Assembly (NCBI RefSeq): GCF_014646215.1
Contig: NZ_BMNA01000001.1
Location: 286,442-350,441 of the forward strand
Direction of reading: 5' to 3'
DNA length: 64,000 nt
Source of the DNA: Nakamurella endophytica
Lineage (GTDB): Bacteria > Actinomycetota > Actinomycetes > Mycobacteriales > Nakamurellaceae
The notes beneath the pieces were generated by a model, which saw nothing but the letters and a program-made list of their open reading frames with translations, had not been told where the DNA came from and ran no database searches. A program made the translations under genes and the position numbers. This document shows positions 1 through 64,000 of the stretch, piece after piece. Position 1 is the stretch's first letter. Every line of letters begins with the position of its first letter.

Positions 1-72
1 AGTGTGCGCGTGGGGCGCGTCCGGTGTGCGAGGGCACCGGGGCGGACGGCTGCGCGGTGCCAGACTGGCGGG

Positions 73-678
73 ATGCGCAGCGTCTACCGGCCGGCGTTCG
101 GCAAGGTGCTGGCGGCCCTGGTCGCAGTGGTGTGTGCGGTGGGCCTGGTGGTCATCTCCGCGCACGACGGCGTGCCCGGCTTCGCCCGGTCCGCCCCGTG
201 GCTGCTGCTGGCCGCCGGCGCCGCCTGGGCGCTGTTCTGGCGGCCGGAGGTGGTCGTCGACGACGCAGGCGTGCACCTGGCGAACGTGCTGCGGACCGTC
301 GACCTGCCCTGGCCGAGCATCCAGCGGATCGACACCAAGTGGGCGCTGGCGCTGACCACCCGCTACGGCACCTACACCGCCTGGGCGGCGCCGGCACCGA
401 GCCGCTGGGCGCACCGCGACCTGTCCCCCGGCGACCTGCGGCACCTGCCGGAGTCGACCTATGGCGCCGGCGCCAGCATCCGCCCGGGCGACTCCCCGCA
501 CTCCCCGTCCGGCCAGGCGGCACTGGCCGTCCGGCGCCGCTGGGAAGAGCTCCGCGACGCCGGCCACCTGGACGACCCGCGGCTGGAGTTCGACCGGCCG
601 CCGGTCACCTGGCACCGCACGACGATCGCCGCCGCGGTGGTGCTGGTGGTCCTGGGCGTGCTCGCCGCGCTGGTCTGA
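73..678 (+). CDS. PH-domain (bacterial PH) membrane protein
   Basis: Predicted 201-residue membrane protein. Two hydrophobic segments near residues 8-30 and 34-50 are followed by a strand-rich stretch (VVVDDAGVHLANVLRTVDLPW) typical of bacterial PH domains. A Trp/Arg-rich middle and a third hydrophobic helix at the C-terminus follow. The ATG at 73 is chosen over the upstream GTG because CAGACT ends exactly 6 nt before it, a likely -10 box for a leaderless message. It is convergent with the peptide-permease operon on its right. Function is unknown; bacterial PH-domain proteins of this size in actinomycetes are uncharacterised. The family call is fairly secure, the role is not. Confidence 0.75.
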   Translation: MRSVYRPAFGKVLAALVAVVCAVGLVVISAHDGVPGFARSAPWLLLAAGAAWALFWRPEVVVDDAGVHLANVLRTVDLPWPSIQRIDTKWALALTTRYGTYTAWAAPAPSRWAHRDLSPGDLRHLPESTYGAGASIRPGDSPHSPSGQAALAVRRRWEELRDAGHLDDPRLEFDRPPVTWHRTTIAAAVVLVVLGVLAALV

Positions 679-725
679 CCGGGCGGTGTCCGGGCGGCTC
701 GGGTCCGCCCGGGCGGCGACTGGCC

Positions 726-751
726 GGCCGGCCGGGAGCACCCGGCCGGCC
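726..751. terminator. Hairpin between convergent genes
   Basis: A perfect 11-bp inverted repeat (GGCCGGCCGGG / CCCGGCCGGCC) with a 4-nt loop lies in the 89-nt gap between the PH-domain gene and the end of the permease operon. There is no T-tract, as usual at this GC content. It could serve both strands. Confidence 0.55.
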
Positions 752-767
752 GCGGACGTCGCCACGC

Positions 768-1877
768 CTAGAGCCCCACCGCCGGCGAGGGCGGTGCCGC
801 GGTCTCGTGGGTCGACAGCTCCGCCTTGGCGGAGGTGGCCCGGTCCGCCCGCAGCGCGCGGGCCTTGGGGATGCGCTTCTGCTTGGGGTCGAACGCGTCG
901 CGCAGACCGTCACCGATGAAGTTGATGCACAGCACGATGATGATGATGAAGATGCCCGGCCAGACGAACAGCCACGGCCGGAACGAGAACGACTGCGCGT
1001 AGGCGCTGATCAGCGAGCCCAGCGACAGGTCGGGCAGCCGGATGCCGAAGCCGAGGAACGACAGCGCCGCCTCGGACAGGATGCCGGCGCCCATCAGCAG
1101 CGTGGTGTTGACGGCGATGATGCCGACGGTGTTCGGCAGGATGTGCTTGAAGATGATCCGCCGGTCGGACGCGCCGGCCACCCGGGCGGCGTCGACGAAC
1201 TCCCGCTCCCGCAGCGCCAGGAACTCGCCGCGGACCAGCCGGGCCAGCGTCGTCCAGGACAGCAGGCCGAGCGCCAGGGCCACCGACCAGATGCCGTGGG
1301 CGTTGAGCACGAAGCCCAGCACCGCGGTGATCAGGATGATCGGGAGCGTGATGATCAGGTCGGTGAACCGCATCAGCACGGCGTCGACCCAGCCGCGGTA
1401 GTACCCGGCGACGGCGCCGATGACCACGCCGATCACCGTCGACAGCAGGCCCAGGATCAGGATGACCACGATGGTCTGCTGGGTGCCGCGCATGACGGCC
1501 GCGAACAGGTCGAGGCCGGTCTCGTCCTGGCCGAACGGGTGGATGCCCCACGCCCAGCCGTGGCCGCCGAACAGGCCGGGCACCGACATCGTCGGCTCGC
1601 CCTGCGGGTTGTACGGGTCCGGCAGGTCGGTGTACTTCCAGTGGTACCAGCCAGGGATCGGACCCCAGCCGATGCTCGTCGCGGCCAGCAGGATCACCAG
1701 GATCAGCACGACCAGCGAGATCATCGCGCCCTTGTGGCGGAGGAAGCGCTTGCGGACGATCTGTCCCTGGGACAGGCCCGCGACTTCCTTCTGCTCCAGC
1801 GAGCCGGTCTCCTCCGGGGGCGCCGGCGGTCCCGACTGCTGCGGGTCCGCGCCGGTGCCGGTGCGCGTCGTCGTCAT
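768..1877 (-). CDS. Peptide/nickel-type ABC transporter permease (DppC/OppC family)
   Basis: 369-residue inner-membrane permease. An N-terminal hydrophilic tail (about 45 residues) precedes the first membrane helix (MISLVVLILVILLAA). The region GLDLFAAVMRGTQQT matches the OppC-type periplasmic/TM2 segment. The EAA-loop region for ATPase contact is near residues 225-255 (EFVDAARVAGASDRRIIF). At least five further helices follow. It overlaps the upstream permease gene by 4 bp (ATGA), so the two are translationally coupled. With its partner it would move peptides bound by the lipoprotein encoded at 3609-5618. The C-terminus has a 40-residue charged extension. No ATPase gene follows it. Confidence 0.93.
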   Translation of the reverse strand: MTTTRTGTGADPQQSGPPAPPEETGSLEQKEVAGLSQGQIVRKRFLRHKGAMISLVVLILVILLAATSIGWGPIPGWYHWKYTDLPDPYNPQGEPTMSVPGLFGGHGWAWGIHPFGQDETGLDLFAAVMRGTQQTIVVILILGLLSTVIGVVIGAVAGYYRGWVDAVLMRFTDLIITLPIILITAVLGFVLNAHGIWSVALALGLLSWTTLARLVRGEFLALREREFVDAARVAGASDRRIIFKHILPNTVGIIAVNTTLLMGAGILSEAALSFLGFGIRLPDLSLGSLISAYAQSFSFRPWLFVWPGIFIIIIVLCINFIGDGLRDAFDPKQKRIPKARALRADRATSAKAELSTHETAAPPSPAVGL

Positions 1878-3418
1878 GCTGAACCCACCCTGATTCTCGG
1901 ATCGAGCGCCGCGTACGCGAGGTCGGCGAGGATGTTGAAGACCACCGCCACGAGCGCCGTGATGAGGAAGAACGCCATCACCGGATTGGGGTCGTAGTTA
2001 GTCAGGCCGTCCTGGAACAGCGACCCCATGGCCTTCCAGCCGAACACCGTCTCGGTGAGCACGGCGCCGCCGATGAGGGCACCGACGTCCAGCGCGAGCA
2101 CCGTGGCCAGCGGGATGAGCGCGTTCCGGAAGGCGTGCCGGACGATGACGGTCCGCTCGGTCAGCCCCTTGGACCGGGCCGTCCGGATGTAGTCCTGGTT
2201 GAGCACCTCGAGCATGCTCGCCCGCGAGTAGCGGGAGTACCCGGCGAGCGAGATCAGCATCAGGGTCAGCGTCGGCAGGATCAGGTGGGTCACCGTGTCC
2301 AGCGTCTGGATCCAGAAGTCGCCGTCCAGGTTCGGGGTCGACGGGTTCGTGGTCGCCAGCGGCCGCCCACCGATCGCCGGGTCGTTGGAGTAGGTCTGCC
2401 AGGCCCGCATGAGCCGGTCGACGAAGATCACCAACCCGACCAGCACCGCGGTGAAGGCGGCGGTGCGGGCCGACAACCCGCGGTCGTCACCGCCGAACAG
2501 GTAGCCGATCACCACCGCGGCGATGACGGCGACCACCAGCAGCCCGAGCAGCTTGAGGAAGTTCATGCCGTTGTAGAAGAAGTACTGCAGCGGCTGGTAC
2601 AGCACGATGCCGAGCACGGCCGTGGTCAGCGCGCTGTAGAGCGCCTTGCGGTTGGCCGTCCCGGCCATCAGCGCCGTCATGCCGTAGGCGATGCAGAGCG
2701 CGAGGATGCCCACCACCACGATGCCCAGCCGGGGGTCGAGCAGCCAGGCCGTGGCGGACATGTACCAGTTCAGCGCGAACGCGACCACCGCGGCGGCCGC
2801 GCCGATGAGGAGTTTTCGCCGGGGTGCTCCGCCGACCAGCGAGTACGCCAGGAACCCGATGATCAGCGACACCACGATGATGATCGCCCAGTTGTAGTGC
2901 GCGCCGCCCTGCAGGAAGTCGTTGTACTTGATCGCGATGACTTCCTTGAGCAGGATGCCCACCCAGAAGACCGGCAGCGAGAAGAACAAAAAGGTCAGGA
3001 AGCTGACCGTGTAGTCCAGCCCGGAGTACTGCCGCAGGGCGGTGATGACACCCACGGTCACCCCGATGACGATCGCCACCACGGTGGCGGCCGTGACCAG
3101 CTTGAGGGTGTTGCCGAGCGCGGAGCCGAGGTTGCTGCCGACGGACTGCAGCTGCACGTTCTGGCCGAAGTCGCAGTGGCCGACGAAGCAGCCGCCGATG
3201 CCCTTGAGCCAGATGAAGTACCGGGCCACCGGCGGGACGTCCAGGTGCAGGACCCGGGTCAGGTTCGCGATCGCCTGGGCCCGCTGGGTCGGGTCCTGGA
3301 TGTTGTAGGCGGCGTTCAACGGATCGCCCGCGTACGACATGAGGATGTACGCGATGAACGTGGCACCCAGGATGATGAAGAACGACGCGATCAGGCGTCG
3401 TGCCAAGAATGTGAGCAT
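1874..3418 (-). CDS. Peptide ABC transporter permease (DppB/OppB family), enlarged
   Basis: 514 residues from the ATG at 3418. Homology to OppB starts exactly there (MLTFLARRLIASFFIILGAT). Both ends are canonical: the N-terminal helix with the GDP motif at residues 30-33, and the C-terminal EAA loop (RTARSKGLTERTVIVRHAF) followed by LALDVGALIGGAVLTE. The family is usually 305-340 residues. The extra roughly 190 residues (about 170-365) sit between the halves and contain some five additional hydrophobic segments. Such long forms occur in actinomycetes, but what the insert does is not known to me. The gene is coupled to the OppC partner by ATGA and lies downstream of a binding-protein gene. Confidence 0.9.
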   Translation of the reverse strand: MLTFLARRLIASFFIILGATFIAYILMSYAGDPLNAAYNIQDPTQRAQAIANLTRVLHLDVPPVARYFIWLKGIGGCFVGHCDFGQNVQLQSVGSNLGSALGNTLKLVTAATVVAIVIGVTVGVITALRQYSGLDYTVSFLTFLFFSLPVFWVGILLKEVIAIKYNDFLQGGAHYNWAIIIVVSLIIGFLAYSLVGGAPRRKLLIGAAAAVVAFALNWYMSATAWLLDPRLGIVVVGILALCIAYGMTALMAGTANRKALYSALTTAVLGIVLYQPLQYFFYNGMNFLKLLGLLVVAVIAAVVIGYLFGGDDRGLSARTAAFTAVLVGLVIFVDRLMRAWQTYSNDPAIGGRPLATTNPSTPNLDGDFWIQTLDTVTHLILPTLTLMLISLAGYSRYSRASMLEVLNQDYIRTARSKGLTERTVIVRHAFRNALIPLATVLALDVGALIGGAVLTETVFGWKAMGSLFQDGLTNYDPNPVMAFFLITALVAVVFNILADLAYAALDPRIRVGSA

Positions 3419-3566
3419 CTGCTCCGTGCCCTTCGATCGGACTGCGGGCTGACCTGGCGGTGACGCCGGCGGGTCGGGGTCCGCGACGGCGGCGACCCGA
3501 ACGTCGAAAGGCGGTGGGCGGTCCCGTTTCGGGACCCACCGCACCGCCCTCGACGTTACCGCCGTC

Positions 3567-3599
3567 CCGCGGCCCGGTCACTGGTGGACCGGGCCGCGG
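3567..3599 (-). terminator. Intra-operon hairpin after the binding-protein gene
   Basis: A perfect 13-bp stem (CCGCGGCCCGGTC / GACCGGGCCGCGG) with a 7-nt loop begins 10 nt beyond the stop of the binding-protein gene and ends about 150 nt before the permease start. Such hairpins often stabilise or partly terminate the upstream message, giving more binding protein than permease. Confidence 0.5.
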
Positions 3600-3608
3600 C
3601 GGGGTGGA

Positions 3609-5618
3609 TCAGCTGGTGGTGGTCCACTCCCAGAAGTTCCAGAACGGGCCCGGGCTCAGCGGGATCATCTTGACGTTCTGCAGCTTCTTCGAGTTGGAGG
3701 CCACGATCTCCGGGAACTGGAAGATCACCGTTCCGAAGGAGTCCGACCAGAGCGCCTTCTCGATCTCGATCAGGTACTTGAGCTGGTCCTCCGGGGTGGT
3801 CGCGGCGTTGAGCTTGACACAGGCCGCATCCAGCGCCGCCGACGAGTAGCCGTAGAAGTTGTTCTGGCCCTTCGTCTTGTAGTTGTCGCAGTTGGCGGTC
3901 ACACCGGTGTTGGTGGACTGCCAGCCGAACAGCGAGGCGTCGTAGATCTTGGTGTTCGGCAGCTGGGCGCCCCAGTCGGTGCGGCTGGCGTCGACCAGGG
4001 TGAAGCCGGCCTGCTGCGCGGACTGCTGGATCAGCTTGAACTCGTTCTGCCGCCGGGTGTTGTCCTTGGCGAACAGGAACCGGACGGTGACCGGGGTCTT
4101 GACGCCCGCCTTGGCCAGCAGGTCCTTGGCGCCGGCGATGTCGGCGTCCTTCCAGTTGGCCGAGCCGTTCTGCTGGACCATCTCGTCGTAGCCGGGCGAA
4201 CCGGGGACGAGGGTGAACGAGTCACGCGTGGTGGCGGTCGGGTTCAGCGGCTTGATCAGGCGGGAGACGATGTTCTGCCGCGGGATCGTCTTGATGAACG
4301 CCGCCCGGACCTGCTGGGCCTTCGCCTTGTCGCCGCCGTAGGTCGCCGGGTCGAACGGACCCTTGTTGTTCTCCGCCATGTCGACGTGCTCGTAGGTCGA
4401 GCCGATGGTGTTGATGACGTCGACGCCCTGGTTCTTCAGGTTGTTGACCGCACCCAGCACGTCCACCGTGGCTTGCGGATTGGTCATGTCGATCTCACCG
4501 TTCTGCAGCGCCTGCACCGAGGCCATGGCGTCCGGGATGAACCGGTAGGTGATCTGCTGGATCGACGGCTTCGGACCCCAGTTGTAGTCCGGGTTGACCT
4601 TGAAGGTCATGTACTGGTCCTTCTTGAAGTCCGTCAGCAGGTAGGCGCCGCTGGACAGGTAGAGCTCCTTGTCGCTGGGGAGCTCGGTGAAGTCGAAGCC
4701 GGTGTTGTAGAAGTCGGCCACCTTCTTCAGGGCCGCCTTGTCGTCCTTCTGGAAGGCGGTGTTCATCGCGGTCTTCGCCGACGCGCCGTCCTTGGCACCC
4801 AGCGCCTTCATGCCGATGACGTGCGCCGGGACGCCCATGGTCAGGGCGATCGGGTAGTCGGCGAAGAACGTCGAGTACTTCAGGGTGATGGACTGGCCGC
4901 CGTCGGAGATCGTCGGGGTGTCCTTGACCAGCGCGAGGCCGGTGCTGGAGGCGTCGAAGGCGACCACATTCGGCTGCGGGATCGGGTTGCCGTTGTCGTC
5001 GGTCTTCAGCTCGCCGGTGTTGTACTTGCCGCTCTGCGCGGCCCAGGACAGCATCAGGTCGGACGCGTCGACCGGCACGCCGTCGGACCACTTGGCGTTC
5101 TTGTTGACCGTGTACTTGACGGTCAACGGGTCCTGCGAGACCAGCTGGCAGGTCACGAACTGATCGTTGTTGATCAGGTTCAGGTCCTGGTCGTAGTAGT
5201 TGACCTGAGCTTCCATCAGGTACAGCGGGTTAGTGTTGGCCACCGCGTTCCCGTGCCCGGTCAGGTTGTTGTACGAGTAGAACGACTGGTTCCACGCCAC
5301 CGTGGTGGAGCCGCCGACCTTCGCCGGGGCGTCGTACGCACCGTGCGGCTTGCCGCACGCGTCGCCGGCGGCGTTGTTGCTGCCGCTGCTGCCGCTGCTG
5401 CCGCTGCTCCCACTGCTGCTGCCGCCGGAGCTGCTGGCCGAGCTCGAGGCCGAGGAGCTCCCGGTGTCGCTGCCGCTGCCGGTGACCGCACCGGAGCTGG
5501 AGCTGGACGCCGACGAGCTGGTGGTGTTCGACGCCTGCCCCGGGCTGGAGCACGCGGCGAACACCAGCGAGGCGCTCGCGACGAGAGCAGTGAGAGCCAC
5601 TGCCCGTGTCTTACCCAT
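3609..5618 (-). CDS. ABC transporter solute-binding lipoprotein, family 5 (peptide type)
   Basis: 669-residue lipoprotein. The start ATG at 5618 is preceded by a strong ribosome site (GAGGAGG). A signal peptide ends in the lipobox VFAAC at about residues 21-25. A Ser/Gly-rich linker of roughly 60 residues then leads to the SBP_bac_5 domain. That domain shows NKNAKWSDGVPVDASDLMLSW, the usual family signature, and ends with SPGPFWNFWEWTTTS. It should sit on the outer face of the membrane and deliver peptides to the two permeases downstream. The linker is encoded by repeated AGC/GGC-type codons and is longer than normal for the family. Confidence 0.93.
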   Translation of the reverse strand: MGKTRAVALTALVASASLVFAACSSPGQASNTTSSSASSSSSGAVTGSGSDTGSSSASSSASSSGGSSSGSSGSSGSSGSNNAAGDACGKPHGAYDAPAKVGGSTTVAWNQSFYSYNNLTGHGNAVANTNPLYLMEAQVNYYDQDLNLINNDQFVTCQLVSQDPLTVKYTVNKNAKWSDGVPVDASDLMLSWAAQSGKYNTGELKTDDNGNPIPQPNVVAFDASSTGLALVKDTPTISDGGQSITLKYSTFFADYPIALTMGVPAHVIGMKALGAKDGASAKTAMNTAFQKDDKAALKKVADFYNTGFDFTELPSDKELYLSSGAYLLTDFKKDQYMTFKVNPDYNWGPKPSIQQITYRFIPDAMASVQALQNGEIDMTNPQATVDVLGAVNNLKNQGVDVINTIGSTYEHVDMAENNKGPFDPATYGGDKAKAQQVRAAFIKTIPRQNIVSRLIKPLNPTATTRDSFTLVPGSPGYDEMVQQNGSANWKDADIAGAKDLLAKAGVKTPVTVRFLFAKDNTRRQNEFKLIQQSAQQAGFTLVDASRTDWGAQLPNTKIYDASLFGWQSTNTGVTANCDNYKTKGQNNFYGYSSAALDAACVKLNAATTPEDQLKYLIEIEKALWSDSFGTVIFQFPEIVASNSKKLQNVKMIPLSPGPFWNFWEWTTTS

Positions 5619-6123
5619 GTATTGGTCCTCCTCTGCAGGCACCGGGTGGTCGCGGCTCCGGCCCCCATCGACCGTGCGCGGACACAGACCTGCCCCGGCG
5701 CTGTCATGCCTGACTGCCCGACCTTAGGGACCCTGCCACGATCGGTGCCAGTCGACAAGATCGATCGTGACCAAAGGGTGACCGGTCTCTAGCCTGTGGG
5801 AAATACCAATCGGTCAGAGGGTGGCACGGCCCCCAACGGTGCAAACTTTCGCGACGCACCGTGCCTGCACCGCAGGTCGTGCGGTCGTTCCCGAGAGCTC
5901 TCGCAAAGCGTCCGGTGGACGTGCGGCAGGCCGTCACCCGGCGGCTTTCCCCGACCGTGGCGCATCCTGTCCCGTACTGCCGGACGCGCCATTTCCGTCC
6001 TCGCTGCGCGAACCGCACCCCTGCCGCGCCTGCGCCGGTCGGGTAGTGCCTGTCTCGCGCCCCATCGATCCCGGGCGCTTGTGCCCTCGCGGGATCGGGC
6101 GGGCCGGCCGGGGTTGCCGGCGC
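5619..6123. other. 505-bp intergenic region
   Basis: This gap separates two leftward-transcribed binding-protein genes. It must hold the promoter of the transporter at 768-5618, but I see no convincing -35/-10 pair. The right end has a terminator-like hairpin (6066-6097). Several open frames cross it, but none has the codon pattern or homology of a gene. Confidence 0.4.
6066..6097 (-). terminator. Stem-loop downstream of second binding-protein gene
   Basis: An outer stem CGATCCC/GGGATCG encloses an inner stem GGGC/GCCC with a 6-nt loop. It lies 27 nt past the stop codon of the gene at 6124-7815. Confidence 0.4.
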
Positions 6124-7815
6124 TCAGTGCACCGTCCAACCCGGCGCACCGGACAGCGGCGACGCCCACGTCCAGCCGGGGCCGCCGGTACCGGCGACCC
6201 CCGACAGCCCGGCGCCGGTGGCGAAGACGGCCACCGGCTGGCCGATCGGCAGCGCCGGCAGCTCGCGCCACAGCTCGGCGTCGGCCGTCGCCGGGTCGGC
6301 CTGCTCGGACAGCAGCTGCACGGCCGACGGGCGGGACAGGCAGTAGCCGGACAGGTCCGCCCCGCGGCCGATCGCCGGCGCCGCTCCCGCCACCGGCGGC
6401 GGGCAGGTGTAGCTCGAGGCCACGGCGACCGCGTCGCTGCGCACCCGCGGGACCTCGAGCAGGGCCAGCTGGACGGTGCCCGCCGACAGCCCGGCGACGA
6501 TCCCGGCCACGGACAGCCGGACCAGGTCCACCTCGATGCCGGCCGCGCCGAGCTGGACCTGCACCTGCTCCGCCGCCGCCTGCATCCGCGGATCCCCCGG
6601 CGGGTACGACAGCACCAGCCGCAGCGGGACGCCGTCCCGGGACAGGTAGGCGCCGGTGGCCGTCCAGCCGGCGGCGGTCAACGACGCGGCCGCAGCCGCG
6701 GGGTCGCCCGTCGGCACCGGCGGTCCGTCGAGGGTCCCGGCGCCCCGGGTGGACGGCAGCGTCACGGCGGACGAGACCGGCAGCAGGCCGTCGTCCCGGC
6801 CGCCGGTGAGCACCGCCCGCAGCGCGGACAGGTCCAGGGCCTGCGCGACGGCCCGCCGGACCGCCGTCTGCCGGGTCGGCCCGGCCGCGGTGTCGAAGAC
6901 CAGGTCGACGGTGGCGGGCAACGGCACCGCCCGGCGGTCGGCGGCCGGGACGGCCGCCGCCAGCGCGGCACCGTCGGCCGCGTCGGGACGCACCAGCACG
7001 GCCTGCACGTCGCCGCGGCGCAACGCCTCCCGCAGCGCGGTCGGGGTACCGATGCGCAGCACCACGGCCGCCGGCCCGGGCTGCTCGCCCCAGTACTTGT
7101 CGTTGCGGACCAGGGTCAGCTCCCCGTTGACCGCGTCCACCGACTGCAGCTTGTAGCGGTTGGCCGAAACCGGGACGCCGCCGGCCAGACCGGTGGCCCA
7201 GCCGCCCGGCGAGTCCTTGAGGATGTGCGAGGGCAGCAGCGGCGAGAACAGCGACGCCCACCCCGGCACCGGCGCGGAGAACTCCACCTGGACGGTCTTG
7301 CCCGCGTCCAGCGAGCGGACCGCGGTGATCAACCGGTACGGGGCGGGGTCGACGGTGCCCGGCTGGACCAGCATCTGGTCCCACAGGTAGCTGAAGTCCT
7401 CGGCGGTCACCGGCGTCCCGTCCGACCAGGAGGCGCCGGTGCTCAGCCGGTACGTCACCGTCCACGGATCGGTCGAGGTGACGCCGGCGGAGTCGACCAG
7501 GTCCCGGTTGACGCGCCGCACGCCGTCCGGTTCGACCGTGGACACGCTGGGTAGGACCAGCGCCGCCACCGCCGCGCTGACCGGTCCGGCGTCGGCGATC
7601 TGGTGCGGGTTGAAGCCCACTGCTGTGCCGTCCATGCCGACGACGACCGAGCCCTCCGACACCGGCGCGGTCGCCGTGGTGGCGGCGGCGCTCGGGGCGA
7701 TGGGCGGCGGCAACCCCGGCGGGGTGCACGCCACGGCCAGCGGCAGGCTCAGGGTCAAGGTCAGGGTTAGGACGGACGCCGCCAGGCGGAGAGGGACGCG
7801 GCGGGTCCTGCTCAC
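6124..7815 (-). CDS. Family-5 extracellular solute-binding lipoprotein
   Basis: 563 residues with a signal peptide ([17 protein letters not shown]) and lipobox LAVAC at about residues 26-30. The SBP_bac_5 fold is recognisable from [20 protein letters not shown] and the later [19 protein letters not shown]. The Cys is followed by a Pro/Ala-rich spacer. No permease or ATPase gene is adjacent, so it may feed a transporter encoded elsewhere, or be a stand-alone member such as is often seen near typA in actinomycetes. Only 37 nt separate it from typA upstream, so co-transcription is likely. The substrate is unknown. Confidence 0.88.
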
Positions 7816-7852
7816 CCGGTCACCCTACAAACGGGTGGCCGTCCGGACCGGC

Positions 7853-9718
<1,866 letters not shown>

Positions 9719-9862
9719 TTTCCGGAGAGCCAGGCGCCGGCGGTGTCCGGAGCGCTGGACGTCGACCGCGTCCGGTCGGGGGACCGGGGCCGGCCGGGTG
9801 ATCCGGTGGCCGTCGCGGGCTGTGAGCGGTGGCCGCCCGTCATCGGTGGCGGCGGCCGATCG

Positions 9863-9868
9863 AGTCTA
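9863..9868 (-). promoter_or_regulatory. Candidate -10 box for typA
   Basis: TAGACT on the minus strand lies 145 nt before the typA start, inside the 220-nt gap that otherwise holds no gene. No good -35 is visible, which is common for actinomycete housekeeping promoters. Confidence 0.3.
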
Positions 9869-9921
9869 CCGGCGCGAACGCCGCACGGGGGCGACGCCGC
9901 CGGTGGCGCCGGTGACAGCAG

Positions 9922-9936
9922 CGGGGCCCGGCCCCG
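9922..9936 (-). terminator. Short GC hairpin after the NUDIX gene
   Basis: CGGGGC/GCCCCG with a 3-nt loop sits 3 nt after the NUDIX stop codon. It is a plausible end of the thi operon, but the stem is short. Confidence 0.3.
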
Positions 9937-9938
9937 GG

Positions 9939-10847
9939 TCAGCCCTGCCCGCGGCGTTCCAGCAGCCGGCGCACCGCATCCACCATCGGCGCGTCGCCCG
10001 GCAGGAAGGGCAGGCCGGCCAGCTCCGCCGCGCCGGCCCAGCGCACCTCGTCGTGGGCCGGGTCGGCCTCCGCCGGGGCGGGCGTGCCGGCCACCAGGTC
10101 GACCAGGAACGGGCGCAGCCGGAGCCCGTCGCCCAGGTCGATCGACGGCGGGTCCAGCCGCTCCCGGACGGCGACCGTGACCCCCAGCTCCTCCCGCAGC
10201 TCCCGGGCCAGCGCGTCGGCCTCGTCCTCCCCCGGCTCGACCCGGCCGCCGGGCATCTCCCAGAGCCCGGCCAGCGCCGGCGGGCGCCGCCGCCGGGCGA
10301 CCAGGACCCGGTCGTCCCGGACGACGGCACCGGCCACCACGACCTCGGGCTCCCGGGCGGTGACCGTGACGACGCCGAGCAGGAGCTGGCCGAACGCGAG
10401 CACCCGCCGCCGGCCGACCGGGGCGAGCAGGTCGCTGCCGGCCACCCGAACGTCCAGGGTGGTCAGCGTGCCGGCCCCGGTGGCGGCGGTGCGCGGGGTG
10501 ACCCGGGCGCGGACGACGCCGAACCGGACGTCGACCACCGGCAGCGGCGAGGGCGCGGGCCGACCCGGACCGCCCGGCTGCCCCTCCGGTGTCCACGCCG
10601 CCACGCCGAACTCCGCCGTGCGCGGCCCGCGCCGGGCATCCGGGCGCAGCAGCCACCGGTCCCCCGTCCGCAACGCCCGCACCGCGGCGCCGTCGGAGAT
10701 ACCGGCATCGGCCTCGCCCTGCACCCGCAGACCGACGGCGCGCAGCCCGCGGATCCAGACGTCGGCCCGGCGCAGCGCCCGGTGCACGGCGACCTGCGGC
10801 GCGGGGACGATCACGGCGCAGCGCAGCGGACGGCTCACCGGGCCCAC
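9939..10847 (-). CDS. NUDIX hydrolase with N-terminal SRPBCC-like region
   Basis: 302 residues. The C-terminal half holds a perfect NUDIX box, G-x5-E-x7-REL-REELGV, at about residues 198-220, so it should hydrolyse a nucleoside-diphosphate-linked substrate with Mg. Plain MutT proteins are 130-150 residues. Here some 160 residues precede the domain, starting with [20 protein letters not shown], a pattern like the first strand and helix of SRPBCC folds. The gene begins 18 nt after thiQ, so it is probably the last gene of the TPP-riboswitch operon. That context suggests a thiamine-diphosphate-related or damaged-cofactor substrate, but generic 8-oxo-dGTP cleavage is equally possible. The GTG at 10847 is assumed; a second GTG lies 9 nt inside. 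Confidence 0.85.
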
Positions 10848-10865
10848 CCTGCCAGCCGCCGCGGC

Positions 10866-11957
10866 TCAGTCCCGGGGCAGGGCGACGACGCCGTCCGGCC
10901 GCAGCCGGAGCCGCACCGGGCCGCCGGGGCGCACGGCGGTGCCGGCGGACGCCGCGGCCAGCACCGGCCCGACGCCCGGCAGCTCCACGGACAGCACCGT
11001 GCTGTCCGGGCCCGGGCGCACGGCCAGGCAGCGGGCGGCCAGCGGGCCGGCCGGGTCCTCGGTCAGTGCCCCGATCTGCAGGGCCAGCCGGCCGCCGGCG
11101 GCCGGCCGGTCGGCGGCGGGCACGGAGCGCCACGCGGGAGCCGTCGCGGTCAGGAACCCGTCGGCGTCGACGACCTGCGGGTAGCCCACGAAACCCGCGA
11201 CGAACCCGTCGACCGGGTGGCGCCGCACGTCCTGCAGCTCGCCGGACTGCCGGATCCGCCCGGCGTCCATGACGGCGAGCCGGTCGGCGACCGTGAACGC
11301 CTCGTGGGGGTCGTGGGTGACGAACAGCGCCGTGGTGCCGGTGGCGGCCAGCACGGTCCGCAGGTCGCCGGCCAGCCGCTCACGCAGCTCGCGGTCCAGC
11401 GCGGCGAGCGGCTCGTCGAGCAGCAACACGGCCGGCCGCGGTGCCAGCGCCCTGGCCAGCGCGACCCGCTGGGCCTGCCCGCCGGACAGCGTCTGCACCG
11501 TCCGGTCGGCGAAGCCGGGCAGGCCGACCAGGTCCAGCAGCTCGGCGATCCGCGGCGCCGCGGCACGGCCGCGGACGCCCTGCCGGGCCAACCCGTAGCC
11601 GATGTTGCCGGCCACGGTGCGGTGCGGGAACAGCACGCCGTCCTGGAACAGCAGCCCGGTGCCGCGCCGATGCACCGGGATGCCGGCCAGGTCCTGCCCG
11701 TTCCACCGGATGCTGCCGGACGCCAGCGGCTCCAGGCCCGCCACGGCCCGCAGCAGGGTGGACTTGCCGCAGCCCGACGGGCCGAGCAGCGCGGTCACGG
11801 TCCCCGGCGGGACGTGCAGGTCGACGCCGTCGACGGCGGCGACGTCGCCGAACCGGACGGACACCGCGTCGACGACGAGTCCGCTGACGGACGATCCGGT
11901 GCTGCGCAGCCGGTCGGGCCCGGTGGCGGTCCCCGGGCCGGAGGTGTCAGAAGCCAC
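10866..11957 (-). CDS. thiQ: Thiamine ABC transporter ATP-binding protein
   Basis: 363-residue ABC ATPase. It has Walker [10 protein letters not shown] (about residue 59), Q-loop LFQDG, signature LSGGQAQR, Walker [13 protein letters not shown] and H-loop THD. A TOBE-like C-terminal domain of about 130 residues makes it longer than E. coli ThiQ and closer to the FbpC/PotA type. It starts at a GTG and overlaps the permease gene by 11 bp. Position after a ThiB-like and a ThiP-like gene under a TPP riboswitch makes thiamine (or TPP/TMP) import the clear role. Confidence 0.92.
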
Positions 11958-13674
11958 CGACGGCCCCCGGACGGTCGGTGGAGCGGGCGTCGAGCAGCCC
12001 GTCGACCGCGGCGACGACGGCCAGGCACAGCAGCCCGAGCACGGTGGCTGCGGCGAGCGCCGTCGCGGTGTTCTGCGCGCCCGGGCGGCTGATGAGCCGG
12101 GCGATCAGGACCGGGACCGTGGGAGTCTGCGGCCGCGCCAGGAACGACGTGGCGCCGAACTCGCCCAGCGACACCGCGAACGCGAACGCGGCGGCGCCGG
12201 CGAGCGGCCGGGCCAGCAGGGGCAGGTCGACGCCCCACCACACGGCCAGCGGGCCGGCGCCGAGCAGCCCGGCCGCCTGCCGCAGCCGGTCGTCGACGGC
12301 CCGCAGCACCGGGAGCAGCATCCGGACCACCAGCGGGGTCGCGACCAGGGCCTGCGCCAGCGGGACGAGCAGCGCGGACGACCGCAGGTCCAGGGGCGGC
12401 CGGTCGAGGGCGACCAGGAAGCCGAAGCCGACCGTCACGGCCGAGACGCCCAGCGGCAGCATGGCGACGCCGTCGAGCAGCCCGATCCACCGCCGGGCCC
12501 ACCGGCCGCGCGGGCGCCGGGCGAGCACCACGGCCAGCGGCACGCCGAGCAGCAGCGCCACCGCGGTCGCCACCACGGCGGCGCGCAGCGAGTAGCCGAG
12601 CGCCGTGGTGACCGGGACCAGCTGCACGTCCGATCCGAGCGTGCCCAGCGCCCGGTAGTTCGCCAGCGTCCAGCCGCCCGGGCCGCGCAGCGACCGCACG
12701 GCGAGCACCACCAGCGGGCCGACCGTCACCGCGAGCGCGACCAGGGTCACCAGCACGGCCGGCAGGTCCCGCCCGCGCAGCCCGGTGGGCCGGGCCGGCG
12801 CCGCCGTGAGCGTGCGCTCGGTGCGCCGCCGGAGCAGTGCGGCCACCCCCAGAACCGCGGCCACCAGCAGGATCTGGACGACGGACAGCACCGCCGCGGC
12901 CGGCAGGTCGAGCAGGTCCTCGGTCTGCCGGTAGATCTCGGTCTCGAGCGTGCCGTAGCGGGCACCGCCGAGGATGAGCACGATGCCGAAGCTGGTGGCG
13001 CAGAACAGGAACACCAGGGTGAAGGCGGCGGCGACCGCCGGCGCCAGGGCCGGCAGGGTGACGGTGAGGAAGACCCGGGACGGCGACGCACCCAGCGACC
13101 GGGCGGCGTCGCCGGGCCGCCGGTCCAGCCGGGCCCAGCTGACCCCGACGGTCCGCACCACCACGGCGGTGTTCAGGCAGACGTGCGCGGCCAGGACGGC
13201 CGCGACGGAGCCGTCCAGCCGCCACGACCCGAGCAGCCCGTCCTGCGCCAGCAGCGTCCGGAAGGCCAGCGCCACCACGACGGTGGGCAGCACGAACGGC
13301 ACGGTGAGCAACGCACGGACCGCGGCCCGCCCGGGGAAGCGGCAGCGGTAGACCAGGTGCGCGACGGGCAGTCCCAGCAGCACGCAGAGCGCCGCGGAGG
13401 CCGCGGCCTGGCCCACGGTGAACAGCGCGATGCGGCGGAACCGCGGGCGGGCCAGGATGTCCAGCCCGGCGCCGGCGTCGCCCAGCCCCCGGCCGATCAT
13501 CGTGCCGACCGGGTAGAAGAACAGCACCGCCAGCACCAGCAGCGGCACCGCCGCCAGCAGCACCAGGCCGCCGGTACGCACCGCCCGCCCGGCGCGGGCC
13601 CGGGTCACCGGCGGTCCGGCCGGCGCCGCGGGCACGGCGTCGGACGGCCGGAGCTGTGCCCGGGTCAGCGTCAC
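11947..13674 (-). CDS. thiP: Thiamine ABC transporter permease, fused two-domain
   Basis: 575 residues from a GTG at 13674, which follows the thiB stop by one base (TGA C GTG). Two tandem binding-protein-dependent permease domains are visible, each with about six helices and an EAA-type loop: [19 protein letters not shown] in the first half and [19 protein letters not shown] in the second. This duplicated layout is typical of ThiP/FbpB permeases, which form the whole channel from one chain. The upstream in-frame extension overlaps thiB and is not used. Confidence 0.92.
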
Positions 13675-13675
13675 G

Positions 13676-14863
13676 TCAGCCCTCGACCACGTCCGACCAG
13701 GCGGAGATCCACCGCTCGCGGTCGGCGGCGATGCGGTCCGCCGGCATGGTCGCGGGGTTCTTCGCCACCGGCGCGAAGCGTGCCCAGTCGGCCGGCAGCG
13801 GCACGCCGGCCAGGGTCGGGTAGACGTACATCTGCTCGGGCACGCCCTGCTGGAAGCGGCGGGACAGCAGGAAGTCGACGACGGCCCGGGCACCGGCCGG
13901 GTTCTTGGCACCGGCCAGCACGCCCGCGTACTCCACCTGCCGGAAGCAGGTGTCCAGCAGGGCACCGGTCGGTGCGGTGGTGGCGCCGGCCTGCACCTCG
14001 TCGGGCGGAGAGCTGGCGTAGGACACCACCAGTGGGCGCGGACCCTTGCCGGACGACCCCGAGAAGTCGACGGTGTAGGCGTCCTCCCAGCCCGCGTCCA
14101 CCTTGACGCCGTTGTCCTTGAGCCTGGTCCAGTACTGCTGCCAGCCGTCGTCCCCGAAGTGCGCGACGGTGGCCAGCAGGAACGCCAGCCCGGGCGACGA
14201 CGTGGCCGGCGACTCGACCGCCAGCAGGTCCCGGTACTGCGGCTCCGCCAGATCCTCGAACGTCCGCGGCTCGGCCAGATGCTTCGCGGTGAACCAGTCG
14301 TGGTCGACGTTGACGCAGACGTCGCCGTAGTCGACGGCGGTCAGCCGGTCCGCGCCGCCCTGGACGGCGAAGCGCTGCGGACCGTCGGCCGCGGCAGCCG
14401 GCGTGTACGGCGCCAGCACACCGGCGTCCAGCGCCCGCGAGGCGAACGTGTTGTCGATGCCGAAGACGGCGTCGCCCAACGGGTTGTCCTTGGTCAGCAC
14501 CAGCTTGTTGGTCAGCGCACCGGCATCGCCCTGGGCCAGCACGGTCACCGTGATGCCCGAGGACTTCTCGAACTCGGCGAGCTCGGCCTTGTCGACGGCG
14601 AACGAGTCGTGCGTGACGAGGGTGACCGCCCCGCCGGCCGCCGGCGGCTGCGACGACGCGGCGCCCGAGGCCGGTGCGCCCGCCGAGGACCCGGCCGACG
14701 ACCCAGCCGCGGACGGGGATGCCGGCGCGGACGATCCCGCGGGCGCGGGACCCGACGCGGACGCCGACGCCGACGCCGCGCCGGAGGTGCTGCCGCCGCA
14801 GCCGGCGACGAGCAGCGCCACCGCGGCGAGCAGGAGGGACGAGGCCGGACCTCGACGTGTCAT
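13676..14863 (-). CDS. thiB: Thiamine-binding lipoprotein
   Basis: 395 residues. A signal peptide with lipobox LVAGC (about residues 17-21) is followed by a 50-residue Ser/Ala/Pro linker. The mature domain begins VTLVTHDSFAVDKAELAEFE and continues with QGDAGALTNKLVLTKDNPLG and VFGIDNTFASRA. These are hallmark stretches of ThiB, including the family's thiamine-pocket region. In actinomycetes it is membrane-anchored rather than periplasmic. It is first in the thiB-thiP-thiQ-NUDIX operon and directly downstream of the TPP riboswitch. Confidence 0.96.
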   Translation of the reverse strand: MTRRGPASSLLLAAVALLVAGCGGSTSGAASASASASGPAPAGSSAPASPSAAGSSAGSSAGAPASGAASSQPPAAGGAVTLVTHDSFAVDKAELAEFEKSSGITVTVLAQGDAGALTNKLVLTKDNPLGDAVFGIDNTFASRALDAGVLAPYTPAAAADGPQRFAVQGGADRLTAVDYGDVCVNVDHDWFTAKHLAEPRTFEDLAEPQYRDLLAVESPATSSPGLAFLLATVAHFGDDGWQQYWTRLKDNGVKVDAGWEDAYTVDFSGSSGKGPRPLVVSYASSPPDEVQAGATTAPTGALLDTCFRQVEYAGVLAGAKNPAGARAVVDFLLSRRFQQGVPEQMYVYPTLAGVPLPADWARFAPVAKNPATMPADRIAADRERWISAWSDVVEG

Positions 14864-14866
14864 GGA

Positions 14867-14891
14867 GTGCCCTTCTCGAAGAGGCGGGCAC
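14867..14891 (-). promoter_or_regulatory. Putative expression-platform hairpin of the thi riboswitch
   Basis: GTGCCC and GGGCAC (6 bp) can pair across 13 nt just before the thiB ATG at 14863. The right arm contains the only Shine-Dalgarno-like bases (AAGGG), so pairing would hide the ribosome site. This suggests translational control; it was not modelled. Confidence 0.4.
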
Positions 14892-14907
14892 GGGTTGCAT
14901 GCAGAGA

Positions 14908-14998
14908 GCGACGTTCCTGCGCCGGCATGATCCGGATCAGGTTCGACGGTCAGGGACTCCGTGTCCCTCTCTCAGCCCGGCGCACCGGACTCCCGTGT
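14908..14998 (-). promoter_or_regulatory. TPP riboswitch (THI element)
   Basis: The minus strand carries the conserved core of the thi box: GGGCTGAGAG, then a variable stem (GGGACACGGAGTCCC), then GAACCTGATCCGGATCATG and CCGGCGCAGGAACG. These match the P2/J2-3 CUGAGA and P4/P5 ACCUGAUCNGGAUNAUGCC signatures. It lies 45 nt upstream of thiB, so binding of thiamine diphosphate should switch off the transporter operon. A -10-like TAGACT (15007-15012) sits about 10 nt upstream of it, so the transcript would begin almost at the aptamer. Confidence 0.95.
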
Positions 14999-15006
14999 CG
15001 CCGCCG

Positions 15007-15012
15007 AGTCTA
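15007..15012 (-). promoter_or_regulatory. Candidate -10 box of the thi operon
   Basis: TAGACT on the minus strand ends about 10 nt before the first riboswitch nucleotide, which is a sensible spacing for the transcription start. No clear -35 hexamer is seen. Confidence 0.45.
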
Positions 15013-15129
15013 GGCCTGACACTGCAGGGCCGTGCGACGCGGCCGGTCGGCGGAGCGATGCAGGTGTCCGCGGCGGCACGGTCCGGGCACCGCGTGGCCG
15101 CACGCTCCGCGCCGCCCGTACCGGACCGG

Positions 15130-16347
15130 TCATCCGGGCAGGACGCCGGCGGTCGGGTGCCGGGTGACCCGGGTCCGGCTCACCGCGAGCAGCAGGGCCA
15201 GCGAGAGGATGCCGAGCAGCGGGTAGACGATGCCGAGCCAGGACTGCCAGCCGGGCCGGGTCGCCGGCTCGCCCTTCCACTGCAGCGCGATGAGGAAGCT
15301 GACCAGGTAGCTGCAGACGGCGACGATCCACGCGATTGCCAGCACGCGCACCGCGGGACGCCGGGCGTGCGGCCCGAACAGGCACCACAGCAGCAGGGGC
15401 AGCACCCACACCCAGTGGTGCGACCACGAGATCGGCGACACCAGCAGCCCGACGAACTGGACCGCCAGCAGGGAGGCCGTCCGGTCCCCCGCCCGGGACG
15501 CCGCTACCGCCGCCCAGACCCCCAGCGCCACCGACAGCACGGCGGCGACCAGCCACGAGGTCGACACGTCGTGCCCCGCCAGCCGGGCGAGCGCCCCGCG
15601 CAGCGACTGGTTGATCACCGACCACACCGGACCGGTCCGGCCCGGATCGAAGATCAGCGTGGTGAAGTACCGCCAGGTCTCCCTGGGGATGATGGCCACC
15701 ATCAGCACCACGGTCGCGACGAAGACCGCCACCGCCCAGACGGCCGCGGTCCAGCGCCGCTGCAACAGGTAGTACAGCCCGGTGATCGCCGGGACCAGCT
15801 TGATGCCCGCGGCCAGCCCGACGCTCGCCCCGGCCCACCAGTCCCGCGCCGACACGGCGCCGCCGAGCAGGATCGCCGCCAGGAAGAGGTTGATCTGCCC
15901 GTAGTTGAACGTCGTCCGCACCGGCTCCAGCCACATCGACACGGCGGTCGCGGTGACGACCGTGCCGGTCAGGTGCGGCAGCGGCCGGGTGGCATGCCGC
16001 CCGGCCCGGCCCAGCAGCTGCAGGGTGAACAGGATGACCAGGGCCAGCGCCGCGACGCTGGCGAGCTGCCACAGCACCCGGGCGACGACCCACGGCAGCC
16101 AGCCCAGCGGCACGAACACCAGCGCGGAGAACGGCGGGTAGGTGAACGGCAGCTCCAGCGGCTGCGTCACGAACTCGTACAGCGACGGCCCGAGGTGCTG
16201 GCCGCCCTGGACGTAGACGTCCAGGTCGACCATGGCGAACGGGTCCGACCCGACGAGCGTCACGACCACGTGCACGACGGCGACGACGCCGAGCAACGCC
16301 CACGGCCCCCAGCCGGAGCCGACGAAGCGGCGCAGGGCGGTCAGCAC
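15130..16347 (-). CDS. GT87-family (DUF2029) polyprenyl-phosphate-mannose-dependent mannosyltransferase
   Basis: 405-residue membrane protein with about ten hydrophobic segments. The first extracytoplasmic loop carries DLDVYVQGGQHL and ELPFTYPPFSALVF, the YPP-containing signature of GT87 enzymes such as PimE, where an acidic residue just after TM1 is catalytic. A later SPISWSHHWVWVLPLL segment is also diagnostic. These C-fold enzymes add mannose from polyprenyl-phosphate-mannose to glycolipids or glycans outside the membrane. The exact acceptor cannot be told. It stands alone between the thi riboswitch and an F420 oxidoreductase. Confidence 0.88.
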   Translation of the reverse strand: MLTALRRFVGSGWGPWALLGVVAVVHVVVTLVGSDPFAMVDLDVYVQGGQHLGPSLYEFVTQPLELPFTYPPFSALVFVPLGWLPWVVARVLWQLASVAALALVILFTLQLLGRAGRHATRPLPHLTGTVVTATAVSMWLEPVRTTFNYGQINLFLAAILLGGAVSARDWWAGASVGLAAGIKLVPAITGLYYLLQRRWTAAVWAVAVFVATVVLMVAIIPRETWRYFTTLIFDPGRTGPVWSVINQSLRGALARLAGHDVSTSWLVAAVLSVALGVWAAVAASRAGDRTASLLAVQFVGLLVSPISWSHHWVWVLPLLLWCLFGPHARRPAVRVLAIAWIVAVCSYLVSFLIALQWKGEPATRPGWQSWLGIVYPLLGILSLALLLAVSRTRVTRHPTAGVLPG

Positions 16348-16459
16348 GGGCGGCAGGGCACCTCTTCCGGGTCCGGGACGAGCCGGTCGATCCTATGGCC
16401 CGGCGGGACGGGGCCCGGCCACTGCCGCGGGACACACCGGCACGAGCGGACCCCGCGGT

Positions 16460-17365
16460 TCAGCGACCGGCGGGCGTGACGGGCTCCAGCCGCCGGGCCA
16501 GCTCCGCGAACCGGTCGAACACTCCCGGCTCGGAGACACCGGGGACGTTCACGATGGCCTGGTCGACGCCGATGGCCGCCAGCTGCTCGAAGCGGTCGAC
16601 GGCCTGCTCGACCGACTGCTCGCCCTCGGCGCCGCCGTCGCCCAGCCGCAGGGTCCCCAGCGTGGTCTTCTCGATCTCGGCGTAGTCCCGGCCCTGCTCG
16701 GCGCAGTGCTGCTGCAGCACCTCGAGCTTGTGCCGGACGACGTCGACGCCGGCCATCTCGAAGATGTTGCAGCCCTGCGCGTAGCTGGCCACCAGTCGCA
16801 GCGTCTTCTTCTCGCCCGAGCCGCCGACCAGGATCGGCGGGTGCGGCCGGGTCACCGGCTGCGGGTGGTTCAGCGGGCGGGCCAGCCGGTAGTGCCGGCC
16901 CTCGAACGGCGAGTCGTCGTCGCGCCACATCTGCAGCGCCAGCTGCAGGGTCTCCTCGAGCCGCTCGAACCGCTCCGCGAGCGGCGGGAACGGCACGCCG
17001 AGCCCGTCGTGCTCCTGGTCGTTCCACGCCGCGCCGATGCCGAAGTAGGCGCGCCCGCCGGAGAGCACGTCGAGCGTGGTGGCCGTCTTCACCAGCAGCC
17101 CCGGGTAGCGGTACGTCACCCCGGTGACCATGGTCCCGAGCTTGATCCGCTCGGTGGCCCCGGCGGCGAACGCCAGGGCGGACCAGCCCTCGAGCATGTC
17201 CTCCTCGGCCGCGCCGACCCCGCGGATCTGGAAGAAGTGGTCCATCACCCACAGGCTCGCGAGGCCGGCCTGCTCGGCCTCGACCGCGATGCGTCGGAAC
17301 GTGGCGCCGGTGGCGGCCGGTGCCCCCGGCCAGGTGAACGACGGGATCTGGATGCCCAGCTGCAC
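16460..17365 (-). CDS. LLM-class F420-dependent oxidoreductase
   Basis: 301 residues of the luciferase-like monooxygenase TIM-barrel fold. Recognisable are the N-terminal strand MQLGIQIPSFTW, SLWVMDHFFQI, IKLGTMVTGVTYRYPGLLVK, LDVLSGGRAYFGIGAAWN and PILVGGSGEKKTLRLVA. These match F420-type members that carry out hydride transfers on unknown small substrates. It is divergent from the M23 lipoprotein gene, with 271 nt between starts. A TAGCGT -10-like box on the minus strand at 17411-17416 may drive it. Confidence 0.9.
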   Translation of the reverse strand: MQLGIQIPSFTWPGAPAATGATFRRIAVEAEQAGLASLWVMDHFFQIRGVGAAEEDMLEGWSALAFAAGATERIKLGTMVTGVTYRYPGLLVKTATTLDVLSGGRAYFGIGAAWNDQEHDGLGVPFPPLAERFERLEETLQLALQMWRDDDSPFEGRHYRLARPLNHPQPVTRPHPPILVGGSGEKKTLRLVASYAQGCNIFEMAGVDVVRHKLEVLQQHCAEQGRDYAEIEKTTLGTLRLGDGGAEGEQSVEQAVDRFEQLAAIGVDQAIVNVPGVSEPGVFDRFAELARRLEPVTPAGR

Positions 17366-17636
17366 GACTGCCTCCGCTCGACGGACGGACCGCCCGGCCG
17401 CCCGTCCAGCACGCTAGTCCCGTCCGGCGGCGGGACGTGCGGGTCCGCCGTCCGGACCGGGATCGTCGCTGCCGGCCGCCGGGTCTTGCCCTGGCCGGTC
17501 CGGACCGCCACCATCTGGGCCATCAGGCCCCGGGCTGGACGGAGCACCTCTCGTCCGACCGAGCGGCGTCGCCCGTCCGGCTGCCACGGTTGCCGGGCGA
17601 TCGCAGCGCGACGTGTCGAGGCGGAGGGACGGGGTC

Positions 17637-19064
17637 GTGGCGCGGAGAACGGTGCGGGCGGCAGCGGGATGGCTGACGGCCACGGTGGTGGTCCTGACGG
17701 CGTGCACCGGGCAGCCAGCCGGGTCGTCCGCGGCCCCGCCGTCCGTGCCATCCTCGGCCGCGCCGTCCTCGGCAGTGCCATCCTCGGCCGTGCCGTCCTC
17801 GTCCGGCACGACGCCGCCGGCGAGTGGCACACCGTCGACCGTCCCGGCCATCCCGGGCACCTCCGGCGCGGCGACAGCGGCCGACTCCGCAACGGCGACG
17901 TCCGGTGGGTCCTCCGCGTCCGCGGCCCCGTCGCCGCTCCCGAGCTCCGGACCGTCCGGGACCGGGTCGCCGAGCCAGTTCACCCCTGTGTTGATGCAGG
18001 TGCTGTCGACCCCGCGGTGGTTCACCGGAAGCGACGGCAAGGCACACGTGGTCTACGAGGTGCAGCTGACCAACGCGTTCCCGTCGTCGGCGACGCTCGT
18101 GGAGCTGTCCGCGGTGGACGCCGCGTCCGGCGCGACGCTGGCCGACCTCCGCGGTTCCGCCCTGGCCGCAGCGGTGTCCCCCCTCGGGCGCAGCACCGAG
18201 CGGCTGACCGAGATGGGTGGTGGCACGGTCGGTGTGGCCTGGATGGAACTGGTCGTCGACCGTCCCGCCGACGTCCCCGCCCGGATCGTCCACCGGCTGA
18301 CGGTGACCGTCCCGCCCGGCTACCCGATTCCCGAGCGGATCACCAGCCAGGGCGCTGCGAGCGAGGTCGCTGCCGAGCCGGCGATGTCCCTCGGGCCGCC
18401 GCTGCGCGGCACCGGCTGGATCGCCGCGCCGAGCTGCTGCGACGGCCCGCATCGGCGGGCACTGCAGCCGATCGACAACGCCGAGTGGCTGGCGCAGCGG
18501 TTCGCGATCGACTTCAACAAGATCGACGCCCGGCACCTGCTCGCCGGCGGCGATCCGGCGGTCAACCGGTCGTGGTTCACCTATGGCCAGGACGTCCTCG
18601 CCGTGGCCGACGCCACGGTGACCGCGGCGGTGGACGGCTATCGGGACCAGACTCCCGACGCACCTCGGCCGGTGACGATCGAGGAGGCGGACGGCAACCA
18701 CGTCATCCTCGAGGTGGCGCCGGGCCGGTACGCCTTCTACGCCCACCTGGAGCCCGGGTCGGTGGCGGTCCGCCCCGGCCAGCGCGTGCGGCGCGGCGAC
18801 GTCATCGGCCGCGCCGGGAACACCGGCAGCTCCAGCGGACCGCACCTGCACTTCCACCTGATGGACCGGCCGTCCGCCCTGGTGGCCGACGGTGTGCCGT
18901 TCGTCTTCGACCGGTTCACGGTGACCGGGCAGGCACCGCCGCTGGACCGGCTGATCGCCCTCGACCCGGCGAAGGACCCGGTCGAGGTGGACCCGGCCGG
19001 GGCCGGACCGCGCACGGACGCGCTGCCGCTCGACGGCAACGTCGTCGACTTCCCCGGGCGCTGA
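17637..19064 (+). CDS. M23-family metallopeptidase-like lipoprotein
   Basis: 475 residues from the GTG at 17637, chosen because GGAGG lies 8 nt upstream; another GTG at 17613 is possible. The signal peptide ends in lipobox VLTAC. A Ser/Ala/Pro/Thr linker of about 90 residues and an unassigned beta-rich domain (about 110-230) follow. The C-terminus has a LytM-type domain with FYAHLEPGSVAVRPGQRV and GSSSGPHLHFHLMD, the HxH metal-binding motif. The usual first motif HxGxD reads TYGQD here, so the first His ligand is replaced by Thr. It may therefore be inactive or use another ligand. A role in cell-wall cleavage or as a scaffold is inferred. Confidence 0.85.
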   Translation: MARRTVRAAAGWLTATVVVLTACTGQPAGSSAAPPSVPSSAAPSSAVPSSAVPSSSGTTPPASGTPSTVPAIPGTSGAATAADSATATSGGSSASAAPSPLPSSGPSGTGSPSQFTPVLMQVLSTPRWFTGSDGKAHVVYEVQLTNAFPSSATLVELSAVDAASGATLADLRGSALAAAVSPLGRSTERLTEMGGGTVGVAWMELVVDRPADVPARIVHRLTVTVPPGYPIPERITSQGAASEVAAEPAMSLGPPLRGTGWIAAPSCCDGPHRRALQPIDNAEWLAQRFAIDFNKIDARHLLAGGDPAVNRSWFTYGQDVLAVADATVTAAVDGYRDQTPDAPRPVTIEEADGNHVILEVAPGRYAFYAHLEPGSVAVRPGQRVRRGDVIGRAGNTGSSSGPHLHFHLMDRPSALVADGVPFVFDRFTVTGQAPPLDRLIALDPAKDPVEVDPAGAGPRTDALPLDGNVVDFPGR

Positions 19065-19120
19065 GCCGGTCCCGCACGACACCCACCGGCGCCCGCCCGT
19101 CCGCACCGGAGTCGACGGAG

Positions 19121-19126
19121 TAGCTT
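19121..19126 (+). promoter_or_regulatory. Candidate -10 box for the aldo/keto reductase-hxlR operon
   Basis: TAGCTT overlaps the left end of the palindrome at 19124-19138 and lies 40 nt before the reductase start codon. No clear -35 is visible. Confidence 0.35.
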
Positions 19127-19138
19127 GCATGATGCAAG
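19124..19138. promoter_or_regulatory. Palindromic operator, probably for the HxlR regulator
   Basis: CTTGCATGATGCAAG is a perfect 15-nt palindrome (7-nt arms around a central G). It overlaps the candidate -10 box and the expected transcription start, and precedes the aldo/keto reductase and HxlR genes. HxlR-type regulators bind such short inverted repeats and usually repress their own operon. Confidence 0.55.
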
Positions 19139-19166
19139 CCACTGTCAGCAGCCCAGGAGGACCCGC

Positions 19167-20220
19167 GTGCGCCACACCACCTTCGGACGACGGACCGGTC
19201 TCCGGGTCTCCGAGATCGCCCTCGGCACCGCGAACTTCGGCACCCGGTGGCCCACGGGGGCGGACCCGGGACACCGCCCGGCGGATCTTCGACGGCTACG
19301 CCGAGGCCGGCGGGACCTTCCTCGACACCGCGGACGTGTACCAGTTCGGCGAGTCGGAGGAGCTCCTCGGCGAGTTCCTGACGAGCCAGCGGGACCACTT
19401 CGTGCTGGCCACGAAGTTCACCCAGGGCGACCACGCGGGCGCCGGCCTGGACGCCACCGGCAACAGCCGCAAGGTGCTGGTCCGGTCGCTCGAGGCCTCG
19501 CTGCGCCGGTTGCGCACCGACCACGTCGACCTGTACTGGGCGCACTGGCCCGACGGCGTCACGCCGGTCGAGGAGATCCTCACCGCGTTCGACGACATGG
19601 TGCGGGCCGGCAAGATCCTCCACGCCGGCCTCTCCAACTTCCCGGCGTGGCGGGTGGCCCGCGCGGCCACCGTCGGGGAGCTGCGCGGCACCGGCACCCT
19701 GATCGGGGCGCAGTTCGAGTACAGCCTCGCCGAACGGTCCGCCGAACGGGAACTGCTTCCGATGGCCGACTCGCTCGGGCTCGGGGCCGCGGTCTACTCG
19801 CCGCTCGGCGGCGGGCTGCTCACCGGCAAGTACCGGCACAGCGACGAGGGCCGGCTCACCACGCTGCGATCGGTCATCCAGCGCGAGGACAGCGCCCAGC
19901 GCACCGAGGTGCTGGACGCGGTGCTGCGGGTGGCCGGCGCGGTCGGCAGCACACCGGCCCGGGTGGCGGTCGCGTGGGTGCGCGAGCGGGCACGGCGCAG
20001 CGGGACCGCCGTCATCCCGATCGTCGGCCCGCGCACCGAGACGCAGTGGACGGACTACCTCGCCGCCCTGGACCTGTCGCTGACCGACGAGCAGTACCGC
20101 GAGCTCGAGACGGTCAGCGCGCCGGTCCCCGGCGTGCCGCACGCGGGCATCGCCGGGGTGCAGGACGCCGTGCTCGGTCGGCGGTCGGCCGACTTCGACC
20201 GCGTCGCGACGGTGGCCTGA
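19167..20220 (+). pseudogene. Aldo/keto reductase, broken by a +1 frameshift
   Basis: The reading frame is split. From GTG 19167 (GGAGG 6 nt upstream) the frame gives the classical N-terminus TTFGRRTGLRVSEIALGTANFG. After about residue 35, homology continues only in the next frame with DTARRIFDGYAEAGGTFLDT, ADVYQFGESEELLGEFL and LRTDHVDLYWAHW. One extra G in the CCCGGG at 19265-19270 explains it: removing it restores ...TGADPDTARRIF... and a 350-residue protein of normal length. The enzyme would be an NADPH-dependent oxidoreductase with the Asp/Tyr/Lys/His tetrad (D and Y in DTADVYQFG). Either the gene is dead or the base is a sequencing error. The rest of the frame is undamaged, which favours error or a very recent mutation. 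Confidence 0.8.
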
Positions 20221-20221
20221 C

Positions 20222-20725
20222 GTGCGGCGCACCAGCTTCGCGGCGGACGAGTGTCCGATCGCCCGGGCCGCGGACGGCGTCGGCGACGTCTGGGGCGTGC
20301 TCGTGCTCCGCGAGATGTTCGACGGCTACCAGCGGTTCGACGAGCTGACCGGCCGCCTCGGGATCGCCCCGAACATGCTCAGCCGCCGTCTGGCCGCGCT
20401 GGTGGACGCCGGCCTCGTCGAGCGTCGCCGCTACAGCGACCGGCCGCCCCGCGACGAGTACGTGCTGACCCCGCTCGGCCACTCCTACCGAGCCGTGGTG
20501 GTGGCGCTGTTCGCCGTCACCACGGCGGCCACCGCACCGGCGAGCAGGCCGCTGCTGCTGGTCGACCGGGCGACGGGGCGGGAGGTCGAGCCGGTGCTGG
20601 TCGACCGCGCGACCGGCCGGGCCCTGGACGAGGTGGATGTGGAGTGGGTCGCCGGGCCCGGCGCCAGCCCGGGCATGCGCGCCCGGCGGGCCGAGGTGCA
20701 GCGCCGCCGGGCGGCCACCGGCTGA
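20222..20725 (+). CDS. HxlR-family transcriptional regulator
   Basis: 167 residues with a winged-helix HTH of the HxlR type. CPIARAADGVGDVWGVLVLREMF near the N-terminus is followed by FDELTGRLGIAPNMLSRRL and ALVDAGLVERRRYSDRPPRDEY, then YVLTPLG. The N-terminal Cys in the DECPIARA stretch is the position used for redox or electrophile sensing in many family members. It starts at a GTG one nt after the aldo/keto reductase stop, so it is co-transcribed and likely autoregulates through the palindrome at 19124-19138. The C-terminal 60 residues are of the type seen in longer HxlR proteins. Confidence 0.92.
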   Translation: MRRTSFAADECPIARAADGVGDVWGVLVLREMFDGYQRFDELTGRLGIAPNMLSRRLAALVDAGLVERRRYSDRPPRDEYVLTPLGHSYRAVVVALFAVTTAATAPASRPLLLVDRATGREVEPVLVDRATGRALDEVDVEWVAGPGASPGMRARRAEVQRRRAATG

Positions 20726-20753
20726 CGGCCGCGTCGCAACCGCCGGAAGCGGG

Positions 20754-20942
20754 TCAGGGCAGCAGCCAGAGCAAGGGCAGCAGCACCGCGGCGACCGCCG
20801 CGATCATCACCAGCACGACGGCGGCCCAGATCGCGACCAGGTCCCGGACGCGGACGTCCGGGCGATCCAGCCGCGCGGTCAGCTCCCTGAGCGCGGCCAG
20901 CGCGCGGCGGCCGAACCGGTGGGCGGACGCGCCATGGTCCAT
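20754..20942 (-). CDS. Small single-pass membrane protein
   Basis: A 62-residue open frame with a charged N-terminal half and one clear hydrophobic helix near the C-terminus (DLVAIWAAVVLVMIAAVAAV, then LLPLLWLLP). No ribosome site is obvious and I recognise no family. The amphipathic N-half and clean membrane helix are unlike the shadow frames around it, so it is reported as a probable hypothetical gene. It converges with the HxlR gene, 28 nt apart. Confidence 0.45.
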   Translation of the reverse strand: MDHGASAHRFGRRALAALRELTARLDRPDVRVRDLVAIWAAVVLVMIAAVAAVLLPLLWLLP

Positions 20943-21038
20943 GCCGGCACGGTAGCGCGGCCGGACCGGGGCCGCCTGCCGCAGCGCGCGTGCCGGGCGC
21001 TCGGGGTCCGGTCCGGCGCGCCGCCGTCCGCGGGCCGA

Positions 21039-22100
21039 TCAGCCGTCGCCGGCGGGCACCGGCACCGCCGGTCGCGGCACCCGGTCCGCGCCGCGGGGAC
21101 GGATCCGAGGGATGCCGGCCAGGGCCGGTGCGAGCGGCGTCCGCGCCACCAGCAGACCGGCCGCGAGGGGCAGCAGGAAGGCGACTGCCACCACGGCGGG
21201 CAGCGGCACGGCCGTCGTCCCGGGGGGTAGCGCGAGCAGGACGAACGGGTGCGCGGCGATCACCACCAGGCTCGGCGCGGTGACGGTCGCGAGCGCGGCA
21301 CCGAGCCGCGGCGGGATGCGGCGCACGGCGGTGGTCAGCGCGATCAGCGCCCCGCACAGGACGAGCGCCAGACCCACCGCCGGCAGCGGGAACTGCCCCA
21401 CCTTCATGTCCATCGGCCGGAAGTCGCCGGGCAGCAGCACCGCGACGGCGAAGGCGACCACCAGCGCGATCCCGGCCACGCCCGGCGACACCCACCGCCG
21501 CCCGCGGTCCTGCGCCCGGCGCACCGCGCGGCCGACGGCCATGAAGGCCAGCGCACCGGCGGCGGTCGCCACGCTGAGCGGTACCCGGGCCAGCTCGGCG
21601 CCCCACGCCACGTTGACCGCCAGGCCGCCGATGACCACCGTCCACCGCACCAGCACCCCGGCCCGGTCCAGCAGGCGGAACAGCACGGCAGCGACGAACA
21701 GGGCCGTGAAGAACCACATCGTCGTCCAGGGACGGGGGGCGTAGGACCCGCCGAGGACCACCGCCCGCGCCCACCCGGCGAGGTCCGCAGACGGCCACCG
21801 CACCGCCGCCAGGCCGACGGCGAGCAGGACCATCCACACCACGTACGGCAGGAGCAGCGACCGGGCCCGCTTGGCCGCCTCCTGCCGCACCAGGCGGCGG
21901 GTGGCGAAGAAGTAGCCGCTGATGACGAAGAACAGCGGCAGCCGCCAGCTCTGCAGGACCCGGTCGACGCCGTCGTCGTCGATGTAGACGTGCCCGACGA
22001 CGATGGCCAGGAGAGCGAGGAGCCGCAGGGCGTCGACCCCGGCCAGCCGCGCGCCCGCGGTGCCGGGCACGGCCGGCGGCGGGTGCGATCCGTGCTCCAC
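21039..22100 (-). CDS. Acyltransferase-3 family membrane protein
   Basis: 353 residues, about ten membrane helices. The start RLAGVDALRLLALLAIVVGH has the family's first-helix pattern with the catalytic-type His at its end. SWRLPLFFVISGYFFATRRL is the standard second motif. Such enzymes acetylate or succinylate extracellular sugars, lipids or peptides. The substrate is not evident and no glycan genes are adjacent. The start is a GTG at 22100 with a CACACT hexamer ending 6 nt upstream, suggesting a leaderless message. It is divergent from the alpha/beta hydrolase gene. Confidence 0.88.
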   Translation of the reverse strand: MEHGSHPPPAVPGTAGARLAGVDALRLLALLAIVVGHVYIDDDGVDRVLQSWRLPLFFVISGYFFATRRLVRQEAAKRARSLLLPYVVWMVLLAVGLAAVRWPSADLAGWARAVVLGGSYAPRPWTTMWFFTALFVAAVLFRLLDRAGVLVRWTVVIGGLAVNVAWGAELARVPLSVATAAGALAFMAVGRAVRRAQDRGRRWVSPGVAGIALVVAFAVAVLLPGDFRPMDMKVGQFPLPAVGLALVLCGALIALTTAVRRIPPRLGAALATVTAPSLVVIAAHPFVLLALPPGTTAVPLPAVVAVAFLLPLAAGLLVARTPLAPALAGIPRIRPRGADRVPRPAVPVPAGDG

Positions 22101-22473
22101 CGGAGGAGTGTGCGGGACGGATGTGCGCGTTGTGTGGCGGGCCGGTCACCGTCGCCCGACGGGGCGCGAGACGGCACCGGACGGCTGCGTCCGCCGGGTC
22201 GACGGCCACCCCATCGCCCGGCGTCCCGACCCCCGGCCGGTGACCGCCTACCTCCGGGAACCGGGTGCCGCCGTCCGCAGGCCCGCACCGTCCCGACCGA
22301 AATCGGCTGTCGGTGACCGCGGGAGCGCTGCTAGCTTGCCGGAACCTGACCGGACGACGAGGGGAGGTGGTACCCGTGCACGCAGCAGCGACAGGGGTGC
22401 TCCCCTCCAGGGTCACGGTCGGACGACGGGTCGTCCGGGAGCACCGATCCACGGCTCCCCGAAAGGCACGACC
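22101..22473. other. 373-bp divergent intergenic region
   Basis: It separates the acyltransferase and hydrolase starts. The hydrolase side has a -10-like TAGCTT at 22332-22337, leaving a leader of about 130 nt. That leader contains an 8-bp inverted repeat with a 2-nt loop (CGGACGAC GG GTCGTCCG, 22420-22437). A ribosome site GGGGAGG lies before a GTG at 22378, but the frame it opens looks like a shadow. No riboswitch class is recognised. Confidence 0.4.
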
Positions 22474-23211
22474 ATGCACGTCACGTCCCTGCGCCACCTC
22501 GACGGTGGCGTCCTCGAACGCGAATGGACGCTCGGCGACGTCCCCGGCATCCTCTGGACGCCGGCGCCCGCGTCGCCGCCCGCACCGCTCCCGCTGATCC
22601 TGCTGGGCCACCCCGGCGGCCTGCGGGCGATGTACCCCCGGCTGGCCGAGCGGGCCCGGCACTGCGCCGCGGCCGGCTACGCCGCAGCCACCCTGGAACT
22701 GCCCGGCAGCGGCGACCGACCCCGGTCCGCCGACCTCGAGCAGGCCCGCACCGAGCTGCGCCGCGCCGTGCAGGCCGGCGAGCCCGTCCCCGCCGACACC
22801 GTCGAACGGCTGGTCCTGCCGCTGGTCGAGACCTCGGTCCCGGAATGGCGAGCCGCCCTCGACGTCCTGCTCGAACTGCCCGAGCTCGGCGGACCGGTCG
22901 GCTGGTCGGGCGGCCTGATCTCCGTCGGCATCCGGCTGGCGGTGGTCGAGCCGCGCCTGGGCGCCGCGGTGCTGTTCGCCGGCAGCTTCGCCCCGCGCGC
23001 GTCGTTCGAGGACGCGCGAGAGGTCGCCATCCCGGTGCAGGTCCTGCTGCAGTGGGACGACGAGGGCAACGACCGGCAGCAGGCCCTGGACCTCTTCGAC
23101 GCGCTGGGGACCCGCCGGAAGACCCTCCACGCGAACATGGGCGGGCACACCGGCGTGCCTGCCTTCGAGGCGGACGAGGTGAACCGGTTCTTCGACCGGC
23201 ACCTCCGGTAG
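22474..23211 (+). CDS. Alpha/beta hydrolase (dienelactone-hydrolase-like)
   Basis: 245 residues from the ATG at 22474, with AAAGG about 8 nt upstream. The fold is seen in LILLGHPGGLRAMYPRL (oxyanion strand), the nucleophile elbow GWSGG near residue 149, the acid region QWDDEGNDRQQ and the His in MGGHTGVPAF. Together these give a Ser-Asp-His triad. The substrate is unknown. The gene stands alone with a structured leader and faces the GNAT/anmK operon tail by tail. Confidence 0.85.
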   Translation: MHVTSLRHLDGGVLEREWTLGDVPGILWTPAPASPPAPLPLILLGHPGGLRAMYPRLAERARHCAAAGYAAATLELPGSGDRPRSADLEQARTELRRAVQAGEPVPADTVERLVLPLVETSVPEWRAALDVLLELPELGGPVGWSGGLISVGIRLAVVEPRLGAAVLFAGSFAPRASFEDAREVAIPVQVLLQWDDEGNDRQQALDLFDALGTRRKTLHANMGGHTGVPAFEADEVNRFFDRHLR

Positions 23212-23232
23212 GACCGTCCCGGGCCGGCGCGG

Positions 23233-23848
23233 CTAGCCCGTCGCGCCGGCCCGGGAGGGCAGCGGGTGGTCGGGATCCCGCCGGTACCGCAGCTGCGGGA
23301 CACCCCAGGCCGGATCGGTCCAGGCGACGCCGGTCGACCGGAATCCGTACCGCTCGTACAGGGCCCGCGCCCGCCTTGTCCCGGAACACCCACAGCTCGA
23401 CGGCGGTGCGCCCGGCGGCACGCAGGTCGGCCACCGCGCGCTCCAGCAGCAGGCCGCCGATCCCCCGCCCGGCGGCGTCCGGGTGCACGTACAGGGACGC
23501 CAAGTAGCCGTCGTCCGCGGACCGCGGACCGGGCCGCCCGGGCGGAGCCGGATCGATGCCGTACCGGGCGACGCCGAGAACTGTTGCGACACCCGGCGGT
23601 TCGAGCCCGCCGGTGGCGACCACCGTCGCCAGCCCCGGCTGTGCCAGCAGGTCGGTCCAGCGCTCCGTCCACCGGTCGACGTCCAACCCGTCGAGGACGG
23701 CGTCGTCGACGACGCCCCGGTACCCGGCACGCCAGGCGGCGACGAAGACCTCGGCGATCGCCGCGGCGTCCTGCGGCGTGGCCGGCCGCAGCGACGGACG
23801 GGAGCCGGGAGGACGACCTGTCGGCGCACCGCCCGGCACGCCGGTCAC
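23233..23848 (-). pseudogene. GNAT N-acetyltransferase, frameshifted
   Basis: The gene starts at GTG 23848, overlapping the anmK stop by GTGA. It reads RPATPQDAAAIAEVFVAAW and then YLASLYVHPDAAGRGIGGLL, with the acetyl-CoA P-loop GRGIGG. After VELWVFRDK the homologous ending (ARALYERYGFRSTGVAWTD) is in another frame, so one base too many lies near 23366-23376 in a G/C-rich run. Corrected, it would be about 204 residues, normal for GNAT proteins. Its place behind anmK hints at a modification step on cell-wall sugars or peptides, but that is only context. Sequencing error cannot be excluded. Confidence 0.75.
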
Positions 23849-25011
23849 CGCTGGACGACCAGCCGGGCCGGTGCCCGCGGCGCCGGTTCCGGCAGCCGCA
23901 GCGGCTCCGCCCCCGGGGTGATCGACCCCAGCACCGACGGGGCGGAGGCACCGGTGGCGGACGGGATGGTGCCGGGCAGGCCGTGCACGGTGAGCCAGCC
24001 GAGGACGGCGAACAGGTACGCCTCCTTGGCCTGCGCCGGGATGCCGACGTCGTCCACCGTGCGGACCTCCGCCGGCGCGGACAGGGCGGCGATCCGGGCC
24101 ATCAGCACCGGGTTGCGGACGCCTCCGCCCGAGACCACCAGCTCGTCGAGCCGGTGCCGGCGGGCTGCCTCGGCGACCAGCACGGCGGTCAGCTCGGTGA
24201 GTGTCGCGACCAGGTCGTCCACGGCGATCTCGCGACCGGCGAGCAGTGCCGGCACGTACTCCGGGTGGAACAGCTCCTTGCCGGTCGACTTGGGGATCGG
24301 CTGGGCGTAGTACGGCTCGGCCAGCAGTGCGGAGAGCAGGTCGTGGTCGACCCGGCCGGCGGCCGCCCGTCGGCCGTCGGTGTCCATGCGTTCCGCGCCG
24401 CCGGTGTGCCGGCTGACCGCGCTGTCCATCAGGGCGCTCGCCGGCCCGAGGTCGTAGGCGAGCACCGCGCCGTCGTCGGACCGGACGCTGATGTTCGCGA
24501 TGCCGCCCAGGTTCAGTGCACCCCGGCGCCGCTCGCCCGAGAGCAGCAGCAGCGCATCGAGCGTCGACGCCAGCGGCGCGGCCTGCCCGCCGCGGGTGAT
24601 GTCCCGCGTCCGCAGGTCCGACACCACCGGACGGCCGGTCGCCTCCGCGATCCACGCGGCGGCGCCGAGCTGCAGGGTGCCGAGCGCCCGCCCGTCCTCG
24701 ACCCAGTGGTAGACGGTCTGCCCGTGCGACACCACGAGATCCGCCCGGCCGCCGGCCACCCGGTCGTCGGCCTCCGTGGCGACGCTGCCGAACAGCCGGC
24801 CGATCTCGGTGTCCAGCCGGCACACGTCGGCCATGCTGGTGCTCGCGGGTGGCAGCGCCGCAGCGATGCGACCCCGAAGCTCGTCCGGCACGTCCCGGCT
24901 GACCAGGCCGAGCGGCCGCAGCACCAGGTCGGCACCGTCCTGCCACAACTCGGCGACGGCGGCATCGACCGCGTCGTAGGAGGTGCCGCTCATCAGCCCG
25001 ATCACCGTCAT
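23845..25011 (-). CDS. anmK: Anhydro-N-acetylmuramic acid kinase
   Basis: 388 residues from ATG 25011. TVIGLMSGTSYDAVDAAVAE is the AnmK N-terminus with the phosphate-binding GTS motif. VSHGQTVYHW, GALNLGGIANISV and LVVSGGGVRNPVLMARI are further family signatures. The enzyme opens and phosphorylates 1,6-anhydro-MurNAc with ATP to give MurNAc-6-phosphate in the cytoplasm. That product is the substrate of MurQ, encoded 8 kb away in the divergent operon. It overlaps the serine hydrolase gene by 4 bp (ATGA) and the GNAT by GTGA, so the three are one operon. Confidence 0.96.
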   Translation of the reverse strand: MTVIGLMSGTSYDAVDAAVAELWQDGADLVLRPLGLVSRDVPDELRGRIAAALPPASTSMADVCRLDTEIGRLFGSVATEADDRVAGGRADLVVSHGQTVYHWVEDGRALGTLQLGAAAWIAEATGRPVVSDLRTRDITRGGQAAPLASTLDALLLLSGERRRGALNLGGIANISVRSDDGAVLAYDLGPASALMDSAVSRHTGGAERMDTDGRRAAAGRVDHDLLSALLAEPYYAQPIPKSTGKELFHPEYVPALLAGREIAVDDLVATLTELTAVLVAEAARRHRLDELVVSGGGVRNPVLMARIAALSAPAEVRTVDDVGIPAQAKEAYLFAVLGWLTVHGLPGTIPSATGASAPSVLGSITPGAEPLRLPEPAPRAPARLVVQR

Positions 25012-26216
25012 CCGCACCGGCGTACCCCGTTCCTGGCAGTGTCCTCCGCGACGGGGCCGTCCGGCCCGTCGCGCCCGGGCAGCACGGCGGCGAGCGCCCG
25101 CTGCCACAACTGTTCCGTCGGCACCGGTGTCGGCCTCCCGTGCAGCCGATTGGTCACCAGGACGACGGTCCGGTGCAGGCGCGGCACCACACCCACCGCC
25201 ACGCCGGGAAAGCCGGTGTGCCCCAGCACCGGTCCTGCCGGCCCACCGGGCCAGACCCGCAACCCCAGCGCCTGGGTGGGGTCGGGGCCGGCCGTGAAGA
25301 AGGCCCGCACGGTGTCCCGGCCCAGCGGCCCGTCGCCGCACAGCGAGTCCAGCCACGCCGCGCCCACGGCGACGAGATCGCTCACCGTGGAGAACAGGCC
25401 GGCGTGCCCCGCGGTCACCCCCGTCCCGGGACGGGCGCCCCAGGCGTGGAAGGCGTTGCCGTCGTTGACCTCTCCCACCAGGACGTGCCGGCGCCAGCCG
25501 CCGAGCGGCGCGGCCGCGGTCGGCGTCACCGGGTAGGGCCGCCCGGTGGCCACCATCTCCCGCTCCACGACGTCGCCGGCGGACGACGCCGCGACCGGGC
25601 CGCCCGGCGCCGGCGCGCCGGCGGTCGTCGTGGTCAGGCCCAGCGGTCCCGTCACCAGCCGCGCCACGGCCTCGCCGAGCGGGCACCCGGCGACGGCGGC
25701 GACGACCGCGCCCAGCACCATGAAGCCCAGGTCCGAGTAGTGCCGCGCGGCACCGGACCGGTACCGCAGCGGCAACCCGGCGGCGGTGCTCAGCGGCGGC
25801 CCGTCCTCGAGGTAGAGCGGCCACCACTCCCACAGCCCGGCCCGGTGCTGCAGCAGGTCGGAGATACGGGCCGCGCCCACCGGTGTCGTCGCCAGCGCGG
25901 GCAGGTACCGGCCGGCCCGGTCGTCGAGACCGACCTCGCCGCGGTCCACCAGGACCATCAGCGCGGTGGTGGTGCCGACCACCTTGGTGACCGATCCCAG
26001 GTCGGTGCGGACGGACAGGTCCATGGGCACGGCAGGCCGGCCGTCCCCGCCCAGGTCCGCGAATCCGTCCGCGCACCAGTCGGTCCCGGCGCCACCGCGA
26101 CCGCCGGCCGACGCCACCACGGCACCGGGCGGGCCGCCGTCGACCGCCAGCACGGCACGCACGGCCGCCGCCGGGCCGGAGCCGTCCACGGGCGTGCGCG
26201 CGCCGTCGAGGTGCAT
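25008..26216 (-). CDS. Serine hydrolase, beta-lactamase/class C fold (possible AmiE-like amidase)
   Basis: 402 residues from ATG 26216 (a GTG at 26222 is the alternative). SVTK at about residues 75-78 (DLGSVTKVVGT) is the SxxK nucleophile motif, YSD in HYSDLGFMVLGAVV the second motif, and HTG in GPVLGHTGFPGVAV the third. No signal peptide is seen, so it should be cytoplasmic. B. subtilis AmiE (YbbE), a MurNAc-L-Ala amidase in the muropeptide-rescue cluster, belongs to this family and sits beside MurQ/MurR genes. The same job, removing the stem peptide from imported muropeptides, is inferred here. A -10 box (TAACCT) ends 6 nt before the ATG, so the mRNA is probably leaderless. Confidence 0.88.
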   Translation of the reverse strand: MHLDGARTPVDGSGPAAAVRAVLAVDGGPPGAVVASAGGRGGAGTDWCADGFADLGGDGRPAVPMDLSVRTDLGSVTKVVGTTTALMVLVDRGEVGLDDRAGRYLPALATTPVGAARISDLLQHRAGLWEWWPLYLEDGPPLSTAAGLPLRYRSGAARHYSDLGFMVLGAVVAAVAGCPLGEAVARLVTGPLGLTTTTAGAPAPGGPVAASSAGDVVEREMVATGRPYPVTPTAAAPLGGWRRHVLVGEVNDGNAFHAWGARPGTGVTAGHAGLFSTVSDLVAVGAAWLDSLCGDGPLGRDTVRAFFTAGPDPTQALGLRVWPGGPAGPVLGHTGFPGVAVGVVPRLHRTVVLVTNRLHGRPTPVPTEQLWQRALAAVLPGRDGPDGPVAEDTARNGVRRCG

Positions 26217-26300
26217 CGGCACAGGTTAATCGCTCACCTCTTGTCCGCAACTCAGGTCAACGGCTAACCTGCCCCGATCCACCGCCCGTCAGGAGGCACC
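26217..26300. promoter_or_regulatory. Divergent promoter of the muropeptide salvage locus
   Basis: Two -10 boxes mirror each other: TAACCT on the plus strand at 26265-26270, with TTGTCC 18 bp upstream (26241-26246), and TAACCT on the minus strand at 26228-26223, with TTGCGG 16 bp upstream (26250-26245). The -35 boxes overlap, so a single bound regulator, most likely the RpiR protein encoded at 31982, could control both directions. Confidence 0.6.
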
Positions 26301-27977
26301 GTGATCCCCACCCACACCCGCAGCCGCGGCCGCACGATCCACCGCAGAGTGCTGACCGGCGCTGCGGCGGGCGTGCTGCTCCTCGCGGCGGCCTGCGCAC
26401 CGGCGGGATCCTCGTCGGCCTCGTCCTCGTCGTCCTCGTCGTCCTCGGCGTCCTCGTCGAGCGGCGCCCCGTCCTCGGGCACGGGTTCGTCGACCGCCTC
26501 GGGCGGCTCCGCGACCGGCTCGGCGACGGGCACGCCGACCGGCGGCGGCACGTCGGGCGGGACCGTGGTGGTCGCCCGCACCGGCGACATCGACCAGCTC
26601 GACCCGCAGAAGGCCACCGCCTTCCAGACCGTGGAGACGCTGAGCCTGGTCTACGGCCGGCTGGTGGCGCTCGACCAGGACGGCAAGCTCGTCCCCGACC
26701 TGGCGTCGAAGTGGAGCACCTCCGCCGACGGCAAGACCCTGAGCTTCACGCTGCGGTCCGGCGTGAGCTGGCAGGACGGCGACCCGTTCACCGCCGCCGA
26801 CGTCAAGGCCTCGCTCGAGCGCATCCTGGACGAGAAGACCGCGGCGGTCGCGCGGTCGAACCTGTCCTCGATCACCAAGATCGACGCCGCCGACGGCACG
26901 GTGACGCTGACGCTGTCCGGGCCGTCGACCGCGCTGCTGTACTCGTTGGCGTCGGTGAACGCGGCGATCCTGCACGACAAGGACATCCAGGCCAACACCA
27001 TCGCCAAGACCCCGGACGGCACCGGCCCGTTCTCCTGGAAGAGCTGGGCGCAGGGCCAGCAGGTCGTGCTGGCGGCCAACCCGTCGTACTGGGCGGGCGC
27101 GCCGAAGATCGGCACCGTGCAGTTCCGGGTGATCCCCGCCGAGTCGTCGATCGTGTCGGGCATGAAGGCCGGCGCCTTCCAGATCGGCCTGCTCTCCGAC
27201 CCGACGGTGGCCGACAACGCCGGCAGCTCCGACCGTTTCCAGCTGGTCAAGCAGCCGACGCTGGCCTACCACGCGCTCATGCTGAACGGGCGGCGTGGAC
27301 CGCTGCAGAAGCTCGAGGTGCGCCAGGCCATCGCCTGCGCGGTGGACCGCGACCAGGTCGTCAAGACCGCGGCCAACGGCGACGGCACCGTCACCGGGCC
27401 GATCACCAGCCCGGGCTTCAGCTACTCGCCCACCGAGGGCCTGCCGTGCACCCCGGGCGACACCGCCGCGGCGAAGAAGATGCTCGCCGACGCCGGCTAC
27501 CCGGACGGGTTCTCACTGCACACCATCGTCGAGACCGGCGAGTACGCCACGGCCGTCGCGGAGGGGCAGAACCTGCAGGCCCAGCTCAAGGCCATCGGCG
27601 TCACCCTGGACCTGCAGCAGCTGACCACCGATCCGTACGTCAAGGCCTGGCTGGCGGCCGACTTCGACGCCGCGGTGGCGCTGAACGGCGGCAGCTACGA
27701 CCCGTACCTGATGTACGGGCGGTACTTCACCCAGGGCGGCAGCCTGTCCGGCCCCGCCGGGCTCGAGTCGCCGACGCTGGCCTCGCTGCTCGTCAAGGGC
27801 AACACCTCCACCGACGACGCGCAGCGCCAGACCACCTACCGCGACCTGCAGCAGGAGCTGCTGAAGGAGTCGCCGTGGGTGTGGCTGTTCCGCAGCCAGG
27901 ACTTCTACCTGGTGGGCAGCGGCGTCTCGTTCACCCCGCGGGCCGACGGGCTGCTGTCCTCGCTCGCGGCGTCCTGA
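26301..27977 (+). CDS. Family-5 solute-binding lipoprotein of the putative muropeptide importer
   Basis: 558 residues starting at a GTG with AGGAGG 4-5 nt upstream. Signal peptide with lipobox LAAAC at about residues 28-32, then a long Ser/Ala/Thr/Gly linker to about residue 88. The SBP_bac_5 domain follows: DIDQLDPQKATAFQTVETL, FTLRSGVSWQDGDPFTAADV and WAGAPKIGTVQFRVIP. E. coli MppA, which binds murein tripeptide, and OppA are in this family. It is the first gene of a complete SBP-permease-permease-ATPase-ATPase-regulator-murQ operon. Ligand preference for MurNAc-peptides is inferred from the operon and is not visible in the sequence. Confidence 0.93.
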   Translation: MIPTHTRSRGRTIHRRVLTGAAAGVLLLAAACAPAGSSSASSSSSSSSSASSSSGAPSSGTGSSTASGGSATGSATGTPTGGGTSGGTVVVARTGDIDQLDPQKATAFQTVETLSLVYGRLVALDQDGKLVPDLASKWSTSADGKTLSFTLRSGVSWQDGDPFTAADVKASLERILDEKTAAVARSNLSSITKIDAADGTVTLTLSGPSTALLYSLASVNAAILHDKDIQANTIAKTPDGTGPFSWKSWAQGQQVVLAANPSYWAGAPKIGTVQFRVIPAESSIVSGMKAGAFQIGLLSDPTVADNAGSSDRFQLVKQPTLAYHALMLNGRRGPLQKLEVRQAIACAVDRDQVVKTAANGDGTVTGPITSPGFSYSPTEGLPCTPGDTAAAKKMLADAGYPDGFSLHTIVETGEYATAVAEGQNLQAQLKAIGVTLDLQQLTTDPYVKAWLAADFDAAVALNGGSYDPYLMYGRYFTQGGSLSGPAGLESPTLASLLVKGNTSTDDAQRQTTYRDLQQELLKESPWVWLFRSQDFYLVGSGVSFTPRADGLLSSLAAS

Positions 27978-27990
27978 CCAGGGCCCGGCG

Positions 27991-28950
27991 ATGACGTGGC
28001 GGTGGGCGGGAGCCCGGCTCGGCGGAGCGGTCCTCACGCTGTTCGGCGTGACGATCGTGGTGTTCGTCGTGCTCCGGGCCATCCCGGGTGACGCCATCAC
28101 GTCCTCGCTGGGCATCGAGTCCGGCACCCTGACACCCGCCCAGACCCAGGCGCTGACCCTCTACTACGGGCTCGACAAGCCGTGGTACGTGCAGTTCTTC
28201 GCCTGGGTCGGGCAGGTGTTGCGGGGCAACCTCGGCGTCTCGCTGACGTCGGGCAACACCGTCGGGTCGCTGATCGGCGCCGCGCTGCCGGTCACCGTCG
28301 AGCTCGCGGTGCTGGCGGCGATCATCGGCACGGTGATCGGGGTGCTGCTCGGCACGCTGGCCGGCAGCGGCCCCGGCCGCGCCCGGGACGGCGTCACCCA
28401 GGGCGTCGGCCTGCTCGGACTGGCGGTGCCCGAGTTCGTGCTCGGCATCCTGATGGTGGCGTTCCTGGCGGCGCGCTTCGACTACTTCCCCGACACCAGC
28501 ACGTTCGTCCCGATCACCACGTCGTTCTCGGCCAACATGAGCCAGATGCTGTACCCGGCACTGGTGCTGGCCGTCGGCTTCGCCGCCAACGTCATGCGCA
28601 CCACCCGCAGCGAGTACGTCGAGGTGGCGCAGGCCGACTTCGTCCGGACCGCCCGCGGCAAGGGTCTGGCGCCGGGCCGCATCCGCTTCGCGCACATCCT
28701 GCGCAACGCCGGCATCCCGATCCTCACGGTGACCGGCATCCAGTTCGGCTACCTGCTGGGCGGCACGGTGATCATCGAGCAGATCTTCGCGCTGCCCGGC
28801 CTGGGCCGGCTGCTGTTCACGGCGATCACCAACCACGACTACCCGATCGTGCAGAGCAGCGTGCTGGTGGTCGCCGTCGCCTTCGTCCTGGTCAACCTGC
28901 TGGTCGACCTGGCCTACCGGGCCGTCGACCCGAGAGTGCGGCAAGCGTGA
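27991..28950 (+). CDS. ABC transporter permease, DppB/OppB family
   Basis: 319 residues, the normal length for OppB, unlike the enlarged one at 1874-3418. The N-terminal helix (GGAVLTLFGVTIVVFVVLRA) with IPGD, about six membrane segments, the EAA loop ARGKGLAPGRIRFAHILRNA and LLGGTVIIEQIFALPGLGRL are all as in the family. It starts 13 nt after the binding-protein stop and overlaps the next permease by GTGA. It forms half of the membrane channel of the importer. Confidence 0.94.
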   Translation: MTWRWAGARLGGAVLTLFGVTIVVFVVLRAIPGDAITSSLGIESGTLTPAQTQALTLYYGLDKPWYVQFFAWVGQVLRGNLGVSLTSGNTVGSLIGAALPVTVELAVLAAIIGTVIGVLLGTLAGSGPGRARDGVTQGVGLLGLAVPEFVLGILMVAFLAARFDYFPDTSTFVPITTSFSANMSQMLYPALVLAVGFAANVMRTTRSEYVEVAQADFVRTARGKGLAPGRIRFAHILRNAGIPILTVTGIQFGYLLGGTVIIEQIFALPGLGRLLFTAITNHDYPIVQSSVLVVAVAFVLVNLLVDLAYRAVDPRVRQA

Positions 28951-29837
28951 GCGTCACCCCCGTCGTCACCGAGACGGCCACCGCGGCGGCGCCGCCCGCC
29001 GGCCGGCTGCTCACCCGCATCTGGCGGGACACCAACGGCCGCATCGGCCTGGTGCTCACCGCGATCCTGGTGCTGGCGGCCCTCTGCGGCGCCGTCGGCC
29101 TGCTGCCGCACGATCCGATCGCGCAGTTCCCGGACGCCCGGTACCGCCCGCCGTCGGCGGACTACTGGTTCGGCTCCGACCAGTTCGGACGGGACATCCT
29201 GGCCCGGGTGGCCGCCGGCATCTGGACGTCGCTGCGGGTCTCGGTGGTGTCGGTGGCGCTGGCGACGCTGGTGGGCGCCACCCTCGGCGTCTGCGCCGGC
29301 TTCTTCGGCGGGTGGCTGGACCAGGTGATCAGCCGCTTCGTCGAGGTGCTGTTCGCCTTCCCGGCGATCCTGCTGGCGCTCGCCGTGGTGAGCGCGCTGG
29401 GCAGCGGCTGGTTCAACACGGCCGTCGCCATCGCGGTCGTCTACACCCCGATCTTCGCCAGGGTCGCCCGCGGGCCGACACTCTCGGTCCGCAACGCCGA
29501 GTTCGTCAACGCCCAGCGGGTGCTCGGCATCCCGACGCACCGCATCCTGCTGCGGCACGTGCTGCCCAACATCTCGGCGCCCGTGGTGGTGCAGGTGACC
29601 CTGGCGCTGTCCTGGGCGATCCTGACCGAGTCGGCGCTGTCGTTCCTCGGGCTCGGGACCCAGCCGCCGGAGCCCAGTCTCGGGCTGATGGTCGCCGACG
29701 CGCAGAACACCATCACCAGCGCGTGGTGGACCATGGCGTTCCCCGCCGCGACCATCGTGGTGGCCGTCGTCGCGCTGAACCTGCTCGGCGACGGGTTGCG
29801 GTCGGCGCTCGACCCGCGACGGGAGCAGAGCCGATGA
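28947..29837 (+). CDS. ABC transporter permease, DppC/OppC family
   Basis: 296 residues from GTG 28947, overlapping the previous gene by 4 bp. SADYWFGSDQFGRDILARV is the usual OppC periplasmic entry motif, the EAA loop is NAQRVLGIPTHRILLRHVLP, and SALSFLGLGTQPPEPSLG is highly typical of the family. Six helices are visible. It pairs with the permease upstream and overlaps the ATPase gene by ATGA. Confidence 0.94.
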   Translation: MSVTPVVTETATAAAPPAGRLLTRIWRDTNGRIGLVLTAILVLAALCGAVGLLPHDPIAQFPDARYRPPSADYWFGSDQFGRDILARVAAGIWTSLRVSVVSVALATLVGATLGVCAGFFGGWLDQVISRFVEVLFAFPAILLALAVVSALGSGWFNTAVAIAVVYTPIFARVARGPTLSVRNAEFVNAQRVLGIPTHRILLRHVLPNISAPVVVQVTLALSWAILTESALSFLGLGTQPPEPSLGLMVADAQNTITSAWWTMAFPAATIVVAVVALNLLGDGLRSALDPRREQSR

Positions 29838-30868
29838 CCGCGGCGCCGGTCGAGCCGTCGACCGACGGCGAGGTGGCCCTGTCCGTCCGGGATTTGCACA
29901 CCGCCGTCGGCGGCCGCCGCGGGAGCCTCAGGCTGGTCCGGGGTGTCGGCTTCGACCTGCACCGCGGCCGCACCCTGGCGCTGGTCGGCGAATCCGGATC
30001 CGGCAAGTCGGTCACCGCGCTGAGCATCGCCGGGCTGCTGCCCGCCGGGGTCCGGGTCACCGGTGGCCAGGTGCTGCTGGACGGGCAGGACGTCGTCCGG
30101 TGGACGGAGGGCCGGCGGCGGGCGCTGCGCGGCGGCACCGTCGGCATGGTGTACCAGGACCCGATGACCGCCCTGAACCCGGTGATGCGGGTCGGCAGCC
30201 AGGTCGCCGAGGGACTGCGAGCGCACGGCTGGGACCGGGCGGCGGGCCGCCGGCGGACGCTCGAGGTGCTCGACGAGGTGGGCCTGCCGACCCCGGGTGC
30301 GCTGGCCCGCCTGTACCCGCACCAGCTCTCCGGCGGCATGCGCCAGCGGGTGCTCATCGCCTGCGCGCTCGCCCCGCGGCCGCGCGTGCTGATCGCCGAC
30401 GAACCCACCACCGCGCTCGATGTCACGATCGCCCAGCAGATCCTGGACCTGGTGACCGACCTGCGGGACGAGTACGGCCTGGCGGTGCTGTGGATCACCC
30501 ACGACCTGGGCGTGGTCGCCCGGATCGCCGAGTCGACCGCCGTCATGTACGCCGGCCGGATCGTCGAGCGCGGCCGCACCGCGGACCTGTTCGCTCGGCC
30601 GTCCCACCCGTACACCCAGGGCCTGCTGCGGTCCGTCCCGGCGGCCGACCAGCCGCACCAGGGTCTTCTGCCGCAGATCGGCGGGACGCCGGTGTCCCCC
30701 GCCACCCTGCCCGGCGGTTGCCCGTTCCGGACCCGCTGCCCGCAGCAGGTCGAGCGCTGCGCCGACCAGGAGCCGCCACTGCTGCGCCGCGGTCCCGCGG
30801 AGGCGGCCTGCTGGGTGCCACCCGAGGACTGGCGGCCCGTCGGCGCCGCGGAGGTGCGTCATGGCTGA
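29834..30868 (+). CDS. Peptide-type ABC transporter ATPase, DppD/OppD family
   Basis: 344 residues. Walker A GESGSGKS at about residue 51, Q-loop MVYQDPMTALNP, signature LSGGMRQRV, Walker B VLIADEPTTALDVT and H-loop ITHDLG are all present. The OppD/F C-terminal region follows (HPYTQGLLRSVP), with Cys residues in CPFRTRCPQQVERC as in the family's oligopeptide C-terminal domain, which in some members carries an iron-sulfur cluster. It would energise import together with the next gene. Confidence 0.95.
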   Translation: MTAAPVEPSTDGEVALSVRDLHTAVGGRRGSLRLVRGVGFDLHRGRTLALVGESGSGKSVTALSIAGLLPAGVRVTGGQVLLDGQDVVRWTEGRRRALRGGTVGMVYQDPMTALNPVMRVGSQVAEGLRAHGWDRAAGRRRTLEVLDEVGLPTPGALARLYPHQLSGGMRQRVLIACALAPRPRVLIADEPTTALDVTIAQQILDLVTDLRDEYGLAVLWITHDLGVVARIAESTAVMYAGRIVERGRTADLFARPSHPYTQGLLRSVPAADQPHQGLLPQIGGTPVSPATLPGGCPFRTRCPQQVERCADQEPPLLRRGPAEAACWVPPEDWRPVGAAEVRHG

Positions 30869-31985
30869 GCCTGAGTTCGTGGGCCCCTTGTCCGGATCCC
30901 GCTCCGGCCCGGGTACCGGCACGGCGGAGTCGATCGCCGAGATGACCGGCGTGGTCAAGCACTACCGGACCCGCGGCCGCGGCGAGGTGCACGCGCTGGA
31001 CGGGGTGACGCTGACCGTCGGCCGCGGGGAGGTGCTCGGCCTGGTGGGCGAGAGCGGCTGCGGCAAGTCCACCGCCGCCCGGTTGCTCACCGGCCTGGAG
31101 CGGGCCGACGCCGGAACGGTGCGGGTCGACGGCCAGGACCTGGCCGCCCTGGACCGCGCCGGTCACCGGCGTCTGCGCCGCACCGTCCAGCTGGTCTTCC
31201 AGGACCCGTACGCGTCGCTGGACCCGCGGCAGCGGATTGGTGACGCCCTGGCCGAGGTGCTCACCGTGCACCGGCTGGTGGCCGCGCGGACCGCCGCCCG
31301 GGCGCGGGTGGGCGAGCTGCTGGAGATGGTCGGCCTGCTGCCGGCGACGGCAGAGCGGTATCCCCACCAGCTCTCCGGCGGTCAGCGCCAGCGGGTGGGC
31401 ATCGCCCGGGCGCTCTCGCTGCAGCCGCGGCTGCTGGTGCTGGACGAACCGGTGTCGGCACTGGACGTCTCGGTGCGCGCCGAGATCGTCAACCTGCTGG
31501 ACCGGCTGCGCCGGGAGCTCGGCCTGGCCTACGTCTTCATCAGCCACGACCTGGGCATGGTCCGGCACCTGGCGGACCGGATCGCCGTGATGTACCTGGG
31601 GCAGATCGTGGAAACCGGATCCTGGGAGCAGGTGTCGGACCGTCCGGTGCACCCGTACACGCAGGCGCTGCACCGCGCCGTGCCGGTCGCCGACCCGGCC
31701 GTCGAGTACCGGCGCGCCGGCGACGCCGTCCGTGGCGAGATCCCCGATGCCGCACGGCCTCCGGCCGGATGCCGGTTCCATCCCCGCTGCCCGTTGGCCG
31801 AGGACGTCTGCCGCACCGAGGTCCCGGTGCTGGCGCCGCCGTCGGGACACCGCTTCGCGTGCCACGTCCGCCAGCGGGAACTGGGTGTCGTCACACCCAC
31901 GTCCGCCGAACGGCCCGCGGACGCCCGTGGCCGGCTGTCCGGCCAGCCTGCGACGGCCTCCCGGTCGACCGGAGCCCGACCGTGA
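30861..31985 (+). CDS. Peptide-type ABC transporter ATPase, DppF/OppF family
   Basis: 374 residues. Walker A GESGCGKST (about residue 61), VFQDPYASLDPRQRI, signature LSGGQRQRVGIARALSLQ, Walker B LLVLDEPVSALDVSV, H-loop SHDLGMV, then the OppF C-terminus with CRFHPRCPLAEDVC. It overlaps the preceding ATPase by 8 nt and the regulator by GTGA. The last 40 residues are a low-complexity tail not needed for function. Confidence 0.95.
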   Translation: MAEPEFVGPLSGSRSGPGTGTAESIAEMTGVVKHYRTRGRGEVHALDGVTLTVGRGEVLGLVGESGCGKSTAARLLTGLERADAGTVRVDGQDLAALDRAGHRRLRRTVQLVFQDPYASLDPRQRIGDALAEVLTVHRLVAARTAARARVGELLEMVGLLPATAERYPHQLSGGQRQRVGIARALSLQPRLLVLDEPVSALDVSVRAEIVNLLDRLRRELGLAYVFISHDLGMVRHLADRIAVMYLGQIVETGSWEQVSDRPVHPYTQALHRAVPVADPAVEYRRAGDAVRGEIPDAARPPAGCRFHPRCPLAEDVCRTEVPVLAPPSGHRFACHVRQRELGVVTPTSAERPADARGRLSGQPATASRSTGARP

Positions 31986-32896
31986 GCACGGGCGTGGCCG
32001 ACGGCGAGGTGCTGTTCACGCTCCGGGGACTCGCGCCGACGCTGGTGCCGTCGACCCGCCGGGTCGCCGACCGCATACTGGCCGACCCGGCCGTGGCCGC
32101 AGGACTGACGATCTCGGAACTGGCGCAGGCCTGCGGAACCTCGGAGACGACGGTGGTCCGGCTGTGCCGGCAGCTCGGGGTGCGCGGTTACCGCGAACTG
32201 CGGGTCGCGCTGGCGGCCGAGTCGGGTCGCGAGCGGGCACTGGCCGACGGCCGGGGCATCGGCGGTGACATCGGCCCGGCCGACGACCTGGCGTCGGTCG
32301 TGCACAGCGTGACCGCCGCCGACCAGCGGGCCATCGCCGACACCGCCCGCACCCTGGACCTCGCAGCGCTGGCCGAGGCGGTCCGGATGGTCGGCACCGC
32401 CCGGCGGGTGGACGTCGTCGGTGTCGGCGCCAGCGCGGTGGTGGCCCTGGACCTGCAGCAGAAGCTGCACCGCATCGGGCTCGTCGCCTTCACCTGGAGC
32501 GACATGCACGCGGCGCTGACCGCCGCGGCACTGCTGGGACCGGAGGACGTGATGATCGGGGTGTCGCACAGCGGGGCGACGGTGGACACGGTGGAGGCAC
32601 TGGCCGAGGCGTCCTCGCGCGGCGCGCGGACGGTCGGGCTGACCAGCGTCCCCCGGTCGCCGCTGGCCGGCGTGGTCGACACGGTGCTGGTCACCGCGGC
32701 GCGCGAGACGACGTTCCGCTCCGGCGCCACGTCGTCGAGGATCGCCGCGCTCAGCGTCGTCGACGTGCTCTTCGTGGCCGTGGCGCAGGGCCGGTTCGAC
32801 GAGTCGGTGCGGGCGCTGGACGCCACCCGCCGGGCCGTCGCGCCACGCCGGGTCCCTGGCGCGGCGCAGCCCGACGAGCTGCGGAGCCGGCCGTGA
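31982..32896 (+). CDS. RpiR/MurR-type transcriptional regulator (HTH + SIS)
   Basis: 304 residues from GTG 31982. The N-terminal HTH_6 (RRVADRILADPAVAAGLTIS, then ELAQACGTSETTVVRLCRQL) is followed by a SIS sugar-phosphate-isomerase fold (RVDVVGVGASAVVALDLQQK, MIGVSHSGATVDTVEAL). E. coli MurR is of this family and is released from DNA by MurNAc-6-phosphate, the product of AnmK and substrate of MurQ. Sitting directly before murQ and coupled to it by GTGA, it most likely senses that compound and controls the divergent promoter at 26217-26300. Confidence 0.93.
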   Translation: MSTGVADGEVLFTLRGLAPTLVPSTRRVADRILADPAVAAGLTISELAQACGTSETTVVRLCRQLGVRGYRELRVALAAESGRERALADGRGIGGDIGPADDLASVVHSVTAADQRAIADTARTLDLAALAEAVRMVGTARRVDVVGVGASAVVALDLQQKLHRIGLVAFTWSDMHAALTAAALLGPEDVMIGVSHSGATVDTVEALAEASSRGARTVGLTSVPRSPLAGVVDTVLVTAARETTFRSGATSSRIAALSVVDVLFVAVAQGRFDESVRALDATRRAVAPRRVPGAAQPDELRSRP

Positions 32897-33804
32897 GCGC
32901 GCCGGCGGACCGGGTGCGGGTGGTGTCGACCACCGAGGACAGCAACCCGCGGACCTCCGACATCGACGTCGTCGACTCGCTCACCGCGCTGCGGATGCTG
33001 AACGCCGAGGACGCGCGGGTGCCCGGCGCGGTCGCCGCCGCCCTGCCCGCGCTGGCCGGGCTGGTGGATGCCGCCGTCGACCGCGTCGCCCGCGGCGGTC
33101 GGGTGCACTACTTCGGGGCCGGGACGTCCGGCCGCCTCGGAGTGCTCGATGCCGCCGAGTTGCTGCCCACGTTCGGCATCCAGGACGGCGTGGTGGTGGC
33201 TCACCAGGCCGGCGGGGCGCGGGCGTTCGTGCACGCCGTCGAGAACGCCGAGGACGACCTGTCCGGCGACGGCGCGGTCGCCGTCACGTCCGGCGACGTG
33301 GTCGTCGGGCTGGCCGCGTCCGGGCGGACGCCGTACGTCGAGGCGGCGCTGCGCGCCGGGCGCGCGGCGGGCGCGGTCACCGCACTGGTGACCGCGAACC
33401 CGCAGGCGCCGCTGCTCCCGCTGGCCGACCACCGCATCGTCACCGACACCGGTCCCGAGGCGATCGCCGGGTCGACCCGGCTCAAGGCCGGCTCGGCGCT
33501 CAAGCTGGTGCTCAACTCGTTCTCGACGGTGCTGATGGTCCGGCTGGGCCATACCTACCGGAACCTGATGGTCGACATGCGGCCCACCAACGCCAAGCTC
33601 CGCGGGCGCAGCGTGGCGCTGTTGCAGGAGGCGACGGGCGCAGCCGAGGCCGACTGCGAGCGTGCGCTGGACGTGTGCGGCGACATCAAGTCGGCCGTGG
33701 TGTACCTCTTGGGGGCGCCGGTCGATCTGGCCGGCGTGCGCGCGGCCCTGGCGGCCGGCGGCGGTCACGTCCGGGCGGCGCTGGCGGCGCTCGCCGCGCG
33801 CTGA
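32893..33804 (+). CDS. murQ: N-acetylmuramic acid 6-phosphate etherase
   Basis: 303 residues from GTG 32893. TTEDSNPRTSDIDVVDSL is the MurQ N-terminal signature; VHYFGAGTSGRLGVLDAAEL is the SIS sugar-phosphate site with the conserved Glu (DAAELLPTFG). SGRTPYVEAALRAGRAAGAV and KAGSALKLVLNSFSTVLMVR also fit. The enzyme cleaves the lactyl ether of MurNAc-6-P to GlcNAc-6-P and D-lactate. Length equals the family norm. It is the last gene of the importer operon and completes the AnmK-MurQ route. Confidence 0.97.
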   Translation: MSAPADRVRVVSTTEDSNPRTSDIDVVDSLTALRMLNAEDARVPGAVAAALPALAGLVDAAVDRVARGGRVHYFGAGTSGRLGVLDAAELLPTFGIQDGVVVAHQAGGARAFVHAVENAEDDLSGDGAVAVTSGDVVVGLAASGRTPYVEAALRAGRAAGAVTALVTANPQAPLLPLADHRIVTDTGPEAIAGSTRLKAGSALKLVLNSFSTVLMVRLGHTYRNLMVDMRPTNAKLRGRSVALLQEATGAAEADCERALDVCGDIKSAVVYLLGAPVDLAGVRAALAAGGGHVRAALAALAAR

Positions 33805-33836
33805 GCGGGTCGGCCGGAGGGGCCGGGCCGTGCGCT

Positions 33837-33852
33837 CCGGGGGTCTCCCCGG
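33837..33852. terminator. Short hairpin between convergent murQ and methyltransferase genes
   Basis: CCGGGG/CCCCGG with a 4-nt loop lies in the 49-nt gap between the two stop codons. It is short but well placed to end both transcripts. Confidence 0.35.
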
Positions 33853-33853
33853 C

Positions 33854-34636
33854 TCAGTCGGCGGTCGCGCCTCGGACGGTCCCCCGGGCGGCCCAGGCGA
33901 CCGCGTCGACCGTGAACGGCCCGGACGGCAGGCGCTGCGCGCACCGCCGGCGCAGCTCCTCGCGACCCGCGGCGTCGAGCGTGCGCACGTGGTCGCCGGC
34001 CGGCCCGACGCCGAGGGTGTAGGGCTCCCACCACTCGTCGAACGAGCGGTACCGGACGTCCACGGTCAGCTCGCCCTGCTCGACGCCGTCCAGGCCGGCC
34101 CGGCGCAGCAGCTCCGCCAGGTGTCCGGCGCGCGCACCGGCCAGCCCGGACTCGTCGCGGGCGCCGGGGTCCATGTCGCGGACGGCCGACCAGAAGGTGT
34201 CCAGCGGCGCCCGGCCGCCCGCGTAGTCCCAGACGCAGGCGGCGACGGTGCCGCCGGGCCGGGTGACGCGGGCCATCTCGGCCAGGCCCGCGGCCGGGTC
34301 GGACAGGAAGTGCACGACCAGCTGCGCCAACGCCGCATCGAAGGTCGCGTCCGGCCAGGGCAGGTCCTCGCCGACGCCCCGGCGGATGTCGACGCCCGGC
34401 AGCCGGCCGCGCGCGGCGTCCACGAACGACGCCGACGGGTCGATGCCGGCCACGCGGCCCTCCCCGACCCGGCGGGCCAGCTCGGCCGTCAGCACCCCGG
34501 TGCCGCACCCGACGTCCAGGACCCGACCGCCTGCTCCGTCCGTCACCCCGGCGAAGTCGGCGAACCGCACCGCCAAGGGGTCGGCGTACCGGCCCATGAA
34601 CCGCGCGTAGGCATCCGCTCCGACGTCGAACGACAC
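33854..34636 (-). CDS. Class I SAM-dependent methyltransferase
   Basis: 260 residues from GTG 34636, chosen because a GATAGT hexamer ends 6 nt upstream (leaderless start). The Rossmann motifs are clear: VLDVGCGTGVLTAEL (motif I, SAM binding), VAGIDPSASFVDAA (II), FDAALAQLVVHFL (III/IV) and RVTRPGGTVAACVWDYA (V). The C-terminal part is like the methyltransf_11/25 group acting on small molecules. The substrate cannot be told and the neighbours give no clue. Confidence 0.88.
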   Translation of the reverse strand: MSFDVGADAYARFMGRYADPLAVRFADFAGVTDGAGGRVLDVGCGTGVLTAELARRVGEGRVAGIDPSASFVDAARGRLPGVDIRRGVGEDLPWPDATFDAALAQLVVHFLSDPAAGLAEMARVTRPGGTVAACVWDYAGGRAPLDTFWSAVRDMDPGARDESGLAGARAGHLAELLRRAGLDGVEQGELTVDVRYRSFDEWWEPYTLGVGPAGDHVRTLDAAGREELRRRCAQRLPSGPFTVDAVAWAARGTVRGATAD

Positions 34637-34721
34637 GCCGCCACTATCCCGCCCAGCCGTCCGGACGGCCAGCCGTCCCACCGCTGTGGCTGCCCGTGCG
34701 GACCCGAGCCGCCTCCGCCGC

Positions 34722-35591
34722 TCAGGCGCCGGCGATGATCTCGTCCCGCACCCACAGGGCGACGCCGTCGAGGTACGGGGCCGGCAGGGACAGCACGAGG
34801 TGCGTGAAGCCGGCGTCGACGGCCGCCCGGACGGCGGTCCGGGTGTCTCCCGGCCGGTCGTACGCGACGGGCAGTACCAGCGATCGGGCGACGGCGGACG
34901 GGTCCCGCCCGATCTCCACGCAGTATCGGTCCAGCAGGGCGCTCCGGGAGGCGGCGTCGTCGACGTCCCCGCCGGGGTAGTTCCACACGTCGGCGTGCCG
35001 GGCCACGATGCGCAGGGTGGCGGCTGCCCGACCGCCGATGACGAACGGCGGGTAGGGCCGCTGCACGGGCTTGGGGTTGCAGAAGGCGCCCGTCAGGTCG
35101 ACGTACCGGCCGTGGACGTCGAACGGCTCGGGATCGGTCCACAACCTCTTGATCACCTCACAGGACTCGGCGAAAGCCGCCACCGCGTCCTGGGAGTCGT
35201 GGAACGGCAGGCCGTGCGCGGCGTACTCGCGCTGGGCCAGCGGGTGTCCGGGCCGCGACCCGACGCCGATGCCGAACTCGAGGCGTCCGCCCGACACCAC
35301 GTCGAGGGTGGCGGCGATCTTCGCCAGCATCGCCGGCGGGCGGAAGCGGTTGCTGGTCACCAGGAGTCCGAGCCGGAGGCGCCGGGTGCGGGCGGCCAGC
35401 GCGGACAGCAGCGTCCAGCCCTCGAACGCCGGGCCGTCCAGGTCGCCGAAGATGGGCATCAGGTGGTCGTAGAGCCAGGCGTGCTCGATCTCCGGGACCG
35501 CGTCGGCCTCCTGCCAGACCCGCAGCAGCTCGCCGTACTCGACGTTGGCCGGCGGCGTGGCGATGCCGAAGCGCGGTGCGCTGTGCGTCAT
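34722..35591 (-). CDS. LLM-class F420-dependent oxidoreductase
   Basis: 289 residues from ATG 35591 (AGAGG upstream). FGIATPPANVEYGELLRVW, HAWLYDHLMPIFGDLDG, LRLGLLVTSNRFRPPAMLAK and LDVVSGGRLEFGIGVGSRP are luciferase-like F420 enzyme motifs. A second, unrelated-in-position member is encoded at 16460-17365. The promoter is strong: TTGTCA, 17 bp, TATATT on the minus strand, buried in a 39-bp perfect dyad (35679-35717), so tight repression is expected. It is divergent from the NTF2-like gene, a frequent partner of LLM enzymes. Confidence 0.9.
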   Translation of the reverse strand: MTHSAPRFGIATPPANVEYGELLRVWQEADAVPEIEHAWLYDHLMPIFGDLDGPAFEGWTLLSALAARTRRLRLGLLVTSNRFRPPAMLAKIAATLDVVSGGRLEFGIGVGSRPGHPLAQREYAAHGLPFHDSQDAVAAFAESCEVIKRLWTDPEPFDVHGRYVDLTGAFCNPKPVQRPYPPFVIGGRAAATLRIVARHADVWNYPGGDVDDAASRSALLDRYCVEIGRDPSAVARSLVLPVAYDRPGDTRTAVRAAVDAGFTHLVLSLPAPYLDGVALWVRDEIIAGA

Positions 35592-35678
35592 GACGTTCCT
35601 CTCTGAAGTGTCGTCGTCCGGCCACGCCGTCGCGGTGCCAGGACGGCGACGGTCCGACGTCCCGCGCGACCGAGACAA

Positions 35679-35717
35679 CCGGATCGACGTTCCAGAATAT
35701 ATGGAACGTCGATCCGG
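35679..35717. promoter_or_regulatory. 39-bp perfect dyad operator over the LLM oxidoreductase promoter
   Basis: Sixteen-bp arms (CCGGATCGACGTTCCA and its exact complement) flank a 7-nt AT-rich centre. The minus-strand -10 TATATT (35701-35696) lies in the centre, and the -35 TTGTCA (35724-35719) lies just outside the right arm at 17 bp. A bound repressor would cover the whole promoter. No regulator gene is adjacent. Confidence 0.7.
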
Positions 35718-35754
35718 ATGACAAGACAGGGCCGGCCGCGCTGCGGCACAGTTG

Positions 35755-35785
35755 CTTGACGTGTCAAGTACCTGGCCCGTAGCGT
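35755..35785 (+). promoter_or_regulatory. Promoter and operator of the NTF2-like gene
   Basis: The -35 TTGACG (35756-35761) and -10 TAGCGT (35780-35785) are 18 bp apart. The -35 is inside a perfect inverted repeat CTTGAC-GT-GTCAAG (35755-35768), likely an operator. Its sequence differs from the dyad at 35679, so a different regulator is implied. Confidence 0.55.
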
Positions 35786-35819
35786 CGGTGAGCCGGCGCA
35801 CCGACAGGAGGCGTGAGCC

Positions 35820-36173
35820 GTGGCCACGACCGAGGAACTGATGCACGCCAACCTGCTGGAGTAGTTCGGCGAGCGGGACGCGGCCCGGCGCCGCGCCACC
35901 ATCGAGCGGATCTACGCCCCGTCGGTGCGGTTCTCGGATCCAGACGAGGTCGTCGTCGGGCACGACGCGCTGGACGCCAAGGCGCAGCGGATCCTCGACG
36001 ATGCACCCGGTTTCGTGTTCAGCCCGGCGGGACCCGTCCGCGTCAACCAGGACCTCGGCTACCTGGCGTGGGCTTTCGGCCCGGAGGGCGGACCCGCCGT
36101 CGTCCGGGGCCTGGACATCGCCCTGATCGAGGACGGTCTCATCGGCCGCGTCTACACCTTGCTCACCGACTGA
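35820..36173 (+). pseudogene. NTF2/SnoaL-like protein with in-frame amber codon
   Basis: From GTG 35820 (GGAGG 8 nt upstream) one frame of 118 codons runs to TGA 36171-36173, but codon 15 is TAG (35862-35864). The product would otherwise read ATTEELMHANLLE-stop-FGERDAARRRATIERIY, then FSDPDEVVVGHDALDAKAQ, a typical SnoaL-like cone fold of about 117 residues. Restart at GTG 35925 would give only 82 residues lacking the first helix. A single TGG-to-TAG change would explain it. The rest of the frame is clean, so it is either recently inactivated, a sequence error, or read through. Confidence 0.75.
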
Positions 36174-36248
36174 CCCGGGGCGCCGCGTCCTCCGGCGCGC
36201 TGCCGCCGATGCGAAACCCCGTAGGCGGCAGCGCGGCGACCGTGTTCG

Positions 36249-37130
36249 ATGCCGATCATGCGGACCACGCTGGGGACGCCCGGTGTCGACGGGTTGGCGG
36301 ACGTCGCCGGCGTGCTGCGGGACTGGCAGGACGACACGTCGCCTCTCCAGCTGCATCCTGGCGACCTGGGCTGGTTCTGGCGGTTCGGCGCCGAGGCGAC
36401 GGCCGCGGCGGTGCGGGTCTGGGGCCGCGGCGGCGCGATCGCTGCGGTGGGCCTGCTGGACGGTCCGGAGCTGCTCCGGCTCACCGTGGCGCCCGAGATG
36501 TGGCGCGATGCGGAGCTGGCACGGCAGGTGGCGGCCGACGCCGCCCATCCCGAGCGCGGCATTCTCCCGGCGGGGACGGTCTCGGTCGAGACCCCGACCG
36601 GGACGGCGGTCCAGGAAGCGTTCTCCGAGGTCGGATGGGCCACCGGCGAGTCGTGGACGCCGCTGACCCGGGACCTCACCGACCCGGTGCCAGATCCCGG
36701 TGTTCGCGTCGAGATCGTCCGCCCTGCCACCGTTGCCGACTTCACCGCGGTGCACCGGTCGGCGTTCGGCAGTGGGCGGTTCACCGACGACCGGTGGCGC
36801 GCGATGTCCACCGGTGTCCCGTTCGCCGATGCCCGGTGCCTGCTGCTGTACGACGGTCACGGCGCCGCGGTCGCCGGGGTGACGGTGTGGTCGGCCGGTG
36901 CGGGCCGCCCCGGGCTGATCGAGCCGCTGGGCGTGCACGCCGACCACCACGGCCACGGCCACGGCCGGGCCGCCTGCCTGGCCGCAGCGTCCGCGCTCCG
37001 CGAGCTGGGAGGGTCGAGCGTCCAGGTCTGCACGCCGACCGCCCGGACGGCGGCCGTCGCGACCTACCGGTCCGCGGGGTTCCGGCGGCTGCCCGAGCGG
37101 CTGGACCGGACGAGGGCGGATCGGGGGTGA
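36249..37130 (+). CDS. GNAT-family N-acetyltransferase (tandem domain)
   Basis: 293 residues (ATG 36249; ATG 36258 is also possible). The C-terminal half is a GNAT domain: VEIVRPATVADFTAVHRSAF, then PLGVHADHHGHGHGRAACLA with the acetyl-CoA loop (HGHGRA), and ATYRSAGFRRLPERL at the end. The N-terminal 140 residues look like a degenerate second GNAT fold without a P-loop. The substrate is unknown. The gene is 75 nt after the NTF2-like gene and converges with ychF. Confidence 0.82.
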   Translation: MPIMRTTLGTPGVDGLADVAGVLRDWQDDTSPLQLHPGDLGWFWRFGAEATAAAVRVWGRGGAIAAVGLLDGPELLRLTVAPEMWRDAELARQVAADAAHPERGILPAGTVSVETPTGTAVQEAFSEVGWATGESWTPLTRDLTDPVPDPGVRVEIVRPATVADFTAVHRSAFGSGRFTDDRWRAMSTGVPFADARCLLLYDGHGAAVAGVTVWSAGAGRPGLIEPLGVHADHHGHGHGRAACLAAASALRELGGSSVQVCTPTARTAAVATYRSAGFRRLPERLDRTRADRG

Positions 37131-37169
37131 GCGACCGACCGGTCCCGGGTGTCCGACCGGCGGGTGCCG

Positions 37170-38249
37170 TCAGACGTTGAAGCGGAACTCCACCACGTCG
37201 CCGTCGTGCATGACGTAGTCCTTGCCCTCGATCCGCACCTTGCCGGCGGCCTTGGCGGCGGCCATCGAGCCGGCGGTCACCAGGTCGTCGTAGCCGACGA
37301 TCTCGGCCTTGATGAAGCCGCGCTCGAAGTCCGAGTGGATGACGCCCGCGGCCTGCGGGGCGGTGGCGCCCTGCTTCACGGTCCAGGCCCGGGACTCCTT
37401 GGGGCCGGCCGTCAGGTAGGTCTGCAGGCCCAGGGTGTGGAAACCGGCCCTGGCGAGTGCGTGCAGGCCGGGTTCGGGCTGGCCGACGGACTCGAGCAGC
37501 TCGCGCGCGGACTCCTCGTCCAGCTCCAGCAGCTCCGATTCGACCTTGGCGTCCAGGAACACCGCGTCGGCCGGGGCCACGGCGGCGGACAGCTCGGCGC
37601 GGCGGGCGTCGTCGGTCAGCACGGCCTCGTCGGCGTTGAACACGTACAGGAACGGCTTGGCGGTCAGCAGCGACAGCTCGCGCAGCAAGGCCAGGTCGAT
37701 CGTGGCGCGGGCGGAGAACAGGGTGTGCCCGGCGTCGAGCAGGTCGCGCGCGGCCTGCGCCGCCTCCAGCACCGGCTTGCGGTCCTTGGCGTTCCGCGCC
37801 TCCTTCTCCAGCCGCGGAAGAGCGCGCTCCAGCGTTTGGAGGTCTGCGAGGATCAGTTCGGTGTTGATGGTCTCGACGTCGGAGAGCGGGTCGATCCGGC
37901 CGTCCACGTGCACCACGTCGTCGTCGGCGAACACCCGCACGACCTGGCAGATCGCGTCGGCCTCGCGGATGTTGGCCAGGAACTTGTTGCCCAGGCCGGC
38001 CCCCTCGCTGGCGCCCTTGACGATCCCCGCGATGTCGACGAAGGACACCGTCGCAGGCACGGTCCTGGCCGAGTGGAACAACTCGGCGAGCCGGTCCAGA
38101 CGCGGATCGGGCAGCGGGACCACGCCGACGTTGGGCTCGATCGTCGCGAACGGGTAGTTGGCGGCGAGCACCTCGGACCGGGTCAGCGCGTTGAACAGGG
38201 TGGACTTGCCGACGTTGGGCAGGCCGACGATGCCGAGGGTCAGACTCAC
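37170..38249 (-). CDS. ychF: Redox-regulated ATPase YchF (OLA1 family)
   Basis: 359 residues. Walker [10 protein letters not shown] at residues 8-16, G3 [20 protein letters not shown], and NADE in place of NKxD, the change that makes YchF prefer ATP. A coiled-coil insertion and the C-terminal TGS domain ([19 protein letters not shown]) complete the normal length. It binds ribosomes and acts in stress responses. The start is a GTG at 38249. TAGACT lies 9 nt upstream, so the message may be leaderless. Confidence 0.97.
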
Positions 38250-38376
38250 GGGGAACCAGTCTAGGTGCCCTGCGCGGCCGCCCCGCCGGTCGCGCAGGAA
38301 CGGCTCCGCGCGACCGGACCGGCGCCGGCGCCCCGCCGCGGGCCGGCGGGAGCCGGGACCCGCCCGGTCGGCACGG

Positions 38377-39045
38377 TCAGGACGCCGGTCGGCGCAGCAC
38401 GCTGACGCACCAGGGGTCGCTCCCGGTCCACGGGTCGAGCTGCCAGGTCGCGAAGCGGTGCTCGGCCACCAGCCCGGCCGCGGCGGTGTCGCGGTCGAAG
38501 CAGGCGACGTCGTACGTCCGGTCCGTGGCGAAGCCGGTCACCAGCCGGCCGCCCGGCACCAGCAGCGATGCGAGCCGCCGGAACACGTCGCCCTCGCTGC
38601 CCGGCGCCAGGAAGACCGAGACGTTGCCGGGCAGGGCCACCAGGTCGAACCGCTCGGACACCCCGGCGTCCCGCAGCAGCCGCGGCGACAGCGCCAGCAG
38701 GTCGGTGGCCAGGTAGGTGACCTCGGGATACCGCGCGCGGGCGATGTCGACGAGCCCACGGTCCCGGTCGACGCCCACCACGCGGTGCCCGCGGCGGTGC
38801 AGGCCTGCGGCGACGCGGCCGGTGCCGCACCCGCCGTCGAGCACGGCCGCTCCGCGGCCGACGAGCGCGTCGAGGAAGCGCGCCTCGCCGTCGAGGTCGG
38901 CGCCTTCGGCGTGCAGCCGGGCGAAGCGGTCGGCGTAGTCCTGCCAGCGGCTGCCGGTGTACTCGAGTTCCCACCGGGTCGGGGGCGGGCCGGCTGCAGC
39001 GGTCGTCCGGTCCCCCTGCGCGGCGGTCTCCCCCGTCGGATCCAT
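38377..39045 (-). CDS. Class I SAM-dependent methyltransferase
   Basis: 222 residues from ATG 39045. TGSRWQDYADRFARLHAEGA is followed by motif I VLDGGCGTGRVAAGLHRRGH, VVGVDRDRGLVDIAR, FDLVALPGNVSVFLAPGS and LASLLVPGGRLVTGFAT. It belongs to the methyltransf_25-type group, with unknown substrate. It is divergent from the alkylation-repair operon, with 78 nt between starts, and 127 nt from ychF. Confidence 0.86.
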   Translation of the reverse strand: MDPTGETAAQGDRTTAAAGPPPTRWELEYTGSRWQDYADRFARLHAEGADLDGEARFLDALVGRGAAVLDGGCGTGRVAAGLHRRGHRVVGVDRDRGLVDIARARYPEVTYLATDLLALSPRLLRDAGVSERFDLVALPGNVSVFLAPGSEGDVFRRLASLLVPGGRLVTGFATDRTYDVACFDRDTAAAGLVAEHRFATWQLDPWTGSDPWCVSVLRRPAS

Positions 39046-39123
39046 CCGGGCAGCATCGCACGCCCGGCTGCCATGTCCGATTCCCGCCAGCACGGGAGTG
39101 GCGGTGCTGGCAGGGTGGTCGTC

Positions 39124-40641
39124 GTGATTCCCGATCCGGAAGCCGCCTACCGCGCCGTGCAGACGCGGGACGCCCGGTTCGACGGCCAGTTCGTCACCGC
39201 GGTCCGCACCACCCGGATCTACTGCCGTCCCGCCTGCCCGGCCCGAACCCCGTTGCGCCGCAACGTCGACTTCTTCCCGACGCCCGCCGCCGCCCAGGCC
39301 GCGGGCTACCGGGCCTGCCGGCGCTGCCTGCCCGACGCCGCGCCGGGATCGCCGGAGTGGAACCTGCGCGCCGACACCGTCGGCGCGGCCATGCGACTCA
39401 TCGCGGACGGCGTGGTGGACCGGGAGGGAATTCCGGGTCTGGCGGCCAGGGTCGGGTACACACCGCGACACCTCGGGAGGCTGCTGGCCGCGGAGGTCGG
39501 CGCGTCACCGCTGGCCCTGGCCCGAGCCCGTCGCGCGCACACCGCGCGGGTGCTGCTGACCACGACAGCGATGCCGATGGCGGACGTGGCGTTCGCGGCC
39601 GGGTTCGCCAGCGTCCGGCAGTTCAACGACACGGTCCGCGAGGTCTTCGCCGTCGAGCCCGGCCGGTTGCGGGCGCAACGCCGGGCCGCGGCCGGCGCTC
39701 CGGCACCGGCGGGCACCCTCAGCCTCCGGCTGCCGGTGCGATGGCCCTTCGCCGCCGCGCCGCTGCTGGACTTCCTGGCCGCCCGGGCGGTGCCCGGGGT
39801 GGAGCACGTCGACGGTCCGACCTACCGGAGAGTCCTGCGGCTCCCGCACGGGCTGGGCGTCGCGCGGCTCGACCTGCCGGTGTCCGCCGGCCAGCCGGTG
39901 CTGGCGTCCCTGACGCTGCAGCACCTCTCGGACCTGGTGCCCGCGGTGGACCGGTGCCGGCGGCTGCTGGACCTGGACGCCGACCCGGTGCACGTGGACG
40001 CCGCCCTGTCCGCCGACCCGGCGCTCGCCGCGTCCGTTGCGCAGCGGCCCGGTCTGCGGGTGCCCGGGGCGGTCGACGGTCCGGAGATGCTGGTCCGGGC
40101 GTTGCTGGGGCAGCAGGTGTCCGTCACCGCGGCCCGCACGGCACTGGGTCGGCTGGCCCGGCACGCCGGGACCCCGCTGCCGCCGGAGCTGGCGCAGGCC
40201 GCCGGACCGGCCCTCACCCACGCGTTCCCGGGCCCGGACGAGCTGGCGGCGCTGGAGCCGGCCGACATCCCCGGTCCGCAGCGCCGCGCGCTGGCGGTGA
40301 TCCGGGCCGCGCAGGACGAGGCGGCCGGGGACCTGGTCCTCGACGCCGGCCGGCGCCCGGGCGACCTCACCGCACAGCTCGCCGCCCGTCCGGGCATCGG
40401 CCCGTGGACGGCCGGGTACGTCACCATGCGCGTGCTCGGCGACCCCGATGTGCTGCTGCCCGGCGACGTCGGCCTGCGGCAGGGCGCCGCCGCCCTCGGT
40501 CTTCCGCCGGACGACGCCGCGCTCGCCGTCCGAGCCGCCGCCTGGCGGCCGTTCCGCTCCTATGCCGGCGCCCACCTGTGGCGCGCGGCGGCCGCGATGG
40601 CGGCCACCCGCCGACGAAGGGATGTGCCCCGTGCCAGCTGA
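39124..40641 (+). CDS. alkA: Ada-type regulator fused to AlkA DNA-3-methyladenine glycosylase
   Basis: 505 residues from GTG 39124. Domain 1 (about 1-75) is the Ada metal-binding domain with Cys ligands in IYCRPACPARTPLR and CRRC. Domain 2 is an AraC HTH (GIPGLAARVGYTPRHLGRLL and ADVAFAAGFASVRQFND). Then come the AlkA N-terminal domain (LRLPVRWPFAAAPLLDFLA) and the HhH-GPD glycosylase (RALLGQQVSVTAARTALGR, GIGPWTAGYVTMRVLGDPD, LPGDVGLRQG with the catalytic Asp). It removes alkylated bases and probably senses methyl damage to activate its own operon. Such Ada-AlkA fusions are usual in actinomycetes. Confidence 0.95.
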   Translation: MIPDPEAAYRAVQTRDARFDGQFVTAVRTTRIYCRPACPARTPLRRNVDFFPTPAAAQAAGYRACRRCLPDAAPGSPEWNLRADTVGAAMRLIADGVVDREGIPGLAARVGYTPRHLGRLLAAEVGASPLALARARRAHTARVLLTTTAMPMADVAFAAGFASVRQFNDTVREVFAVEPGRLRAQRRAAAGAPAPAGTLSLRLPVRWPFAAAPLLDFLAARAVPGVEHVDGPTYRRVLRLPHGLGVARLDLPVSAGQPVLASLTLQHLSDLVPAVDRCRRLLDLDADPVHVDAALSADPALAASVAQRPGLRVPGAVDGPEMLVRALLGQQVSVTAARTALGRLARHAGTPLPPELAQAAGPALTHAFPGPDELAALEPADIPGPQRRALAVIRAAQDEAAGDLVLDAGRRPGDLTAQLAARPGIGPWTAGYVTMRVLGDPDVLLPGDVGLRQGAAALGLPPDDAALAVRAAAWRPFRSYAGAHLWRAAAAMAATRRRRDVPRAS

Positions 40642-41317
40642 CAGCACCACCACGACCACCGCCCCCGGGGCGCCCAGCGGTCCGATCGGCGGGAACAGCG
40701 CCGCACCGGCGACCGCGGCGCCGCCGCGGCCGGCCCGTCCCGTTCCCGCGGCCGTGCCGGCGGTCGCCGATGCCGCGGTCGCCACCGTGCGGACGCCGGC
40801 AGGGCCGTTCACCGTCGTCGCGGACGTCGGCGGCAGAGGACCGGCCACCGTGCTGGCCGCCGGCTGGACCGGCGACGTGGCGACGCTGCTGCCGTTGATC
40901 ACCGCGCGGGTCCGGCCGCTGCGGTGGCAGCAGGCCTCCCGGATCGACGGGGTCACCGACGCGGTGCTCGCCTACCACGACGGCGATCTGGCCGCGGTCG
41001 ACCGGGTCCCGGTCCGGCAGGCCGCCGGTCCGTACCTGGACCACGCGCTGGCGGTCCTGCGCACGGTGCCGGCCGGAGCCCCGCTGAGCTACGCCGCGTT
41101 CGCCGTGCTGACCGGGCGGCCGGCGGCGGTCCGGGCCGCGGCTTCGGCCTGCGCCCGGAACGCGGCGGCGCTGTTCGTCCCGTGCCATCGGATCCTGCGC
41201 ACCGACGGCACTCTCGGCGGATTCCGGTGGGGCCTGCCGGTCAAGCGGTGGCTGCTCGACCACGAGTCCGGCGATCAGCGCGAGGCGGCCCTGTTCTCCG
41301 GCAGCGCCGCGTCGTAG
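40622..41317 (+). CDS. ogt: Methylated-DNA-protein-cysteine methyltransferase
   Basis: 231 residues from ATG 40622, overlapping alkA by 20 bp; GTG 40631 is an alternative start. The active-site motif VPCHRIL is at about residues 186-192 and is preceded by the HTH-like helix region LSYAAFAVLTGRPAAVRAA. It transfers the alkyl group from O6-alkylguanine to its Cys and is used once. The N-terminal 50 residues are a Thr/Ala/Pro-rich tail not found in most Ogt proteins. Its 3' end overlaps the opposite-strand chelatase gene by 43 bp. Confidence 0.93.
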   Translation: MCPVPADSTTTTTAPGAPSGPIGGNSAAPATAAPPRPARPVPAAVPAVADAAVATVRTPAGPFTVVADVGGRGPATVLAAGWTGDVATLLPLITARVRPLRWQQASRIDGVTDAVLAYHDGDLAAVDRVPVRQAAGPYLDHALAVLRTVPAGAPLSYAAFAVLTGRPAAVRAAASACARNAAALFVPCHRILRTDGTLGGFRWGLPVKRWLLDHESGDQREAALFSGSAAS

Positions 41318-42060
41318 CGCTCGAGAACCAGTCCGGCCAGCAGGGTCCCGAGCGGCTCGGCGAACGGAACGCCGGCGGCGGCCGGGTGGTCGCGGACCTG
41401 GTCGAGCAGCAGGCCGGGCGCGAGGAACAACGGCACCACGGCCACCGGCCCCTGACCGCGGGCCTGCTCCAGCGCGGGTACCGCCCGCGGCTCCGACGTG
41501 GCGAACACCGCCCGCACCGGCGCCGGCCGGTGTGTGGACCACTGCTCGGCGAGCGCCTGCACCGCCGCGTTGGCGGCCGGGACGGACGAGCCGACGGCCA
41601 GCAGCAGGACGGGCACCTCGTCACCGATGCCGGCTCGTTCGGCGGCGCGCCGCAGTGCCCGCAGGACCGGCGCGCCCAGCCCGAGGATGTCCGCCCGGAC
41701 CAGGCAGGTCCCGGTCTCCCGCTCGGCCCGCTCCACCGCCTCCGGCGCGTCGACCCGGGCGTGGAACGCCGACGAGAACAGCAGCGGGACGACCACGGCG
41801 CGATCGGCGTCCAGCGCCCGGACCGCCGTGCCCAGGTCCGGGTCGGTGAGGTCGAGGAACGCCGGCTCGGCCTGCAGGCCGGGACGGGCGTCGGCGACGG
41901 CGCGCAGCAGCGCCGCGATCGCGGCACCGGCGCGCGGATCGCGGCTGCCGTGCGCCAGACCGATCAACGGCAGCGGAGGTCCGGCCGTGCCGGTCCCTTC
42001 CGCGGTCGCCTCGCGAACCGCCCCGGCGCCCGTCAGGTCGCCCGTCACGTCGCCCGTCAC
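41275..42060 (-). CDS. CbiX/SirB-type sirohydrochlorin chelatase
   Basis: 261 residues from GTG 42060, overlapping the permease stop by GTGA. LIGLAHGSRDPRAGAAIAAL carries the N-terminal catalytic His, and PVLLLAVGSSVPAANAAVQ and VAVVPLFLAPGLLLDQV give the second half of the two-fold CbiX structure. Here it should insert iron into sirohydrochlorin to make siroheme for the sulfite reductase at the head of the same operon. The first 12 residues (VTGDVTGDLTGA) come from three 12-bp tandem repeats, so the start could be one or two repeats later. Confidence 0.9.
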   Translation of the reverse strand: MTGDVTGDLTGAGAVREATAEGTGTAGPPLPLIGLAHGSRDPRAGAAIAALLRAVADARPGLQAEPAFLDLTDPDLGTAVRALDADRAVVVPLLFSSAFHARVDAPEAVERAERETGTCLVRADILGLGAPVLRALRRAAERAGIGDEVPVLLLAVGSSVPAANAAVQALAEQWSTHRPAPVRAVFATSEPRAVPALEQARGQGPVAVVPLFLAPGLLLDQVRDHPAAAGVPFAEPLGTLLAGLVLERYDAALPENRAASR

Positions 42061-43028
42061 GTCGCGGGCGCGAGCCCACGCACCCGCAGGATGTGGCGCT
42101 CCACCGGTCGGAAGAACAGCAGCTCGATGCCGATGCCGACCAGGAAGATCAACACCAGCGCGGTGTACATGGTCGGCGGGTCGCCGAGCGAGCGACCCTG
42201 GTCCATCAGCTGCCCGAGACCCAGCCCCAGCTTGCTCGAGGTGGCGATCAGTTCCGCCGCCATCAACGAACGCCACGAGAACGCCCAGCCCTGGCGGAGT
42301 CCCGCCAGGTAGCCGGGGAGCGCGGCAGGCACCAGGACGTCCTTCATCAGGCCCACCGGCCCCAGGCCCAGCACCCGTCCCACCCGGGTGAGCAGCGGCG
42401 GCACCTGGTCCATGCCGGAGATCAACCCGTTGGCGATGGACGGCACGGCTCCCAGCAGCACGACGGCGTAGATGGCACCGTCGGTCAACCCGAACCACAG
42501 CACCGCCATCGGCACCCACGAGACCGACGGCAGGGACTGCAGTCCGGTGAGCAGCGGGCCGACGGACGCCCGCAGCCACCGGAACCGGAACAGCAGCAGC
42601 CCGACCACCGTGCCCAGGACGATGGAGGCCGCGAAGCCGACCAGCCCGCGGCTGACGCTCGTCCAGATCACCGAGAACGCCGACCCGTCGGACACCATGC
42701 CGGCGAACGTGTCCCACACGCTCGCCGGTGACGGCAGCACATACTCCGGCTTCCACCGCTGCGTGTAGGCGACCTGCCAGAGGCCCAGCAGCACCACCAG
42801 GGCGATGACCGGCGGGTAGGCACCGGACAGGAACCGTCGCCAGGCCGGCGGCCGGGTGTCCGTCGTGCGTTCCAGCGCGTCCAGACCCGCGCCGACGGCG
42901 GCGGTGTCCTCGCGCTCGACCCGCTCGGCCGGGCCCGCCGCGACCAGGACAGGCCCGGCCGGCCGGTACCCCGCCGTGCCGACCGGTCCGGCGGTGTCGA
43001 CCGGCCGGAGGTCCTCAGGCCTCGGCAT
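42057..43028 (-). CDS. Sulfonate/nitrate-type ABC transporter permease (SsuC-like)
   Basis: 323 residues. A 60-residue hydrophilic N-terminus precedes six helices. The EAA loop is RVLGLGPVGLMKDVLVPAAL, followed by GLRQGWAFSWRSLMAAELIA, the standard motif of the SsuC/TauC/NrtB group. It overlaps the ATPase gene by 14 bp. Within a cys operon it most likely imports sulfonate or sulfate-ester sulfur sources. Confidence 0.92.
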   Translation of the reverse strand: MPRPEDLRPVDTAGPVGTAGYRPAGPVLVAAGPAERVEREDTAAVGAGLDALERTTDTRPPAWRRFLSGAYPPVIALVVLLGLWQVAYTQRWKPEYVLPSPASVWDTFAGMVSDGSAFSVIWTSVSRGLVGFAASIVLGTVVGLLLFRFRWLRASVGPLLTGLQSLPSVSWVPMAVLWFGLTDGAIYAVVLLGAVPSIANGLISGMDQVPPLLTRVGRVLGLGPVGLMKDVLVPAALPGYLAGLRQGWAFSWRSLMAAELIATSSKLGLGLGQLMDQGRSLGDPPTMYTALVLIFLVGIGIELLFFRPVERHILRVRGLAPAT

Positions 43029-43854
43029 GGCTGGCGATCTCCTCCCGCAAGCGGACGGTGATCTGCGCGGCCAGCGCCGACACCTCCGTGTGCTCGATCG
43101 TGCGCGGGCCCTGGATCCGGACCGGCCACTCCCCCACGACCCGCCCCGGCCGCGACGACAGCAGCACCACCCGCTGACCCAGCCGCACCGCCTCGCGCAC
43201 GTTGTGCGTGACGAAGACGACGCTGCGGCCGGTGTCCTTCCAGACGCGGGTCAGCTCGTCGTGCAGGACGTCGCGGGTGATCGCATCCAACGCCGCGAAC
43301 GGCTCGTCCATCAGGAGGACCTGACCGCCCTGGGCGAGTGCCCGGGCCAGTGCGACGCGCTGCCGCTGGCCGCCGGACAGCTCGTGCACCCGCCGGTCCG
43401 CCGTGCCCGAGAGCCGCACCAGCGCGAGCAGTTCCGCCACCCGGGCCGGCCGGTCCCGGCGGGCGACGCCGGCCCGCTTGAGTGCCAGCGAGATGTTGCC
43501 GCCGGCCGTCAGCCACGGGAACAGCGCGGCCTCCTGGAACATCAGCGCGGGGCGGCCGGACACCCGGACGGTGCCGGAGGTCGGCCGGTCGAGCCCCGCG
43601 ACGAGGTTGAGCAGCGTGCTCTTGCCGCAGCCGGACGCACCGAGCAGGCAGACGAACTCCCCGGGTGCCACGGTGAGATCGATCGAATCCAGGGCGTGCA
43701 CGGTGCTGCCGCCGGGACCGCGGAACACCTTGCTGACGCCGTCGATCTGCACCCCGGCGGCACCAAGCGGTCGGACCGGCAGCGGTGGGACGACGCGCGG
43801 GTCGTCGTCCGGAGACGGCGCGGCGGCCGAGTCGTCCTGCAGCGTGACGGTCAC
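43015..43854 (-). CDS. Sulfonate/nitrate-type ABC transporter ATPase (SsuB-like)
   Basis: 279 residues from GTG 43854, with GGAG overlapping the stop codon of the preceding gene. Walker A GASGCGKST, Q-loop LMFQEAALFPWLT, signature [17 protein letters not shown], Walker B VLLMDEPFAALD and H-loop THNVREAVRL, the last being typical of SsuB/TauB. It energises the transporter made with the neighbouring permease and lipoprotein. Confidence 0.93.
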   Translation of the reverse strand: MTVTLQDDSAAAPSPDDDPRVVPPLPVRPLGAAGVQIDGVSKVFRGPGGSTVHALDSIDLTVAPGEFVCLLGASGCGKSTLLNLVAGLDRPTSGTVRVSGRPALMFQEAALFPWLTAGGNISLALKRAGVARRDRPARVAELLALVRLSGTADRRVHELSGGQRQRVALARALAQGGQVLLMDEPFAALDAITRDVLHDELTRVWKDTGRSVVFVTHNVREAVRLGQRVVLLSSRPGRVVGEWPVRIQGPRTIEHTEVSALAAQITVRLREEIASHAEA

Positions 43855-43856
43855 GG

Positions 43857-44993
43857 CTACTCCTGTCCCAGCGAGGCCGCGGAGACGGCGGGCTTGCCGG
43901 CCGCGGCGAGAACCTTGTTGAGCAACCGGAGGTCGAAGATCCCCTGGATGTCCGGCGCGGTCTTGAGCAGACCGGCGGTGACCGCGTGCTCGCCGGACGC
44001 CTGGTACGTGGAGGCCATCGGATCCACCGTCACCTGGATGTTCTTGAAGGACGCGGCCATCACCGCGTCCGACAGCTTCTTGCCGGTCAGCTGGCCGATC
44101 GCGTCGTTGATCTTCGCCTGCGCCGCGGTCGGGTCCTGGGCGATGACGCCCGCCTCGGCCACCTCGCCGGTCAGCAGCGCCTGGACGGTGTCCGGATGCG
44201 CGTCCAGGTACCCCTTGGCGACGACGACGATCGTGGTGGGGAACCGCTTCTGGGGCCACAGGGTGGCCTCGTCGACGAGGACCTTGGCGCCCGCGTCGAT
44301 CACCAGGCGGGACGCCCACGGCTCGGGCAGCCAGCCGCCGTCGACCTGGCCGGACCGGAACAGGTCCAGGGTCTGCGAGTTGTCCTGGTTCACCACGTCG
44401 ACGTCGCTGCCGCCGGTGGTCTGGGTCTTCAGCCCGTTCTGCGCCAGGTACGTCCGCAGCGCGACGTCCTGCGTCCCGCCCAGCTGCGGTGTGGCGATGG
44501 TGGTGCCCTTGAGCTGGCCGGCCGAGGTGATCGACGGCTTGACGACGAGCGAGGCCCCGTTGTCGGTGGCTCCGGCGACGATCCGCAGCGACTCGCCCTT
44601 GGACTTGGCGTAGGCGTTGATCGCCGGGCTGGGGCCGAGGAAGGCGGCGTCGATGGCTCCCGCGTTGAGCGCCTCGATCGCCGCGGGACCGGCGTTGAAG
44701 ACCTGCGTCTCGAGCTTGGTGCTGCCCAGCGCCTTCTGGAAGCCCCCGTCCGCGACACCGAGCACGGCCGCGGCGTGGGTGACGTTGGCGAAGTACCCCA
44801 GCCGCAGGGTGGCGGCCGCAGTGCCGCCGGCGGCACCGGAAGCGGCGGGTGCCGCGCTGCTGGAGCCGGCAGAGGACGAACCGGAGCCGCAGCCGGCCAG
44901 CAGCACCGCGGCGGCCGCGGCGGTGGCGACCGCGGCGAGCCGGTTTGTGCTCCGGCGGTGCCGGGAGGGACGGCGGGATGGTGCTGCGAGCAT
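43857..44993 (-). CDS. Sulfonate-type ABC transporter substrate-binding lipoprotein (SsuA-like)
   Basis: 378 residues. Signal peptide ending in lipobox LLAGC at about residues 31-35, a Ser/Ala/Gly linker, then the NMT1/SsuA fold: LRLGYFANVTHAAAVLGVAD, FLGPSPAINAYAKSKGESL, IATPQLGGTQDVALRTYL and GGWLPEPWASRLV. These match actinomycete proteins encoded between cysN and ssuB. It is 34 nt after cysN, so it is part of the cys operon. Taurine, alkanesulfonates or nitrate are conceivable ligands; the operon favours a sulfur compound. Confidence 0.92.
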   Translation of the reverse strand: MLAAPSRRPSRHRRSTNRLAAVATAAAAAVLLAGCGSGSSSAGSSSAAPAASGAAGGTAAATLRLGYFANVTHAAAVLGVADGGFQKALGSTKLETQVFNAGPAAIEALNAGAIDAAFLGPSPAINAYAKSKGESLRIVAGATDNGASLVVKPSITSAGQLKGTTIATPQLGGTQDVALRTYLAQNGLKTQTTGGSDVDVVNQDNSQTLDLFRSGQVDGGWLPEPWASRLVIDAGAKVLVDEATLWPQKRFPTTIVVVAKGYLDAHPDTVQALLTGEVAEAGVIAQDPTAAQAKINDAIGQLTGKKLSDAVMAASFKNIQVTVDPMASTYQASGEHAVTAGLLKTAPDIQGIFDLRLLNKVLAAAGKPAVSAASLGQE

Positions 44994-45027
44994 GACGGGG
45001 CCTTTCCGGAGCGGGGCTCGACGGGGG

Positions 45028-46692
45028 TCAGGGACCGGGGGTGGACAGGGTGTCGGGGTCGGTGAGGGGACCGCGGTGGTTCGCGGGCCCGGCCGCGCGT
45101 TCGGCGGCCGGGCGGTCGCCGGGACATCGGTCCTCGTCCCGCGCGGCGGGGACGACGACCGGCGTCACCGTGACCGTGCCGTCCTTCTGCACCACGCCGC
45201 CGGGCCGCGGCCGCAACGCCGAGCGGCGGTCGCCGGCCATCCCGGCGGCCAGGGTCGTCCCGTCCGACGGATCGACGACCAGCAGCGCCCCGACGGTTCC
45301 GCCGGGACGGAAGTCCTCGACGGGCAACGGCGCGGCCAGTCGGAACCGGACCTGGCCGATGTCGTTGAGTCGCAGGGCGTCCGCGGCGGCGTCGGTGGCC
45401 AGGGTGTCGATGTCCAACCGGTGCTCGATGGCCGAGACCAGGACCGGTGCGGCCGTGGTGCCGTAGCGGAGCAGGGCCCGCAGCCCCGGTCGCAGCGGCT
45501 TGTCGGCCAGGTGGGCGACGGTCGCGGTGAACTCGGTGACCGGCGGCGGCGCGTCGTGGACGCCGGCGATCAGGTCGCCGCGGGCGATGTCGACGTCGTC
45601 GGCCAGCAGCAGCACCACCGAGTCCCCGGCGCCGGCCTCCGGCAGCGAACCGTCGGCCGTGTCGATCCCGGTCACCTTGGTGTCCCGGCCGGACGGCAGC
45701 ACGACCACCCGGTCGCCGGCGCGGACGGTGCCTGCGGCGATCCGCCCGGCGTAGCCGCGGTAGTCCGGCAGGTCCGCCGTCCGCGGCCGGATGACGTACT
45801 GCACCGGGAACCGCAGCCCGGCCGGGTCGGCCGCAGGCTGCGCGCCGGCCGGGCCGCCGGCGTCCTCGGCGGCGGGATCGCCGTCCAGGGACACGGTCTC
45901 CAGGTGCTCGAGGACGCTGGGTCCGGTGTACCAGCGGATCCGCTCGGACCGGGTCACCACGTTGTCCCCGTGCAGCGCGGAGATCGGGATGGCGGTCACC
46001 TCGCCGATCCCGAGTTCCCGGCAGTAGACGTCGAACTCGGCGGCGATGCGGTCGAACACGTCCTCGTCGAAGTCGACGAGGTCGATCTTGTTGACCGCCA
46101 GCAGCAGGTGCGGCACCCCGACGAGCGCGGCCACCGCCGCGTGCCGCCGGGTCTGCGACACGACGCCGGTCCGGGCGTCGACCAGGATGACCACCAGGTC
46201 GGCGGTGGACGCACCGGTCACCGTGTTGCGGGTGTACTGCTCGTGGCCGGGAGTGTCGGCGAGGATGAAGCTGCGCCGGGGGGTGGCGAAGTAGCGGTAC
46301 GCGACGTCGATGGTGATGCCCTGTTCGCGTTCCGCCCGCAGCCCGTCGACGAGCAGGGACAGATCGGCGGTCGCCAGCCCGCGGGCCTGCGACGTGCGCT
46401 CCACGGCGTCCAGCTGGTCGGCCAGCACGGACTTCGAGTCGTGCAGCAACCGCCCGACGAGGGTGGACTTGCCGTCGTCGACGGAGCCGGCGGTGGCGAA
46501 CCGGAGCAACCCGTGCCGCTCCTCGGCCGAGCCGGGATCGCCATCGATATCCGCACCGCCGTCGGCGGCGTGCGCGGCGAACTGCGCGGCGTCGAGCGAC
46601 GACATCCCGTCGGCGACACCGAGGACGTCCGTCGTGGTGTCGGTCGCCGTGTCCGGGCCTGCTGCCGCGTCCCGGGTCGTGGTGGCTGCCAC
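45028..46692 (-). CDS. cysN: Sulfate adenylyltransferase subunit 1 (GTPase)
   Basis: 554 residues from GTG 46692, overlapping the cysD stop by one base (TAGTG). GTPase motifs GSVDDGKSTLVGRLLHD, DTPGHEQYTRNTVTGA and NKIDLVDFDED are as in CysN. EF-Tu-like domains II and III follow, with no fused APS-kinase domain, consistent with the separate cysC. GTP hydrolysis drives APS formation by CysD. The N-terminal 50 residues (Thr/Asp-rich) and the last 50 are extra to the core. Confidence 0.96.
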   Translation of the reverse strand: MAATTTRDAAAGPDTATDTTTDVLGVADGMSSLDAAQFAAHAADGGADIDGDPGSAEERHGLLRFATAGSVDDGKSTLVGRLLHDSKSVLADQLDAVERTSQARGLATADLSLLVDGLRAEREQGITIDVAYRYFATPRRSFILADTPGHEQYTRNTVTGASTADLVVILVDARTGVVSQTRRHAAVAALVGVPHLLLAVNKIDLVDFDEDVFDRIAAEFDVYCRELGIGEVTAIPISALHGDNVVTRSERIRWYTGPSVLEHLETVSLDGDPAAEDAGGPAGAQPAADPAGLRFPVQYVIRPRTADLPDYRGYAGRIAAGTVRAGDRVVVLPSGRDTKVTGIDTADGSLPEAGAGDSVVLLLADDVDIARGDLIAGVHDAPPPVTEFTATVAHLADKPLRPGLRALLRYGTTAAPVLVSAIEHRLDIDTLATDAAADALRLNDIGQVRFRLAAPLPVEDFRPGGTVGALLVVDPSDGTTLAAGMAGDRRSALRPRPGGVVQKDGTVTVTPVVVPAARDEDRCPGDRPAAERAAGPANHRGPLTDPDTLSTPGP

Positions 46693-47717
46693 TAGAAGTA
46701 CCCCTCCCGCTTCCGGTCCTCCATGGCCGCCTCGGTGAGCCGGTCGTCCGCCCGGGTCGCCCCGCGCTCGGTGATCCGGGTGGCCCGGATCTCCTCGATC
46801 ACCGCGGCGACGTCGGCCGCGGCGGACTCGACGGCGCCAGTGCAGGACATGTCGCCGACGGTCCGGTAGCGGACGCTGCGACGCTCCACCGTCTCGCCCG
46901 GCCGGGGTCCGCCCCAGTCGCCCGGGGTGAGCCACATGCCGTCCCGGCGGAACACCGGACGCTCGTGGGCGTAGTAGATCTCGGGCAGCTCGATGCCCTC
47001 GGCGCGGATGTAGGACCAGACGTCCAGCTCGGTCCAGTTGGACAGCGGGAAGACGCGCACGTGCTCGCCGGGCGCGTGGCGGCCGTTGTACAGGTCCCAC
47101 AGCTCCGGTCGCTGGCGGCGTGGATCCCAGCCCCCGAAGGCGTCCCGCAGCGAGAAGATCCGCTCCTTGGCCCTGGCCTTCTCCTCGTCCCGCCGGGCGC
47201 CGCCGATCACCGCGTCGAAGCGCTGCTCGACGATGGTGTCGACCAGCGGCACGGTCTGCAGCGGGTTGCGGGTGCCGTCCGGTCGTTCGGCGAGCCGGCC
47301 GTCGTCGATCCAGTCCTGCACCGCGGCCACGATCAGCCGCGCGCCGGCGCGCTGCACGGCGCGGTCCCGGAACTCGAGGACCTCCGGGAAGTTGTGGCCG
47401 GTGTCCACGTGCAGCAGCACGAACGGGACCGGCGCCGGGTGGAAGGCCTTGCGCGCCAGGTGCAGCACGACGACGGAGTCCTTGCCGCCGGAGAACAGCA
47501 CGACCGGCCGGTCGAACTGGCCGGCGACCTCGCGCAGGATGTGCACCGCCTCGGACTCGAGGTCGTGCAGGTGGCCGCGCCGACGGCCACCGGCGGTCCG
47601 GGCCGTCGGCGTGCTGGCGGGCGGCGTGCTGACGGACGGCGTGGTCGCGGACGGCGTGGTGGCGGACGCCGTGGTGGTGGGTGGTGTGGTGGCCGGCGCT
47701 GTGGTGGCGGTCGTCAC
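46692..47717 (-). CDS. cysD: Sulfate adenylyltransferase subunit 2
   Basis: 341 residues from GTG 47717, overlapping cysC by GTGA. The PP-loop VVLFSGGKDSVVVLHLARKA, HVDTGHNFPEVLEFRD and VFPLSNWTELDVWSYI are diagnostic, and the C-terminus DRLTEAAMEDRKREGYF is invariant in CysD. The family starts near RRRGHLHDLESEAVHIL. Here some 43 residues of Thr/Ala/Pro/Ser precede it, written in short degenerate tandem repeats (47610-47717). The enzyme adenylates sulfate to APS with CysN. Confidence 0.96.
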   Translation of the reverse strand: MTTATTAPATTPPTTTASATTPSATTPSVSTPPASTPTARTAGGRRRGHLHDLESEAVHILREVAGQFDRPVVLFSGGKDSVVVLHLARKAFHPAPVPFVLLHVDTGHNFPEVLEFRDRAVQRAGARLIVAAVQDWIDDGRLAERPDGTRNPLQTVPLVDTIVEQRFDAVIGGARRDEEKARAKERIFSLRDAFGGWDPRRQRPELWDLYNGRHAPGEHVRVFPLSNWTELDVWSYIRAEGIELPEIYYAHERPVFRRDGMWLTPGDWGGPRPGETVERRSVRYRTVGDMSCTGAVESAAADVAAVIEEIRATRITERGATRADDRLTEAAMEDRKREGYF

Positions 47718-48370
47718 GAGGGTTCTCCGTCCGCGGAGGTGTGGGCCGGTGGGTGCGCCACGGTGCCGGCGGGCGCTGCGGCGGCAGCCCCGTCGGCGTC
47801 CCCGGCCACCAGGTCCAGCAGTGCGGCGACCGACTGGTCCAGGGACAGCCGGCCGGTGTCCAGTCGCAGGTCCGGCGTCGGCGGCACCTCGTACGGGTCG
47901 TCCACCCCGGTCATCGACCGGATCTCGCCGCGGAGCGCCTTGGCGTACAGTCCCTTCACGTCGCGCCCGGCGCAGACCTCGAACGAGGTGGACAGGTGCA
48001 CCAGGAGCATGCGGGTGCCGTGCTCCGCGTGGTGCCGGCGGACCAGCTCCCTGGCCCGCTCGTACGGGGCGATGACCGGGACCAGCACCGTGACCCCGTG
48101 CCGGGCGAGCAGCTCGGCCACGAAACCGATGCGGTCGACGTGGGTGTCGCGGTCGGCGCGGCTGAACCCGAGTCCGGCGGACAGGTGCGTGCGCACCTCG
48201 TCGCCGTCGAGCACCTCGACGTCGGTGCCCCGTCGGCGCAGCTCGTCGGCCACCGCCAGGGCGAGGGTCGTCTTGCCGGCGCTGGGCAGGCCGGACAGCC
48301 AGAGCGTCACCCCGCGTCGCGCGCCCGTGGTGGCCTCCGTCCCGGGACGGGTGGCAGCGGCGGCGGTCAC
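47714..48370 (-). CDS. cysC: Adenylylsulfate kinase
   Basis: 218 residues from GTG 48370, overlapping cysH by GTGA. Walker A GLPSAGKTT, LDGDEVRTHLSAGLGFSRAD, RIGFVAELLARHG and CAGRDVKGLYAKALRGEI are CysC signatures. It phosphorylates APS to PAPS. Because the operon also has an APS-type reductase, PAPS may serve sulfotransferases rather than reduction, as in other actinomycetes. The C-terminal 30 residues are a low-complexity tail. Confidence 0.95.
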   Translation of the reverse strand: MTAAAATRPGTEATTGARRGVTLWLSGLPSAGKTTLALAVADELRRRGTDVEVLDGDEVRTHLSAGLGFSRADRDTHVDRIGFVAELLARHGVTVLVPVIAPYERARELVRRHHAEHGTRMLLVHLSTSFEVCAGRDVKGLYAKALRGEIRSMTGVDDPYEVPPTPDLRLDTGRLSLDQSVAALLDLVAGDADGAAAAAPAGTVAHPPAHTSADGEPS

Positions 48371-49071
48371 GTGTGCAGCCCGCACTCGGTCTTGGCCCGA
48401 CCGGCCCACCGGCCGGAGCGTGGGTCGTCACCGGGCCGCACCGCACGCGTGCACGGTTCGCAGCCGATCGACGGGTACTCCGCGGACAGCAAGGGGTTGA
48501 CCAGCACGCCGTGTGCCGAGATGTACCGGTCCACGTCGTCGTCGGTCCACGCCGCCAGCGGCGCGATCTTGACCCGCTGCCGGCGTTCGTCGAACGCGAC
48601 GACGGGCGTCGCGGCCCTGGACGCCGACTCGGCCCGCCGCAGTCCGGTGGCCCACGCCTCGTAGTCCTCCAGGGCCCGGTTCATCGGCGCCACCTTGCGC
48701 AGCGCGCAGCACAGGTCAGGATCCCGGGCGTACAGGGCGCTGCCGTAGCGGGCGTCCTGCTCGGCGACGGTCTGCAGCGGCAGCAGCCGGCGCAGGCGCA
48801 CCGGGTACACCGCCTCCACGGCATCGGCCGTGCCGAGGGTCTCGACGAAGTGGTAGCCGGTGTCCAGGAACAGCACGTCGAGGCCCGGCACCACCCGGGA
48901 TGCCAGGTGCGCCAGCACGGTGTCCTGCATGGACGCCGACACGGCCAGCCCCGCGCCGAACTCGTCGGCCGCCCACCGCAGGATCTCCTCGGCCGGGGCC
49001 CCTTCCAGCCGGACCGCCGCGGCCTCCGCGAGCCCGCGGAGCTCGGCCGGGCTGCGCACCGTGCCGATCAC
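48367..49071 (-). CDS. cysH: Adenylylsulfate (APS) reductase
   Basis: 234 residues. SASMQDTVLAHLASRV is the modified PP-loop, LDTGYHF follows, then LCCALRKV and CEPCTRAV, the Cys pairs that bind a 4Fe-4S cluster and mark APS rather than PAPS reductases. The redox-active Cys lies in the C-terminal ECGLHT. It reduces APS to sulfite for the sulfite reductase upstream. It overlaps the zinc-ribbon gene by ATGA. Confidence 0.96.
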   Translation of the reverse strand: MIGTVRSPAELRGLAEAAAVRLEGAPAEEILRWAADEFGAGLAVSASMQDTVLAHLASRVVPGLDVLFLDTGYHFVETLGTADAVEAVYPVRLRRLLPLQTVAEQDARYGSALYARDPDLCCALRKVAPMNRALEDYEAWATGLRRAESASRAATPVVAFDERRQRVKIAPLAAWTDDDVDRYISAHGVLVNPLLSAEYPSIGCEPCTRAVRPGDDPRSGRWAGRAKTECGLHT

Positions 49072-49271
49072 GCCGACACGTCCGGTCCGGTGGAGCCCGC
49101 CGCCGGGACGCCGACGGGATCGCCGCCGCGGCCGGCCACGCCGATGAACCGCACCGCGAAGACGCGGTAGCAGTCACCGCACCGCCAGGCACCGTGCGAG
49201 TCCTCGTGCGGCCACAGGTTCGTCTCGCCGCAGTACGGGCAGTACTGGGCGGGAGCGCGGTTCTCGGTCAT
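49068..49271 (-). CDS. Small zinc-ribbon protein of the sulfite-reductase operon
   Basis: 67 residues from ATG 49271. Two CxxC pairs, CPYCGETNLWPHED and CGDCYRVF, make a zinc ribbon. The same small gene lies between sulfite reductase and cysH in Streptomyces and other actinomycetes. Its role is not established; assistance to sulfite reductase or a redox role is a guess. It overlaps the sulfite reductase stop region by one base and cysH by ATGA. Confidence 0.82.
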   Translation of the reverse strand: MTENRAPAQYCPYCGETNLWPHEDSHGAWRCGDCYRVFAVRFIGVAGRGGDPVGVPAAGSTGPDVSA

Positions 49272-51070
49272 CACCGCAGCGCCTCCTCGTCGGACCGGGC
49301 GACCCACTGGGCGAACCGCTCCCCCGGCTCCCGGGAGGACTGGAAGCTGCGCACGACGCGCTCCACGTAGTCCGCGAGCTCGTCGCCGGTGACCTTGTGG
49401 CCCCGCACCTTCCGGCCGAAACCCGCGTCCAGGCCGAGGCCTCCGCCCAGGTGCACCTGGAAGCCGTCCACCTGCCGCCCCGCGGTGTCGGTGACGATCA
49501 TGCCCTTGAGCCCGATGTCGGCGATCTGCGTGCGTGCGCAGGCGTTGGGGCAGCCGTTGATGTTGATGGTGAGCGGCACGTCCAGGTCGCCGATGCGCCG
49601 CTCGAGCTCGTCGACCAGCGCCATGCCGCGCGCCTTGGTCTCGACGATCGCCAGCTTGCAGAACTCGATGCCCGTGCACGCCATCATGTTCCGCCGGAAG
49701 GTGGACGGCCGGGTGTGCAGGCCGAGGGCCTCCAGCCCCTCGACGAGCGAATCGACTCGGTCGGCCGCGATGTCCAGGACGACCAGCCCCTGATCGGTGG
49801 TGGTGCGCACGCGCTTGGACCCGTGCGCCTCGGCCAGGTCGGCCAGTGCCGTCAGCAGGGTTCCGCTGACCCGGCCGACGGTCGGCGTCACGCCGACGTA
49901 GAAGCGGCCGTCGCGCTGCCGGTGCACGCCGACGTGGTCCCGGGGGCCGTCCGGGACGGGCGGGGCGGGGCCGTCGGTGAGGGCCCGTCCCAGGTACCGG
50001 GTCTCGAGCACCTCGCGGAAGCGGGCGATACCCCAGTCGGCCACCAGGAACTTGAGCCGGGCCCGGTTGCGCAGCCGCCGGTAGCCGAAGTCCCGGAAGA
50101 TCGACACCACGCCGGCCCAGATGTCCGGCACCTCGTCGAGGGTCGAGAACACGCCCAGCCGCTGGCCGAGCATCGGGTTGGTGGACAGCCCGCCGCCGAC
50201 CCAGACGTCGAAACCCGGGCCGAGTTCCGGATGCACGACGCCGACGAACGCCACGTCGGCGATCTCGTGGGCGACGTCCTGCCGAGGCGAACCGGAGATC
50301 GAGGTCTTGAACTTGCGCGGCAGGTTGGAGAACTCCTCGCTGCCGATGTAGCGCCGCTGGATCTCCTCGATGGCCGGTGTGCCGTCGAGGATCTCGTCCT
50401 CGGCGATGCCCGCCAGGGGCGAGCCGAGGATGACCCGCGGGGTGTCGCCGCACGCCTCGGCGGTGCTGAGGCCCACCGCCTCCAGCTCCTGCCAGATGTC
50501 GGGCACGTCCTCGATCCGCACCCAGTGCAGCTGCACGTTCTGCCGGTCGGTCAGGTCGGCGGTGTCGCGGCCGTAGCGGGTGGACACGGTGCCGATGGCG
50601 CGCAGCGCGTCGGTGGTCAGCAGGCCGCCGTCCAGCCGGACGCGGAGCATGAAGAACTTGTCCTCGAGCTCCTCCGGCTCGAGGACGGCGGTGCGGCCGC
50701 CGTCGATGCCCGGTGCCCGCTGGGTGTACAGGCCCCACCAGCGGAACCGCCCCCGCAGGTCACCGGGGTCGATCCCGTCGAACCCGGTGTGACGGTAGAC
50801 GTTCTCGATGCGCGCCCGGCAGTGCAGGCCGTCGTCGTCCCGCTTCATCCGCTCGTTGGGGTTCAGCGGCTCCCGGTGGCCGAGCGCCCACTGCCCCTGG
50901 CCGCGGGCCGCCTGCGGGCGCCGCTGCGGGCGGCCCTGCGGAGCGGCGGACGACGCCGCCGCCGCACCGGTCGCCGGAGCGGCGACCTCGGCCGCAGCGC
51001 CGGCAGCAGCACGCACGGAAGGGTGGGTCGGGACAGCAGGCACGGGCATCCTCGGGTGTCGATGGGGCAC
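49271..51070 (-). CDS. Ferredoxin-dependent sulfite (nitrite-type) reductase
   Basis: About 599 residues from GTG 51070, or 592 from ATG 51049; the true start is unclear. Two ferredoxin-like half-domains and two siroheme/4Fe-4S domains are present. LTDRQNVQLHWVRIEDVPD marks the first half. The cluster ligands are CTGIEFCKLA and NGCPNACARTQ (C-x5-C and C-x3-C). It reduces sulfite to sulfide by six electrons. The leading position in a cys operon, with cysH and a siroheme chelatase, fixes sulfite rather than nitrite as substrate. The first 65 residues are Ala/Pro/Gln-rich and not part of the fold. Confidence 0.94.
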   Translation of the reverse strand: MPHRHPRMPVPAVPTHPSVRAAAGAAAEVAAPATGAAAASSAAPQGRPQRRPQAARGQGQWALGHREPLNPNERMKRDDDGLHCRARIENVYRHTGFDGIDPGDLRGRFRWWGLYTQRAPGIDGGRTAVLEPEELEDKFFMLRVRLDGGLLTTDALRAIGTVSTRYGRDTADLTDRQNVQLHWVRIEDVPDIWQELEAVGLSTAEACGDTPRVILGSPLAGIAEDEILDGTPAIEEIQRRYIGSEEFSNLPRKFKTSISGSPRQDVAHEIADVAFVGVVHPELGPGFDVWVGGGLSTNPMLGQRLGVFSTLDEVPDIWAGVVSIFRDFGYRRLRNRARLKFLVADWGIARFREVLETRYLGRALTDGPAPPVPDGPRDHVGVHRQRDGRFYVGVTPTVGRVSGTLLTALADLAEAHGSKRVRTTTDQGLVVLDIAADRVDSLVEGLEALGLHTRPSTFRRNMMACTGIEFCKLAIVETKARGMALVDELERRIGDLDVPLTININGCPNACARTQIADIGLKGMIVTDTAGRQVDGFQVHLGGGLGLDAGFGRKVRGHKVTGDELADYVERVVRSFQSSREPGERFAQWVARSDEEALR

Positions 51071-51140
51071 CCCGGGGCACGAACGTCGAACGGGACCGTG
51101 CCAGGGGGCGCGGCACCACCCGGGCGGGCGGTGGCGGGCG

Positions 51141-51224
51141 TCAGCGGCCGGCGCAACACACGGCGCTGGCGACGCGCACGAGGTCGACCTCGCGGCGGCC
51201 CACCAACGGCACCCGTGCAGACAT
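51141..51224 (-). CDS. Cysteine-responsive leader peptide of the cys operon
   Basis: A 27-codon frame, ATG 51224 to TGA 51141, beginning MSARVPLVGRREVDLVRVAS and ending with two consecutive Cys codons and AGR. Actinomycete sulfur genes are often preceded by leader peptides with the pattern PL-SRRHVDLxRVASAxC, and in Mycobacterium smegmatis a poly-Cys upstream frame mediates cysteine attenuation. A TAGGCT -10 box (51237-51232) ends 7 nt before the ATG, so the transcript should start at the leader codon itself. Stalling on scarce Cys-tRNA would raise expression of the sulfite reductase gene 71 nt downstream. Confidence 0.85.
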   Translation of the reverse strand: MSARVPLVGRREVDLVRVASAVCCAGR

Positions 51225-51231
51225 GCGGGTC

Positions 51232-51237
51232 AGCCTA
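51232..51237 (-). promoter_or_regulatory. Candidate -10 box of the cys operon
   Basis: TAGGCT on the minus strand, 7 nt before the leader-peptide ATG. No -35 is evident in the 190-nt divergent gap. Confidence 0.45.
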
Positions 51238-51414
51238 GCGCCCGCGGCGACGTACCACCTACTGGGAAGGCTGCTCATCATGTGGGACGCCGGTCACCCG
51301 CCGACGGCGCGGCGCCCCCGCCGACCTGCCGGGCACGTCCGACGGGACCACCCGCGCCGGGGCCCCGACCGCGCCACGACGGGGACTGTCGGTGCCCTCG
51401 GCCATGCTCTGCCC

Positions 51415-52989
51415 GTGACCACTGCCCAGCTGTTCGTCGGGGCCCTGCTGCTGGCCGTCGGGCTGGCCGTCGGGCTGGCACTGGGCCTGGTCCTGGGCGC
51501 GATGCGCCGGCGGGCCGGCTCCCGTCCCGCGGCCACCGGGGCCGAGGTGGCGGCCCTGCTCGCTCCGGCCGCCTCGGCCCTGGACCGGGTGGAGCAGCAG
51601 CTGCGGGAGGTCGAACGCAGCCGCGCCGGCGCGTACGCCGGACTGTCGCAGCAGGTGGCGTCGCTGCAGCAGGTGTCCGCGGAGGTGGGCCGGCAGGCCG
51701 GAGCGCTGGCCGGGGCGCTCCGCTCGCCGTCGGTGCGGGGGCGGTGGGGGGAGCTGCAGCTGCAGCGCATCGTCGAGCTGGCCGGCATGGTCGAGCACTG
51801 CGACTTCGACCGCCAGGTCCGCGGTGCGGACGCGCTCGGCGGCGGGGTCCGACCGGACCTGGTCGTGCGGCTGGCCGGCGGGCGCAGCATCCCGGTGGAC
51901 GCCAAGGTGCCGTTGGAGGCGTGGCTCGCCCTGCAGCAGGGGTCGGCCGGCCCGCCGGGCGTAGAACGGGCACGACTGCAGGCGCACGCCCGCGCGCTCC
52001 GCGCGCACGTCGACGCGCTGGCCGCCAAGGCCTACTGGGAGGCGTTCTCGCCGGCGCCGGAGTTCGTCGTGCTGTTCGTCCCCGGCGAGGCCCTGCTCGA
52101 CGCGGCGTTGCAGGCGGACCCCGGGCTGGCCGAGCACGCCTTCGAGCAGCGGGTGGTCATCGCGACGCCGACGACGTTGATCGCCCTGCTCCGGACGGTC
52201 GCGTTCGGGTGGCGCCAGGAGCGGCTGGCGGAGTCGGCGGAGGAGATCCTGCTGCTCGGCCGCGACCTGCATCGCCGCCTCGCCACGGTCGGCGGGCACC
52301 TGACCGCGCTGGGACGGTCGCTGGACCGCGCGGTGCAGGCCTACAACGCCGCGATGGGCTCCGTGCAGAGCCGGGTGATGGTGACGGCCCGGCGGCTGTC
52401 GGACCTGGGAGCCGGCGGCGACCCGCTGCCGCCCCTCGACCCGCTCGCCAGCACGGTGCGGGATCCGGACGTCGACCGGTGGCGGCGGGACGCCCCGGAC
52501 CCCGGCGAAGCGGAGCGCCCCCGTGCGGTACCGGACGAGGCGGTCCCCGGCGGTGACGAGCTCGACGGTGACGGTGACGAGCACCGGGGGGCCAGGGCCG
52601 GGGCCGGGGCCGGGGCCGGGGCCGGGGCCGGGGCCGGGGCCGGGGCCGGGGCCGGGACGACCCTCCGGTCGGGGACGGGGAGGCGGGGTCGGGACCGCGG
52701 GGAGCCGCCCCCGGACGTCCTCCGTTCCGCGCCGGTTCCACCGCTCGACGCGGCCGCCGAGTGGGACGAACGGTACGGGCGCGCAGCGGTCGGTACCCAC
52801 CCCGCTCGGGCCGGACGGCGCGTCGGGCAGCGAGGGGCCGCGACCGGCACGGACGATGCCCGGCTTGCCGGCGCGGGCGGCGGGACGGAGCCACCACGGC
52901 ATGGGCAGCGCTCGGGTCCCGGCGGAGCCGCCCACCCTGACCCACCGCCCGCGACTCACGGGTTCGGCACGCCCGGACCGCTACCGTGA
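51415..52989 (+). CDS. rmuC: DNA recombination protein RmuC homologue
   Basis: 524 residues from GTG 51415 (CATGCT ends 6 nt upstream). One N-terminal membrane helix, a coiled coil (about 50-100: LDRVEQQLREVERSRAGAYA) and the RmuC nuclease-like core: VRGRWGELQLQRIVELAGM, RPDLVVRLAGGRSIPVDAKV, YWEAFSPAPEFVVLFVPGE and IATPTTLIALLRTVAFGW. RmuC proteins limit inversions and process DNA. The core ends near residue 350. The remaining 170 residues are a disordered tail with a Gly-Ala run coded by ten GGGCCG units (52595-52654). Confidence 0.92.
   Translation: MTTAQLFVGALLLAVGLAVGLALGLVLGAMRRRAGSRPAATGAEVAALLAPAASALDRVEQQLREVERSRAGAYAGLSQQVASLQQVSAEVGRQAGALAGALRSPSVRGRWGELQLQRIVELAGMVEHCDFDRQVRGADALGGGVRPDLVVRLAGGRSIPVDAKVPLEAWLALQQGSAGPPGVERARLQAHARALRAHVDALAAKAYWEAFSPAPEFVVLFVPGEALLDAALQADPGLAEHAFEQRVVIATPTTLIALLRTVAFGWRQERLAESAEEILLLGRDLHRRLATVGGHLTALGRSLDRAVQAYNAAMGSVQSRVMVTARRLSDLGAGGDPLPPLDPLASTVRDPDVDRWRRDAPDPGEAERPRAVPDEAVPGGDELDGDGDEHRGARAGAGAGAGAGAGAGAGAGAGTTLRSGTGRRGRDRGEPPPDVLRSAPVPPLDAAAEWDERYGRAAVGTHPARAGRRVGQRGAATGTDDARLAGAGGGTEPPRHGQRSGPGGAAHPDPPPATHGFGTPGPLP
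52595..52654 (+). repeat. Hexanucleotide microsatellite (GGGCCG)10
   Basis: Ten perfect 6-bp units inside the rmuC coding tail, coding for alternating Gly and Ala. Changes in unit number would keep the frame, so length variation between strains is expected. Confidence 0.95.
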
Positions 52990-52993
52990 CCGG

Positions 52994-53470
52994 GTGCGCA
53001 GTGCGAGACCCGGCCCCCCGTCCCCGTCGGCGGACCGGCGACCCGACCCCGCGGACGCCAGCGTCCTGCCGTCGGTGCGCGGCATCCCGTCCTGGGCGGC
53101 GGTGCTGGTCGCGGTCGCCGCCACGGTGGTCGGCGCGGTGATCGACCAGGCGGTGAGCGGACGCCTGGGTGCCGGGATGCTCGTCGGCCTCGTCGTGGGC
53201 ATCGCGGCGGCCGCGCTGGCGGTACGGCGCGGGTCGATCTTCACGGCCATGGTGCAGGCGCCCCTGGTCCTGCTGGTCGTCGACCTGGTGGTGTCGCTGC
53301 TGACGATCTCCGGCCGGCTCACGCTGACCCTGATCGCCGTCGTGCAGGCGTTCCCCACGATGGCCATCGGCACGGCGGTCGGGCTGGTGCTCGGACTCAT
53401 CCGGATCCTCGCGCAGGCGCTGCGCCGCCCGGCCGACCGCACCGCCGCAGGACGCCGCGCGCACGCCTGA
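52994..53470 (+). CDS. DUF6542-like four-helix membrane protein
   Basis: 158 residues from GTG 52994; TACCGT ends 6 nt before it, so the mRNA may be leaderless. After a charged 30-residue N-terminus there are four hydrophobic segments (SWAAVLVAVAATVVGAVI, LGAGMLVGLVVGIAAAALAV, a third around LVLLVVDLVVSLL and a last AIGTAVGLVLGLI). Mycobacterial genomes carry a similar membrane protein (Rv1111c) between ispH and ychF; both genes are in this window too. Function unknown. Confidence 0.8.
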   Translation: MRSARPGPPSPSADRRPDPADASVLPSVRGIPSWAAVLVAVAATVVGAVIDQAVSGRLGAGMLVGLVVGIAAAALAVRRGSIFTAMVQAPLVLLVVDLVVSLLTISGRLTLTLIAVVQAFPTMAIGTAVGLVLGLIRILAQALRRPADRTAAGRRAHA

Positions 53471-53556
53471 TCCGCGACCCAGAAGCCGGAGCCGCCAGCC
53501 CCGGACCGCACAAGCCTGAGGCTGCACAGCCCGGGCCGCGCACGGCGGCCAGGAGC

Positions 53557-53580
53557 TCCGGTGCTGAAGGCAGCACCGGA
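53557..53580. terminator. Hairpin between convergent membrane-protein and ispH genes
   Basis: TCCGGTGCTG/CAGCACCGGA, a perfect 10-bp stem with a 4-nt loop, 87 nt past the plus-strand stop codon. It could end transcripts from either side. Confidence 0.55.
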
Positions 53581-53660
53581 CGGACCGGCGCCCAGCCGTT
53601 GCGCGCCTCGCCGGTCGTGGAGGACCTCGCCCGTTGCACCCGCCCGGCCGGTCCGCGCCG

Positions 53661-53745
53661 GCCGCCGGGGTCAGCTCCGCGCCGGGGTCAGCTCCGTGCC
53701 GATCGCTGGGGTCACCGCCGCGCCGGGGTCAGCTCCGCGCCGGCC
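53661..53745. repeat. Short direct repeats 3' of ispH
   Basis: The unit GCCGGGGTCAGCTCCG (with small variants) occurs three to four times within about 85 bp, including one copy touching the ispH stop codon. It is non-coding and of unknown function. Confidence 0.6.
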
Positions 53746-54703
53746 GCAGGTCGCGCCGCAGCTCCTTGGGCAACGAGAAGGTCAGCGTCTCGGTCGCCGC
53801 GGTGAACTCCTCGACGTCGCCGAAGCCGCGGCCGGCCAGCCAGCCCAGGACACCCTGCACCAGGTCCTCCGGCACCGATGCACCCGACGTGACGCCGACG
53901 GTGGACACGCCGTCCAGCCAGCTCGGGTCGATCTCCCCCGCGTCGTCCACCAGGTGTGAGGTACGGGCACCGGCGTCCAGCGCCACCTCGACCAGCCGTA
54001 CCGAGTTGGAGGAGTTCCGGGAGCCGACGACCAGCACCAGGTCGCAGTCGCCGGCGATCTGCTTGACGACCTCCTGGCGGTTCTGCGTGGCGTAGCAGAT
54101 GTCGTCGCTCGGCGGCGAGGTCAGCAGCGGGAACCGCTTGCGCAGCAGGTCCACCGTGGTCAGCGTCTCGTCCACCGACAGGGTGGTCTGGGACAACCAG
54201 ACGACCCGCTCCGGATCCCGGACCTGCACGGCGTCGACGTCCGCGGCGCTGTCGACGACCTGGATGGCATCGGGCGCCTCGCCCTGCGTGCCCTCGACCT
54301 CCTCGTGACCGCGGTGGCCGACCAGCAGGATCTCGTAGCCGTCCGCCGCGAACCTGCCCGCCTCCTTGTGCACCTTGGTGACCAGCGGGCACGTCGCGTC
54401 GATCACCCGCAGGTCCCGGGCCCGGGCCTGCTCGTGCACCGCCGGCGAGACGCCGTGGGCGGAGAACACCACCACGGCACCCTCGGGCACCTCGTCGGTC
54501 TCGTCGACGAACACCGCACCCCTCGCCTGCAGCGTCGCCACCACGTGCTTGTTGTGGACGATCTGCTTGCGGACGTAGACCGGCGCCCCGTACTGCTCCA
54601 GCGCCTTCTCGACGGTCACCACGGCACGATCGACGCCGGCGCAGTACCCGCGCGGGCGGGCCAGCAGGACCCGCTTGGGCCGGGATGCGCCAGGTTCCGT
54701 CAT
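53729..54703 (-). CDS. ispH: 4-hydroxy-3-methylbut-2-enyl diphosphate reductase
   Basis: 324 residues from ATG 54703 (TACCAT ends 6 nt upstream). The three Cys ligands of the 4Fe-4S cluster are in [21 protein letters not shown] and [27 protein letters not shown] and [10 protein letters not shown] also match. It performs the last step of the MEP pathway, giving IPP and DMAPP. It is divergent from the lipid-droplet protein gene, the same arrangement as in mycobacteria (lytB2 region). Size is normal. Confidence 0.97.
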
Positions 54704-54801
54704 GCCTCCATGGTAGGCGGGCGGGACGCACCGTCCCGGTGATCCCGGTCCCGCACGGCCCCCGGCCACCGGACCACCTCCGGATACGGCAGGCTGGTGT
54801 C

Positions 54802-55938
54802 ATGGCCCTCACACTGCCGACCCCGATCCGTGTGGCCGCCGGCCTGGCCGGCGTGGCCAAGGACCGGCTCCGCGCCCTCCCCCAGGATCTGCCGGTGCTC
54901 GCGGTGTCCGCCGCGGGCCAGGCCTTCCGGCTCTCGCTCCGCTTCCGGCAGCAGGTCGCCGAGCTCGCGACCCGCGGCGACGAGGTGCTGTCCGGCCTGA
55001 CCGGTCGCCCGGAGACCGCGCCGGCATGGGCCGTGTTCGACGAGGACCAGGACACCGGCGCCGGTGCACCGTCCACCGCAGCAGGACCAGGGACCGGGGC
55101 GGGCGGCACCGGGGCGACGGCCGCAGGCACCGCCACAGCCGCAGCCGCGGGCGCACCGAGCACAGCCGCGGGCGCCGGCACTGCGACGGCCGGTGCCGGC
55201 GCGCGGGCCGGCCTCGGCGGCGAGTCGCCCGTCGCGGACGCGGCCGACATCGCGGCCGCCGCCTCGGCGATCGGAGCCGCCGTGGACGCACCGGCGACCG
55301 GTGGCGCCACCGGCACCGGCGCGACCCGGGCCGCCGCCGCAGCCGGGGCCGCAGCCCGGGCCCGGGCCGCCGCGCGCGGCCGGCAGGCCGGCACCCCGAC
55401 GCCCGGTACCGAGCCGGCCGGCGTCGACGAGTTCGACACGCCCGCCAGCAGCGGCGGTCAGGGTTCGGCATCTGCCGATGCGGCGCGCCGGGCCCGGGCC
55501 GCCGCCGAGACGCCGCACACCGCCGGCACCCGCAGCCGCACCCCGCGCGCCACCCGCCCACCGAGCGGCACCACACCCGGCAGCGGCACCGCGGCCCGGG
55601 CGACCCGACGCCCACGCGGGACCGCCGCCCGGGACTCCGGTGCCGGTGGCGCCGGCACGTCGTCGATCACGGTCGGCGGTCCCGACGGGCCGGCCGCCGT
55701 CCCACCCGCTGCCGGCGTGCCCGGACCCGCGGACCTGCCGGCACCGCCCGGAGCCGGGCCGCTGGTCGCCCAGGACCCGCTGCTGCTCACCACCGCCGAG
55801 CTGAAGGCGCACGTCGACCAGCTCGGTGAGCCGCAGGTGCGCCAGCTGCTCCGCGAGGAGGAGGAGGGCGCCAACCGCGCCGCCTACCTGACCCTGCTGT
55901 CGAACCGGCTGACCACCCTGGAGCACGGGTCGTCGTGA
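54802..55938 (+). CDS. Lipid-droplet-associated protein-like, with long low-complexity middle
   Basis: 378 residues from ATG 54802 (CAGGCT ends 6 nt upstream). The N-terminal 65 residues ([20 protein letters not shown], then [20 protein letters not shown]) resemble the amphipathic region of actinomycete lipid-droplet proteins such as Rv1109c, which also lies between xseA and ispH. Residues about 70-300 are Ala/Gly/Thr/Arg-rich and without fold. The C-terminus ([40 protein letters not shown]) is a small helical domain of the kind found in this family. A droplet or membrane-surface role is inferred. Confidence 0.78.
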
Positions 55939-57305
55939 CACCACCGGCGACGGCCGGCGGGCCGGCCGCGTCGGGGACCAGCGCGGGCGGCCGCCCGGCA
56001 CCCTTCCCGGCCACGGCGGCCGACACCAGTCGGGAGAACCCCTGGCCGGTGCGGGCGTTGGCCCAGCGGATGGCGCAGTACGTCGACCGGGCGCCGGCCG
56101 CCTGGATCGAGGGGCAGATCGCCCAGCTCGGCCGTTCCTCGGCCGCGGCCACGGTGTTCCTGACGCTGCGCGACGCGGCGGCCGACATCTCCCTGCAGGT
56201 CACCTGCGCCCGCAGCACCCTGGCGGCGCTGCCCGTGCCGCCCACCGAGGGCGCGCGGGTCGTGGTGCACGGCAGGTTCGAGTTCTACGCACCGCGCGGG
56301 TCGCTGTCCTTCCGCGCCGACGAGCTGCATCCCGTCGGCCTAGGTGAGCTGCTCGCCCGGCTCGAGCGGCTGCGCCGGCTGCTCGCCGCCGAGGGCCTCA
56401 CCGCCCCGGAACGCAAGCGCCGGCTGCCGTTCCTGCCGCACACCGTCGGGCTGGTCACCGGCAAGGCCAGCGCCGCCGAGTCGGACGTGCTGGCCAACGC
56501 CCGCGCCCGGTGGCCCGCCGTCCGGTTCCGGGTGGAGAACCCGGCCGTGCAGGGACTCTCGGCGGTGACGCAGATGATCGCGGCGCTGCAGCGGCTGGAC
56601 GCCGACCCGCACGTCGAGGTCATCGTGCTGGCCCGTGGCGGTGGCAGCACCGAGGACCTCCTGCCGTTCTCCGACGAGGCGCTCTGCCGGGCGGTCTCGG
56701 CCTGCCGCACGCCCGTGGTGTCGGCGATCGGCCACGAGCCGGACCACCCGATCGTCGACGACGTCGCCGACGTGCGCTGCTCCACACCCACCGACGCCGG
56801 CAAGCGGGTGGTCCCGGACGCCCGGGCGGAGGCGGCGGCGGTGGACGGACTGCGCACCCGGGCCCGCCGGGCACTGGCCGGCTGGGTCGACGGCGAGGCC
56901 GCCCGGCTGTCCCGGCTGACCGCGGCGACGGTGCTCGCCGACCCGCTGGCGCCGGTCGAGCGCCGGGCGGACGAGATCGGCCGCTGGCGGGACCGCGGCC
57001 GCGCGGTGATCACCGCCCGCATCGACCGCGACGATCGCGACGTCGCGCACCGCCGGGCGCAGCTCACTGCCCTCGGACCGGCCGCGACCCTGGCCCGGGG
57101 GTACGCCGTCGTGCAGGTCGGCCACCTTGTGCTGCGGTCGGTGGACGAGGCACCGGCCGGAGCGCAGCTGCGGATCCGCGTCGCCGACGGAGCGCTGGCC
57201 GCCCGCAGCCTGGGGACCGAGCAGCCCGATCCGGTGGACGGGACGGCGGACGGCGGACCGGCTGCACCGACCCGGGCGGCCCGCAGGGCGAGGAGGACGA
57301 CGTGA
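55935..57305 (+). CDS. xseA: Exodeoxyribonuclease VII large subunit
   Basis: 456 residues from GTG 55935, overlapping the previous stop. An OB-fold domain ([20 protein letters not shown]) is followed by the catalytic region: [40 protein letters not shown] and [21 protein letters not shown] helical domain and LARGYAVVQ near the end complete it. With XseB it degrades single-stranded DNA. The usual ASTPT motif reads CSTPTDAGK. The 30-residue N-terminal tail is extra. Confidence 0.96.
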
Positions 57306-57541
57306 GCAACCGCGCTGCAGCCACCGACGGATCCGGCACCGGACCGGACCCGGCGACCTACGAGCACGCGCGGGACGAGCTCGCCCAGGTCGTCGCGCGA
57401 CTGGAGGCGGGCGGGCTCGGGCTGGACGAGTCCCTGGCGCTGTGGGAGCGCGGCGAGCACCTGGCGCGCATCTGCACCCGCTTCCTCGACGGTGCCCGGC
57501 AACGCGTCGAGGCGGCTCTGGCCCGCGCCGACGAGGACTGA
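57302..57541 (+). CDS. xseB: Exodeoxyribonuclease VII small subunit
   Basis: 79 residues from GTG 57302, overlapping xseA by [24 protein letters not shown] and [20 protein letters not shown] are the XseB helical hairpin. It coats the XseA helical arms. Confidence 0.95.
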
Positions 57542-57770
57542 GCCGGACCCGTCCACTCCGGACGCCGCCCGAGGGTCGGCGCGGCGGGGCGCCATTGGGG
57601 TGGCCGCCGGCTCGCCCACCACCGTCGGGGGCCGTGCAGCCGCGGCCCGCCCACCACCTGGGGCAGCTCAGGACCGGTGTGGGGACCGCGCCGGAAGAGC
57701 CCGCAGGGCCGGGGACCACAATCAGCCGGTCAGCGACGAGGCCGTCGCTCTGCTGCGGATCGGGGACCCC

Positions 57771-59360
57771 ATGCACATCGCGACCACCGCCGTCCTGCTC
57801 GCGGCGGACGAGCCGAAGCCGTCCGGCAGCACCGCCCAATTGATCATCGCGGCCGTCGTCGGCATCGTGGTCATCGTCGTGCTGATCACCTGGCTGAAAC
57901 TGCACCCCTTCCTCGCGCTGGCGCTCGGCGCGGTGGGCATCGGCATCGGCGCCGGGCTGCCGGCGGCCGGCGCGGTGACGAGCTTCGGGAACGGGTTCGG
58001 CTCGACGCTGGGCAGCGTCGGTGTGCTGATCGGGCTGGGCGCCATGTACGGCAAGCTGCTGGCCGACTCGGGCGGCGCGGACCGCATCGTCGACACGCTC
58101 GTCTCCCGATCCGGTCCCCGGTCGCTGCCGTGGACCATGGCCCTGGTCGGCGCGATCATCGGTCTGCCGATGTTCTTCGAGATCGGCCTGGTCCTGCTGA
58201 TCCCGGTCGTCGTGCTGGTCGCCCGCCGCGCCTCGATCCCGTTGATGCGGGTCGCCATCCCCACCCTGGCCGGGCTGTCGGTCATGCACGGGCTGGTGCC
58301 GCCGCACCCCGGGCCGCTGACGGCCGTCACCGCGCTGAACGCCAATCTGGGGTTGACGCTCGCGTTGGGCGTGCTGATCGCCGTCCCCACCGCGATCATC
58401 GCCGGCCCGCTGTTCAGCAAGCTGGCCGCGCGCTGGGTCGACGTCCCGGCCCCCGAGCTGTTCCAGGCCGAGTCGGCCGAGCAGGAGCGCCACGAGCTGG
58501 GCGACGGCTCCGGTGACGCCGAGCTGCGCGGCGGCGGCACCCGCACGCTCACCCGGCCGGGAGCCCGGGCGAGCGCCGCCACCACCCGGCCGCGAACCGG
58601 GCCCGGGGGCGCCGGCGGGGGCATGCCCGCCCGCGGCGGCGCCACACCGGCGCGAGCCGGCACCGCGGGCGGCGCGGCCGCCGACCGGCCCAGGCCCACT
58701 TTCCTCGCCGCGCTGGTCAGCATCCTGCTCCCGGTGGTGCTGATGCTGGCCAAGGCGGTCGCGGACGTGGTCGCACCGAAGTCGACCGGCACGGTCAAGT
58801 CCGTCGTCGACTTCCTCGGCACCCCCGTCGTGGCGCTGGCCATCGCGGTGCTCGCCGGGATCGCGCTGCTGGGCCTGCCGGCGCGGATGGACCGGGCCCG
58901 GATCGCCACCACGCTCGAGCACTCGCTGCCGCCGATCGCCGGCATCATCTTCATCGTCGGCGCCGGCGGCGGCCTGAAGCAGGTCCTGGTCGACACCGGG
59001 ATCAGCAGCGTCATCGCCGACGCGGCCGCCGGCAGCAAGCTGTCCGTGCTGTTCCTGGCCTGGCTGGTGGCCGTCGCGATCCGCATCGCCACCGGGTCCG
59101 CCACCGTCGCGACGGTGACCGCCGCCGGCATCCTGGCGCCCGTCGCCGCCGACCTGTCCAGCTCGCACGTGGCGCTCATGGTGCTGGCGATCGGAGCCGG
59201 TTCGCTGTTCCTGTCGCACGTCAACGACGCCGGCTTCTGGCTCGTCAAGCAGTACCTGGGGTTGTCCGTCGGGCAGAACCTGAAGACCTGGACCGTCATG
59301 GAGTGCGTCATCTCGGTCTGCGGCCTGGTCGGCGTCCTCCTGCTGAGCCTGGTGCTGTGA
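57771..59360 (+). CDS. GntP-family gluconate:proton symporter
   Basis: 529 residues from ATG 57771. About twelve membrane helices. FGNGFGSTLGSVGVLIGLGA, GLPMFFEIGLVLLIPVVVLV, HGLVPPHPGPLTAVTALNAN and the final LSHVNDAGFWLVKQYLGL are GntP signatures. Between helices 6 and 7 lies a hydrophilic loop of about 75 residues (about 227-302), rich in Gly/Ala/Thr/Arg, which makes it longer than the usual 440-450 residues. It overlaps gluconokinase by 4 bp, so the substrate is gluconate or a close sugar acid. Confidence 0.93.
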   Translation: MHIATTAVLLAADEPKPSGSTAQLIIAAVVGIVVIVVLITWLKLHPFLALALGAVGIGIGAGLPAAGAVTSFGNGFGSTLGSVGVLIGLGAMYGKLLADSGGADRIVDTLVSRSGPRSLPWTMALVGAIIGLPMFFEIGLVLLIPVVVLVARRASIPLMRVAIPTLAGLSVMHGLVPPHPGPLTAVTALNANLGLTLALGVLIAVPTAIIAGPLFSKLAARWVDVPAPELFQAESAEQERHELGDGSGDAELRGGGTRTLTRPGARASAATTRPRTGPGGAGGGMPARGGATPARAGTAGGAAADRPRPTFLAALVSILLPVVLMLAKAVADVVAPKSTGTVKSVVDFLGTPVVALAIAVLAGIALLGLPARMDRARIATTLEHSLPPIAGIIFIVGAGGGLKQVLVDTGISSVIADAAAGSKLSVLFLAWLVAVAIRIATGSATVATVTAAGILAPVAADLSSSHVALMVLAIGAGSLFLSHVNDAGFWLVKQYLGLSVGQNLKTWTVMECVISVCGLVGVLLLSLVL

Positions 59361-60016
59361 CGGTGACGCAGCCACCCGACGGCGGAACGGCCGCGGACCC
59401 GGAGGCCGACCGGCTGCGCCGCGAGCCGGGGCACCAGCAGCCGGTCCTGGTGGTGATGGGGGTGTCCGGGTCCGGCAAGTCGACGGTCGCCGCGCTGCTC
59501 GCCGGCCAGCTGGGGTGGGACCTCGAGGAGGGTGACGACCTGCACCCGCCCGAGAACGTCGCCAAGATGGCCGCCGGGACGCCGCTGACCGATCAGGACC
59601 GCTGGCCCTGGCTGGAGACGGTGGCGTCCTGGATCATGGAACACACCATGGCCGGGCTGCCCGGGATCATCACCTGCTCGGCCCTCAAGCGGAGCTACCG
59701 GGACGTGCTGCGCGGCCCTGACGTGGTGTTCGTGTACCTGCGCGGATCCCGGGACATGATCGGCGCGCGGATGGCGGCCCGGGTGAACCACTTCATGCCG
59801 GCGGCGTTGCTGGACTCCCAGCTGTCCACGCTCGAGCCGCCCGGACCCGACGAGCAGGTGCTGACCGTCGACATCGCCGGCCGGCGGCCGGCGCAGGAGG
59901 CGGCGGAGGTGGTGCAGCGGCTCCGGCTGGCGCCCGAGCCCGGGTCCAGCGCACTCGGCGCCTCCCGCCCCGGGACGTCCTCGGTGCCGCCCCGCGGCGG
60001 GCGTCCGCCCGGCTGA
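59357..60016 (+). CDS. gntK: Gluconokinase
   Basis: 219 residues from GTG 59357. P-loop GVSGSGKST at about residues 35-43, then DLEEGDDLHPPENVAKMAAG, LTDQDRWPWLE and CSALKRSYRDVLRG, all typical of the GntK/IdnK P-loop kinases. It phosphorylates gluconate to 6-phosphogluconate, feeding the pentose-phosphate route. N- and C-terminal tails of about 25-35 residues are extra. No GntR regulator is nearby. Confidence 0.95.
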   Translation: MTVTQPPDGGTAADPEADRLRREPGHQQPVLVVMGVSGSGKSTVAALLAGQLGWDLEEGDDLHPPENVAKMAAGTPLTDQDRWPWLETVASWIMEHTMAGLPGIITCSALKRSYRDVLRGPDVVFVYLRGSRDMIGARMAARVNHFMPAALLDSQLSTLEPPGPDEQVLTVDIAGRRPAQEAAEVVQRLRLAPEPGSSALGASRPGTSSVPPRGGRPPG

Positions 60017-60189
60017 GGGACGGCCGGCGCCCTCCACAGCCGCGACGACCGCCGGGCGACGAGCCGGCCGACCCGCGGATCAGCGCGACGGCACCGGCCA
60101 TGGCGGCCGAGTCGCCGGGACAGGCCGGGACAGAGTCGCCGGGACGGTGGCGGCGCTGCGCGGGCACGTCCCGACCCGGGCGGATCCGC

Positions 60190-60738
60190 CTAGCCTGCGA
60201 CGGACTCCGCGACGGTGGTGAAGTCGGTGCCCGAGGCGCTGCCGGTGATCAGGTAGGTCAGACCGCCGGTGGTGCGGATCCAGGCCATCTCCGACCGCCG
60301 GCCGGGGACGACCGTCCAGGTGGCGCCGCCGGCGTCGATGCTGCCGGTGGCGGAGCCGGCCACGCCCAGCTCCGCCCGCTGCACGGCGTCGGGCGCCCCG
60401 GCGGACTCGATCAGCGTGACGAAGGCACCGGACGGGGTGACCCACCCGGCACGGACCGCGGCGGGCGCCGCACCCGCGCCGCCGGGAGGCGTGGTGGTGA
60501 AGGAGTTGCCCTGCCAGCCGGACGGGATGTTCCGCGGCGCGACGACCGGGAAGCCCACCACGGCCTGGGCGTTCGCGAAACCGGTGCCGATGTCCGCGCT
60601 GGGCACCGAACCGCCGCTGACGCCGCCCGGCGCGAACGAGACGCCGCCCTGGAACAGCGCGATGACGAAGACGCCGACCAGGATGACGGCCATCGACAGC
60701 AGCATGTCGCGCAGCGTCTTGTTCCGCCGTCCCGCCAC
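60190..60738 (-). CDS. DUF4245 membrane-anchored protein
   Basis: 182 residues from GTG 60738 (CACGAT ends 6 nt upstream). Short basic N-terminus, one membrane helix (DMLLSMAVILVGVFVIALF), then an extracytoplasmic domain with ARNIPSGWQ-like stretches (VVAPRNIPSGWQGNSFTTTP) and a WTVVPGRRSEMAWIRTTGG core. DUF4245 proteins stand next to fumC/glpX in actinomycetes, as here (divergent from fumC). Function unknown. Confidence 0.85.
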   Translation of the reverse strand: MAGRRNKTLRDMLLSMAVILVGVFVIALFQGGVSFAPGGVSGGSVPSADIGTGFANAQAVVGFPVVAPRNIPSGWQGNSFTTTPPGGAGAAPAAVRAGWVTPSGAFVTLIESAGAPDAVQRAELGVAGSATGSIDAGGATWTVVPGRRSEMAWIRTTGGLTYLITGSASGTDFTTVAESVAG

Positions 60739-60951
60739 GTCGCCATCGTGCCACGCGGCATCGGCCGCACCCGCCGGCCGCCGCGGGAGAACCGCGGCCA
60801 CCGACCGCACGCGACCCCTCGACCGCCACCCGCCGGACGAGCACGCCGGCCGCACACCCGCACCGCCCGCCGCGCGGCCGGGCCGTCGCTGTGAGGAAGA
60901 TCGGGCCGGGCGTGGTGGATCGCCCCGCCGGGCCGCCGATACCGTTGCCGC

Positions 60952-62436
60952 ATGGCAGAACACAACGGCGAGTTCGCCCCTGGGGCCGGTCGACGCCCCT
61001 CCACCGCCCTCGACGCACCGCCCGCAGCGACCGCCGGCGGCGGTGGCGCGGAGGCCGGCTTCCGCATCGAGCACGACACCATGGGCGAGGTGCGGGTACC
61101 GGCCGACGCGCTGTACCAGGCGCAGACCCAGCGGGCCCGGGAGAACTTCCCGGTCTCCGGCCGCGGTCTCGAGCGCAGCCAGATCCGTGCCCTCGCGCTG
61201 ATCAAGGGAGCGGCGGCCCGGGTCAACGCCGAGCTGGGCGTCGTGGACCAGGACGTCGCTGCGGCCATCGAGGCCGCCGCCGAGCAGGTCGCGGCCGGCG
61301 AGGTGGACGAGCACTTCCCGCTCGACGTGTTCCAGACCGGATCGGGCACCAGCTCGAACATGAACGCCAACGAGGTGATCGGCACGCTGGCCACCCGGTC
61401 GCTGGGGCGCACCGTCCACCCGAACGACCGGGTCAACGCGTCGCAGTCCTCGAACGACGTCTTCCCGACGTCGATCCACGTCGCCGCGACCGAGGGCGTC
61501 ACCCGCGAGCTGGTGCCGGCGCTGGAGCACCTGGCGTCCGCACTGGAGGCCAAGGCCGAGCAGTGGGCCGCCGTCGTCAAGTCCGGCCGGACGCACCTGA
61601 TGGACGCCACCCCGGTCACCCTCGGGCAGGAGTTCGGCGGGTACGCCGCGCAGATCCGCGGCGGCGTGGAACGACTGCGGTCGTCGCTGCCCCGGCTGGC
61701 CGAGCTGCCGCTGGGCGGCACCGCCGTCGGCACCGGCATCAACACCCCGCCCGGCTTCACGACCAAGGTCATCGACCGGCTCGCCGAGGTCACCGGGCTG
61801 CCCTTCACCGAGGCGCGCAACCACTTCGAGGCGCAGGGCTCGGTCGACCGGCTGGTCGAGACGTCCGGGCAGCTGCGGACCGTGGCCGTCGCGCTGGTCA
61901 AGATCTGCAACGACATCCGGTGGATGGGGTCCGGCCCGCGCGCCGGCCTGTCCGAGATCCACCTGCCGGACCTGCAGCCCGGGTCGTCGATCATGCCCGG
62001 CAAGGTCAACCCGGTGCTGCCCGAGGCCACGCTGATGGTGGCGGCGCAGGTGATCGGCAACGACAGCACCGTGGCGTTCGCCGGCACCACCGGGACGTTC
62101 GAGCTGAACGTCATGCTGCCGGTCGTCGCGCGGAACCTGCTCGAGTCGATCCGGTTGCTGTCCAGCGTGACCCGGCTGCTGGCCGACCGCTGCATCGACG
62201 GCATCGTCGCCGACGAGGAGCGCTGCCTGGCGTACGCGGAGTCCTCGCCGTCCATCGTCACGCCGCTCAACCGCTACCTGGGCTACGAGGAGGCCGCCTC
62301 GATCGCCAAGCAGGCGCTCAAGGACGGCAAGACGATCAAGGCCGTGGTCCTCGAGCGCGGGCACGTCGAGTCCGGGAAGGTGTCCGCGGAACAGCTGGAT
62401 GCGGCCCTGGACGTGCTGTCGATGACGCACCCCTGA
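60952..62436 (+). CDS. fumC: Fumarate hydratase, class II
   Basis: 494 residues from ATG 60952. TACCGT ends 6 nt upstream and there is no ribosome site, suggesting a leaderless m[53 protein letters not shown] and [16 protein letters not shown] (fumarase/aspartase signature) are all present. It interconverts fumarate and malate in the TCA cycle. The first 35 residues are an extra Gly/Ala/Pro tail. Confidence 0.97.
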
Positions 62437-62639
62437 CCTGCTGCTGACGGGCGGCCGCCGAGGCGGTCCCCGGGGCGTCACCCCCGGCCGGCCAGCGCCG
62501 GTGCGGCGCCGACCGGCGGGCAGCAGCGGTCCGGCAGGACCCGGTTCCCCGGTGGACCGGCCACAAGTGGACCGGCCCGACAGGACCCGGTCCCACGGCA
62601 AAGCGGTCGGACACGACCGGACTGCACGGGCACGGGCGA

Positions 62640-64000
62640 TCAGCGCCGCGGCGGTCCCGACGGGTCGTCGTCGTCCGGACGCCACTGCTGCGTCGACGGT
62701 CCCCCGTCGTCCGGACGCCACTGCTGCTGCCCCTCGTCGTCCGGACGCCACTGCTGCGTCGACGGGCCCTCGTCGGGCCCGGGTTGCGCTCGGCGGCCGC
62801 TGCCCTCGGCCCAGTCCGGCCGCCACTGCTCGGTGCCCGGCCCGCTGCCCGGGTCACCCTCCGGGGACAGCGGCGGGCGCGCCGGCTCCGACCCGGGCCG
62901 GAACGTCGGCGCGTCGCCCGGCGACCCACCCGGCGAGGGGTACGGCTGCCGACCGGACAGCAGCGGCGGGTTGTAGGGGTCGTCGCGACCCGACAGCAGC
63001 CCCGGGTCGGCGCCGAACGGCGGCGGCTCCGGATGGCCGTACGGGCCGAGCTGCGTGGTGGGCGCGTCGGCGTTGGCATCTCGCAGCGCCCGGACCGCCC
63101 GCTGGTGCTCCTCGGCGGCCGCCGCGGCCAGGGTCCGTTCCCGCTCCTGCTCCTCGTCGAGCCGGCGCCGGCGCTGGCCCCAGATGAAGATGCCGAAGCC
63201 GGCCAGCAGCAGGACCAGGCCGCCGAGGACGAACCAGGGCCACACCGGCCGGGTGTTGGTCGGCGCGGCCGGGGCGGGGATCGGCGGGGCCGCCGACGAC
63301 GCCGCCGTGCTCACCGGCGCGGAGCTGCTGGCCGGTGTGGACGTCGTCGGCGTCGAGCTCGGAGTCGGCGACGCGGTCGGCGTGGGGGCCGGTGCGGTCG
63401 AGCTCGTGGTGGTCGCCGGCGGGGCGGTCACCTCGAACCGGGCGATCCCGACGTTCCGCGACCGCGCCCCGGTCACCTGCAGCACGTGCGTCCCGGGCGC
63501 CAGGTCGGCGGGCACGGTGAAGTCGATGACCACGAAGCCGGACTGGTCGACCGTGCGGGACGGCAGCGGGATCGGGTCGGAGAACAGCAGCACCGTCACC
63601 TTCTCGCCCGGGTCGAAGCCCAGGAAAGCGACCTGCTGCTGCGCGCCGGCGGCGATGGTGTCGGCCCGGATCGTCTTCGCGGCCAGCGTCGAGGGCGCCG
63701 GCCGGGTGGAGATGCTGGTCGGCGGCGGGCTGGACGTCTCCGTCGACGACGAGGTCGTGCTCGACTCCGTCGTGGACGTGGCGGTCGAGGTGGTCGTCGT
63801 GGTGGAGGTGCTGCTCGCGGTGGTCGTACGGGTCGTGGAGGCGGTCGTCGGCCCGGTGGTCGGTCCCCCGGCGAACGACACCGGGACGGACAGGGCGCCG
63901 TCGTCGCCGCCGGTGGCGGGGCGGGTGACCACCGCGCACCGCGCGGTGGTGCAGTCGGGTCCTGGACCGGAGCCGACGGCCGGCAGTCGCAGCTGCACGG
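62640..64000 (-). CDS. Secreted, C-terminally anchored low-complexity protein (partial)
   Basis: The open frame runs to the window end and probably continues beyond it. The visible part starts with a strand-rich piece (CTTARCAVVTRPATGGDDGA, then LSVPVSFAG) like the end of a neocarzinostatin-type beta domain. A Thr/Ser linker, a second beta domain (AAGAQQQVAFLGFDPGEKVT) and another Pro/Thr/Ser linker follow. Then come a membrane helix (WPWFVLGGLVLLLAGFGIFI) and a cytoplasmic tail of about 180 residues. The tail ends in four WRPD repeats. It resembles surface proteins of actinomycetes; the function is unknown. Confidence 0.75.
   Translation of the reverse strand, partial: VQLRLPAVGSGPGPDCTTARCAVVTRPATGGDDGALSVPVSFAGGPTTGPTTASTTRTTTASSTSTTTTTSTATSTTESSTTSSSTETSSPPPTSISTRPAPSTLAAKTIRADTIAAGAQQQVAFLGFDPGEKVTVLLFSDPIPLPSRTVDQSGFVVIDFTVPADLAPGTHVLQVTGARSRNVGIARFEVTAPPATTTSSTAPAPTPTASPTPSSTPTTSTPASSSAPVSTAASSAAPPIPAPAAPTNTRPVWPWFVLGGLVLLLAGFGIFIWGQRRRRLDEEQERERTLAAAAAEEHQRAVRALRDANADAPTTQLGPYGHPEPPPFGADPGLLSGRDDPYNPPLLSGRQPYPSPGGSPGDAPTFRPGSEPARPPLSPEGDPGSGPGTEQWRPDWAEGSGRRAQPGPDEGPSTQQWRPDDEGQQQWRPDDGGPSTQQWRPDDDDPSGPPRR
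62665..62840 (-). repeat. Tandem WRPDD-coding repeats
   Basis: Four copies of a 30-45 bp unit containing CGTCGTCCGGACGCCACTGC (plus strand; the outer copies vary) code for (T/Q)QQWRPDD in the C-terminal tail of the protein at 62640-64000. Confidence 0.8.

Follow-up and report, generated by a model that had tools for sequence, protein, structure and literature searches.

A candidate cysteine-sensing leader peptide upstream of a sulfur gene cluster in Nakamurella endophytica

Introduction

Candidate leader peptides of cys operons were proposed for Mycobacterium, Propionibacterium, and Bifidobacterium by Seliverstov in 2005; the available text of that study (PMC1262725) describes short ORFs with runs of Cys codons near the stop and no terminator, and it suggests a role for Rho. 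For M. smegmatis, the accessible portions of PMC9094748 and PMC13236596 cite a case that responds to cysteine, which the second of them calls translation attenuation. In the uORFC-8-2 motif before cysS of Rhodobacterales, the cysteine codons of an upstream ORF (uORF) are the proposed sensor; in the part of PMC8632094 used here, UGC dominates these codons and a U run is consistent with an intrinsic terminator. In M. tuberculosis, according to the excerpt of PMC11260477 at hand, a B12 riboswitch and a translated uORF act on one mRNA before metE and ppe2.

Here we describe a short ORF in a 64,000-nt stretch of Nakamurella endophytica DNA (the window, meaning the whole stretch analyzed). The ORF shares with the 2005 candidates its small size, Cys codons near the stop, and lack of a terminator, but in place of Cys runs it has one conserved UGU and one further Cys codon. 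Set against the Rhodobacterales cysS uORF, the actinobacterial leaders compared below are dominated by UGU, and the window leader has no terminator-like site behind it. Judged by its sequence, the ORF truly belongs to an actinobacterial leader-peptide family that has been named before; its kind is already known, since it matches NCBIfam NF042934 and such peptides had been put forward for cys operons in 2005. The window thus adds one member to a named family, and our comparison adds the presence of a leader at most sulfite reductase loci of the order, the UGU codon, a fixed register, and a tandem arrangement with the SAM-IV riboswitch.

Results and Discussion

The leader ORF

The leader ORF, as read from the sequence and the list of ORFs, runs on the minus strand from an ATG at 51224 to a TGA stop at 51141. 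It lies upstream of a sulfite reductase gene, on the same strand and 97 nt before it.

51141..51224, minus strand: leader ORF, 27 codons, MSARVPLVGRREVDLVRVASAVCCAGR followed by the stop; NF042934, 31.2 bits against a cut-off of 27
51232..51237, minus strand: -10-like hexamer TAGGCT, 7 nt before the leader ATG (51224-51222), from the sequence and genus comparison
51156..51158, minus strand: TGT codon of conserved Cys23, nine codons after Asp14, the proposed stall site, from comparison of anchored leaders
51153..51155, minus strand: second Cys codon, TGC (Cys24), absent in some relatives, from the sequence and comparison

The match to NF042934 (cis_reg_atten, "putative leader peptide") had an E value of 1.2e-7 in an hmmscan of NCBIfam, and the same ORF scored 29.4 bits in a genome-wide search; "short ORF upstream of a sulfur or cysteine gene" is our own reading of this model and not model text. 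The window leader has Glu before VDL where most relatives have His, and Glu was found there in all 9 sulfite reductase leaders of the genus. A longer ORF of 46 codons, starting at an ATG at 51281, was rejected because the conserved -10 hexamer would fall within it.

A preliminary description of this DNA had placed a 27-codon frame ending in RVASAVCC before sulfite reductase. The frame and its position stand, but RVASAVCC is followed by AGR and is not the very end. The -10 box that it put 7 nt ahead of the ATG is indeed there, as the minus strand reads TAGGCT-GACCCGC-ATG (TAGGCT at 51237-51232, ATG at 51224), and its assignment of the ORF to the actinomycete sulfur leader-peptide pattern is borne out by the NF042934 score and by comparison with relatives. 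The likeness that it drew to M. smegmatis holds in part. The polycysteine ORFs Ms5788A (NF042933) and Ms4527A (NF042936) resemble the window leader in their leaderless layout, in carrying Cys codons close to the end, and in having cysteine genes downstream; however, the window leader has two Cys codons and no polycysteine tract, and it scored 18.2 and 23.2 bits, respectively, under a cut-off of 45. The mycobacterial polycysteine leaderless ORFs were reportedly the subject of an experimental study by Canestrari in 2020.

The downstream gene cluster

Ten same-strand genes, from sulfite reductase through a CbiX-type chelatase (51043 to 41275), lie downstream of the leader.

51049..51053, minus strand: GAGGA, probable Shine-Dalgarno sequence of sulfite reductase (AAGGA or GAGGA in 8 other genus loci)
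49271..51043, minus strand: ferredoxin-type nitrite/sulfite reductase, start GTG 51043 by comparison (PF01077, PF03460)
49068..49271, minus strand: 67-aa Cys-rich small ORF without a Pfam match
48367..49071, minus strand: phosphoadenylyl/adenylyl-sulfate reductase, CysH (PF01507, NF002537)
47714..48409, minus strand: adenylylsulfate kinase, start approximate (PF01583)
46692..47594, minus strand: sulfate adenylyltransferase subunit CysD, start approximate (TIGR02039, PF01507)
45028..46695, minus strand: sulfate adenylyltransferase subunit CysN, start approximate (TIGR02034, PF00009)
43857..44993, minus strand: sulfonate-type ABC substrate-binding protein (TIGR01728)
43015..43848, minus strand: ABC transporter ATPase, start approximate (PF00005)
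42057..43028, minus strand: ABC transporter permease (PF00528)
41275..42096, minus strand: CbiX-type chelatase, start approximate (PF01903)

It is plausible from orientation and spacing that these genes form one transcript; of the ten-gene sulfur operon named in the preliminary description, the ten same-strand genes were found as stated, and the single transcript is a plausible reading of these two properties. For sulfite reductase, GTG 51043 is the preferred start over ATG 51049 because the 8 other leader loci of the genus have AAGGA or GAGGA and then an in-frame GTG (once ATG). Its closest relative among named genomes was the enzyme of Nakamurella silvestris (locus L011), at 77% in the best segment, although this comparison may leave out records close to the window. 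The ATG of the 67-aa ORF overlaps the stop of the sulfite reductase gene before it, CysH follows, and the ORF contains CPYC and CGDC pairs.

Spread of the family

Leader matches were present in 16 of the 17 genomes of the family (56 matches at an E value of 0.01 or better); across the order, 110 of 121 genomes had at least one at an E value of 0.001, covering 43 of its 49 genera. The 14 control genomes gave zero leader matches at these thresholds (0.01 in the family search, 0.001 in the order search); at an E value of 10, matches appeared in 10 of the 14, all below the cut-off. In the genus, family members also precede genes for rhodanese, sulfotransferase, TauE, a luciferase-type monooxygenase, and transporters.

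We located sulfite reductase loci across the order with a 187-residue piece of the protein, which was found at 103 places in 101 of the 121 genomes, and 101 of the 103 were read. An HMM built from the 56 genus leaders, and so not independent for the genus, detected a leader (score of at least 9) before sulfite reductase in 94 of these 101 loci. The seven without a detectable leader were L132, L174, L181, L182, L200, L204, and L216; at L174, the contig ends 49 nt upstream. When 80 oriented loci were searched on the opposite strand, 19 scored at least 28 and the other 61 scored at most 5, which suggests that those 19 have a sulfur gene pointing the other way and preceded by a second leader. A separate pattern search of 32 sulfite reductase loci in named genomes found a leader in 13 (from Streptomyces, Nocardioides, Frankiaceae, Modestobacter, and others; at least three, L011, L033, and L038, match contigs of the order set in length) and none in 19. 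A looser recheck of 18 of these 19 found no clear leader; L018 and L039 show Cys-containing frames that could not be placed.

Family members elsewhere in the genome and behind SAM-IV

In the N. endophytica genome, two matches exceeded the cut-off and one below it was also accepted, while five weaker ones (at most 13.4 bits) were left aside. The member on contig 14, MGPLLTSRRAVDLVRVGSALCRLGLRAVPSV (31.9 bits), precedes a rhodanese-type protein. The member on contig 4, MVHPGPAFGTAADRRTCTYRTHVDLQRVCSALCPEPAPSR (22.7 bits), has a SAM-IV riboswitch (91.4 bits) upstream of it and is followed by a 348-aa ORF without a Pfam match and then by a cysteine-dioxygenase-type gene. This tandem is outside the window (L010, 6137-5869, minus strand), with SAM-IV at 206024-206136 and the leader core at 205892-205933, a gap of 91 nt.

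Across the 17 family genomes, SAM-IV (RF00634) had 79 matches. A SAM-IV match stood upstream of 21 of the 56 leader matches on the same strand within 400 nt, one of them, at 295 nt, doubtful; the other 20, including the contig 4 tandem, lie at 33 to 138 nt, measured from where the aptamer ends to where the HMM match begins, and come from 13 of the 17 genomes. Since candidate starts, several of them behind purine-rich Shine-Dalgarno-like stretches, occur between SAM-IV and the leader core, leaders in these tandems need not be leaderless. Nine tandems were also counted by eye in five genomes of other families (two in G017, three in G044, two in G093, and one each in G099 and G033), within 21 hand-picked genomes of the 57 in the order that carry SAM-IV outside the genus. 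Among the literature matches listed, no paper joined SAM-IV with a leader peptide or uORF, which says little about what is in print. These loci may resemble the M. tuberculosis pairing of B12 riboswitch and uORF, which differs in its ligand and for which the accessible part of PMC11260477 states no role for cysteine codons.

Leaderless layout

The arrangement of TANNNT, 7 nt, and ATG or GTG was found at 9 of the 9 genus sulfite reductase loci with a leader. This strict test failed outside the family (2 of 85 loci; 11 of 94 overall). A relaxed hexamer, nAnnnT, at 6 to 7 nt before the chosen start was present in 79 of 92 leaders (8 of 9 in the genus and 71 of 83 elsewhere), compared to 23 of 538 out-of-frame ATG or GTG triplets nearby; this pattern was chosen after viewing the sequences, and 2 of the 94 leaders had no assigned start. 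In 40 of the 83 leaders outside the genus, nAnnnT stands behind TGTG. A leaderless window ORF, with transcription starting at or next to its ATG, is supported by this comparison.

A conserved peptide and a UGU codon

We anchored the leaders on an invariant Asp, which was possible for 93 of 94. Counted from this residue, Arg at -4 was kept in 92 of the 93, Asp itself in 93, Arg at +3 in 89, Val at +4 in 81, Ser at +6 in 80, and Cys at +9 in 92. The leader core is V-D-L-x-R-V-x-S-A-x-C. Because these residues are kept and yet the codons used for Arg, Val, Leu, and Ala differ among leaders, the pattern points to selection on the leader peptide. The codon of Ser at +6 counts against a pure peptide reading, since it is AGC in 75 of 80 leaders, whereas AGC makes up 141 of the 662 sulfite reductase Ser codons; a single synonymous step does not, however, lead from AGC to TCN.

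The codon of Cys at +9 was TGT in 84 of 92 leaders. By comparison, the sulfite reductase stretches of the same loci have 181 Cys codons, of which 9 are TGT (Fisher P = 8e-50, with shared descent uncorrected), and 22 chosen ORFs of the window have 3 TGT among 56. Other two-fold codons in the leaders ended in T in 64 of 362 cases, of which Asp contributed 37 of 103; GAT was raised in the order-set leaders at this rate, compared to 107 of 1,625 Asp codons in the sulfite reductases. In the named genomes, each of the 13 leaders found ahead of sulfite reductase had TGT for the conserved Cys, and the first C-terminal Cys was TGT in 49 of the 56 genus leader matches; family f14 was mixed, with 6 TGT and 8 TGC. 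The base after the last Cys codon was C or T in 85 of 94 leaders and never A. Codons that end in U and are followed by a pyrimidine are expected to be decoded slowly, and a single tRNA is expected to read both Cys codons.

The spacer and RNA structure

51044..51140, minus strand: 97-nt spacer, C-rich and G-poor, without a terminator-like site (C/G skew of +0.21 over the first 85 nt; terminator scan, 0)

The composition of this spacer is widely shared. C exceeded G in 81 of 83 comparable spacers (mean C, 0.44; mean G, 0.285) and in 42 of 83 upstream control stretches, and the skew upstream of six sulfite reductases that lack a leader, with starts placed roughly, was -0.02 to +0.14. A C-rich spacer fits Rho loading but may also be a merely unstructured 5' UTR.

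The scan found 0 terminator-like sites in 50900-51420, and alifold returned no consensus helix in the spacers of the 9 genus loci. Modeled accessibility of the Shine-Dalgarno sequence over 94 loci averaged 0.403 behind each locus's own leader and 0.413 behind leaders of other families (P = 0.44), rising to 0.444 in the stalled state, in which the upstream RNA was removed from the model (stalled versus full RNA, P = 4e-6); this rise is partly trivial because the folded RNA is shorter. For the window, the corresponding values were 0.35, 0.41, and 0.50. Native spacers masked the Shine-Dalgarno sequence no more than shuffled ones (0.439 and 0.430; 85 loci), and the Cys region paired with its own spacer no better than controls (-21.9 and -21.5 kcal/mol; P = 0.28; 93 loci), although folding models of this type leave room for such masking. 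The search for alternative stems between 51070 and 51141 that the preliminary description had proposed therefore came back empty, with no terminator-like site, no consensus spacer helix, and no excess pairing between leader and Shine-Dalgarno sequence.

Inside the leader, alifold placed a helix, GAGGTCGACCTC, across the 9 genus loci. We do not claim this hairpin because no covariation between its V/I and D codons was seen among 129 distinct leaders, in which GTC occurred with GAC in 42 and with GAT in 27, and ATC with GAC in 17 and with GAT in 13.

How the leader may act

The best explanation of this locus, and in our judgment a probable one, is that the leaderless NF042934-family uORF acts in cis as a cysteine sensor. 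Leaders of the family probably turn sulfur genes up when cysteine is short, and cysteine-limited stalling at the UGU codon is likely. Transcription would start at or next to the ATG, as the comparison supports, and the ribosome would therefore load directly onto the leader. When charged tRNA-Cys is scarce, the ribosome would pause at the fixed UGU codon and, stalled there, keep the operon on; with ample cysteine it would reach the stop 5 codons beyond UGU, and expression would fall. The absence of a detected leader from 7 of 101 order loci and 19 of 32 named-genome loci counts against this sensor, as does the cysteine-dioxygenase-type gene behind the third member in the genome, for which induction by shortage is less obvious.

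As for what relays the stall, we lean slightly toward Rho-dependent termination in the spacer, a relay of the TnaC type, without holding it to be probable in its own right, because neither a terminator nor a helix masking the Shine-Dalgarno sequence was found and because the spacer is C-rich and G-poor. Less likely, but a serious contender, is translation attenuation, in which leader or spacer RNA would fold over the sulfite reductase Shine-Dalgarno sequence and a stalled ribosome would open it. The available text of PMC13236596 describes the M. smegmatis cysteine genes in this way, which counts against our lean toward Rho, and the modeled gain in accessibility on stalling, in the window and over the 94 loci, agrees with it; against it, that gain is partly the trivial one noted above, and cognate leaders, native spacers, and Cys-region pairing all showed no excess over controls. 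Classical transcription attenuation by an intrinsic terminator and antiterminator has general leader-peptide precedent, such as the Rhodobacterales cysS uORF in the portion of PMC8632094 cited above, but the empty terminator scan and the helix-free spacers of the genus loci make it very improbable here.

Two further readings dispense with cysteine sensing. The leader could be a ribosome loading platform that acts through translational coupling only; a leaderless start could load ribosomes, and a proposal exists that leader genes increase the translation of the genes behind them (PMC4833913, in the part available). We consider this unlikely, as the distance from stop to start (97 nt here and 97 to 126 nt in the 9 genus loci) is long for reinitiation and the fixed Cys with its TGT codon would be left unexplained. 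From the shortness of the ORF and its place between divergent genes (RmuC begins at 51415 on the plus strand), it could be argued that the frame arose by chance or has decayed and serves no function; given the NF042934 match and the occurrence of the family in 43 of the order's 49 genera, this is hardly credible.

A wider reading of the family

In the comparison, one codon and one register of the peptide stand out as the likely sensor. A wider reading, which we offer tentatively and regard as rather doubtful when taken as a whole, is that the leader does more than count codons and senses cysteine with the help of its nascent chain, tuned through UGU and joined in some loci to SAM-IV as a two-input switch. 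Under this joint reading, R-x-[HE]-V-D-L-x-R-V-x-S-A would sit in the exit tunnel when the Cys codon occupies the A site and would make the ribosome stall more readily. The register would be fixed, with Asp nine codons before Cys, and the Cys codon would be tuned to the slow, wobble-read UGU with a pyrimidine next. The leader behind SAM-IV, seen in relatives and once in the N. endophytica genome, would make a two-input RNA switch for SAM and cysteine. If the peptide sequence does matter, a regulator that is very common among actinobacteria would turn out to be an arrest peptide responding to amino acid shortage, and loci with SAM-IV and a leader would be natural two-input sulfur switches.

Two other features of the window were noted. 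A GGGGCC-type repeat at 52590-52660 (plus strand) lies inside the RmuC-type frame and encodes an Ala-Gly run, and a TPP riboswitch was found at 14896-15006 (minus strand; 62.6 bits).
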